From NCBI GenBank assembly GCA_025459365.1, contig JALOQR010000043.1, forward strand, positions 1 through 37,814: 37,814 nt of DNA, written 5' to 3'. The first letter of the stretch is position 1. The number at the start of each line of letters is the position of its first letter. Origin of the DNA: Fimbriiglobus sp. GTDB lineage: Bacteria; Planctomycetota; Planctomycetia; Gemmatales; Gemmataceae. Below, piece by piece: positions 1 to 37,814 of the stretch. Position numbers and translations under genes: made by a program. The notes beneath the pieces were generated by a model, which ran no database searches, had not been told where the DNA came from, and saw only the letters and a list, made by a program, of their open reading frames with translations.

Positions 1-235
1 CGGACAACTACTTCGACCGCGTGTGAAGGACATCAAGGAAGAGAAACTCCGCAAGTATGCGGCGATGGTATGCGGCATGGACGACGCCGTCGGCAAGCGG
101 AAGAATCGCTGCAAGCCGTGGTGGTGGTGTCGCGGGGTCGCCCGCGATGGGGGGCTTGCGATGCGTGACACCATTCTGGCCCTCGAACTGGGCCGGCACA
201 AGAGCGTGGCGTGGGGTTTTCGCTCCACGAGCACC

Positions 236-955
236 TCACTCCGGCGCCAGCACCTGTTGCCACCGTCGCGGTACCTCGTTCCACGCCTCCGTGTAGGTCC
301 GCTCCAGCGGCACGTTGACGTACCGCTCCGGGGTCGGGGTGAGGAACAGTGGCATGTCGGGCAGGGTGCCGCCGACCGCCACCGGTTCCACGAACGCCCG
401 CTTCCGCTCGGCCGACAGGTAGGACACGAGGCTGAGGCGGCGGTCCGCCGGCAGGGCGAACGACGTGTCGGTGTACTCGCCCCAGATGACTGGGTGGATG
501 CCCTCAGGGTCGCGGGGGCTGGGCGGCAGCAGGTCGGCGATCAGCAGGTGGACGCCGCTGTTCAGGTACTCGACCGCCTTCGCCACGAACGACCGCAGCC
601 CGTGCCGGCTGCTCTTGTTCCCCGGCGACACGATCTCGATGACCGCCACCACCTCGTCGCCGCTGGTCCGCCGCACGGTCACCTGCTTCGTCCGGCGGGA
701 GTACACCTCCTCTTCCAGCCACACCTTGGGCGGGGCCACGGCCAGGGCCACCCCGCCCTCGTTTCCCGGTCCTTCGGTAGGCACCCGCAGGGCGAGGACG
801 TCGGGCGTACCGGGGCCGGCCACCTGTTCGGCCATGGCGTAGTGGTCCGGGGGAAGCCCGCCGTGATTCAGGGCACGGCACATGGCGGCGATGTAGAAGC
901 CGTGGAAGTGGTGGAACACCCCGGCGTCCACCCGCGTCCAGTCGTGAATCGGCAT
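236..955 (-). CDS. DUF4058-like conserved hypothetical protein (MPIHDWTRVDAG... N-terminus)
   Basis: Minus-strand ORF; internal start at 955 gives MPIHDWTRVDAGVFHHFHGFYIAAMCRALNHGGLPPDHYA, the N-terminus I associate with a planctomycete family usually labelled DUF4058. Confidence 0.7.
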   Translation of the reverse strand: MPIHDWTRVDAGVFHHFHGFYIAAMCRALNHGGLPPDHYAMAEQVAGPGTPDVLALRVPTEGPGNEGGVALAVAPPKVWLEEEVYSRRTKQVTVRRTSGDEVVAVIEIVSPGNKSSRHGLRSFVAKAVEYLNSGVHLLIADLLPPSPRDPEGIHPVIWGEYTDTSFALPADRRLSLVSYLSAERKRAFVEPVAVGGTLPDMPLFLTPTPERYVNVPLERTYTEAWNEVPRRWQQVLAPE

Positions 956-1019
956 GGCACACCTCCGGAACGGCACCGCCATTATCGGGGTCGCCGGGCG
1001 GGCGGCACAAGTGCGGCCC

Positions 1020-2450
1020 TTACTCCCCCACCACGTTCGCCTCGATCACCCGCATCGACCGCCACTTGCCGCCACGGAAGCGAATCAGGAACGCCACCGC
1101 CAGAGCGAAAATGTACGCACTGGCGGCTACCCACGCCCCGTAGATGCCCCATCCGAGCCTCGCCGCCAGCACGGTTGGTAGCACCATCACCGGCCACGCC
1201 AGCCCCACGGCCAGCAGTGCAACGAACCGCGTATCGCCGGCTCCCCGAAGGGCGTAGTTGACGGTCACGTTCACCGCATCGCCGACCGTATAGACCGCCA
1301 CGAACAGCAACAGGGTTTGAACGACAGGCTGAAGCTGCGACCATTCTTCGTCCTTCGCCCACACGCCGAACGGCCAGGTGAAGACCCACGGCACCACGGC
1401 ATACAGCACCGACACCGCCAGAGCGTACCCCAGGTTTAACTTCATGCCGGCCCAGGTGGTCTGTTCGGATCGATCGGGGCGGCCCTCCCCCTGCCGTCGG
1501 CCGACCAGAATCTCGACCCCCTGGCCGATCCCCACGAGCGGCAGGAACGCGACCAGGTTGATGGTGAACGCCACCGTGGTGGCCGCGGCCTCCAACTTGC
1601 TCATCAGGCCGGTCAGGAAGACGAACACGGTCCAGGCGGTCATATCGACGGCGTGCATCAGCCCGTTCGGTAGCCCGAAGCGGAGCATCCGCCGCAGGAG
1701 TGGAGCATCGAGCCGCCAACCCGAGCGAATGCGGAACTCCGTCTCGAATCGCCGGGGGAGGAGCAACCCCAGGCCGAACACGGCCGCCGCGGCCGCCCCA
1801 CAGGCGGTGGCGTACCCTGCGCCGGCCGGGCCGAGGCGGGGGAAACCCCACTCCCCGAGAATCCAGGCATAGGCGAGGGGGGCGTTCACCCCCAGGCCCA
1901 CGGCGTTCACGACCAGCACGGCCCAGGTCTTTCCGCGCCCGGAGTAGAACGCGTTCACCACCGCCACCACCGCCGCGGCCGGGGCCGACAGGCAGAGCGA
2001 GCAGAAATACTCGGCTTCCAACCGGGCTACCTCCGGTGCGTGCCCGATCGTCTCGAAGACCCAGGCGATCGGCCCGACCGCTGGCACCAACAGCAAGAAC
2101 AAGCAACCGCCGATGGCGGTCATGCGAAACGCTTGCCACAGCACTGGCCCGACCCGCTCCGGGCGACCCGCCCCGAGATACTGAGACACGAACACCGAAG
2201 TGTACTGGGCGGTGTGCTGAAGCAACCCGAACAAGGTGCTGAAGAGCATGACCGCCGACATCGAAGCCGCAGCTTCGTCGTTGCCGTTCCAGGTGAGAAA
2301 GATGCGATCGAGGGAGAGCTGCAGCGTGAGGAAGCCGGCGCTCAGCACCAGTGGAACGGCCAGTTGCAGAAGTTCGCGGAACCCGCCGGGCACGGGGTGC
2401 GAGTGGCCGACCTCAGGACTGTTGGCCGGCAGCGGGTCATCGTTTGGCAT
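1020..2450 (-). CDS. MATE family efflux transporter
   Basis: ORF 1020..2540; likely start MPNDDPLPANSPEV at 2450. Hydrophobic multi-TM protein with ELLQLAVPLVLSAGFLTLQLSLDRIFL and GIGQGVEILVGRRQGEGR-type MATE motifs. The upstream in-frame part is palindrome sequence. Confidence 0.85.
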   Translation of the reverse strand: MPNDDPLPANSPEVGHSHPVPGGFRELLQLAVPLVLSAGFLTLQLSLDRIFLTWNGNDEAAASMSAVMLFSTLFGLLQHTAQYTSVFVSQYLGAGRPERVGPVLWQAFRMTAIGGCLFLLLVPAVGPIAWVFETIGHAPEVARLEAEYFCSLCLSAPAAAVVAVVNAFYSGRGKTWAVLVVNAVGLGVNAPLAYAWILGEWGFPRLGPAGAGYATACGAAAAAVFGLGLLLPRRFETEFRIRSGWRLDAPLLRRMLRFGLPNGLMHAVDMTAWTVFVFLTGLMSKLEAAATTVAFTINLVAFLPLVGIGQGVEILVGRRQGEGRPDRSEQTTWAGMKLNLGYALAVSVLYAVVPWVFTWPFGVWAKDEEWSQLQPVVQTLLLFVAVYTVGDAVNVTVNYALRGAGDTRFVALLAVGLAWPVMVLPTVLAARLGWGIYGAWVAASAYIFALAVAFLIRFRGGKWRSMRVIEANVVGE

Positions 2451-2469
2451 GTCGCACCCCAAAAGCGTT

Positions 2470-2535
2470 CGGAGGCCCGACTGTGTGGGAAGGCGCCAAA
2501 AGCCACTGGCGCCTTCCCACACAGTCGGGCCTCCG
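2470..2535. repeat. Perfect 29-bp inverted repeat (8-nt loop), intergenic
   Basis: cggaggcccgactgtgtgggaaggcgcca / aaagccac / tggcgccttcccacacagtcgggcctccg read directly. Confidence 0.9.
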
Positions 2536-2550
2536 TCCAACCTGCTCGCG

Positions 2551-3279
2551 TTACTTCAGTGGCAGCAGCCACACGTTCCGGTATTGCACGCTGTGCCCGT
2601 GGTCTTGCAGGAGAATCGGGCCGGGCTTGCTCGGGTCGCCGCCGCGGCCGGCGGTGGTGTTGTCCGACTTCACCTCGGCGTTGTCGTGCACCTTCACCCC
2701 ATTGTGGTACACCGTCATCCGCACGTTCTCGACCTTCTTGCCGTCCTTGAACACCGGCGGAGTGAACTCGATATCGTAGGCCTGCCACACGGTCGGCGCC
2801 TTGCAGACGTTTTCCTTCGGTGGCAGCAGATCATAGATGGCGGCACAGTCGTTTTTCCCGCTCTTGATACCGTAGCTGTCGAGCACTTGCACTTCGTACC
2901 GCCCCTGGACGTACACTCCGCTGTTCCCGCGGCCCTGGCCCTGTTTCAGCCCTGGCTCATAGGGAATGCGGAACTCGACGTGCAGCTTGAACCGCCCGCC
3001 GAACTCCTCCTTCGTCATGATGTCGCCCTGGCCCTTCACGCCCTCCATCGCTCCGCCGTCGATCAGTTTCCAGCCCGGTTTGTCCTTGCCGTTGGTCTTC
3101 ACCCATTTGTCCATGTCTTTGCCCTCGAACAGGACGACCGCGCCAGACGGGGGCGGTGTGCCCTTGGCGTCCTGGAGGTCTTCAGGCTTGGCGGCCTTGA
3201 ACTGGTCGTCCAGTTTCCACTGGGCGAACGCGGGGGCGGCGAGCGTGGCGGCGAGCAGGGCGAAGAGCAGGCGGGTCAT
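2551..3279 (-). CDS. Secreted DUF1080 (3-keto-disaccharide hydrolase-like) protein
   Basis: Start MTRLLFALLAATLAAPAFAQ (signal peptide) then ...GAVVLFEGKDMDKWVKTNGKDKPGWKLIDGGAMEG..., ENVRMTVYHNGVKVHDNAEV; DUF1080 signature. Confidence 0.85.
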   Translation of the reverse strand: MTRLLFALLAATLAAPAFAQWKLDDQFKAAKPEDLQDAKGTPPPSGAVVLFEGKDMDKWVKTNGKDKPGWKLIDGGAMEGVKGQGDIMTKEEFGGRFKLHVEFRIPYEPGLKQGQGRGNSGVYVQGRYEVQVLDSYGIKSGKNDCAAIYDLLPPKENVCKAPTVWQAYDIEFTPPVFKDGKKVENVRMTVYHNGVKVHDNAEVKSDNTTAGRGGDPSKPGPILLQDHGHSVQYRNVWLLPLK

Positions 3280-3378
3280 GACGGGGAACCCATGGGGGAG
3301 GGACCGGAAGGAGTTGTATCGGTGCGGTGTAGTGCGAGTAACCCCCCACCCGCCGGGTTCACTTCGTGAACACCGGCG

Positions 3379-3477
3379 ACCTCCCCCGCAAGGGGGGAGG
3401 TGGGGTTGCTGCTGCTCCCCATCGGTCACCCATGCGAGGAAGTCACCAACCCCCACGTCCCCCGCAAGGGGGGAGGT
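3379..3477. repeat. Two copies of a C-tract/G-tract palindrome (acctcccccgcaaggggggaggt and gtcccccgcaaggggggaggt)
   Basis: Direct reading: copies at about 3379-3401 and 3457-3477 in the mutS2-DUF1080 intergenic region. Confidence 0.75.
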
Positions 3478-3521
3478 CGCCGCACGGAGCACGGCGACGG
3501 CGGTGGGTGGGGGGGGTGGAT

Positions 3522-5480
3522 TCACCCCGCCGGGAAGATCTCGTCGAAGGGCACTTCCCATTGACCGAGGCCGACGCTCACCAGCACCGTCTGCTTCGCG
3601 GCGTTCACCTTCACCACCTTGCCGACGCTGTCGAACCGGCTCACCCGCACGGCCGCGTTCGGCTTGAGCGCCGCCCGCAGGGCGTTCAACTCCTCTTGCT
3701 CGGCCTTCTCGCGCTCGGCCTGCTTCATCTTCCGCTCATACTCCGCCTTCTGTTGGTCGGCTTCGTGCTGCGCCGCCAACGCTGCCTGTCGCGCTTTCTC
3801 GGCGTCTTCCCGCAGTTCCTGCAACCGGGCGAGTTCGCCGGTCTTCCCCTTCTTTCGCTTCAGGTAGCGGTGGGCACGCTGGAGCAGTTCCTTCGGTAGC
3901 TTCAGTCGGCGGGCGATGCGGAGGGCGTTGCTCATGCCGAACTGACCGATGTGCAGGCGGTACGTCGGCCGCAGGGTTTCGATGTCGAACTCGACCGCCC
4001 CGTTCTCCGCCCGCGGGTTGTTGAAGGCGTACGTCTTCAGGTCGCCGAGGTGGGTCGTGACGATAGCTCGCACGCCCCGCTGGTCGAGGGCGTCGAGGAT
4101 CGCCCGGCCGAGGGCGGCGCCTTCGGTCGGGTCGGTGCCGGCCCCGAGTTCGTCGAGCAGCACCAGGCTGTTCTCGTCGGCGGTTTTCAGGATGTCGGCG
4201 ATGCGGGTGATGTGCGAACTGAACGTGCTGAGCGACTGTTCCAGGCTTTGCTCATCGCCGATGTCGGAGAGGATGTGCGAGAACACCGGCACCATACTTC
4301 CCGCCGCCGCCGGGATGTGCATCCCGCACTGGGCCATGACCGCCAGCAACCCGACCGTCTTCAGCGTGACCGTCTTCCCGCCCGTGTTCGGCCCGGTGAT
4401 GATGAGCAGGTTGAACCCCAATCCCAACCTTACCTCGATCGGTACGACCTGCTTCAGCGGTTTGGCGGCGGGGCCTGCGGTGGGCGGAGCGACGATCAGG
4501 CCGGGTTTGTTCCCCTGCTCGCTCTTCTGCTCGGCGGTGCGGAAGATGTTCAAAAGCACCGGGTGGCGGGCGTTGCGGAGCCACAACCGGCCGTCGGTGG
4601 TGACGTCCGGCGGGTGCATGTCGAACTCGCGGGCATATCGGGCGCGGGCGGTGATGAAGTCGAGCCGGGCGATGATCTCGAGGCTGTAACTGAGGGGCTT
4701 GGCGATGCGGCCGACCTCGCCGCTCAGCCGTCGCAAAATCCTTTTCACCTCGCGGTCTTCTTCGGCCTTCAGCGTCACCCGCTCGGCGCTCAGGTGGGCG
4801 ATGCTCGCCGGTTCCACGAACACCGTCTCGCCCGTGCCGCTTACCCGGTGGACGATCCCCTCCACCTTGTGCCGGTGGTTCACCGCCACCGGCAACACGT
4901 AGTGGTCGCCGTTCACGGTGGCGTTCGGGTAGCTCAGGATCTTCCGCAACTCGGGGTCGCGGAGGAGTCGCTTCACCTCGTTTTTCACCTTTTCGTCGAG
5001 TTCGAACAACTTCTGGCGGACGGCGGAGAGGTCGCGGCTGGCGACATCGAGCACATGCCCACGGCCGTCGATGCACCCGCCGATGCTGCGGCTCACCGGG
5101 CCAAAGTCTTCGATGCCGGCGAGCAATTCGATGAGGGCTTCGAGGTTTTGGCTCAGCCGCATGCGGTAGCGGAACACGTTCCCGGTGCAGGCGAGCGTTT
5201 CGGCGACTTGCAGGAGTTGTTCGGCACTGAGCATGGTGCCGATGGCGGCCCGTTTCACGAGCAATCGGACATCATGCAAACCGGAGAGCGGCGGGGGCTG
5301 GTTCTGATCGAGAGCTGCCACCATTTCGGACACAAGTGTGATTTCCGAGCGGATCTTCTCCACGTTTGTGGATGGTTCGACCGCCCGGCACAGGTCGCGG
5401 CCCAACGACGACGCCGCATAACCGGCGAGCAACTCGCGGACCTTGTCGAACTCCAACAGGCCCAGCGTGTGGGTATCCAT
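3522..5480 (-). CDS. mutS2: MutS2-family ATPase, apparently lacking the C-terminal Smr domain
   Basis: MDTHTLGLLEFDKVRELLAGYAASSLGRDLC start; Walker A ITGPNTGGKTVTLKTVGLL; LLDELGAGTDPTEGAALGRAILD; ends soon after KOW-like AVRVSRFDSVGKVVKVNAAKQTVLVSVGLGQWEVPFDEIFPAG. Confidence 0.88.
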   Translation of the reverse strand: MDTHTLGLLEFDKVRELLAGYAASSLGRDLCRAVEPSTNVEKIRSEITLVSEMVAALDQNQPPPLSGLHDVRLLVKRAAIGTMLSAEQLLQVAETLACTGNVFRYRMRLSQNLEALIELLAGIEDFGPVSRSIGGCIDGRGHVLDVASRDLSAVRQKLFELDEKVKNEVKRLLRDPELRKILSYPNATVNGDHYVLPVAVNHRHKVEGIVHRVSGTGETVFVEPASIAHLSAERVTLKAEEDREVKRILRRLSGEVGRIAKPLSYSLEIIARLDFITARARYAREFDMHPPDVTTDGRLWLRNARHPVLLNIFRTAEQKSEQGNKPGLIVAPPTAGPAAKPLKQVVPIEVRLGLGFNLLIITGPNTGGKTVTLKTVGLLAVMAQCGMHIPAAAGSMVPVFSHILSDIGDEQSLEQSLSTFSSHITRIADILKTADENSLVLLDELGAGTDPTEGAALGRAILDALDQRGVRAIVTTHLGDLKTYAFNNPRAENGAVEFDIETLRPTYRLHIGQFGMSNALRIARRLKLPKELLQRAHRYLKRKKGKTGELARLQELREDAEKARQAALAAQHEADQQKAEYERKMKQAEREKAEQEELNALRAALKPNAAVRVSRFDSVGKVVKVNAAKQTVLVSVGLGQWEVPFDEIFPAG

Positions 5481-5556
5481 AATCAATGGCGGTGGTGCGG
5501 TGGCGTTCATGCCCGACGGGACAGACCACCCGGCGGGCAGGTTCGCTGAATTGTAT

Positions 5557-5637
5557 CCGCTCGTTACGAGCCGCGACCGCCAGGGAGCGGGGGTATCATC
5601 ACCCCGCTCCCTGGCGGTCGCGGTTCGTAACGAGCGG
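5557..5637. repeat. 36-bp inverted repeat (one G:T wobble, 9-nt loop) between the VPS10-like gene and mutS2
   Basis: ccgctcgttacgagccgcgaccgccagggagcgggg / gtatcatca / ccccgctccctggcggtcgcggttcgtaacgagcgg. Confidence 0.9.
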
Positions 5638-5643
5638 TTCGCG

Positions 5644-8600
5644 TCACTTCCCCGGCGGCAAGCGGCCCGGCGTCCAGGGCACGCCGGCCGCGTCGAGTGC
5701 TTTCTCGATCGCCGGCACATCTTTCTCGGCGATACCGCGCACGGCGGTCGTCACCTCGGCCAGTTCCTCCAGCCCGATCTTGAGCGACTGCTTGGCGGTG
5801 CCGGTGGGCAGGGCCACGGCATCGTCGTTCGTGCCGCCAGCGTAGGAAATCCGGCTGGCGATGCTATCCGGCACGTTCTCCTGGCGAGCGGCCAGGATGC
5901 TGTCGCCGTTCAGCTTCCGCTTCAGCACCCGCAACTGTTCGGCCAGTTGGGTGAGCTTCGCGTCGGTGGCGTCGTCGGGCTTGGCGGCCAGTTTGATCGC
6001 CTTCCGCATGGCGTCCACTTTGGCCGTCAGTTCGTCGGCGGTCTTGGTGGTGGCGAGCAGTTGCTTGCCGGCCGTGCGGACTTCCTTGTTGAAGGCGGCG
6101 ATGGCGGCAAAGTCGTCGGCCTTCAGCGTGCTCAGCGGGTCGGGCAGCACCTCGAACGCCACCGGCTCGGTGAGCTTGGCGCTCACCCCGCCCTGCCGCT
6201 TGAACAGTTGGGCGGTGTACTTGCCGGGGGTCACCATCGGGCCGTATCCGCCGTTCGGGGCGTCCGGGTTGGTGCCGCCCTGCCGCAGGTTCCACGTCAG
6301 CGAGTGCACGCCCTCGCCCGTCGGGGCGGCGAGCTGGTAGATCACATCGCCGCTGCTGTCGGCGATGGTCATCGTCACCGTTGGGGCTTCTTCTTCCGCT
6401 TCGGCTCGCAGGTCGTCGAGGCTCGGGTAGTCGATGTCCTTGCCCGCCTTCTTCGCCTCGGCTTCCTTCTCCTTGCGGAGTTGTTTCTTCGTCTTGAGCG
6501 TGTCCTTCAGTGTGAGGGTGAAGGTCGCCCCGAACGGCGGGTTGTCGGCGAAGTAGTGGGCCGACCCCTGGAAACTCTTGCCGCCGCCGCCGAGTTGCGA
6601 CGACTGCACATAGGCGTACACCCGCCCCGGCGGGAGGATCGAGTTGGTCTTCACCGCCGCTTCGGTGGTCAGCTTTCGCAGGGCCGAGTAGTCGTCGAGC
6701 ACGTAGAACCCGCGGCCGAAGGTACACACGAGCAGGTCGTTGTTGTGCTTCTGGATGGCGAGGTCTTTCACCTGGATCGTCGGCAGCCCATTCTTCATGC
6801 GGTGCCACTTCTTGCCGCCGTCGAACGTGACGTACAACCCGAACTCGGTGCCACAGAATAGTAAGTCGGGGTTTACGTGGTCTTCGGCGATGGCGTACAC
6901 CGTGCCTCGTTCGGGTAGGTCGCCGGCGATGCTCGCCCACGTCTTGCCGGCGTCGGTGCTCTTGCACAGGTACGGCTTGAAGTCGGCGTTCTTGTGGTTG
7001 TCGAACGCGGCGAACACGGTGTTGGCGTCGTGTTGGCTGGTGAGGAGCTTGCTCACGTAGGTGCCCTCCGGCACGTTCGCCACTTTCTCCACCTTCGTCC
7101 AGTTCTTGCCACCGTCGGCAGTGATCTGGATCAGCCCGTCATCGGTGCCGACGTACAGCAGCCCGTCCGTCTTCATCGACTCGGCCAGCGACACGATGTT
7201 CCCGTAGAAGCTGGTGGACACGTGCTTGGCCACCGCTTCGGGCGATTGAATCTTGCCGAACACCTTCAACTTGTCGCGGTCGAGTTGCCGCGTCAGGTCG
7301 GGCGAGATGGCCGTCCAGTTGTCGCCGCGGTCGTCCGAACGGAACAGCTTGTTGGCGGCGAAGTACAGCCGCTTGCTGCTGTGCGGGCTGATGATGAACG
7401 GCGAATCCCAGTTCCACCGCAGCGGCGGCTCGCCCTTGCCGGCCACCGGCTTGATGTCCACACGGTTGCCTGTCTTGCGGTTGTACCGCACGATGCCGGC
7501 GTACTGGTACTCGGCGTACACCGTGTCTGGGTCGTCCGGGTCGACTTTGCAGTGGAAGCCGTCGCCGCCGAGCACGACGTACCAGTCGGCGTTCACGATC
7601 CCGTTGTTGCTCCGGGTGCGGACCGGCCCGCCGAGGGTGTAGTTGTCCTGCGTGCCGCCGTAGATGTGGTAGAACGGCCCGGACTTCGGGTTCTGGTCGA
7701 CGCCGATGTCGTAGAACTGGGTGACCGGCAGGTTCGCCTTGAACACCCACGTCTTGGCCGAGTCGTGGCTCTCGTACACGCCGCCGTCGCAACCGCACAG
7801 GTAGAACTTCGGGTCGGCTGGGTCGATCCAGATGCAGTGGCTATCGACGTGCTTGTCGGCTTCGCCGAGCGGCTTGAGCGTCGCCCCGCCGTCGTCCGAC
7901 ACCTGGTTGTACACGTACATGATGTACAGCCGGTGCTTGTTCACCGGATCGACCACCGGCGTGCAGAAGTACTGCATCTGCTCACTGAACGGGTTCCGCT
8001 TCTCCCACGTCTTGCCGTTGTCGGTGCTGCGGAAGATGCCGCCGGCCTTCTCGGCCGCTTCCACCTGGGCGTAAATCGTATCCGGGTCGGTCGGGGCCAT
8101 GGCCAGCCCGATGCGGCCGAGGTCGCCCCCTGGTAGCCCGGCGGTGATCTTCTTCCACGTTTTGCCGCCGTCGGTGCTGCGGTGCATCCCGCTACCGGGG
8201 CCGCCGTTCACAAGCGTCCAGACGTGCCGGCGGCGCTGGTAGCTGGCCGCGAGAAGTATGTCCGGGTTGCGGGGGTCCATGACCACGTCGGTCACGCCGG
8301 TGTCGTCATCGACGTGCAACACCCGCTCCCAGTTCTTGCCGCCATCGGTCGTCTTGTAGAGGCCGCGGTCGCCTCCTGGCCCCCACAGCGGCCCCTGGGC
8401 AGCGACGTACACCACATCCGGGTTCTTCGGGTGAACCACAATCTTGGCGATGTGCTCGGACTTCTTCAGCCCGACGTGCTGCCAGCTCCGGCCGCCGTCG
8501 GTGCTCTTGTACAGCCCGTCGCCGTAGGCCACGCTCCGCTGGCTGTTGTTCTCCCCGGTGCCCACCCACACGGTGTTCACGTCGTGCGGGCAGATGGTGA

Positions 8601-8877
8601 CGGCCCCGACGCTGAAGCTTCCCTGGTCGTCGAACACGGGGGTGAAAGTGGTGCCGGCGTTGGTCGTCTTCCACACGCCCCCGCTGGCGACGGCGACGTA
8701 GTAGTGAGCGCGATCTTTGGGGTTCACCGCGAGGGCGGCGATCCGGCCCGAGGTGATGGCCGGGCCGACGGAGCGGAGGCGGAAGGCGCCGACCGGCGGG
8801 GTGAAGTCGGGCTTCTTGGGCGGGTCGGCGGGCTGGCCGATCGCGAGAGCGGCGAGCAGGAGAACACCAGCAGACAT
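5644..8877 (-). CDS. VPS10/sortilin-like beta-propeller (BNR/glycosyl hydrolase-like repeat) secreted protein
   Basis: Internal start MSAGVLLLAALAIGQPADPPKK (signal peptide); repeated STDGGKTW/KTTDGGKNWERV motifs; long C-terminal helical region. Confidence 0.85.
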   Translation of the reverse strand: MSAGVLLLAALAIGQPADPPKKPDFTPPVGAFRLRSVGPAITSGRIAALAVNPKDRAHYYVAVASGGVWKTTNAGTTFTPVFDDQGSFSVGAVTICPHDVNTVWVGTGENNSQRSVAYGDGLYKSTDGGRSWQHVGLKKSEHIAKIVVHPKNPDVVYVAAQGPLWGPGGDRGLYKTTDGGKNWERVLHVDDDTGVTDVVMDPRNPDILLAASYQRRRHVWTLVNGGPGSGMHRSTDGGKTWKKITAGLPGGDLGRIGLAMAPTDPDTIYAQVEAAEKAGGIFRSTDNGKTWEKRNPFSEQMQYFCTPVVDPVNKHRLYIMYVYNQVSDDGGATLKPLGEADKHVDSHCIWIDPADPKFYLCGCDGGVYESHDSAKTWVFKANLPVTQFYDIGVDQNPKSGPFYHIYGGTQDNYTLGGPVRTRSNNGIVNADWYVVLGGDGFHCKVDPDDPDTVYAEYQYAGIVRYNRKTGNRVDIKPVAGKGEPPLRWNWDSPFIISPHSSKRLYFAANKLFRSDDRGDNWTAISPDLTRQLDRDKLKVFGKIQSPEAVAKHVSTSFYGNIVSLAESMKTDGLLYVGTDDGLIQITADGGKNWTKVEKVANVPEGTYVSKLLTSQHDANTVFAAFDNHKNADFKPYLCKSTDAGKTWASIAGDLPERGTVYAIAEDHVNPDLLFCGTEFGLYVTFDGGKKWHRMKNGLPTIQVKDLAIQKHNNDLLVCTFGRGFYVLDDYSALRKLTTEAAVKTNSILPPGRVYAYVQSSQLGGGGKSFQGSAHYFADNPPFGATFTLTLKDTLKTKKQLRKEKEAEAKKAGKDIDYPSLDDLRAEAEEEAPTVTMTIADSSGDVIYQLAAPTGEGVHSLTWNLRQGGTNPDAPNGGYGPMVTPGKYTAQLFKRQGGVSAKLTEPVAFEVLPDPLSTLKADDFAAIAAFNKEVRTAGKQLLATTKTADELTAKVDAMRKAIKLAAKPDDATDAKLTQLAEQLRVLKRKLNGDSILAARQENVPDSIASRISYAGGTNDDAVALPTGTAKQSLKIGLEELAEVTTAVRGIAEKDVPAIEKALDAAGVPWTPGRLPPGK

Positions 8878-9375
8878 TGGCAGCGTCCGGAGGGTTGTGA
8901 GGAAGGAAAGCACGAGAGGAGTTGTACCGATAGCGCTCAGCAAGGCGACGGCGCGACGCCGGAACCGCCGCACGGTGCGGGGCAGGGGGCTTCCCCGCAC
9001 CATGCGGGCACCCCATTCAGTGGCCGCATTTGCTTGCGGTGTTCGCACGTTCCTTCCACCGGTGGTACCGGCCGACCGGGCACCCCGGCTGACGCAAGAT
9101 CGCCAAGATGGCCACAGATAACCCCTGCACGCATTTTGTCCCAAGCTCATTAGGGATCAAGGGTTGTGACAGTTCGCCTGCTGGGGTGCTTCCGGAGTTC
9201 GCTTCGACAGGCCGACAACATGAATGGTGGGGGGTGGCGAGCTATCGCGGAGGTAGATGCCCAACACGACGCAGCCCCTTCGGTTCGCCCGACCCATCGC
9301 CTTGACAGAAAATCGGCCGGCGGGTACACGCCCGCCGCTTCGGTGCGGACTCCGCGCCGGGCGGGGGGACCGTCG

Positions 9376-11193
9376 ATGACCGCCATCCGTGAGGTCGGCC
9401 GCAACGTCTGGGCTGTTGGCCTGTTCTTCGTCGTCGCCTTGTTAGCCCCCCTGCCGGCCCGCGCCCAGCAGTTCGCCTCCCCGTCGGGGCGAAAGATTGC
9501 CGACGTGGTGGTGGTCGGCAACGCCGTCCGTAGCCAGGCGCACATCCTGGCCAAGCTCCAGACGGTCCGCAAAGGGGGCACGTTCACGGAGCACGGAGCC
9601 AACCGCGACGTCACCCTCTTGCTAGCCACTGGCTGGTTCGCCCCGAACGGGGTGGAGATGAAAACGAGTGTGGCGGCCGACGAGAGCGTCACCGTCTACC
9701 TGTCGGTGAAGGAACTGGCCAGCACCGTTCGGCAGATCACGTTCGTCGGCCACCAGCACTATTCGGAGTCGAGCCTCCTCGAACTGACTCCCAAGCTTCG
9801 CAAGGGAGCGCCGCTCAACCCGGCGGTCAATCGGCAGGCGGCGGCGGCCATTGTGCAGAAGATGCGGGAAGACGGGCGATACTACGCAACCTGCACCCTC
9901 ACCAGCGGAGGCAGCCCGACCGACGAGGTGGTGACATTTCACATCGTGGAGGGGCCGGTCGTGCGGGTGGGGGCGGTGGAGTTTCACGGCAACTCCGTGC
10001 GCTTCGAGACCGGTGCCGGGCGGCTGGCCACCATCACCAAAGCCCGCGGGCCGCTCCTCGGCACGCCCACGGTGCTCACCCCCACCTTCACCCCGCAACT
10101 GCTCGACATCGACCGCCGGGCCATCCTCGCCCACTACCACCAACTCGGCTACCTCGACGCGATGGTCGATACCGAAGTGGTGCCAACCAGCTACGACCTG
10201 AGCACGGTGAAGGTGGTGTATCACATCCGCGAAGGCAAGCCGTACAAGGTGAACGCTGTGCGGGTGGAGGGGAACACCATCTACGGGGAGAAGGAACTAC
10301 GGCGGTTTATCGAGCAGAAGGCGGGCGAGGTGTACGACGACGTGAAAGTGCAACGAGATGCCCAGTCGCTCGCCAAGTGGTACGGCAGCGGCGGGTATCA
10401 GGTGAAGGTCGTGCCCGAGCAGTTTGCCGTGCCAGACAAGCCGAACATGGTGGACGTGTGCTATCGGGTGATCGAGGCCCCACGGAACGTGGTGGTGCAA
10501 GCGGAAGCAGAGACGGTCGCCGGCCCTCGGGGGCAAGCCCCGCCCCGCCGCCCCGACCGCGTGGGCGAGATCAAGATCGTCGGCAACACGTTTACCCGCC
10601 GGCGGGTCATCCTGAACGAGATTCGCGGGATTCTGGAACCGGGGCAGGTACTCGACTACGGCCGGATCGAGGAAGCCCGCATGATGCTCATGCGGCGGGG
10701 CATCTTCGACCGCGAAAACGCCCCGACCATTGAGGTGGACAACAGCAACCCGGACAGCGAGTGGAAGGACGTCCTCATCCGCGTGCAAGAGACGCAGACC
10801 GGGCAGGCCGGCCTCCAGGTGGGCGTGAACTCGAACGCCGGTGTGCAGGGAACTGTGACGGTCAACCAGCAGAACTTCGACCTGGGGCGCTTCCCGACCA
10901 GCTTCGACGATCTGTTCAGCGGGCGGGCATTCCGCGGGAACGGGCAGGAACTCCGCCTGACCGCCATGCCGGGTCAGGTGTTCCAGCAGTATCAGGCGAC
11001 ATGGCGTGAGCCGTACCTGTTCGACACCCGCCTCGGCCTGACCACCAACTTCTACTACACCTCGCGGCTGTTCAACGAGTTCCACGAAGACCGCACCGGC
11101 GGGCGGTTCACTCTCGACTACCGATTCGAGAACAACCCCATTTGGGGGGTGAACTTCTCCAACCGGGTCGCGACACCCGCGATAGCTTCCTGA
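9376..11193 (+). CDS. Outer-membrane assembly BamA/POTRA-like protein, N-terminal and central part (frame-disrupted at the 3' end)
   Basis: Signal-like MTAIREVGRNVWAVGLFFVVALLAPLPARAQQ; POTRA-like repeats (VRQITFVGHQHYSESSLLELTPKLRKG; VNAVRVEGNTIYGEKELRRFI; GEIKIVGNTFTRRRVILNEI); beta-barrel start; stops at NRVATPAIAS*. Confidence 0.75.
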   Translation: MTAIREVGRNVWAVGLFFVVALLAPLPARAQQFASPSGRKIADVVVVGNAVRSQAHILAKLQTVRKGGTFTEHGANRDVTLLLATGWFAPNGVEMKTSVAADESVTVYLSVKELASTVRQITFVGHQHYSESSLLELTPKLRKGAPLNPAVNRQAAAAIVQKMREDGRYYATCTLTSGGSPTDEVVTFHIVEGPVVRVGAVEFHGNSVRFETGAGRLATITKARGPLLGTPTVLTPTFTPQLLDIDRRAILAHYHQLGYLDAMVDTEVVPTSYDLSTVKVVYHIREGKPYKVNAVRVEGNTIYGEKELRRFIEQKAGEVYDDVKVQRDAQSLAKWYGSGGYQVKVVPEQFAVPDKPNMVDVCYRVIEAPRNVVVQAEAETVAGPRGQAPPRRPDRVGEIKIVGNTFTRRRVILNEIRGILEPGQVLDYGRIEEARMMLMRRGIFDRENAPTIEVDNSNPDSEWKDVLIRVQETQTGQAGLQVGVNSNAGVQGTVTVNQQNFDLGRFPTSFDDLFSGRAFRGNGQELRLTAMPGQVFQQYQATWREPYLFDTRLGLTTNFYYTSRLFNEFHEDRTGGRFTLDYRFENNPIWGVNFSNRVATPAIAS

Positions 11194-11756
11194 CGCCGAC
11201 CACTGGGAGCGTGCTCGACATCGGCTTCGAGCAAGTGCTGGGCGACTACCAGGTGCCCATCGGCACTGCCAGCTTCACCAAGTTCTGGACCCTGCACCAG
11301 GCCCGCGACGGTGGGTGGAAAGGCGTACTGGCGAACAAGGCGTCGCTCACCGTCATGGGTGATTCCGCCCCGGTGTTTGAGCGAGTGTTCGCCGGCGGGT
11401 TCCAGAGCATCCGTGGGTTCCAGTTCCGCGGCGTGGGGCCGTTCAACACCGGCCCACAGGGGCTGGCCGCCTACCACACCGGCGGCACATTCGCCTTCCT
11501 GAACACCCTGGAGTACCAACTCCCGCTCGTGGCCAACGAGCGGATCGGGGTGGTGGCATTCGTCGACCACGGGACGGTGAGCAACCGCGTGTCGCTGGAC
11601 GACTACCGGGTGGCGGTGGGGGTCGGCCTGCGGTTGAAGATTCCCGGCATGGGGCCGCTGCCCATCGCCCTCGACTTTGGCTTCCCGGTGCGGCAGGCAC
11701 CGACCGACATCAAGCAGGTGTTCAGCTTCTACGTCGGGTGGATTGGCGGGCAGTGA
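11142..11756 (+). CDS. C-terminal barrel fragment of the BamA-like protein, in a different frame
   Basis: GRDTRDSFLTPTTGSVLDIGFEQVLGDYQVP...FAGGFQSIRGFQFRGVGP...VGVGLRLKIPGMGPLPIALDFGFPV: Omp85 barrel C-terminus continuing the previous ORF. Confidence 0.75.
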   Translation: MGGELLQPGRDTRDSFLTPTTGSVLDIGFEQVLGDYQVPIGTASFTKFWTLHQARDGGWKGVLANKASLTVMGDSAPVFERVFAGGFQSIRGFQFRGVGPFNTGPQGLAAYHTGGTFAFLNTLEYQLPLVANERIGVVAFVDHGTVSNRVSLDDYRVAVGVGLRLKIPGMGPLPIALDFGFPVRQAPTDIKQVFSFYVGWIGGQ

Positions 11757-11813
11757 CGACCGCAGCAGCGTACACTGGGGTGTCCCCCCGGTGTGGGGCA
11801 GGGGTGCCGGCCG

Positions 11814-12512
11814 ATGACCGAAACCGAGTGGCGGACGGCCGATGGCGGCGGCAACCGCATGCTTGCCGTTGTGCGAGACCGCCTGTCGGCCCGAAAGTGG
11901 GTGTTGGTGGCGTGCGGAGTGGCCCGCGAGTACTCACCCGAGGCGTACCTCCCACTCGTGGAGGAAGTCGAGGCGTCGGTCGATCGCCCGCTCACCCCGG
12001 CCGATCTCAACCGCCTGAACGCACTTCTTCCCGAACCTCTGCGCCACTGGCTTCGACCAGACGCCCCCGAAGGCGGGCGTGTGTTCGGATCGACTGCCGA
12101 ACTGGGCAACCTCCTCCGCGAACTCTACGAGGGTGGGTTCTGGCCGAACCACGCCGGCCTATCGCGGGCGCTGGCCCACACCCTCCGCGAGCAACTCGGC
12201 AACCCGTTCCGCCCGTATTGCTGTGAACCCACATGGCGATCGGAGACGGTGCTCGCCCTGGCGTCGGCCGTCGACGGCACTTCTGCCTTCGACCGCCTGC
12301 CCATCCTGGCCGACGCGCTGGAAGACGCCGGATGCGATGAGCGATCGCTGCTCGACCACCTCCGCGGCCCCGGCCCGCACGCCCGCGGCTGCTGGGCGCT
12401 CGACCTCATCCTGAACCGCGACCCGGAACTGTTCGCCGAACCCCCGCTCCTGTCCACGCCCCGTCGCATGCGGCTCGGGCCGTTCACCCCGCCACCCGAA
12501 GGCATCGCGTGA
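11814..12512 (+). CDS. Gemmata-type conserved hypothetical protein
   Basis: ORF 11793..12512 with plausible start MTETEWRTADGG; NPFRPYCCEPTWRS...LPILADALEDAGCDERSLLDHLRGPGPHARGCWALDLIL, a segment I recognise as recurring in Gemmata hypothetical proteins. Confidence 0.7.
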   Translation: MTETEWRTADGGGNRMLAVVRDRLSARKWVLVACGVAREYSPEAYLPLVEEVEASVDRPLTPADLNRLNALLPEPLRHWLRPDAPEGGRVFGSTAELGNLLRELYEGGFWPNHAGLSRALAHTLREQLGNPFRPYCCEPTWRSETVLALASAVDGTSAFDRLPILADALEDAGCDERSLLDHLRGPGPHARGCWALDLILNRDPELFAEPPLLSTPRRMRLGPFTPPPEGIA

Positions 12513-12536
12513 GCGACCCTCCTGACCGCCGGGCCA

Positions 12537-12565
12537 TTGCATTCCACGACCCCGGTTGCTACTTT
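12537..12565 (+). promoter_or_regulatory. Candidate sigma70-type promoter of the leu leader (TTGCAT-N17-TACTTT, extended -10 TGC)
   Basis: Read by eye: ttgcat 12537-12542, 17-nt spacer, tactttt-type -10 at 12560-12565 preceded by tgc. Confidence 0.35.
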
Positions 12566-12588
12566 GTGAAATAGGAGACCAGACCACC

Positions 12589-12669
12589 GTGCCGGCAAAC
12601 TTTCGACTTGCGACCCTCATTCGACTTCTCGGCCTTGGCCGAGCGAGTTCCGGAGTCCATGCCGAGTAG
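12589..12669 (+). CDS. leuL: Leu-rich leader peptide (attenuator) MPANFRLATLIRLLGLGRASSGVHAE
   Basis: GTG start preceded by taggag (12572-12577); 26 codons then TAG; 5 Leu codons (CTT, CTC, CTT, CTC, CTT) within positions 7-16; directly upstream of a terminator and leuA. Confidence 0.75.
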   Translation: MPANFRLATLIRLLGLGRASSGVHAE

Positions 12670-12710
12670 CGGCCGCCACCGCACCCCGAGCACACGACGG
12701 CCCCGGAACT
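12645..12710 (+). promoter_or_regulatory. Predicted antiterminator pairing (gttccgg region with terminator 5' arm)
   Basis: agttccgg (12646-12653) is exactly complementary to ccggaact (12703-12710), the loop-proximal 5' arm of the terminator. Confidence 0.65.
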
Positions 12711-12733
12711 GACCGAGTTCCGGGGCCGTTTTT
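12697..12733 (+). terminator. Intrinsic terminator/attenuator upstream of leuA
   Basis: acggccccggaact-gaccg-agttccggggccgt followed by TTTTT: 14-bp perfect stem plus U tract, 31 nt before the leuA start. Confidence 0.85.
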
Positions 12734-12763
12734 CGTTCACCCTCCCCAACAGGTGCCTCGCCG

Positions 12764-14362
12764 ATGACCCCGCCGACCGACCCGAATCGCGTGATCGTGT
12801 TCGACACCACCCTCCGCGACGGCGAGCAAAGCCCCGGCTGCAGCATGAACCTCCAGGAGAAACTGGAGATGGCGCTGCAACTCAAGAACCTCGGGGTGGA
12901 CGTGATCGAGGCCGGGTTCCCCATCGCCAGCCCCGGCGACTTCGAGAGCGTGCGGGAGATCGCCCGGCAGGTGCACGGGCCGGTGATCGCCGGCCTCGCC
13001 CGGTGCAACCCGGCCGACATCGACCGCGCCGCCGAGGCAGTCAAACTGTCGCCGAACCCGCGGGTCCACGTCTTCCTTGCTACCAGTGCCATTCACCGCG
13101 AGTTCAAGCTGAAGATGGACCGGGCGGAGATCATCAAGCGGACGGTCGAGGGGGTGAAGCGGGCCCGCGACCAGGTGGCCGATGTCGAGTTCAGTCCGGA
13201 GGATGCCAGCCGGACGGAACTCGACTTCCTCGCCGAGGTGGTTGAGCGGGCGGTAGAGGCCGGTGCCACCACGCTGAACATCCCGGACACGGTCGGGTAC
13301 GCCGTGCCCGAGCACTACGCCGCCATCATCCGGCACCTGAAGAAGACGGTCCGCGGCATCGACAAGTGCATTCTGAGCGTTCACTGCCACAACGACCTGG
13401 GGCTGGCGGTGGCGAACAGCCTGGCGGCGCTGAAGGAGGGCGCGCGGCAGGTGGAATGCACCATCAACGGCATCGGCGAGCGGGCCGGCAACACCGCCCT
13501 GGAAGAGGTGGTGATGGCGATGCGGACGCGCCAGGACCACTACGGCCTGACCACCGGCATCCACACCCATCTCATCTCCCCGACGAGCCGGAAGTTGATC
13601 GCCTTGACGGGGATGCAGGTGCAGCGGAACAAGGCGATCGTCGGGCGAAACGCCTTCGCCCACGAGGCCGGTATCCACCAGGACGGCATGCTGAAGAACG
13701 CCAACACCTACGAGATCATGCGGCCCGAAGACCTGGGCATCCAGAAGACGGAACTGGTGCTCGGCAAGCACAGCGGGCGGGCCGCCCTGCGAGACCGCGT
13801 CGGGCACCTCGGCTACAGCCTGAGCGACGAGCAACTGAACGGCGTGTTCGCCGCCTTCAAGAAACTGGCCGACGCCAAGAAAGAAGTGTTCGATGCCGAC
13901 ATCGAGTCGCTCGTGGACTCCGAACTTCAGGCGGGTCTGGAGAACCGCAAGGTGTGGACGCTCGTCGGCTTCACCAGCACCGCGGGCACCGGGTCGCAGA
14001 CCTCGGCGGCGGTGAGCCTGAAGCACCGCGACGACCCGGAAGGCCGGGTGCGGCGAGACGCAGCGCCGGGCAACGGGCCAATCGACGCGCTATTCAAGGC
14101 GATCAGCCGCGTGACTGGCGTGGAGGCGAAGGTGGTCGATTACCGGGTCCGGGCACTGACGCAAGACATGGACGCACTCGGCGAGGCCCATGTGGAAGTG
14201 GAGCAGGGGGGGCGACGAACGAGCGCCCGGGCGACGAGCATGGATGTGATCGAGGCCAGCGCACTCGCTTACCTGGAGGTCATCAACCGCGTGCTGCAAC
14301 AGCGGCAGCGGGACCGCCTGAAGCCGACCGACCACGTCCCGCCGGGAGTGGTGCCGGTGTAG
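12764..14362 (+). CDS. leuA: 2-isopropylmalate synthase
   Basis: [92 protein letters not shown]. Confidence 0.96.
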
Positions 14363-14411
14363 ATTCCCTCCGATCCTGCGGTTTCTTCTTCACGCCCGTT
14401 GCGGAGGTGGA

Positions 14412-15341
14412 ATGCCGCTGTTCGATGCGTACCTGTTCATCGACTGGAGTGCTGTGAGCCGACCCCACCCGGCCCGCCCGCGGAAGGATGCGGTGTGGGT
14501 CGGTGAGTGGGTCGGTGGAGACGGCCACTCCCAACAGACCTACCACCGAACTCGTTCGGACGCCGTACGGCAGGTGGTGGGCCGTTTGGAGAAACTCGTC
14601 GCCGATGGACGGAGGGTCTTGGTCGGGTTCGACTTCCCCTACGGCTACCCGGCGGGGTTCGCCGAAACTCTCCGCTTGCCGATCGGGCCAGCGGCATGGC
14701 GGGCGGTGTGGGCCGAACTTCTCGGCCGAGTACAAGACGACGACACCAACGCGAATAACCGGTTCGAGTTGGCCGGCGCGTTGAACGCCGCCGTCGGCGG
14801 TCGTGGGCCGTTCTGGGGCTGCCCACACGGGCGTGCGGTACCACACCTGTTGGCTACGTCGCCGGAGTTTCCATACCTCACGGCCAGTGGGCGGGCTCTC
14901 CCCCGGCTTCGCCACGCCGAGGCTCGACTGCCCGGCACTCAGGAGAGTTGGAAGTTGTTTGGAAACGGCAGCGTGGGCGGGCAGGCGTTGCTGGGCATCC
15001 CGCGGGTGGCCGCGCTGCGGGATTGCCCCGGCCTTGCTGCCGTGAGCCGGGTGTGGCCGTTTGAAACGGGGTTCAGCCCGGTCCCCGGTGGGGATGCCCG
15101 ACCGCTGGTGCTGCACACCGAAATTTGGCCTGGGGTGGTGAACGACCGTGTGCGTGCCCTGATGGCGACCGACCCGACGCTCATCCGCGACCGTGCCCAG
15201 GTGCAAGCAATGTGTGAATGGGCGGCCGAGCACGATCGGGCTGGTACACTCGGAAGGTACTTCGACTCCCCCGCCGGGCTGACTCCGGTGCAGGTGCGGG
15301 CGTGTACGGAAGAAGAGGGGTGGGTGCTTGGCGCAACTTGA
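14412..15341 (+). CDS. Conserved hypothetical protein (DAYLFIDWSA.../GFDFPYGYPAGFAE)
   Basis: 309-aa ORF with catalytic-looking N-terminal motif FIDWSA and GFDFPYGYPAGF; no confident family. Confidence 0.7.
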   Translation: MPLFDAYLFIDWSAVSRPHPARPRKDAVWVGEWVGGDGHSQQTYHRTRSDAVRQVVGRLEKLVADGRRVLVGFDFPYGYPAGFAETLRLPIGPAAWRAVWAELLGRVQDDDTNANNRFELAGALNAAVGGRGPFWGCPHGRAVPHLLATSPEFPYLTASGRALPRLRHAEARLPGTQESWKLFGNGSVGGQALLGIPRVAALRDCPGLAAVSRVWPFETGFSPVPGGDARPLVLHTEIWPGVVNDRVRALMATDPTLIRDRAQVQAMCEWAAEHDRAGTLGRYFDSPAGLTPVQVRACTEEEGWVLGAT

Positions 15342-15362
15342 CCCGACGACTGGGTAGGCAAG

Positions 15363-15435
15363 TAACCCCGGGTGGACTCGAACCACCGATCTCCTGTTTG
15401 TAAGACAGGCGCCTTCGCCGCTAGGCTACGGAGTT
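15363..15435 (-). tRNA. tRNA-Val(UAC)
   Basis: RC: AACTCCGTAGCCTAGCGGCGAAGGCGCCTGTCTTACAAACAGGAGATCGGTGGTTCGAGTCCACCCGGGGTTA; complete cloverleaf, loop CTTACAA, no encoded CCA. Confidence 0.93.
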
Positions 15436-15486
15436 GTGTCGTCGAGTGCCCCAGCCAGGATTGTCCGGCTCCCTTCCGTCAGTCAG

Positions 15487-15557
15487 TGGACCCGCCGGGG
15501 ATCGAACCCGGACGACCGCCATGCCATAGCGGGGTCATCCCGTGAGACCACAGACCC
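15487..15557 (-). tRNA. tRNA-Ala(GGC)
   Basis: RC: GGGTCTGTGGTCTCACGGGATGACCCCGCTATGGCATGGCGGTCGTCCGGGTTCGATCCCCGGCGGGTCCA; G3:U70 present; loop ATGGCAT. Confidence 0.88.
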
Positions 15558-15562
15558 GTGAG

Positions 15563-15630
15563 TGGAGTCGCGGGGAGTCGAACCCCGTGGCCGTGCTTGC
15601 AAGGCACAGCCCCAGCCCGCTGGCGTCCCC
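15563..15630 (-). tRNA. tRNA-Ala(UGC), short (68 nt), A5:A68 mismatch and irregular D-arm
   Basis: RC: GGGGACGCCAGCGGGCTGGGGCTGTGCCTTGCAAGCACGGCCACGGGGTTCGACTCCCCGCGACTCCA; G3:U70 present; loop CTTGCAA. Confidence 0.7.
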
Positions 15631-15635
15631 GTCAG

Positions 15636-15709
15636 TGACCGGGGTGGGAGTCGAACCCACACCCATGAGGTTCTCGGCCTCACCCCTCTACCAGTTGGGG
15701 TACCCGGTC
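15636..15709 (-). tRNA. tRNA with Leu anticodon (GAG) but short, class I variable region; C33
   Basis: RC: GACCGGGTACCCCAACTGGTAGAGGGGTGAGGCCGAGAACCTCATGGGTGTGGGTTCGACTCCCACCCCGGTCA; all stems pair, loop CCGAGAA. Confidence 0.78.
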
Positions 15710-15715
15710 GGTGAG

Positions 15716-15783
15716 TTGCAGACCCGGGAGTCGAACCCGGCCTCCAGGCTTATGAGACCCGAACGGGCGCCGGCCCGTCTGCA
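15716..15783 (-). tRNA. tRNA-Met-like (CAU), 68 nt with shortened D-arm
   Basis: RC: TGCAGACGGGCCGGCGCCCGTTCGGGTCTCATAAGCCTGGAGGCCGGGTTCGACTCCCGGGTCTGCAA; 7-bp acceptor and T-arm perfect, loop CTCATAA. Confidence 0.7.
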
Positions 15784-15789
15784 ATTCCG

Positions 15790-15851
15790 TCGCACGCCCC
15801 GGACTCGAACCGGCTGAGACCGCGGCCTCTGCCAGGTTGGGCTACGTCACT
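15790..15851 (-). pseudogene. tRNA-like remnant with anticodon arm 3' half and variable region deleted
   Basis: RC: AGTGACGTAGCCCAACCTGGCAGAGGCCGCGGTCTCAGCCGGTTCGAGTCCGGGGCGTGCG...: canonical D-arm and TTCGAGT T-arm, but only about 61 nt and no complete anticodon stem; acceptor badly paired. Confidence 0.65.
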
Positions 15852-15856
15852 GGGAT

Positions 15857-15929
15857 TGACCCGTGCGGGAATCGAACCCGCGTTACCAGCGTGAGAGGCT
15901 GGCGTCCTGAACCGCTAGACGAACGGGCC
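15857..15929 (-). tRNA. tRNA-Glu(CUC)
   Basis: RC: GGCCCGTTCGTCTAGCGGTTCAGGACGCCAGCCTCTCACGCTGGTAACGCGGGTTCGATTCCCGCACGGGTCA; textbook Glu body, loop CTCTCAC. Confidence 0.95.
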
Positions 15930-15944
15930 GTACTCTTCCGTCAA

Positions 15945-16026
15945 TGCGTCGGGCAGGGATCGAACCTGCCAGCCCCGAAGGGCACCGGGTTACAGCCGGG
16001 TGGCACGCCGTTGTGCCGTCCGACGC
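15945..16026 (-). tRNA. tRNA-Tyr(GUA), class II
   Basis: RC: GCGTCGGACGGCACAACGGCGTGCCACCCGGCTGTAACCCGGTGCCCTTCGGGGCTGGCAGGTTCGATCCCTGCCCGACGCA; long variable arm, loop CTGTAAC. Confidence 0.88.
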
Positions 16027-16038
16027 ATGGCTTCCGAG

Positions 16039-16112
16039 TGGCACGGGTGGGAGTCGAACCCACACCCCCCGAGGCTTAAGGTCGGGCGCTCTACCAGTTG
16101 GCGCACCGTGCC
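16039..16112 (-). tRNA. tRNA with Leu anticodon (UAA) but short, class I variable region
   Basis: RC: GGCACGGTGCGCCAACTGGTAGAGCGCCCGACCTTAAGCCTCGGGGGGTGTGGGTTCGACTCCCACCCGTGCCA; loop CTTAAGC; 31:39 mismatch C:C. Confidence 0.8.
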
Positions 16113-16122
16113 ACTGTGTCAG

Positions 16123-16195
16123 CGCCCCTGGCGGGATTCGAACCCGCGGCCTCCGCCGTGACAGGGCGGCGAGCACTCCGCTGCTCCACAAGGGC
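16123..16195 (-). tRNA. tRNA-Asp(GUC)
   Basis: RC: GCCCTTGTGGAGCAGCGGAGTGCTCGCCGCCCTGTCACGGCGGAGGCCGCGGGTTCGAATCCCGCCAGGGGCG; G73, loop CTGTCAC. Confidence 0.94.
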
Positions 16196-16216
16196 GTGTT
16201 GATCGTGTCCATCCAG

Positions 16217-16288
16217 AGCGCCCGGCGGGAGTCGAACCCGCTCATCCGCCTTGGCAAGGCGGCAGGCCAGCCGTTACATCACGGGCGC
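16217..16288 (-). tRNA. tRNA-Gly(GCC)
   Basis: RC: GCGCCCGTGATGTAACGGCTGGCCTGCCGCCTTGCCAAGGCGGATGAGCGGGTTCGACTCCCGCCGGGCGCT; U73. Confidence 0.95.
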
Positions 16289-16302
16289 GTTGTGTCGAGC
16301 CA

Positions 16303-16373
16303 AGCCCCCGGCAGGAGTCGAACCTGCGCGGCCGTCTTACCAAGACGGAAGGCTACCGTTACATCACGAGGGC
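16303..16373 (-). tRNA. tRNA with Thr anticodon (GGU) on a Gly-type body (U73)
   Basis: RC: GCCCTCGTGATGTAACGGTAGCCTTCCGTCTTGGTAAGACGGCCGCGCAGGTTCGACTCCTGCCGGGGGCT; loop TTGGTAA; shares TGATGTAACGG and U73 with the adjacent tRNA-Gly(GCC). Confidence 0.85.
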
Positions 16374-16381
16374 GTCGTCAG

Positions 16382-16454
16382 TGTCCCCGCCAGGAATCGA
16401 ACCTGGTCTTCAACCTTCGGAGGGTCGCGTGCAAGTCCGGCACACCCCGAGGAC
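16382..16454 (-). tRNA. tRNA-Arg(CCG)
   Basis: RC: GTCCTCGGGGTGTGCCGGACTTGCACGCGACCCTCCGAAGGTTGAAGACCAGGTTCGATTCCTGGCGGGGACA; loop CTCCGAA. Confidence 0.87.
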
Positions 16455-16461
16455 AGTTCAG

Positions 16462-16532
16462 AGCACCCGGTGGGGATCGAACCCACGACTCCGGTTTGGA
16501 AGACCGGCGCGTTGCCGTTACGCCACAAGTGC
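16462..16532 (-). tRNA. tRNA-Gly(UCC)
   Basis: RC: GCACTTGTGGCGTAACGGCAACGCGCCGGTCTTCCAAACCGGAGTCGTGGGTTCGATCCCCACCGGGTGCT; U73. Confidence 0.94.
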
Positions 16533-16538
16533 TGGCAG

Positions 16539-16610
16539 TGAGGTCCGAGGGACTTGAACCCTCACATCCTGGGTAAGAGCCAGGAGTGCTGCCGCTAACA
16601 CCTGGACCTC
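16539..16610 (-). tRNA. tRNA-Lys(CUU)
   Basis: RC: GAGGTCCAGGTGTTAGCGGCAGCACTCCTGGCTCTTACCCAGGATGTGAGGGTTCAAGTCCCTCGGACCTCA; loop CTCTTAC. Confidence 0.88.
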
Positions 16611-16617
16611 ATTCGAG

Positions 16618-16690
16618 TCACCCGTGGGGGAATCGAACCCCCACCTCCGGATTGAAAGCCCGGCGTCCTGGCCGTTAGACGGAACGGGTG
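16618..16690 (-). tRNA. tRNA-Glu(UUC)
   Basis: RC: CACCCGTTCCGTCTAACGGCCAGGACGCCGGGCTTTCAATCCGGAGGTGGGGGTTCGATTCCCCCACGGGTGA; loop CTTTCAA. Confidence 0.93.
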
Positions 16691-16700
16691 ATGAGCAGCC

Positions 16701-16738
16701 ACCAAAACGAAACCGGCCGGGGTATCACCCCCGGCCGG
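16701..16738 (-). terminator. Intrinsic terminator upstream of the tRNA array
   Basis: Minus strand: ccggccgggg-gtgata-ccccggccgg-TTTCGTTTTGG: 10-bp perfect stem plus T-rich tract. Confidence 0.75.
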
Positions 16739-16765
16739 CGTGGATCGCCAAGCTGGCTCGGGGGG

Positions 16766-16891
16766 TTATGTGACACCGCTCTGCTGGCCCGCGAGGGCGT
16801 AGACCTTCACCGCGGCGGCGAGCAACTGCTCGCGACCGCTCAACCGGCTCCGGCCGGTGCGAAGATCAGTGCTGGTATCTCGCAGGGTCAT
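16766..16891 (-). CDS. Candidate 41-aa small ORF MTLRDTSTDLRTGRSRLSGREQLLAAAVKVYALAGQQSGVT
   Basis: ATG-to-TAA ORF immediately upstream of the intrinsic terminator; no clear RBS seen. Confidence 0.3.
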   Translation of the reverse strand: MTLRDTSTDLRTGRSRLSGREQLLAAAVKVYALAGQQSGVT

Positions 16892-17028
16892 TGCAATTCA
16901 GACACGGTTCGTTGGTTTCAGGTTCGCGTCCGCCTCGGCTCATCGCCGCGGCCTCCGCTGCACACCCACAATGACGCGGGAGGCTGCAATCTGGTTCGCA
17001 GAACTGGTCAGAATCTTGCGCGCGAATT

Positions 17029-17727
17029 TCACGTCAGCAGATAAGCGAACGGCCCACGCCAGCCCTTCGGCACTTCCGCTGTCAGTGTGATCGGCTCGTT
17101 TTTGGTCGGGTGAAGGAACGAGATGCTGCGGGCGTGCAGGCCCACCGCCGGGCCGAACGGCCGGCTCGCCCCGTACTTCACGTCGCCGAACACCGGGCAC
17201 CCGCGGCTGGCGAGTTGCACGCGGAGTTGGTGCTTGCGGCCGGACTGTGGGCGAAGCTCCAGCAACATCAGCCCGGCGTGTGTGGCCTTCACCTGGAAGT
17301 GCGTACGGGCCGGCTTGGCCTCGGGTGTGTTCGGCGGGACGACGATCACCTTGTGGTTCGGATCGTCGTGGAGCAGCCAGTCGTCGAGCGTGCCCCACTG
17401 CGGCCAGGCTCGCTCGCCCTGTTCGACCACTGCCCAGTAAGTCTTTTCGATGGCGTTCTCGCGGAACTGCTCGCTCAAGCGTGCGGCGGCCTTGCTGGTG
17501 CGGGCGAACAGCAGCACGCCGGAGGTCGGCTTATCGAGGCGATGCACCACACCGAGGAACACGTTGCCCGGCTTCGCGTACCTCTCTTTCAGGTACGCCT
17601 TCACCAACTGATCGACGGTGTTATCCCCGCCGTCGAAGTGGGCCGTCGGCCACCCCGCCGGCTTGTTCACGGCCACGACGTGGTTGTCCTCGTACAGCAC
17701 GTCCAGCAGCTCGGCGAAGGAACTCAT
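17029..17727 (-). CDS. RluA-family pseudouridine synthase
   Basis: MSSFAELLDVLYEDNHVVAVNKPAGWPTAHFDG...LGVVHRLDKPTSGVLLFARTSKAAARLSEQF...KTYWAVVEG...SGRKHQLRVQLASRGCPVFGDVKYG. Confidence 0.93.
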   Translation of the reverse strand: MSSFAELLDVLYEDNHVVAVNKPAGWPTAHFDGGDNTVDQLVKAYLKERYAKPGNVFLGVVHRLDKPTSGVLLFARTSKAAARLSEQFRENAIEKTYWAVVEQGERAWPQWGTLDDWLLHDDPNHKVIVVPPNTPEAKPARTHFQVKATHAGLMLLELRPQSGRKHQLRVQLASRGCPVFGDVKYGASRPFGPAVGLHARSISFLHPTKNEPITLTAEVPKGWRGPFAYLLT

Positions 17728-17736
17728 GGCCCATCC

Positions 17737-17834
17737 CGTAGGGTGGGTCCAGCGACGGCTTCCGTCGCGCTGACCCACGTTCACCGTATCGCGTGGATCG
17801 GCGCGACGGAAGCCGTCGCTGGACCCACCCTACG
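17737..17834. repeat. 43-bp near-perfect inverted repeat (12-nt loop) ending 9 nt upstream of the RluA-family start codon
   Basis: cgtagggtgggtccagcgacggcttccgtcgcgctgacccacg ... cgtggatcggcgcgacggaagccgtcgctggacccaccctacg. Confidence 0.9.
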
Positions 17835-17887
17835 CGGCCGGCACCGGCGGCAGGCGGCGGGGCTAGAGCCGCTGTACGAGCAGACGC

Positions 17888-18784
17888 TCAAGTCGCTGCG
17901 GATCCGGTGACGGCCGGTACCGGCGGAAGGCGACGGGGCTGCGACGTCTTGTTCATCAGGAAGACCTGCTCGACCCACGCGGCGCGAGCCAGGAGCGATT
18001 CCTCCCGGTATTCGGATCCGACGAACTGGGCGGCCAGGGGCATTCCGTCCTCAGACCAGCCGAGCGGCACGGACACCACCGGCAGGCCGAGAAAGCTCCA
18101 CGGGGTGTTGCACCAGGCGTTGCCAGTAGTTTCCGGTGTTGGGGCCGCGTCGAGTGTGGCGGGGGTGAATAGAGCTTGGGGTGAGTCGGGCAGCACGACC
18201 CGCCAGCACAACTCGCGATTGATGTGCTCGGCATGGCCGTGTTCCTCGTCCGTCGTCGCGAGACCCTTTTCGATGAGCTCCGCGATCTTCGGCGGGTAGT
18301 CGTCGCGGTGGCGGAGGTACCTGTTCCGGTGAACGCGGGCGGCTTCGACAGCCATCACAGTAAGGTGGGCGCGGTGGATTTGTGCGAACTCCGCCGGGAG
18401 CACCACCGATCCGATTCCGGCGTCTGCGTCGGCGAGCGTGTTCAAGTCGCGTTCGACCCTTTGCATGAACTTCGCGACCGCGTGGCTTAGCGTGTTCGGA
18501 AACATCTCGACAGGTTTGTGAAACCGCACGCGGAACAATCGCCCGCGGTCCTGCTCCCGTTCCGACCCGATCCGGGCGACTTCGCCGTCCACGACGGACA
18601 CACAGGCCGGCACCGGTTTCTCTCGCGTGCGGAACGCACGGGGGTCATACCCGGCAACTACTTCAAACACCACCGCCAAATCCCGCACGCAGTTCGCCAT
18701 CACGCCGATGTGATCCAAACTCGGCGCCAGGGGCAGCACGCCGTTCACGCTGATGCGGCCGTGGGTCGGCTTCAGGGCACACAC
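17888..18784 (-). CDS. Amidase, C-terminal part (frame-disrupted)
   Basis: Open frame extends upstream to about 18825 (TGGSLIRPASYCGVCALKPTHGRISVNGVLPLAPSLDHIGVMANCVRDLAVVFEVVAGYDP). Confidence 0.8.
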   Translation of the reverse strand: MCALKPTHGRISVNGVLPLAPSLDHIGVMANCVRDLAVVFEVVAGYDPRAFRTREKPVPACVSVVDGEVARIGSEREQDRGRLFRVRFHKPVEMFPNTLSHAVAKFMQRVERDLNTLADADAGIGSVVLPAEFAQIHRAHLTVMAVEAARVHRNRYLRHRDDYPPKIAELIEKGLATTDEEHGHAEHINRELCWRVVLPDSPQALFTPATLDAAPTPETTGNAWCNTPWSFLGLPVVSVPLGWSEDGMPLAAQFVGSEYREESLLARAAWVEQVFLMNKTSQPRRLPPVPAVTGSAAT

Positions 18785-19289
18785 CCCGCAGTAACTCGCC
18801 GGGCGGATCAGGCTGCCGCCGGTTTGCCGCCGCGGCGCTGCCGCTGCTGCTCCCGCCGGGTGTGCGGTCGAGGTTCCACGGGTTGCGGGTCACCGGCGGG
18901 TCGAGGTATGCGTACGCCGTCGTCACCGTCTTCCCGAGGATGATCGCCCCGGCCTGCCGCAGCCGTTCAACGCAAGTGGCATCCTGCCGCGCGTAGCTGT
19001 TCGCCCACCGCTTCGACCCGCACCCGGTCGGCATGTCGAACACGTCGATGATGTCCTTGATGCCGGTCGGGATGCCGTGCAGCGGCCCGCGGTAGTGGCC
19101 GGCCTTGATCTCGTCGGTGGCTTTCGCGGCCTCCTGGCGTGCCCGCTCGCGGTCGAGGTACACCCACGCCTTTACTGCTGGCTCGTAAACGTCGATGCGG
19201 CGGAGGCACTGCTCCAGCAGTTCGGAGGGGGTGAGTTCGCCGGTGCGGAGGAGCGGGGCGGCTGCGGTGATGGTGAGCGGCTCGGACAT
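18663..19289 (-). CDS. Amidase, N-terminal part (frame-disrupted)
   Basis: MSEPLTITAAAPLLRTGELTPSELLEQCLRRID...GPLHGIPTGIKDIIDVFDMPTGCGS...DRTPGGSSSGSAAAA, then out-of-frame sequence. Confidence 0.8.
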   Translation of the reverse strand: MSEPLTITAAAPLLRTGELTPSELLEQCLRRIDVYEPAVKAWVYLDRERARQEAAKATDEIKAGHYRGPLHGIPTGIKDIIDVFDMPTGCGSKRWANSYARQDATCVERLRQAGAIILGKTVTTAYAYLDPPVTRNPWNLDRTPGGSSSGSAAAANRRQPDPPGELLRGVCPEADPRPHQRERRAAPGAEFGSHRRDGELRAGFGGGV

Positions 19290-19303
19290 GGGGCGATCCT
19301 GAT

Positions 19304-20641
19304 TCACCTGGCTGGAATCAACTCGTAGCAGCACAGCTTACCCCTTCCACGAACGTACATCAGCCCGCGGGCGACCACCGGCGGCGCCCAACACGGCGGC
19401 CGGAGGTCGGGGTTGTCTCGTTCGTTCCACTCGGCCAGCTTTTCGAACTTCTCCGGGTTCGCCTTCACCAGCATGAGCGTGCCGTCTTCGGTGAGCACCA
19501 CGAGGTGGCCGTCCACCTTCGTGAGCGTGCTGCGGCGCGTCCGGGGCTGCTTCCACTTCACCTCACCGGTAGCCAACTCCACGCATCGCACGTCGCCTTC
19601 GGGTTCGTGCCGGCCGCTGCTGCCAAACAAGTACTTCCCCTCCACCACCGGCGTACACCAGTGCCCGCGGAGCGACTTGTCCCCCTCGGCATCGGCGTCG
19701 CTCCAGATCGTTTCGAGCTTGAAGTCCTTGGTCACCCGCAGGCAAACGGCTCCCTTTTCGTAGCACTCGGTGAGCAGGATCGTGTCACCGACAACCACCG
19801 GATTGGCGGCGTTGACGCTCTCCTGCATCTTCGCTCGCCACTTGAACGCGAACCGCTCCTTGCCGCTCTCGGGATCGACGCCGACCAGCCCGCCGCGGGC
19901 GAAGTAGAGCACCGTTGCTTTTCCGTGGAAGGTGGCGAGCAATGGGCTGCTGTAGCTCGCCAGTTCGTCGGTCGCCTTCCACAACTCCTTGCCGGTCTTC
20001 TTGTCGAACGCCACCAGCCCGCTGCCATTGCCCGTGGCGGTTCGCAGATCGACTGGCCGGTTGCCATCCGGGCTGCCACCAACGGCCACAATGAGCCGAT
20101 CACCGGCCACCAGCGGTACGCTCCCCACGCCGAAGAAATTCTGGTGGACGTGGTACGTCTTCTTCGTGTTGACCTTCCACACCTCTTTCCCGTCAGCGGT
20201 GGAAATGCAGTAAAGCATCCCTTCGGGGCCGAGGATGAACACCCGCTCGCCATCGACGACGGGGCACGCCCGTGGGCCGGGTTCGTACCCGTAGAGGTCT
20301 TCGTAGTCGGTGGCGTACTCGAACTTCCAGAGGAACTTGCCCGTCTCGGCGTGGCGGGCGGTGAGGGTACAGTTGTCGTCGAAGCGGTCGAAATGGAACA
20401 GCCGTCCGTCGGCCACTACCGGAGGTGCGTATCCCTCACCGAGCCGGCACTCCCACACTTTGTTCAGGCCGTCTTTGGGCCAGGCGGTGAGGATCCCCTT
20501 GTCGGGCGAGGAGAAGTCGGCGTTTGGCCCGCCGAGCGTTGGCCAGTCGATGCCGGTGCGGGCTGGCCTGGGCGACTCGGGCGGGGCCTTTGGAGCACAC
20601 CCGGCGAGGAGGAGGAGCAGGAGCGAAAGACGGCGCATCAT
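19304..20641 (-). CDS. PQQ-binding-like beta-propeller lipoprotein
   Basis: Lipobox-like LLLLLLAGCAPKAP; repeats LVAFDKKTGKELWKATDELASYSSPLL, GPEGMLYCISTADGKEVWKVNTKKTYH. Confidence 0.88.
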   Translation of the reverse strand: MMRRLSLLLLLLAGCAPKAPPESPRPARTGIDWPTLGGPNADFSSPDKGILTAWPKDGLNKVWECRLGEGYAPPVVADGRLFHFDRFDDNCTLTARHAETGKFLWKFEYATDYEDLYGYEPGPRACPVVDGERVFILGPEGMLYCISTADGKEVWKVNTKKTYHVHQNFFGVGSVPLVAGDRLIVAVGGSPDGNRPVDLRTATGNGSGLVAFDKKTGKELWKATDELASYSSPLLATFHGKATVLYFARGGLVGVDPESGKERFAFKWRAKMQESVNAANPVVVGDTILLTECYEKGAVCLRVTKDFKLETIWSDADAEGDKSLRGHWCTPVVEGKYLFGSSGRHEPEGDVRCVELATGEVKWKQPRTRRSTLTKVDGHLVVLTEDGTLMLVKANPEKFEKLAEWNERDNPDLRPPCWAPPVVARGLMYVRGRGKLCCYELIPAR

Positions 20642-20652
20642 GTCTCCAGATT

Positions 20653-20752
20653 ATTCACCGCGGAGGGCGCGAAGAATGTCCGCAGAGAGTTCGGGAACAC
20701 ATCATTACTCCCCTGTCTTCTCTCTGCGCCTTCCGCGCCCTCCGCGGTGAAT
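20653..20752. repeat. Compound inverted repeat (19-bp outer stem attcaccgcggagggcgcg plus inner cgcagagag)
   Basis: Left 20653-20671 pairs with 20734-20752; inner 20681-20689 pairs with 20720-20728. Confidence 0.85.
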
Positions 20753-20759
20753 GTTTCAT

Positions 20760-21935
20760 TCAAACCTTCTCGACGATCATCGCCACCGCGTTGCCGCCGC
20801 CCAGGCAGAGGGACGCCAGCCCGTACCGCCCGCCGCGAGCATGCAGAGCGTGGACGAGCGTGACCAGCACCCGTGCCCCGCTCGCCCCGATCGGGTGGCC
20901 CAGTGCCACCGCCCCGCCGTTCACGTTCACCTTTGCCTCGTCCAGGTTCAACTCCTTGCCACACGCCAGCATCTGCGCCGCGAATGCTTCATTCAACTCC
21001 CACAGGTCGATGTCGGACGCCTTCAGCCCAGCCTTGCTCAGCACCATCTGCACGGCCGGCACCGGGGCGATGAAGATGTCTTTCGGCGACACTCCGCTGG
21101 TGGCGTATGCGACGATGCGGGCGAGCGGCTTCACCGCGAGCTTGCCGATGGCATCACTGGATGCCACCACCACTGCCGCCGCCCCGTCGCTGAGTTGCGA
21201 TGCATTGCCGGCGGTTACGGTGCCGTCGGAGCGAAATGCTGGGCGGAGCTTGGCCAGCCCCTCGGCGGTGCTCTCGGCCCGGATGCCTTCGTCCTTGCTC
21301 ACGGTGGTCGTTTTCGTCCCACTGCCCACCGTCACCGGTACCACTTCCCCGCCAAACGCTCCGTTCGCCCATGCCGCCGCCGCCCGCTGGTGGCTCTGGG
21401 CGCTGAAGCGGTCTTGGTCTGCCCGGCTGACCGCACACTTCGTGGCAATGTGCTCGGCTGCCTCGCCCATGGGCCAGTTCTCGAACGCACACCACAGCCC
21501 ATCCTGGATGAGCGAATCCTTCGCCGTCTGGTCGCCGTATTTGTACCCGCCGCGCACGTTCGGCAACAGGAATGGAGCGCGGCTCATGCTCTCCATGCCA
21601 CCCGCCACTACCACGTTCGCATCGCCGGCCTTGATGCTCTGAGCCGCGAGCATAACCGCTTTCAACCCGCTCCCGCACACCTTGTTGACGGTGTACGCCG
21701 GTACGGTGTCGGGCAGGCCGCCGAAGAGGGCCGCCTGCCGGGCCGGGGCCTGACCCAACCCGGCTTGCACGACGCACCCCATCACCACCTCGTCGACCGC
21801 CGACGGGGTGACGTTCGCCCGTTTCACGGCCTCGGCGACGGCAATGGCCCCGAGTTTCGGAGCAGGGATCTCTGAAAGACCACCGAGGAACTTGCCGATC
21901 GGCGTGCGGACGGCGGACAGAAGGAAGGCGTCCAT
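20760..21935 (-). CDS. Acetyl-CoA acetyltransferase (thiolase)
   Basis: AVRTPIGKFLGGL, NKVCGSGLKAVMLAAQSI, GGMESMSRAPFLL, NVNGGAVALGHPIGASGARVLVTLVHAL, CLGGGNAVAMIVE. Confidence 0.95.
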   Translation of the reverse strand: MDAFLLSAVRTPIGKFLGGLSEIPAPKLGAIAVAEAVKRANVTPSAVDEVVMGCVVQAGLGQAPARQAALFGGLPDTVPAYTVNKVCGSGLKAVMLAAQSIKAGDANVVVAGGMESMSRAPFLLPNVRGGYKYGDQTAKDSLIQDGLWCAFENWPMGEAAEHIATKCAVSRADQDRFSAQSHQRAAAAWANGAFGGEVVPVTVGSGTKTTTVSKDEGIRAESTAEGLAKLRPAFRSDGTVTAGNASQLSDGAAAVVVASSDAIGKLAVKPLARIVAYATSGVSPKDIFIAPVPAVQMVLSKAGLKASDIDLWELNEAFAAQMLACGKELNLDEAKVNVNGGAVALGHPIGASGARVLVTLVHALHARGGRYGLASLCLGGGNAVAMIVEKV

Positions 21936-22069
21936 GATTTCACCGGGGAGGAGGTGTCTGCGTATTGTATCCCGCGGATTTCACCCCTCGCCGACGGAGA
22001 GAGTGCCCCCGGAGGCATCCTGCCGGGAGCCGGTGAAGCAGTTGAGCTTGTTGGAAGTGGTGGTGTGCG

Positions 22070-23332
22070 TCAAACCGCCGTATCCTGGCTCTTCAGGAGC
22101 GAGCGCAGTTGCCGATTCGATTCCTGGGCGTCAAGCGGTTTGGCCAGCAGCGGGATGCCGCTCATCCGGCGGAACACCGCCGACATGTACGGAGAGACAC
22201 GAGCCATTCCACATCGCACCACGTTTGGCCGGGTCTGCCCCCAGTTGGCCAGGAGGCGCCCGCCGGTAAGGCCGGGTTGTTCCAGATCGACCAGCAGTGC
22301 CCGGACTTGAGCCGCATGGCGGTCGAGTACTTCTTCCGCGTCGGTCGGCGTGGAGAACGACCACACCCGCCAGCCGAGTTGACGTAATGCCTGGCCCGCC
22401 CTGCGTCGGTGGTCGGGGTCGGGATCGATGACGACGACCAACGGTTGATCGCCGTTCTCATCCCCATCGCCACGGGCGTCATTCGCAGGGCCGGGGGGCA
22501 GCCCCGGAGTAGGTGTCACGGCAATCCCGCGGGCGGCGGCCAGTTCACGCCGCAAAGTTGTCAACGCATTGACGAGTGCCTCTGGGTCGGCCAGGCGAAC
22601 CGTCGCGATCTCCGGGGCATCGGGGCCGATCCCGACGGGGACACCACCCCCCTTGAGAGTCGCAATCATCCCCTCGGCATCGTTGGGGGCGTCCCCGAAA
22701 TAGACCGGTAAGGGCGATGGGTGCCGTGCCCGCTCGTGTTCCAGGATCGCCTCCACCGCGGTTCCCTTGTCCCACCCGCCGAACGGTGTCACCTCGATGG
22801 CCTCCGACACCACCCGAAAACGGACGCCGTCGAGCGCCGCGAGGCGGTTGCACACTTCCAACCGGAAGCAGACGGCGTTGAGCGGGAGTAACCCGCGGAA
22901 ATGAATCGCCAGGGCAGCAGGTTTTCGTTCGACCCAGGTGCCGGGGAACGATCGCAGGGGGTCGAGCAGGTGTTCGTGAACGGCGTTCAGTGTGTGCTCG
23001 AACTCGGCACACCCAGGGTAGCCCCGCCGATCGCCACGGAGGTCGATCTCCAACCCACCCGAACCGGCGAAGTAGAGATCCTCCAAGCCGACCCGCGACT
23101 TAACCTCGTCAAGCCCCCGCCCACTGAGCACCGCCGCCGACACATCGGGCAGGGAGGTCAGGCCCGCGAGCAGTTCACGGGTGGTGGCGGGCAGGAACGC
23201 CAGACTCGGGTGCCGGACGATAGGAGTGAGGGTGCCATCGTAGTCGAAGAGAAAGACCACGGGGCGGCCGTGCCGGTACTCGCGGACGAGTCCGTCTACC
23301 CACCCAGAGCTCGCACCGGAGTGGTACGTCAT
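22070..23332 (-). CDS. otsB: Trehalose-6-phosphate phosphatase with C-terminal receiver-like domain
   Basis: HAD motif VVFLFDYDGTLTPI, PVYFGDAPNDAEGM; C-terminus QPLVVVIDPDPDHRRRAGQALRQLGWRVWSF...ALLVDLEQPGLTG...IPLLAKPLDAQ resembles a REC fold. Confidence 0.88.
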   Translation of the reverse strand: MTYHSGASSGWVDGLVREYRHGRPVVFLFDYDGTLTPIVRHPSLAFLPATTRELLAGLTSLPDVSAAVLSGRGLDEVKSRVGLEDLYFAGSGGLEIDLRGDRRGYPGCAEFEHTLNAVHEHLLDPLRSFPGTWVERKPAALAIHFRGLLPLNAVCFRLEVCNRLAALDGVRFRVVSEAIEVTPFGGWDKGTAVEAILEHERARHPSPLPVYFGDAPNDAEGMIATLKGGGVPVGIGPDAPEIATVRLADPEALVNALTTLRRELAAARGIAVTPTPGLPPGPANDARGDGDENGDQPLVVVIDPDPDHRRRAGQALRQLGWRVWSFSTPTDAEEVLDRHAAQVRALLVDLEQPGLTGGRLLANWGQTRPNVVRCGMARVSPYMSAVFRRMSGIPLLAKPLDAQESNRQLRSLLKSQDTAV

Positions 23333-24912
23333 GCGATCCCCATCGACAGGCGGAGTGTATCGAGAGACTGATAACGAGCGAGCAACGCTCGTGCCTCATC
23401 CTCGGAAGGCGGGGTCATGCCGAGCGGTTCTGGGGTGGAGGTCGGCTCGACCATCCGGCCCACCTCGGACAACAGATGCCCCGCCCAGCGGAAGATGTTG
23501 TGTTCGTCCACCTGTTGCCGCATCTTCCGCATCCGCCGCCGTTGTTCGTCGGGCGGCATCGTGAGTGCTGCCAGCAACCCCTCGGCGGTCTGCCGGACAT
23601 CGAACGGGTTGACCAGCACAGCGTCGGTCAGTTCGCGGGCCGCCCCGGTGAACCGGGAGAGGACGAGCACGCCCTGTTCGTCGGTGCGGGCCGACACGAA
23701 CTCTTTGGCTACCAGATTCATGCCGTCGTGCAAGCTGCTGACCACGCATCCGGCTGCCATCCGGTAGAGCAGGAAGATGTCTTCTGGCCCGGTGTGTTCG
23801 TTCAGGAAGACCACCGGTTGCCAGTTCGGTGTCCCGTGTTCCCAGTTGATGCGTTCGGCCAGCGTTTGCACTTCATCGTTGAGGTCGCGGTACGCTGGCA
23901 AGTGAGTGCGGCTCGGTGCTCCCACCTGGAGAAAGTGGAATCGCCCCTTCCACTCCGGGTGTTGTTCGAGCAGATCGTTCACGGCAAGTAGGCGTTCGGG
24001 AATGCCCTTGGTGTAGTCGACGCGATCGACCCCCACCAAAAGGGTGCGATCGCCGAGGCGATGCCGTTTGCGAAGTTGTTTGGCCCGCTGCTCCCAGTCG
24101 TCGCTGAGGTATTTCTCGGCCAATCCCGGATCGACGCTGATCGGATGAGGGCGAACGCGCGTGGTCTGGCCGTTCCGCTCGACGGCGAAGCGTTCGCGGT
24201 CGATGCGGCACTCGAGGGTTCGATCGACAGTCTCGAGGAAGTTGTTGCAGTGGTACTGGATGTGGAACGACATCAGGTCGTTACCGAGCATCCCTTCGAG
24301 GAGTTCCGGCCCCCAGGGGCAAACGCGGAACGTCTCCGGGTTCGGCCACGGGATGTGCCAGAAGTGAGCGATCACCAAATCGGGGCGGGCTTGCTTGAGC
24401 AACCGTGGCAGGAGGGCGAAGTGATAATCCTGCACAAAGACAAGTGCCGGGCCGCCTTGCGCTTCCTCAAGGACGGCCGCGGCGAAGATCTCATTGACTT
24501 CCTGATACGCCTGCCAGTGGGCCGGGTCGAATGTCGGGCGAGCATACACCTGATGGCACAGCGGCCACAGCCCACCGTTGGCGAAACCGTAGTAGTACCC
24601 CTCTTCTTGTTCCTTGGTGAGCCATACACGACGAAGGGTGTAGCTCGGGTCGTCGGGCGGTACTCGGAGCCGGCCCCTGGCATCCACCGACTGAAGATCC
24701 GCGTCGCCCGACCCATGCGCGACCCAAGTGCCGCCGCACGCCCGCATGACTGGGTCGAGAGCGGTCGTCAACCCGCCGGCGGGCCGAATACACTCGACCT
24801 CCCCATCGCGGAAGCGATGGATGTACGGCTCGCGGTTGGCCACCACAATCAACTTGGCCCCGCCCAGGCGGGTACGGGCAACCGATTCCAACCGTTCCTG
24901 GCTCCATCCCAT
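23329..24912 (-). CDS. otsA: Trehalose-6-phosphate synthase (GT20)
   Basis: MGWSQERLESVARTRLGGAKLIVVANREPYIHRF; VFVQDYHFALLPRLLKQARPDLVIAHFWHIPWPNPE; LLVGVDRVDYTKGIPERLLAV; DGMNLVAKEFVSAR; overlaps otsB by 4 nt (ATGA). Confidence 0.93.
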   Translation of the reverse strand: MGWSQERLESVARTRLGGAKLIVVANREPYIHRFRDGEVECIRPAGGLTTALDPVMRACGGTWVAHGSGDADLQSVDARGRLRVPPDDPSYTLRRVWLTKEQEEGYYYGFANGGLWPLCHQVYARPTFDPAHWQAYQEVNEIFAAAVLEEAQGGPALVFVQDYHFALLPRLLKQARPDLVIAHFWHIPWPNPETFRVCPWGPELLEGMLGNDLMSFHIQYHCNNFLETVDRTLECRIDRERFAVERNGQTTRVRPHPISVDPGLAEKYLSDDWEQRAKQLRKRHRLGDRTLLVGVDRVDYTKGIPERLLAVNDLLEQHPEWKGRFHFLQVGAPSRTHLPAYRDLNDEVQTLAERINWEHGTPNWQPVVFLNEHTGPEDIFLLYRMAAGCVVSSLHDGMNLVAKEFVSARTDEQGVLVLSRFTGAARELTDAVLVNPFDVRQTAEGLLAALTMPPDEQRRRMRKMRQQVDEHNIFRWAGHLLSEVGRMVEPTSTPEPLGMTPPSEDEARALLARYQSLDTLRLSMGIA

Positions 24913-24982
24913 GAGTCCACCCTCCCGGAGTTTCCGGTGAATGCCCACGTCGGGTGGGGCACACGATTTGCGAGTTGGCTTT

Positions 24983-24998
24983 GGCAATGCCCATGCCA
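24983..24998 (-). promoter_or_regulatory. Predicted sigma54 (-24/-12) promoter driving otsA-otsB
   Basis: Minus strand TGGCATG-GGCA-TTGCC vs consensus TGGCAYR-N4-TTGCW; GG and GC elements correctly spaced; 70 nt upstream of otsA ATG. Confidence 0.6.
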
Positions 24999-25199
24999 AT
25001 CTCTCCCGCCGAGGTGCTCGTGGCCGTCCACAAGCTGCGACCGGACTAAAATTCCACTGGATTTCGACACCGGGGCGATTTCGAACCGATCATGCCCACG
25101 GCCGTGAAGGGTGTGCAGAAGGTATTGATCGGGCACGGTGAACAAGCACAACATCTGGACTGGCAGTGTCCACAAACTGTACTTGGGGGGTGATCTTCG

Positions 25200-26702
25200 A
25201 TGGCGCCACGACTGGTCGGTTTCATCACCGCCCCGGTGGCTCTTCTGGCAGTTCTTCTGCTGGTCGTTGCCATTGGCTCGGCGTGGTACGTCCGGAGCCT
25301 GCAACGGTCGGTCTCCGACCTGATGGCCATCAACGTGGAGAGTGTGCGGGCCGCCCAAGAATTGGAGATCAGCATTCGCGAAGTGCGAACTCAGTTCGAC
25401 CGCTATCTCATCACCCAGGACGAAGGACACCTCAGCCCGATTCCGCGGCTGCGGCAACGTACCGCCGACGCCCTGTCTGCGGCAGAGCGGGTCGCCACGA
25501 CCTCTGAGGAACAGGGGTTGATGAAGCGCACTCGCACTGGGTACGAGCACTTCTTCGGCGAATACGAACGAATCCTCCGCGAACGCGAGCAGTGGAAATA
25601 CCCGAAGATCATCGAGCTTTCGGATGCTGTGTTGCTGCGTGAGATCCTCGAACCGGCCCACGAATACCTGCGGTTAAACGAGGGCATGCTGGCCCGTTCC
25701 AGCGAGGCCAACCAGCAGTTGACCGACCGCATCACCTTTGGGCTGATCGCCCTGGGCCTGTGCGGAGCCGTTGGCGGGTTGCTCGGCGGGACAATCATCT
25801 CTGTGGCTGTTCGTCGGTCGATGCTCCGGGCCGAAGAGGGATTTCGTTCGGCCTCTGAGCAACTCGGTCAGGCCGTCCCTCGGTCGTCGTCTTCTCTGGA
25901 CCGCGGGCCGACCCCGATTGACCCGATCGAGCGAATGAAGTTGTCCGCCTCGGCGGTGATCAGTCGCTTGCGCCAGACCGAGCGAGACGCTCTGCGTGCA
26001 GAGCAATTGGCCTGGGTGGGTCAGATGGCCGCCGGCCTCGCACACGAGGTTCGCAACCCGCTCATGGCGATCAAGTTATTGGTGCAGGCCACGGTCGAAC
26101 GGCGGGGCGGTGGGGTCTTCCGACCCAGGGATCTGCAGGTATTGGAAGAGGAGATTGTCCGCCTGGAGCATATTGTCTCGGGGTTTCTCGACTTCGCCCG
26201 CCCGCCCCGCCCAGACCCACGGCCGGTGGATGTGGCTGAACTCGCCCGGCGGACGATCGATGCCGTGGCAGCCCGCGCCGAAATGCAGGCGGTGCGGATG
26301 CGTGTGGAAGCAGCGGTCGGGCCGACGGTGGTGTCGGCCGACCCGAATCAACTGCGCCAGATTCTGTTCAACCTCCTGTTCAACGCACTCGACGCCCAAC
26401 CCCAGGGAGGGCACGTGACGGTACGGGTGGGCCTTGATCCCACTCGGGCCGGCCGCTCAGACCTGATTCTGACAGTGGAAGACGGTGGTCCAGGCTTGCC
26501 GCCCGAACTGGGTGAGCGGGTGTTCGAGCCGTTTGTCAGCACCAAGGAGTCCGGGCTGGGGCTAGGCCTCTCCATCTGTCGGCGAATCGCGGAGTCTCAT
26601 GGTGGTGGGCTGTCGGTGGTCTCGACCGATCGCGGGGCAACCTTCACCCTTTACTTGCCAGTGACGCCGCCGACCGATCCTACCCCTGCCCTCTCTGCCT
26701 GA
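25200..26702 (+). CDS. Membrane sensor histidine kinase
   Basis: N-terminal TM MAPRLVGFITAPVALLAVLLLVVAIGSAW; H-box MAAGLAHEVRNPLMAIKLL; N-box LFNLLFNALDAQP; G-boxes VEDGGPGLPPE, GLGLGLSICRRIAESHGG. Confidence 0.93.
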   Translation: MAPRLVGFITAPVALLAVLLLVVAIGSAWYVRSLQRSVSDLMAINVESVRAAQELEISIREVRTQFDRYLITQDEGHLSPIPRLRQRTADALSAAERVATTSEEQGLMKRTRTGYEHFFGEYERILREREQWKYPKIIELSDAVLLREILEPAHEYLRLNEGMLARSSEANQQLTDRITFGLIALGLCGAVGGLLGGTIISVAVRRSMLRAEEGFRSASEQLGQAVPRSSSSLDRGPTPIDPIERMKLSASAVISRLRQTERDALRAEQLAWVGQMAAGLAHEVRNPLMAIKLLVQATVERRGGGVFRPRDLQVLEEEIVRLEHIVSGFLDFARPPRPDPRPVDVAELARRTIDAVAARAEMQAVRMRVEAAVGPTVVSADPNQLRQILFNLLFNALDAQPQGGHVTVRVGLDPTRAGRSDLILTVEDGGPGLPPELGERVFEPFVSTKESGLGLGLSICRRIAESHGGGLSVVSTDRGATFTLYLPVTPPTDPTPALSA

Positions 26703-26712
26703 GGACGCCGGC

Positions 26713-28122
26713 GTGCCCACACTCCTCATCATCGACGACGAGCCAAACGTACTGTACTCACTCCGAGCTGGGCTGGAGTCGGACGAGGTGCGAGTGCTCA
26801 CGGCAAAGACCGCCCGGCAAGGACGGAGCGTGCTGGCGAACGAGCGGCCCGACGCGGTGATCGTCGATGTGCGGTTGCCGGATCAGTCGGGGTTGGAGTT
26901 GTTCGACCAGATCCACCAGGCCGATCCGCTCCTGCCGGTGATCGTGGTCACGGCATTTGCCACCACCGAAACGGCCATTGAAGCGATGAAACGGGGAGCG
27001 TTCGAGTACCTGCTCAAGCCCGTCGATCTGCATCACCTCCGAGAGGTGGTGAACAAGGCATTCTCCCTGCGGCGAATGCGCACGGTGCCCGCCGCGTTCG
27101 CCGACACCCCGGCGGACGGAGACGCCGACCGCATCATCGGGAATTCGCCGGCCATGCAGGAGGTGTACAAAACAATCGGCCGCTTCGCCCCGCAGGACGT
27201 GACGGTGCTCATCCTCGGAGAGAGCGGCACTGGTAAGGAACTTATTGCCCGAGCCCTGTTTCAGCACTCCAAGCGCGCCAATCGCTCGTTCCTGGCCATC
27301 AACTGCGCTGCCATCCCAGAGAGCTTGCTGGAGAGCGAGTTGTTCGGGCACGAGAAGGGGGCGTTCACCGGAGCCGACCGCCAGCGGGTTGGTAAGTTCG
27401 AGCAGGCGGACGGCGGCACCCTCTTTCTGGACGAAATCGGGGATATGTCGCCGGCCACCCAGGCGAAGGTGCTCCGAGCCCTCCAGGACCAGCAATTCGA
27501 ACGGGTCGGCGGGCGGGACACCATCCGCACCGATGTCCGGCTGATCGCCGCTACCAACCAGAATCTTGATGAATTGACGGCCGCCGGCCGTTTCCGCCAA
27601 GACTTGCTCTACCGACTGAACGGGGTGACCATCCGCCTGCCGCCGCTGCGGGATCGTAAGGAGGATCTCCCCGCGCTCGTCGATCACTTTCTCCGTCAGC
27701 AGGGGGCCAAACTCGGCAAGGCAGTCCATGCCATCGCCCCGGAGGCGATGACTCTGCTCGAACGACACGACTGGCCGGGGAACATTCGCGAGTTGGAGAA
27801 CATCCTTCGATACGGTGTGATCCAGGCAGTCTCGGGTGTGCTAACGGCAGACTGCCTGCCGGGTTCGCTCGTCGGCCGGGGCGAGCCAGTGCCGCGGGCC
27901 GGCACTGTGCTGCTGGCAGATGTGCGAGACATGGTTCGCACACTTCTCAAGGCCGGCACACCCGACCTCTACCGACAGATGATTCAGTCGGTCGATCGGG
28001 TACTGCTGGCGGAAGTGTTGGAGTACGTTCAGGGGAATCAGGTTCACGCCAGTGAACTGCTGGGGATCTCTCGCACCACGTTGCGTGCGAAACTGGCATC
28101 CCGCGAAGATGACGGACATTAA
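26713..28122 (+). CDS. NtrC-family sigma54-dependent response regulator
   Basis: REC LLIIDDEPNVLYSL...VIVDVRLPDQSGLELF...LLKPVDL; AAA+ ILGESGTGKELIARALFQHS, GHEKGAFTGADRQRVGKFEQADGGTLFLDEIGDM; C-terminal Fis-type HTH VHASELLGISRTTLRAKL. Confidence 0.95.
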   Translation: MPTLLIIDDEPNVLYSLRAGLESDEVRVLTAKTARQGRSVLANERPDAVIVDVRLPDQSGLELFDQIHQADPLLPVIVVTAFATTETAIEAMKRGAFEYLLKPVDLHHLREVVNKAFSLRRMRTVPAAFADTPADGDADRIIGNSPAMQEVYKTIGRFAPQDVTVLILGESGTGKELIARALFQHSKRANRSFLAINCAAIPESLLESELFGHEKGAFTGADRQRVGKFEQADGGTLFLDEIGDMSPATQAKVLRALQDQQFERVGGRDTIRTDVRLIAATNQNLDELTAAGRFRQDLLYRLNGVTIRLPPLRDRKEDLPALVDHFLRQQGAKLGKAVHAIAPEAMTLLERHDWPGNIRELENILRYGVIQAVSGVLTADCLPGSLVGRGEPVPRAGTVLLADVRDMVRTLLKAGTPDLYRQMIQSVDRVLLAEVLEYVQGNQVHASELLGISRTTLRAKLASREDDGH

Positions 28123-28177
28123 CGACGGTGACGGGGCGGCGGTGACGTGCGGGCCTACTCCAAAGAGGTAGTTCGAA

Positions 28178-28415
28178 CGACCCCGTTGGGGTCGAGGTCA
28201 TGGGGTGCCGCAATTCCCAGGGAGTCGCTCGCCTTCGGCTCGCTCGCCCTGGGCTGGGAGAACCACCCCTTCGGGGTGGGAGATGTCGTCAGTTGGAGTC
28301 CCGGCTTGAGCCGGTCTTCTCGAATCGGATGCCCGCAGGCAGTGGGGAGCCGCATGTGTGCCGACCCTCCATCGCAGGTTGGAGCCCCGGCATCGGCTGA
28401 AGCCGGGGCTCCAAC
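28178..28415. repeat. Cluster of at least four palindromes between convergent genes
   Basis: cgacccc-gtt-ggggtcg (28178-28194); cccaggg...ccctggg (about 28216-28252); ccacccc-ttc-ggggtgg (28263-28279); gttggagccccggc...gccggggctccaac (28378-28415). Confidence 0.8.
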
Positions 28416-28515
28416 CGAACCACTCCATCCGCCGGGAGTCCTCTTGCCTGCCCTTGCCCGACGACCGTAGCGAGCCGAGGTCCGTGAGACTCCTGTTGAG
28501 GCGAAAACCGACGGC

Positions 28516-30996
28516 TCACTGATTAAACAGGAACGCCTTGCTGTTGATGAGCGCCCACAGGATGTTCTCGTAGGCCTGTTTCTTGTTCTTCTCGTTCTTC
28601 TGCAGGTGTTCCGTCGCGGCCTTGATCTGCTCGGCGGTCGGCTTCTTCGCCTGGGTCAGCAGGAACAACTCCGTGATCTTCTCGGAGTCTGGGCGAGGGT
28701 CTTTCGCCAGCTTGTCGGCCCTCCCGCCGGCCCGAGCTAGCTTGCCCTGCACCTCGTCGCTGTTCAGCAGGTGGAGCACCATTGCCAGGCTCGCTTCGTT
28801 CACCCGTTCGCACTCGCACGCGCTGATCCGTTGAGGGCGGCCGAACACGTCGAGGAAGTACGACTGGAACGACTCGTCGGGCAGTTGAATCGCTCGCTTC
28901 GGGGCATGGCTATCCTTCGGCAGGCCGGGGAAGTCGGACGGGCTTTCGGTGATCGCGCACACCGCGTCGAACACCACCTCGGCCTGCAACCGCTTCGGGT
29001 AGTAGCGGGCGTAGCTCTGTTTGTCTGACTTGTTGAACTCATTCGGCACGGCCGAGAGTTGGTACGTCCGGCTCTTGCAGATCGTTTTGATGAGCGATTT
29101 CAGGCTGTACCCGTTGTCGGTCAGCGTCTTGGTGAGGGCGTCGAGCAACTCGGGGTTGCTCGGTGGGTTGGTCACCCGCATGTCGTCGAGGGGGTCCACA
29201 ATTCCGCGACCGAAGAAGTGTGCCCAGTAGCGGTTGGCCACCGCCTTGGCGAAAAACGGGTTCTTCGCGTCGGTCATCCAGTCGGCGAGGAACACGCGGG
29301 GGTCGTCCTCGGCCGGCACGGTCATCGGGTCGGCGTCGAGCGGCTTGAGCTCCGCTGCTTTGCCGCTGCGCTTGTTGGTCACGCTGCCGTTCGGCTTGGT
29401 GAAGATCGCCACGCGTGCATTTTGGTTGTTGTTCTGCCGGCCGACGGTCGGCAGGTTCTTCTTGCCCACCCGTCCGAAGAAGGCGGCGAGGCCCCAGTAG
29501 TCGTCCTGGCTCCACTTCTCGTAGGGGTGGTGGTGGCACTGAGCACACGCCAGTCGCTGCCCCAGGAACACCTGGCTCAGGTCGTCCACGAACTGCTCCG
29601 GCGTTTGCACCTCCTTGTACCATACCGTCGCCGGCGACTTGCTCTCCTCCCCGATCGCGCAGATCACTTCGCGGGCGAAGTCGCTGTAGGGCAGGTCGGC
29701 GGCCACTGCTTCGCGGATCCAGGCGTGGAAGGCGAACGTGCCTTGTGCCCGCTCCGGCTGGCCCCGCCGCTTCACGCGGAGCACATCGGCCCACTTGTTG
29801 GCGAAGTAGTAGGCATACTCGGGCGTCTCGACCAACCGGTCGATCAGCCTCGCCCGCTTGTCGGCCGAGGAGTCGGTCAGGAACTTCGTCACCGCGTCGG
29901 CGGTTGGCAGGGTACCGGTGATGTCGAGGTAGGCCCGGCGGAGGAACTGCTCGTCGGTGCAAAGTTCGCTCGGAGCGATGCCGAGTTCCCGCCACTTGGC
30001 GGCGGTGTGCGTGTCCACCACGTTGGCAGCGGGGAAGTCGAACTTCGGTGTGTCGCCTGGCCGCGGCACCACGGCGCGGAAGGTGGTCACTACTCCGCTG
30101 AACCGCACCATCACCGCCGCTTGCCCGGTCATGGCCAGGGTACGGACAAGGCCGGTCTCGCTCACCGTGGCCACTTCCGTCTCATTGCTTTCGTATTGAG
30201 CGCGACGGGTGACATCGACCACGCTGCCGTCGGAGTAGTGGGCGTGAACCGCCAACTGTTGCCGGCCGTTGCGATCGACCACGCGGGCCTCGGGGAATAC
30301 CGTGACCTTCGTCACCTTCGGATCTTTGTCGGTGCCAAACGGCAGGCCGCTGGCGATCCACCGCCGGAGCAACTTGTACTCCTCGCTGCCAATCTCCATC
30401 TTCTTCCCGCCGCCGTGCGGCATCACCCCGGCACCCTTGAGCAGCAGTAGCGACTCATCCGGTGCCGCCGGGAACACCCGCCGCCCGCGGCCTTCCTTGA
30501 GCAGGGTCATGTAGTCGAGTTCGGCATCGAACCCCAGCAGCGATAGCCGGAACCCGTTCTGTCCCTGAATCTTGCCGTGGCATCCGCCGCTGTTGCACCC
30601 GAGCTTGGTCAGCACGGGTTCGATCTCGTTGGTGAAACTGATGGGCTGCGGGGTTTCCATCCCACTCACGCTCACCGGCACCTTCGCCACCTTGCCGGCG
30701 TAGCCGATGGTGATCTCGGTGCTACCGTTGGCGAGCGGGTAGACACGCCCAGTGTCGTCCACCCGGACCACCCTGGCGTCGGCAACGGTGTACTTGGCGT
30801 CACCGGTCACATCCACCGGCTTGCCAGAGTCGCGTTCACCGCTGATGGCGAGTTGCGGCGCGTCGTCGGCACCCTTGATGGTCAATTGAGCGGGGAAAGC
30901 AGAGACTCCCCGAACGGCGGGCTTGGCGTCCTGGGCAGAAGCTAGGGCCGCGAAAAGTGTGACGGCAATGGCGGTGAGTGCAAACCGGCGGGGCAT
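28516..30996 (-). CDS. DUF1549/DUF1553 planctomycete-type protein with BIG2-like domain and N-terminal signal
   Basis: MPRRFALTAIAVTLFAALASAQ; VLTKLGCNSGGCHGKIQGQNGFRLSLLGFD; LRRAYLDITGTLPTADAV; LACAQCHHHPYEKWSQDDYWGLAAFF; ANRYWAHFFGRGIVDPLDDMRVTNPPSNPELLDAL. Confidence 0.95.
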   Translation of the reverse strand: MPRRFALTAIAVTLFAALASAQDAKPAVRGVSAFPAQLTIKGADDAPQLAISGERDSGKPVDVTGDAKYTVADARVVRVDDTGRVYPLANGSTEITIGYAGKVAKVPVSVSGMETPQPISFTNEIEPVLTKLGCNSGGCHGKIQGQNGFRLSLLGFDAELDYMTLLKEGRGRRVFPAAPDESLLLLKGAGVMPHGGGKKMEIGSEEYKLLRRWIASGLPFGTDKDPKVTKVTVFPEARVVDRNGRQQLAVHAHYSDGSVVDVTRRAQYESNETEVATVSETGLVRTLAMTGQAAVMVRFSGVVTTFRAVVPRPGDTPKFDFPAANVVDTHTAAKWRELGIAPSELCTDEQFLRRAYLDITGTLPTADAVTKFLTDSSADKRARLIDRLVETPEYAYYFANKWADVLRVKRRGQPERAQGTFAFHAWIREAVAADLPYSDFAREVICAIGEESKSPATVWYKEVQTPEQFVDDLSQVFLGQRLACAQCHHHPYEKWSQDDYWGLAAFFGRVGKKNLPTVGRQNNNQNARVAIFTKPNGSVTNKRSGKAAELKPLDADPMTVPAEDDPRVFLADWMTDAKNPFFAKAVANRYWAHFFGRGIVDPLDDMRVTNPPSNPELLDALTKTLTDNGYSLKSLIKTICKSRTYQLSAVPNEFNKSDKQSYARYYPKRLQAEVVFDAVCAITESPSDFPGLPKDSHAPKRAIQLPDESFQSYFLDVFGRPQRISACECERVNEASLAMVLHLLNSDEVQGKLARAGGRADKLAKDPRPDSEKITELFLLTQAKKPTAEQIKAATEHLQKNEKNKKQAYENILWALINSKAFLFNQ

Positions 30997-31234
30997 GAGG
31001 CACCTCGGCGGGGCGGGGAGAGTTGGTGCGGGGTGGGACCGACGGAGGCAGGGCAACCGGCAGTAGGAGAAATGCTAACCGAAGTGCGTGCGGCGGACAA
31101 CAGAAAGTCGACCTGTGTGTCGAGTGCGACGGGGTGAAAAAGTTCGGAAGACCCGACGCCCCGTGGGTCACCGTTCACGGATGGCGACCCGAACTGCAGC
31201 GAGAGACGATCCGAATCCAGGCGCCCCCCCCCTA

Positions 31235-32041
31235 TCAGGGCTTACCTCCGAGTTGTTTCCACAGGTAATATCCCGCCAGCGTGAACCCGATCACAATCAC
31301 CACCCACCGCACATAGTTCCCCGGTAGCGTGCGGGCGACCCGTGCCCCAACGTACCCGCCGATCACCGCCGCCGCCGACATGCACGCCGCCGCCGGCCAA
31401 TCGATCAAACCACCCGCCACGAACACCACCACTGATACCCCGTTGATGACGCTGGCCAGTAGCGTCTTCACCGCGTTCGCATGGTGGATGTTCGACAGGC
31501 CCATGAACCCCAGAGCCGTCAGCATCAGGATGCCGATGCCCGCTCCGAAGTACCCACCATACACCGCGATCAGGAACTGAAACCCGATCAGCACGGCCGT
31601 TCGTCCGGTGCCCACCGGGGCGGAGATGGCCGATGCCGACCGCTTCTTCAGCATCGCGCCGAGCGGTTGCTGAAGCAGGAATAGCACGGCGGCGGTGAGG
31701 ATGAGCCATGGCACCAGTGGGCCGAATGCCTTCGGCGACACCGCGACCAACACCGACCCAACGATACCGCCCACCAAGCTCGGCGGGAGTAACTTCAGAG
31801 CGAACGGCCGGGCCTCGCGGTACTCGTTGCGGTACGCCCACGCCCCGGCCAGGGAGCCGGGAAGCAAGGCGAGCGTACTGGTGGCGTTGGCTACCGCCTC
31901 GGTGCTGTCCCCGTACCGGGCGGCCAGGAAGGTGATGAGCGCCGGGAAGGTGAGGAGCGTGCCGCCACCGGCCACCGAGTTCATGATGCCGGCCGCGAAC
32001 GCCGCGGCGAGAATGACGGCCAACAGCAAAGATTCGGGCAT
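31235..32041 (-). CDS. TauE/SafE family sulfite/anion permease
   Basis: MPESLLLAVILAAAFAAGIMNSVAGGGTLLTFPALI...GYFGAGIGILMLTALGFMG...IGGYVGARVARTLPG. Confidence 0.93.
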   Translation of the reverse strand: MPESLLLAVILAAAFAAGIMNSVAGGGTLLTFPALITFLAARYGDSTEAVANATSTLALLPGSLAGAWAYRNEYREARPFALKLLPPSLVGGIVGSVLVAVSPKAFGPLVPWLILTAAVLFLLQQPLGAMLKKRSASAISAPVGTGRTAVLIGFQFLIAVYGGYFGAGIGILMLTALGFMGLSNIHHANAVKTLLASVINGVSVVVFVAGGLIDWPAAACMSAAAVIGGYVGARVARTLPGNYVRWVVIVIGFTLAGYYLWKQLGGKP

Positions 32042-32106
32042 TCGGTTCTCGGACAGAGTGCGAGTGGGGGCAGCCCCTTGGTGCGGAACCCGCTCGCTCA
32101 CGCGAC

Positions 32107-32748
32107 CTATCTGGCGGCCAGTGCGTCCAGATGTACGAGCGGGTCCCACCAACTCGGTTTGATTTTCGGATGGTCGGCGATGGTCCGCAGGCTCCGCAGC
32201 GGATCCATAATCTCGTCTCGCCACCAGAGGTAGTAATACAGCAGAAACGCCCGCACCAGGCTCGGTTCGGCGTTCCCCCGGCCGACGTACTCGTTCACCA
32301 TGGCGAAGAAGTCGAGCACCCGCGTCGCTTTTTGGTACAGCGCGTCGCGGGTGGGATCGATCTGTGCGTGAGTCTCGGGGGTGGTCAGGTAGTTGAGGAA
32401 CTCGGCCAGGCGGATCGCCCGTTCCTCCGGCCCCTCCCGCCGGCGATCAAGAACAAAGTGCTTCCACGCGATGTTGCGGGCCTCGCGAAATTCCTCGGCG
32501 TTGTACTGCTGGCACAACTCCAGCGCGGTCCGCTGGCGGTTCTGGCCGGCCGGGATCACAAAGAACAGCAACAGCGGTACCAGCACGGCGACAAGCGGAC
32601 CGATGAGCGGCACAAACAAGTCGCGGACCAGTTCATACGCGGTTTTGCCGTGGCCAGTCAGCAGACCAGCCAGCAGAAGCGAGAGCACGGGCACGGCGAG
32701 GGCGACCAGACCGACGATCAGCGCCCGCGGTAGGTAAGACGACGACAT
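32107..32748 (-). CDS. Hypothetical membrane protein
   Basis: MSSSYLPRALIVGLVALAVPVLSLLLAGLL...two TM segments then soluble C-terminus; no confident family. Confidence 0.65.
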   Translation of the reverse strand: MSSSYLPRALIVGLVALAVPVLSLLLAGLLTGHGKTAYELVRDLFVPLIGPLVAVLVPLLLFFVIPAGQNRQRTALELCQQYNAEEFREARNIAWKHFVLDRRREGPEERAIRLAEFLNYLTTPETHAQIDPTRDALYQKATRVLDFFAMVNEYVGRGNAEPSLVRAFLLYYYLWWRDEIMDPLRSLRTIADHPKIKPSWWDPLVHLDALAAR

Positions 32749-32780
32749 GACCGGATCATGCCCGCCGCCAGCGGAAAGAA

Positions 32781-33446
32781 TCAAGGCGAAGCGGCGAACT
32801 CGGCGGCCTCCCGCACCTGGGCCGTCGCACGAGCGAGGCTGCGCCCAGTCAGATTGTCGGCCAACCGGGCCAGCCACCCCGACCCACGGAAGCGATCCCC
32901 CAGCGTGCGGGCAAGGATCACGGCGGCAATCAAAAACACCACGCCAAATCCGAAGTTCGCCATCACCCATGGCCAGCCGACCGCGGCAAAGAGATCGACA
33001 CCGACCGACTTCGCGATCACAATCACACCAAGTGCCCAGATCAGCGGGGAGGTGAACAGGACCCCCAGCGCCACCCTGAGGCGAAACCTCCGCAACTCGG
33101 CGAGCCGTATTTGGACGTTCACCACCGGAGCGGTGTAGTCGAGGCTGTGAAGTTTTGTGAACTGCCACACGGTCAGTCCGATCGACAACACCGCCAACGC
33201 GTACAAGACTCCGCCAGGGATGGCGAACTTCGCCTCGCTTGCGTGGGCGGCTAGGAACACACCAAGCAACACCGCCGCGGCAAGCCCCTGGAGCAGTTCC
33301 CAGCCCAGCGCCCACCCCAACGGACGGAGAGACTGCTGGACCCGGTCGAGGGCGTGGGCGGTTCGCATTTGGTGAACAGAGACCTGTGTAGCGGTCAGTT
33401 TTCGGTCGAGATCCACCCAGGCGGATTTCAGGTCGTCGAGGGTCAT
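32781..33446 (-). CDS. Membrane protein encoded immediately downstream of an ECF sigma factor (possible anti-sigma partner)
   Basis: MTLDDLKSAWVDLDRKLTATQVSV... then 4 hydrophobic segments; overlaps the sigma ORF by 4 nt. Confidence 0.7.
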   Translation of the reverse strand: MTLDDLKSAWVDLDRKLTATQVSVHQMRTAHALDRVQQSLRPLGWALGWELLQGLAAAVLLGVFLAAHASEAKFAIPGGVLYALAVLSIGLTVWQFTKLHSLDYTAPVVNVQIRLAELRRFRLRVALGVLFTSPLIWALGVIVIAKSVGVDLFAAVGWPWVMANFGFGVVFLIAAVILARTLGDRFRGSGWLARLADNLTGRSLARATAQVREAAEFAASP

Positions 33447-33943
33447 GAGCGGTGGTCCTCCGTTTGGGCCTCATCGCGGAGGCGGAGTTTGAGCCGGTTC
33501 AACTTGGTGGCCACGTTGGTTTCGGTCAGGCCGAGTACGTCGGCGATGTCGCGGTAGCTGCGGTCGTCCAGGTATAGCATCAGCAGTGCCCGGTTCAGGT
33601 GGTCGAGCCGTTCCATCAGCCGGGTGAGCACCCGTATCCGCTCGTCCGGTTCGTATGGTTCGACGCCGACGCTCTGCTCGTCCAACGGGACAGCCGGTGG
33701 GCGGTGGGCCATCTCGCGGACAAACGAAATACCGACGTTCAGGGCGATGCGGTATGCCCAGGTGGCGAACGAGCGGGCGGGATCATATCGCGGGAATGCC
33801 CGCCACAATTGCACCGCGATCTCCTGTTCGAGATCGTGGCGATCCTCGGCGGTGCGAGCATAGGTGAACGCCACCTTGCCGACGATCCCACGATTTTGAT
33901 CGAGGAGCGTGGTGAACCGTCGCTGCGTATCGGTCGGGATCAC
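33443..33943 (-). CDS. ECF-type RNA polymerase sigma factor
   Basis: VAFTYARTAEDRHDLEQEIAVQLWRAFPRYDPARSFATWAYRIALNVGISFVRE...LLMLYLDDRSYRDIADVLGLTETNVATKLNRLKLRLRD. Confidence 0.94.
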   Translation of the reverse strand: MIPTDTQRRFTTLLDQNRGIVGKVAFTYARTAEDRHDLEQEIAVQLWRAFPRYDPARSFATWAYRIALNVGISFVREMAHRPPAVPLDEQSVGVEPYEPDERIRVLTRLMERLDHLNRALLMLYLDDRSYRDIADVLGLTETNVATKLNRLKLRLRDEAQTEDHRS

Positions 33944-34016
33944 CCGCTCGGCCCTCGTCCCGTGTGTGGGAGATGATTCGGGCCGGCCGGCGGGAAATCA
34001 CAGAGAAATGGAAACA

Positions 34017-34066
34017 GGAACGGAGTGACCGGGTAGGGTTGCGTCCCCACCCGGTCACTCCGTTCC
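34017..34066 (-). terminator. Terminator-like 18-bp hairpin after tex
   Basis: ggaacggagtgaccgggt ... acccggtcactccgttcc between the tex stop codon and the sigma factor. Confidence 0.6.
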
Positions 34067-34085
34067 CGATCATCGAGAACTCAAT

Positions 34086-37000
34086 TCACTCCGCCTTCGG
34101 CTCTTCGGGCTTCGGCGTTTCGGGCGGCTTGGCCGGCGGTGGCGGGCTAAACATGGCCGCCAGTTGGGCGAACGTGTTCAGGTCGGCCTTGCCCGTCTTT
34201 TGTTGCTGCGTCAGCTTGGCAGCGGCCTTCTTCGCCTTGGGAGTCTGGGGTGGGGTAGCGCCCTCGGCCGGCGGAGTGCCGTCGGCGGCAGGTGGGGCGG
34301 TTTCTTCCACCGGCGGGCGGACGGGGCCAGTGCTTCGCGGTAGGGTCGGCCCGCGGTACAGCCCACCCGGCTTGCCCTGGCCCGGCTTCACCGGGGGTGG
34401 CACCGTCGCCGCCGGACGCGGGATAAACCCGGCTCGCTCGCCCGCCGGACGGTCGGCTCGTGGCGGTGGGCGGTCGGGGCGCGGGGGCATCGGCGGACGT
34501 TGCTGTTGCTGTTGCGGCGGCGGGCGGTCGCCCCGTGGGGGCATTGGTGGGCGTTCCGGGCGAGGTTGCCGCTGAACGTCCGGCGGACGGTCGAAGGTCC
34601 GTTCCTGGCCCGGCGGGATCATGCTCAGCGATACCCGCCGGCGTTCGGGATCCACGCTGTTCACCCACACGCTCACCACGTCGCCGACATTCACCACGTC
34701 GTAGGGCGACTTGATGAACCGGTTAGCCATCTGGCTGATGTGGATCAGCCCGCTGTCCTTCAGCCCCACATCGACGAACGCCCCGAAGTCGACCACGTTC
34801 AGAATCTCGCCCTTCAGTTCCATCCCCGGTTTCAGATCTTCGAGGTTGAGCACGCCCTTGCGGAAGATCGGCGCCGGGCGGTCTTCCCGCACGTCGCGGC
34901 CGGGCTTGCTCAGGGCGTCGAAGATGTCGCGCACCGTTGGCCCGCCCACCTTGAACTGGTTGGCGATCGCTTCCGGGTTCTGCGTCTTCAACTTCTCGCG
35001 GATTTCGGCGAGCTTCGCCTTGTCGAGCAGATCGGCCGGGGTGTGCCCGATGGCTTGCAGGACCTCCCGGGCGATGTGGTAGCTTTCCGGGTGGACCCAG
35101 GTGTTGTCGAGCGGGTCGTCGCCGGTGCGGATCTTGAGGAACCCGGCCGCCTGGGTGAATCGGGCCTCGCCCATCTGCGGCACACCCATGAATTGCTCAC
35201 GGGTGCGGAACGGACCATTCTTGGTACGGAAATCGACAATCTCGCGGGCTACGAGTTGGTTCAGCCCGGAGACGTGCCGGAGGAGTGGCACACTTGCCGT
35301 GTTCACATCCACCCCGACCGTGTTCACGCAACTCTCGATCACCGTTTCGAGCGATTCCTTCAGGTACTTCGGCCGCATGTCGTGCTGGTACAACCCCACG
35401 CCGACGTGCTGCGGATCGACCTTCACCAGTTCAGCAAGGGGGTCTTGCAGTCGCCGGCCGATGCTCACCGTTCCCCGCACCATCGCGTCGAGGTCGGGGA
35501 ACTCTTCCTTGGCGATGGGGCTGGCCGAGTAGTCGCTCGCGCCGGCCTCGTTGACGATGACATAGCTGATGTCGGCCGGGGCGTCGGGCAACCCCTCCAG
35601 GTTGATCGTCTCGACCGGGGGAGCGGGCGGGGCGGCCGGAGCCGCCGGCAGCGGGGGCGGGGCGATGGTGGCGTCCGGAGCCGCGGCGGCTTCACCGGTT
35701 GGCAGCGGGGCGGAGGCGCTCACTGCCTCCCCCGCCGGGTGCAACGGGGCGGACGTGGTCATCTCCACCGGGGCCGTCACCGCGGCGACGGTTTCCGTGG
35801 CGGCCACCGGGGCGCTCTCGGCCACCACCGGAGGGAGCGTCGCCGCCGGTCGTGGGTTAGCCCGCCGCTCGGCCAGGTCGGCGATCACCTCCGACACGAT
35901 TTGCTCCGTCTCCCGGCAGGCGGTGCCGTTCCCGATGGCGATGATCTCCACGCCGTATTTGCGGATGAGTTGCTCCAACTTCTGCTTGGCCTGGGCCACC
36001 TGCTTCTGCGGCGGGTGCGGAAACACCACGCCATGTTCGAGCAGTTCGCCCGTGTCGCCGAGAACCGCCAGCTTACACCCATTGCGAAGGCCGGGATCGA
36101 CGGCCAGCACCTTCCGCCCGCCGAGTGGGGCCTTGAGCAGAAGGCTTCGCAGGTTGCGGGCGAAGATATCGACGCCGTGATCCTGGGCGAACTCGCTCAT
36201 CTCCTTGCGGATCTCGCGTTCCAGGCTCGGCAGCAGTAGCCGATCGACGGCGTCTTCGAGGGCGGGGATGATGAATTCGCGGTGCGGGTGGTCGGCCAGC
36301 GGCAGGCAATCGAAGGTGATGAACTTGGCCCGCTGGGCGTCGCATTCCATCTTCACCCGCAGCATCTTTTCATGCTCGCCGCGGTTCACCGCCAGCACCC
36401 GGTGCGGAGGCATCATCCGTACCGGTTCTTTGAAGTCGAAGTAGTCGCGGAACTCCTGCCCTTTGCCCTCCGGCACGTCGCCCTTGGTGGTGACGATGAC
36501 GGCCGTGTCGCGGAGGAACAACCGCACCGGCCCGCGGACGTTCGCGTCTTCGGCGATGTACTCGGCCAGGATGTGCCGGATGCCAGTGGCCACGTCGTCC
36601 GGGGTGTTCAGCGCCTTGTCCGGGTTGACCAGTCCGGCGAGCGTCTCGGTCAGATTGGCCGCCGCCTCGTCGCGGTGCCACACGGCCAGCGCCGCCGGCT
36701 CCAACCCCTTGTCGCGGGCATCCGACGCCAGCGTCCGTTTCTTCGGCTTGAACGGCAGATAGAGGTCTTCGAGCCGCTTGATGTTGTCGGCTTCCAGAAT
36801 CGCCCCGACCAGTTCATCGCTCAGCCGCCCCTGCCCGGCGATGCTCCGCAAGATCGTCTGCTTTCGGTCGGCCAACGCCTTCAGTGCGTTCACCCGCAAC
36901 TGGATCCGCCGCAGCATTTCCTCATCCAGCCCGCCCGTCCGCTCCTTGCGGTAGCGGGTGATGAACGGGATGGTGTTCCCCTCTTCGAGCAACTGCACCA

Positions 37001-37268
37001 CCGCCTCCACATGCACCCGGCGGATCTGGAAATCCTGGGCGATGCGGGCCAACTCGTGCCCCTGCGGGGACGGCGGCACGGTCGGTACTGGTTGGGCTGG
37101 GCGGGCCGGGCCGGGGGGCGGTGCGGGCGGCGCCTCGGCCGTCGCTTCTGGCGGGAGCGGCGGCGGGGTGGTTCCTTCCGTCGTGGTCGCCTCCGACGGG
37201 GTCGCCTCCGGCGTGGTGTTCTCGGCGGGGGCGGTGGCGGGGGCCACGGTGGGGTCGCTGGAGTTCAT
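34086..37268 (-). CDS. tex: Tex-like transcription/RNA-binding protein with S1 domain and low-complexity insertions
   Basis: RIAQDFQIRRVHVEAVVQLLEEGNTIPFITRYRKERTGGLDEEMLRRI; YVIVNEAGASDYSASPIAKEEFPDLD; LNQLVAREIVDFRTKNGPFRTREQFMGVPQMGEARFTQAAGFLKI; S1 GMELKGEILNVVDFGAFVDVGLKDSGLIHISQMA. Confidence 0.94.
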   Translation of the reverse strand: MNSSDPTVAPATAPAENTTPEATPSEATTTEGTTPPPLPPEATAEAPPAPPPGPARPAQPVPTVPPSPQGHELARIAQDFQIRRVHVEAVVQLLEEGNTIPFITRYRKERTGGLDEEMLRRIQLRVNALKALADRKQTILRSIAGQGRLSDELVGAILEADNIKRLEDLYLPFKPKKRTLASDARDKGLEPAALAVWHRDEAAANLTETLAGLVNPDKALNTPDDVATGIRHILAEYIAEDANVRGPVRLFLRDTAVIVTTKGDVPEGKGQEFRDYFDFKEPVRMMPPHRVLAVNRGEHEKMLRVKMECDAQRAKFITFDCLPLADHPHREFIIPALEDAVDRLLLPSLEREIRKEMSEFAQDHGVDIFARNLRSLLLKAPLGGRKVLAVDPGLRNGCKLAVLGDTGELLEHGVVFPHPPQKQVAQAKQKLEQLIRKYGVEIIAIGNGTACRETEQIVSEVIADLAERRANPRPAATLPPVVAESAPVAATETVAAVTAPVEMTTSAPLHPAGEAVSASAPLPTGEAAAAPDATIAPPPLPAAPAAPPAPPVETINLEGLPDAPADISYVIVNEAGASDYSASPIAKEEFPDLDAMVRGTVSIGRRLQDPLAELVKVDPQHVGVGLYQHDMRPKYLKESLETVIESCVNTVGVDVNTASVPLLRHVSGLNQLVAREIVDFRTKNGPFRTREQFMGVPQMGEARFTQAAGFLKIRTGDDPLDNTWVHPESYHIAREVLQAIGHTPADLLDKAKLAEIREKLKTQNPEAIANQFKVGGPTVRDIFDALSKPGRDVREDRPAPIFRKGVLNLEDLKPGMELKGEILNVVDFGAFVDVGLKDSGLIHISQMANRFIKSPYDVVNVGDVVSVWVNSVDPERRRVSLSMIPPGQERTFDRPPDVQRQPRPERPPMPPRGDRPPPQQQQQRPPMPPRPDRPPPRADRPAGERAGFIPRPAATVPPPVKPGQGKPGGLYRGPTLPRSTGPVRPPVEETAPPAADGTPPAEGATPPQTPKAKKAAAKLTQQQKTGKADLNTFAQLAAMFSPPPPAKPPETPKPEEPKAE

Positions 37269-37814
37269 GGTGTTGAACGTCCGGTGGGGGGACTGCTCGG
37301 GTCGTGCCGCGTCGGCAACGGAGGGAAGAACCGGGGCGGTGGTTCGTGCTACGCAAGCCGAAAGTAGCGAACAGATTAGGTAGGCGGGGGCAGCACCGGC
37401 GGCAAGGGAAACGGGATTACGGCGGAATTCTCATGGTTTCGGCGGATGGGAGGGAGAGGAGGAGAAACCACAATATTGATCCAACGATCTGTTGACATGG
37501 CGAGTCGTCAGAGGTTAGTGGCCGAAAGGCTGAATTGAGCGAAAGGCTGATCTGCGCAACACTTAGGATGACTGTGGCGGAGGGGGGGTATGTGTGTGGC
37601 AGGTGGCAGTGTGGCAGAGTGGGGGGGCGAGCCGTGTCCGGCGGTGCGATGGTTGCCGCGATCACCGAACACGCTCTTGACGTCCGAACGTCGAGGATGA
37701 TGTCGAACCTCTTGCGGTGCAAGTGGTTCGGTTGAGTGGTTCGGTTCTGCTTGGATGCAACTGTGTCGCTCGAATCATCCTGAGAGGGGGTCGAGGAGCG
37801 TTCCCCGTCATTCT

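Follow-up and report, generated by a model that had tools for sequence, protein, structure and literature searches.

A putative leucine-codon attenuator preceding leuA in Planctomycetia

Results and discussion

Organization of the region upstream of leuA

The window (the whole stretch of DNA analyzed, 37,814 nucleotides from Fimbriiglobus sp., family Gemmataceae, with a source genome of 5.0 Mb in 471 contigs) carries leuA, preceded by the features listed in Table 1. The first-pass annotation of this DNA had named the downstream gene leuA, an assignment upheld by two protein family models that both exceed their cut-offs, and had described before it a GTG-started frame of 26 codons with five Leu codons, which is indeed present at coordinates correct to within a base or two.

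Table 1. Features of the leuA upstream region, in window coordinates
Feature	Position	Strand	Details
Promoter-like element TTGCAT-N17-TACTTT	12537..12565	+	Pattern kept in relatives
AGGAG, possible leader ribosome-binding site	12573..12577	+	From sequence; weak
Leader peptide ORF	12589..12669	+	GTG start, 26 codons, MPANFRLATLIRLLGLGRASSGVHAE, stop TAG 12667-12669
Leu codons of the leader ORF	CTT 12607, CTC 12616, CTT 12625, CTC 12628, CTT 12634	+	
CTCGGC-CTTG-GCCGAG hairpin, spanning the final Leu codons	12628..12643	+	Candidate pause hairpin, part of the putative protector structure
Antiterminator 5' arm AGTTCCGG	12646..12653	+	Begins 9 nt past the last Leu codon
Inner hairpin region enclosed by the antiterminator	12660..12693	+	From the fold of Leu-masked RNA
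Intrinsic terminator	12696..12733	+	5' arm 12696-12710, loop 12711-12715, 3' arm 12716-12730
Antiterminator 3' arm	12703-12710	+	Part of terminator 5' arm
Terminator T tract (T5)	12729-12733	+	
leuA, 2-isopropylmalate synthase (regulated gene)	12764..14362	+	NCBIfam TIGR00973 and NF002086 above cut-off

The general pattern of the promoter-like element (TTGnnn-N15-19-TAnnnT, at most 75 nt 5' of the leader ORF) recurs in 50 of 63 relatives, compared with 5% in shuffles; the copy in the window is absent from the output of a stricter promoter scan. Transcription is predicted to start at about position 12571. An AGGAG had been proposed upstream of the leader and is present, but it sits 11 nt from the GTG, further than is usual for a Shine-Dalgarno sequence. 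The equivalent in locus L003 is GAGAGGA, the motif is poorly kept in other loci, and other members have little Shine-Dalgarno sequence. Because of this long spacing, and of the scant Shine-Dalgarno sequence elsewhere, we only infer that the leader is translated.

The best ORF of the leader region has 5 Leu within 12 codons, against a mean of 0.48 in 2000 dinucleotide shuffles (p = 0.0005). Folding of positions 12570-12763, which had been suggested as a check, gave z = -3.48 relative to shuffles, mostly contributed by the terminator. That terminator had been described as 14 bp with a T5 tract (12697-12733); it is present, and is 15 bp long once the closing A-T pairs are included. The proposed antiterminator pairing (agttccgg with ccggaact) is fully complementary. 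The self-complementary ctcggcc-tt-ggccgag over the last Leu codons also exists, but as a separate hairpin that covaries in three species of the genus, and is not itself the antiterminator. Within the genus this hairpin shows two compensatory changes (three species compared), and its loop-adjacent pair is C-G in the window, G-C in L003 and A-T in L004. Such window-only evidence (Leu enrichment, fold energy and the excess of CTT codons discussed below) is suggestive, and the comparative evidence is decisive.

Conservation of the leader across Planctomycetia

We located leuA in 145 of 149 relatives and took upstream regions from 110 loci, scoring a Leu-rich ORF as at least 4 Leu in 12 codons and a terminator as one lying within 70 nt. 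A Leu-rich ORF precedes leuA in 62 of the 68 Gemmataceae loci, and is accompanied by a terminator in 59 of the 68; ORF and terminator occur together in all three loci of a sister family (f2) and, among 39 loci from the remaining families of Planctomycetia, in 25. Relatives without the Leu-rich frame, or without the alternative pairing, had been named as an outcome that would speak against an attenuator; the frame is instead kept in Gemmataceae and in most Planctomycetia families, and the pairing is kept while both partners change sequence between genera. The mean maximum Leu count per 12 codons was 6.1 and 6.3 in two locus sets, compared with 0.9-1.0 in shuffles and 0.4-0.8 on the antisense strand. 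Per-locus numbers are approximate because the automatic choice of ORF was wrong at some loci (for example L012, where the likely leader is MPRCAILIENLLLLRLSGGRFSSRVG). The leader peptides of distant genera have no resemblance beyond the Leu run, and examples include MERGLLLLDLLLPLLRSPS (L067), MRTPLLLLDLLLLLPRE (L047), MNQNLLLLQLLLITSGC (L098), MQYLNLLSLLLPGLLLCGGA (L099) and, with arm and terminator, MTASLLLLNLPLLGPSRGHCPSRVG (genome G045, genus g17, locus L009).

The Leu run or the whole leader has been lost in two Gemmataceae genera, g8 (L013 and L020) and g26 (L046, L055 and L056), and the leader is therefore not essential. These losses offer natural material for comparing regulated with unregulated leuA.

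The terminator might instead belong to the gene upstream (11793-12512), which lies on the same strand and ends 184 nt before it, the small ORF being a chance frame; intergenic terminators are common. A conserved promoter-like element, however, sits between that gene and the terminator, the Leu run far exceeds shuffles, and ORF, arm and terminator stay before leuA while the sequence further upstream differs among relatives, so that we consider this explanation highly improbable.

Covariation and spacing of the antiterminator

Downstream of the Leu run, nearly every locus has an arm that can base-pair with the 5' arm of its terminator, with sequences that differ between loci: AGTTCCGG with CCGGAACT in the window, CGAGTTTCG with CGGAACTCG in L004, GTCCTAGG with CCTGGGAC in L067, AGGCCCCGG with CCGGGGCCT in L053, CTTAGGGTTC with GAACCCTGAG in L116, and ATCGTAGGG with CCCTACGAT in L137. 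We evaluated this pairing by swapping partners between species: the native score is 21.4 and that of the swaps 16.7 (z 12.3, with none of 20,000 permutations reaching the native value), and a control segment, the 35 nt before the start codon, scores 12.4. Within the near group the same test gives z 2.1; it is weak there, since the terminator core GGCCCCGGA is nearly invariant, and antiterminator covariation as a criterion accordingly says little in that group.

For the diverged sets, almost no consensus emerged from RNAalifold run on MAFFT alignments, and they were analyzed through folds of individual sequences together with the swap test and a named structure. Across 20 aligned relatives, the helix of the antiterminator hardly varies, and four pairs of the inner hairpin have changes on both sides. 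The structure as a whole has a covariation score of 0.111; shuffles give 0.073, with 0 of 500 reaching the observed value, and sliding the structure along the alignment gives at most 0.072. Masking at any of the five Leu codons of the window keeps the arm available, and the RNA is then predicted to fold into the antiterminator; with a ribosome placed at the stop codon, the predicted structure that remains is the terminator. With Leu codons masked, the arm pairs with the terminator 5' arm in 27 near sequences including the window (folds judged by inspection), and most of these folds enclose an inner hairpin that carries the leader stop codon. Predicted folds hold the arm in a putative protector hairpin in most relatives, the covariation of the window's own hairpin coming from three species.

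The arm starts a median of 9.5 nt past the last clustered Leu codon (interquartile range 7.75-11; 84 loci), and 9 nt past it in the window. Ribosomes protect about 9-10 nt past the codon in the A site. Since this footprint approximates the arm spacing, stalling at the last Leu codon would just spare the arm, and a ribosome one codon further on would begin to cover it. In many relatives (Gemmata-type members) the stop codon comes 25-33 nt after the arm, which a ribosome pausing at the stop would already have passed, and masking of the arm at the stop codon therefore cannot alone explain the switch. Several Gemmata-type terminators have an interrupted T tract.

Control codons and tRNA-Leu

The codon CTT had been described as uncommon in this GC-rich window, and it accounts for 7.2% of the Leu codons across the genes of the window (69/965), against three of the five in the leader (binomial P = 0.003). 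Across 27 close relatives, CTT accounts for 36% of leader Leu codons (58/161) and for 3% of those in leuA of the same genomes (35/1164; Fisher P = 5.5e-34). Use of a rare codon as the sensor is known from other attenuators. The reader of both CTT and CTC is tRNA-Leu(GAG), of which the genome has one with the usual long variable arm (L293).

Neither the T-box models of Rfam nor any other Rfam family matches the window element at E <= 1. The presence of terminator and antiterminator in a 5' leader would also suit a riboswitch or T-box in which the RNA itself recognizes leucine or tRNA and the ORF is fortuitous; what is conserved, however, is the amino acid composition of the ORF, its codon choice and a spacing on the scale of the ribosome, rather than an aptamer-like core, and together with the absence of an Rfam match this leaves direct sensing with very little probability.

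Separately, about 1 kb past leuA, the window contains an array of 15 tRNA genes spanning 1.3 kb (15362-16690, minus strand), in which the two called tRNA-Leu genes (GAG, 15635-15709, and TAA, 16038-16112) are 75 nt long and lack the long variable arm of bacterial tRNA-Leu. Normal-length tRNA-Leu genes with anticodons GAG, TAA, TAG and CAA are found elsewhere in the genome. Long ORFs on both strands (15883-16257 and 15944-16576) overlap the array and are likely artefacts.

Specificity for leuA

We built a covariance model of the element from 18 seed sequences and searched it against 95 Gemmataceae genomes, of which 31 matched at E <= 0.001; strong matches (E < 1e-6) occur once per genome. All 27 strong matches compared with leuA coordinates lie 17-49 nt before leuA, and in three non-seed genomes (G291-G293) the match falls at a Leu-rich leader preceding that gene. 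Sequence divergence puts most other genera beyond the model's reach. The sequences preceding ilvB and trpE in the relatives served as controls and contained no conserved Leu-, Ile/Val- or Trp-rich ORF.

Proposed mechanism

The region combines an ORF with a cluster of codons for one amino acid, an intrinsic terminator between that ORF and leuA, an antiterminator that covaries with the terminator and excludes it, and a spacing compatible with a stalled ribosome. We propose that the element in the window controls leuA by classical, ribosome-mediated attenuation of transcription (probability roughly 0.88). Within this model, the start of transcription, the stalling of the ribosome, readthrough and the response to leucine are all predictions from sequence.

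RNA polymerase would start near 12571 and a ribosome would begin the 26-codon leader. If leucyl-tRNA were scarce (above all tRNA-Leu(GAG)), the ribosome would stall on a Leu codon with its front edge ending just before 12646, leaving the arm AGTTCCGG free to pair with the emerging terminator 5' arm, and transcription would continue into leuA. If leucine were ample, the ribosome would pass the last Leu codon, cover the arm and come to rest on the stop codon, which lies within the antiterminator-enclosed hairpin; the terminator would then fold and transcription would stop before leuA. Without translation, the leader is expected to fold on itself, and the terminator to form in this case too. For the Gemmata-type members, the model has to assume that the inner hairpin is disrupted or that the protector hairpin refolds; folds suggest that a ribosome waiting at the stop would open the inner hairpin, with the freed arm then refolding onto the Leu-codon region.

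Comparison with known leucine leaders

The control codon of the E. coli leu leader is CUA. That leader (E. coli and Salmonella leuL, RF00512) shares with the planctomycete element a Leu-rich peptide, rare Leu control codons and a terminator/antiterminator switch before leuA; the planctomycete element, in contrast, occurs in another phylum, lies beyond the reach of the Rfam model at the threshold given above, uses CTT/CTC as control codons, and has an antiterminator that encloses the hairpin carrying the stop codon. The ilv-leu attenuator of S. aureus likewise combines a Leu-rich leader peptide with a terminator outside Proteobacteria, but its antiterminator captures the U tract and leaves the terminator stem intact, whereas the planctomycete arm takes the terminator 5' arm, and its operon differs in having ilvD as first gene (PMC5794164).

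The actinobacterial LEU element also has an ORF with a Leu run directly before leuA, but is a pseudoknot in which the Leu run is paired to the leuA Shine-Dalgarno sequence, and mutations of leader codons at Streptomyces leuA had effects inconsistent with attenuation (PMC1262725). This precedent, together with the many relatives in which the arm would lie behind a ribosome that has reached the stop, would accord with leader-peptide control of leuA by other means, such as regulation of translation or an RNA bound by protein. The planctomycete leader, however, has a clear intrinsic terminator, conserved together with a mutually exclusive antiterminator, and the Leu run pairs with the leuA ribosome-binding region no better than in swaps (11.03 vs 10.97, sd 0.23), a result on which such pairing was rejected as a candidate; we judge control of this other kind to be unlikely.

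Distribution and implications

We found no description of a planctomycete leader-peptide attenuator in the open-access literature, and the apparent novelty is provisional. A broad survey of attenuation by Lopatovskaya et al. 2010 (Mol Biol 44:128, cited in PMC4833913) may mention planctomycetes. Short leader ORFs in Planctomycetes have been counted for another purpose (PMC4833913). A 2010 survey listed Proteobacteria and Actinobacteria as the only phyla in which leader-peptide attenuators were known, and extended the list to Firmicutes (PMC2965389); a later one suggested that they arose in gamma-proteobacteria (PMC3766115). The first-pass annotation had considered such an element notable in a planctomycete, and its spread proves broader than that claim, extending through the class Planctomycetia. 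A set so conserved and so diverged in sequence widens the known range of these attenuators and argues for an old or a repeated origin. We give about even odds to the stronger proposition that the attenuator is class-wide and ancestral to Planctomycetia, with an antiterminator that starts at the front edge of the ribosome and encloses the stop-codon hairpin.

Attenuation of this kind works only if the ribosome follows close behind RNA polymerase. Spatially segregated transcription and translation have been reported for Gemmata obscuriglobus, according to three articles that cite Gottshall et al. 2014 (PMC6212462, PMC5394234 and PMC5287468), and the cell plan is still disputed. A conserved attenuator in the same family constitutes sequence evidence for coupling of transcription and translation, at least at leuA. 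If the ancestral, class-wide proposition is true, upkeep of the attenuator in Gemmata-type species would point to tight coupling, again at least at leuA, in bacteria once called spatially segregated.

A phylum-wide search yielded only scattered candidates outside the class Planctomycetia (L230, L240 and L244). A Leu-rich leader with terminator also precedes leuA in three loci labelled Phycisphaerae (L137, L138 and L140), in a Spirochaetia metagenome-assembled genome (MAG; L180) and in a MAG labelled Gammaproteobacteria (L144). At alphaproteobacterial leuA loci (including L146, L148, L149, L151, L155, L160, L163, L164 and L190), small upstream ORFs end in LLLLSRP or a close variant; a terminator scan found none there, and these ORFs may represent a different leuA leader in Alphaproteobacteria.
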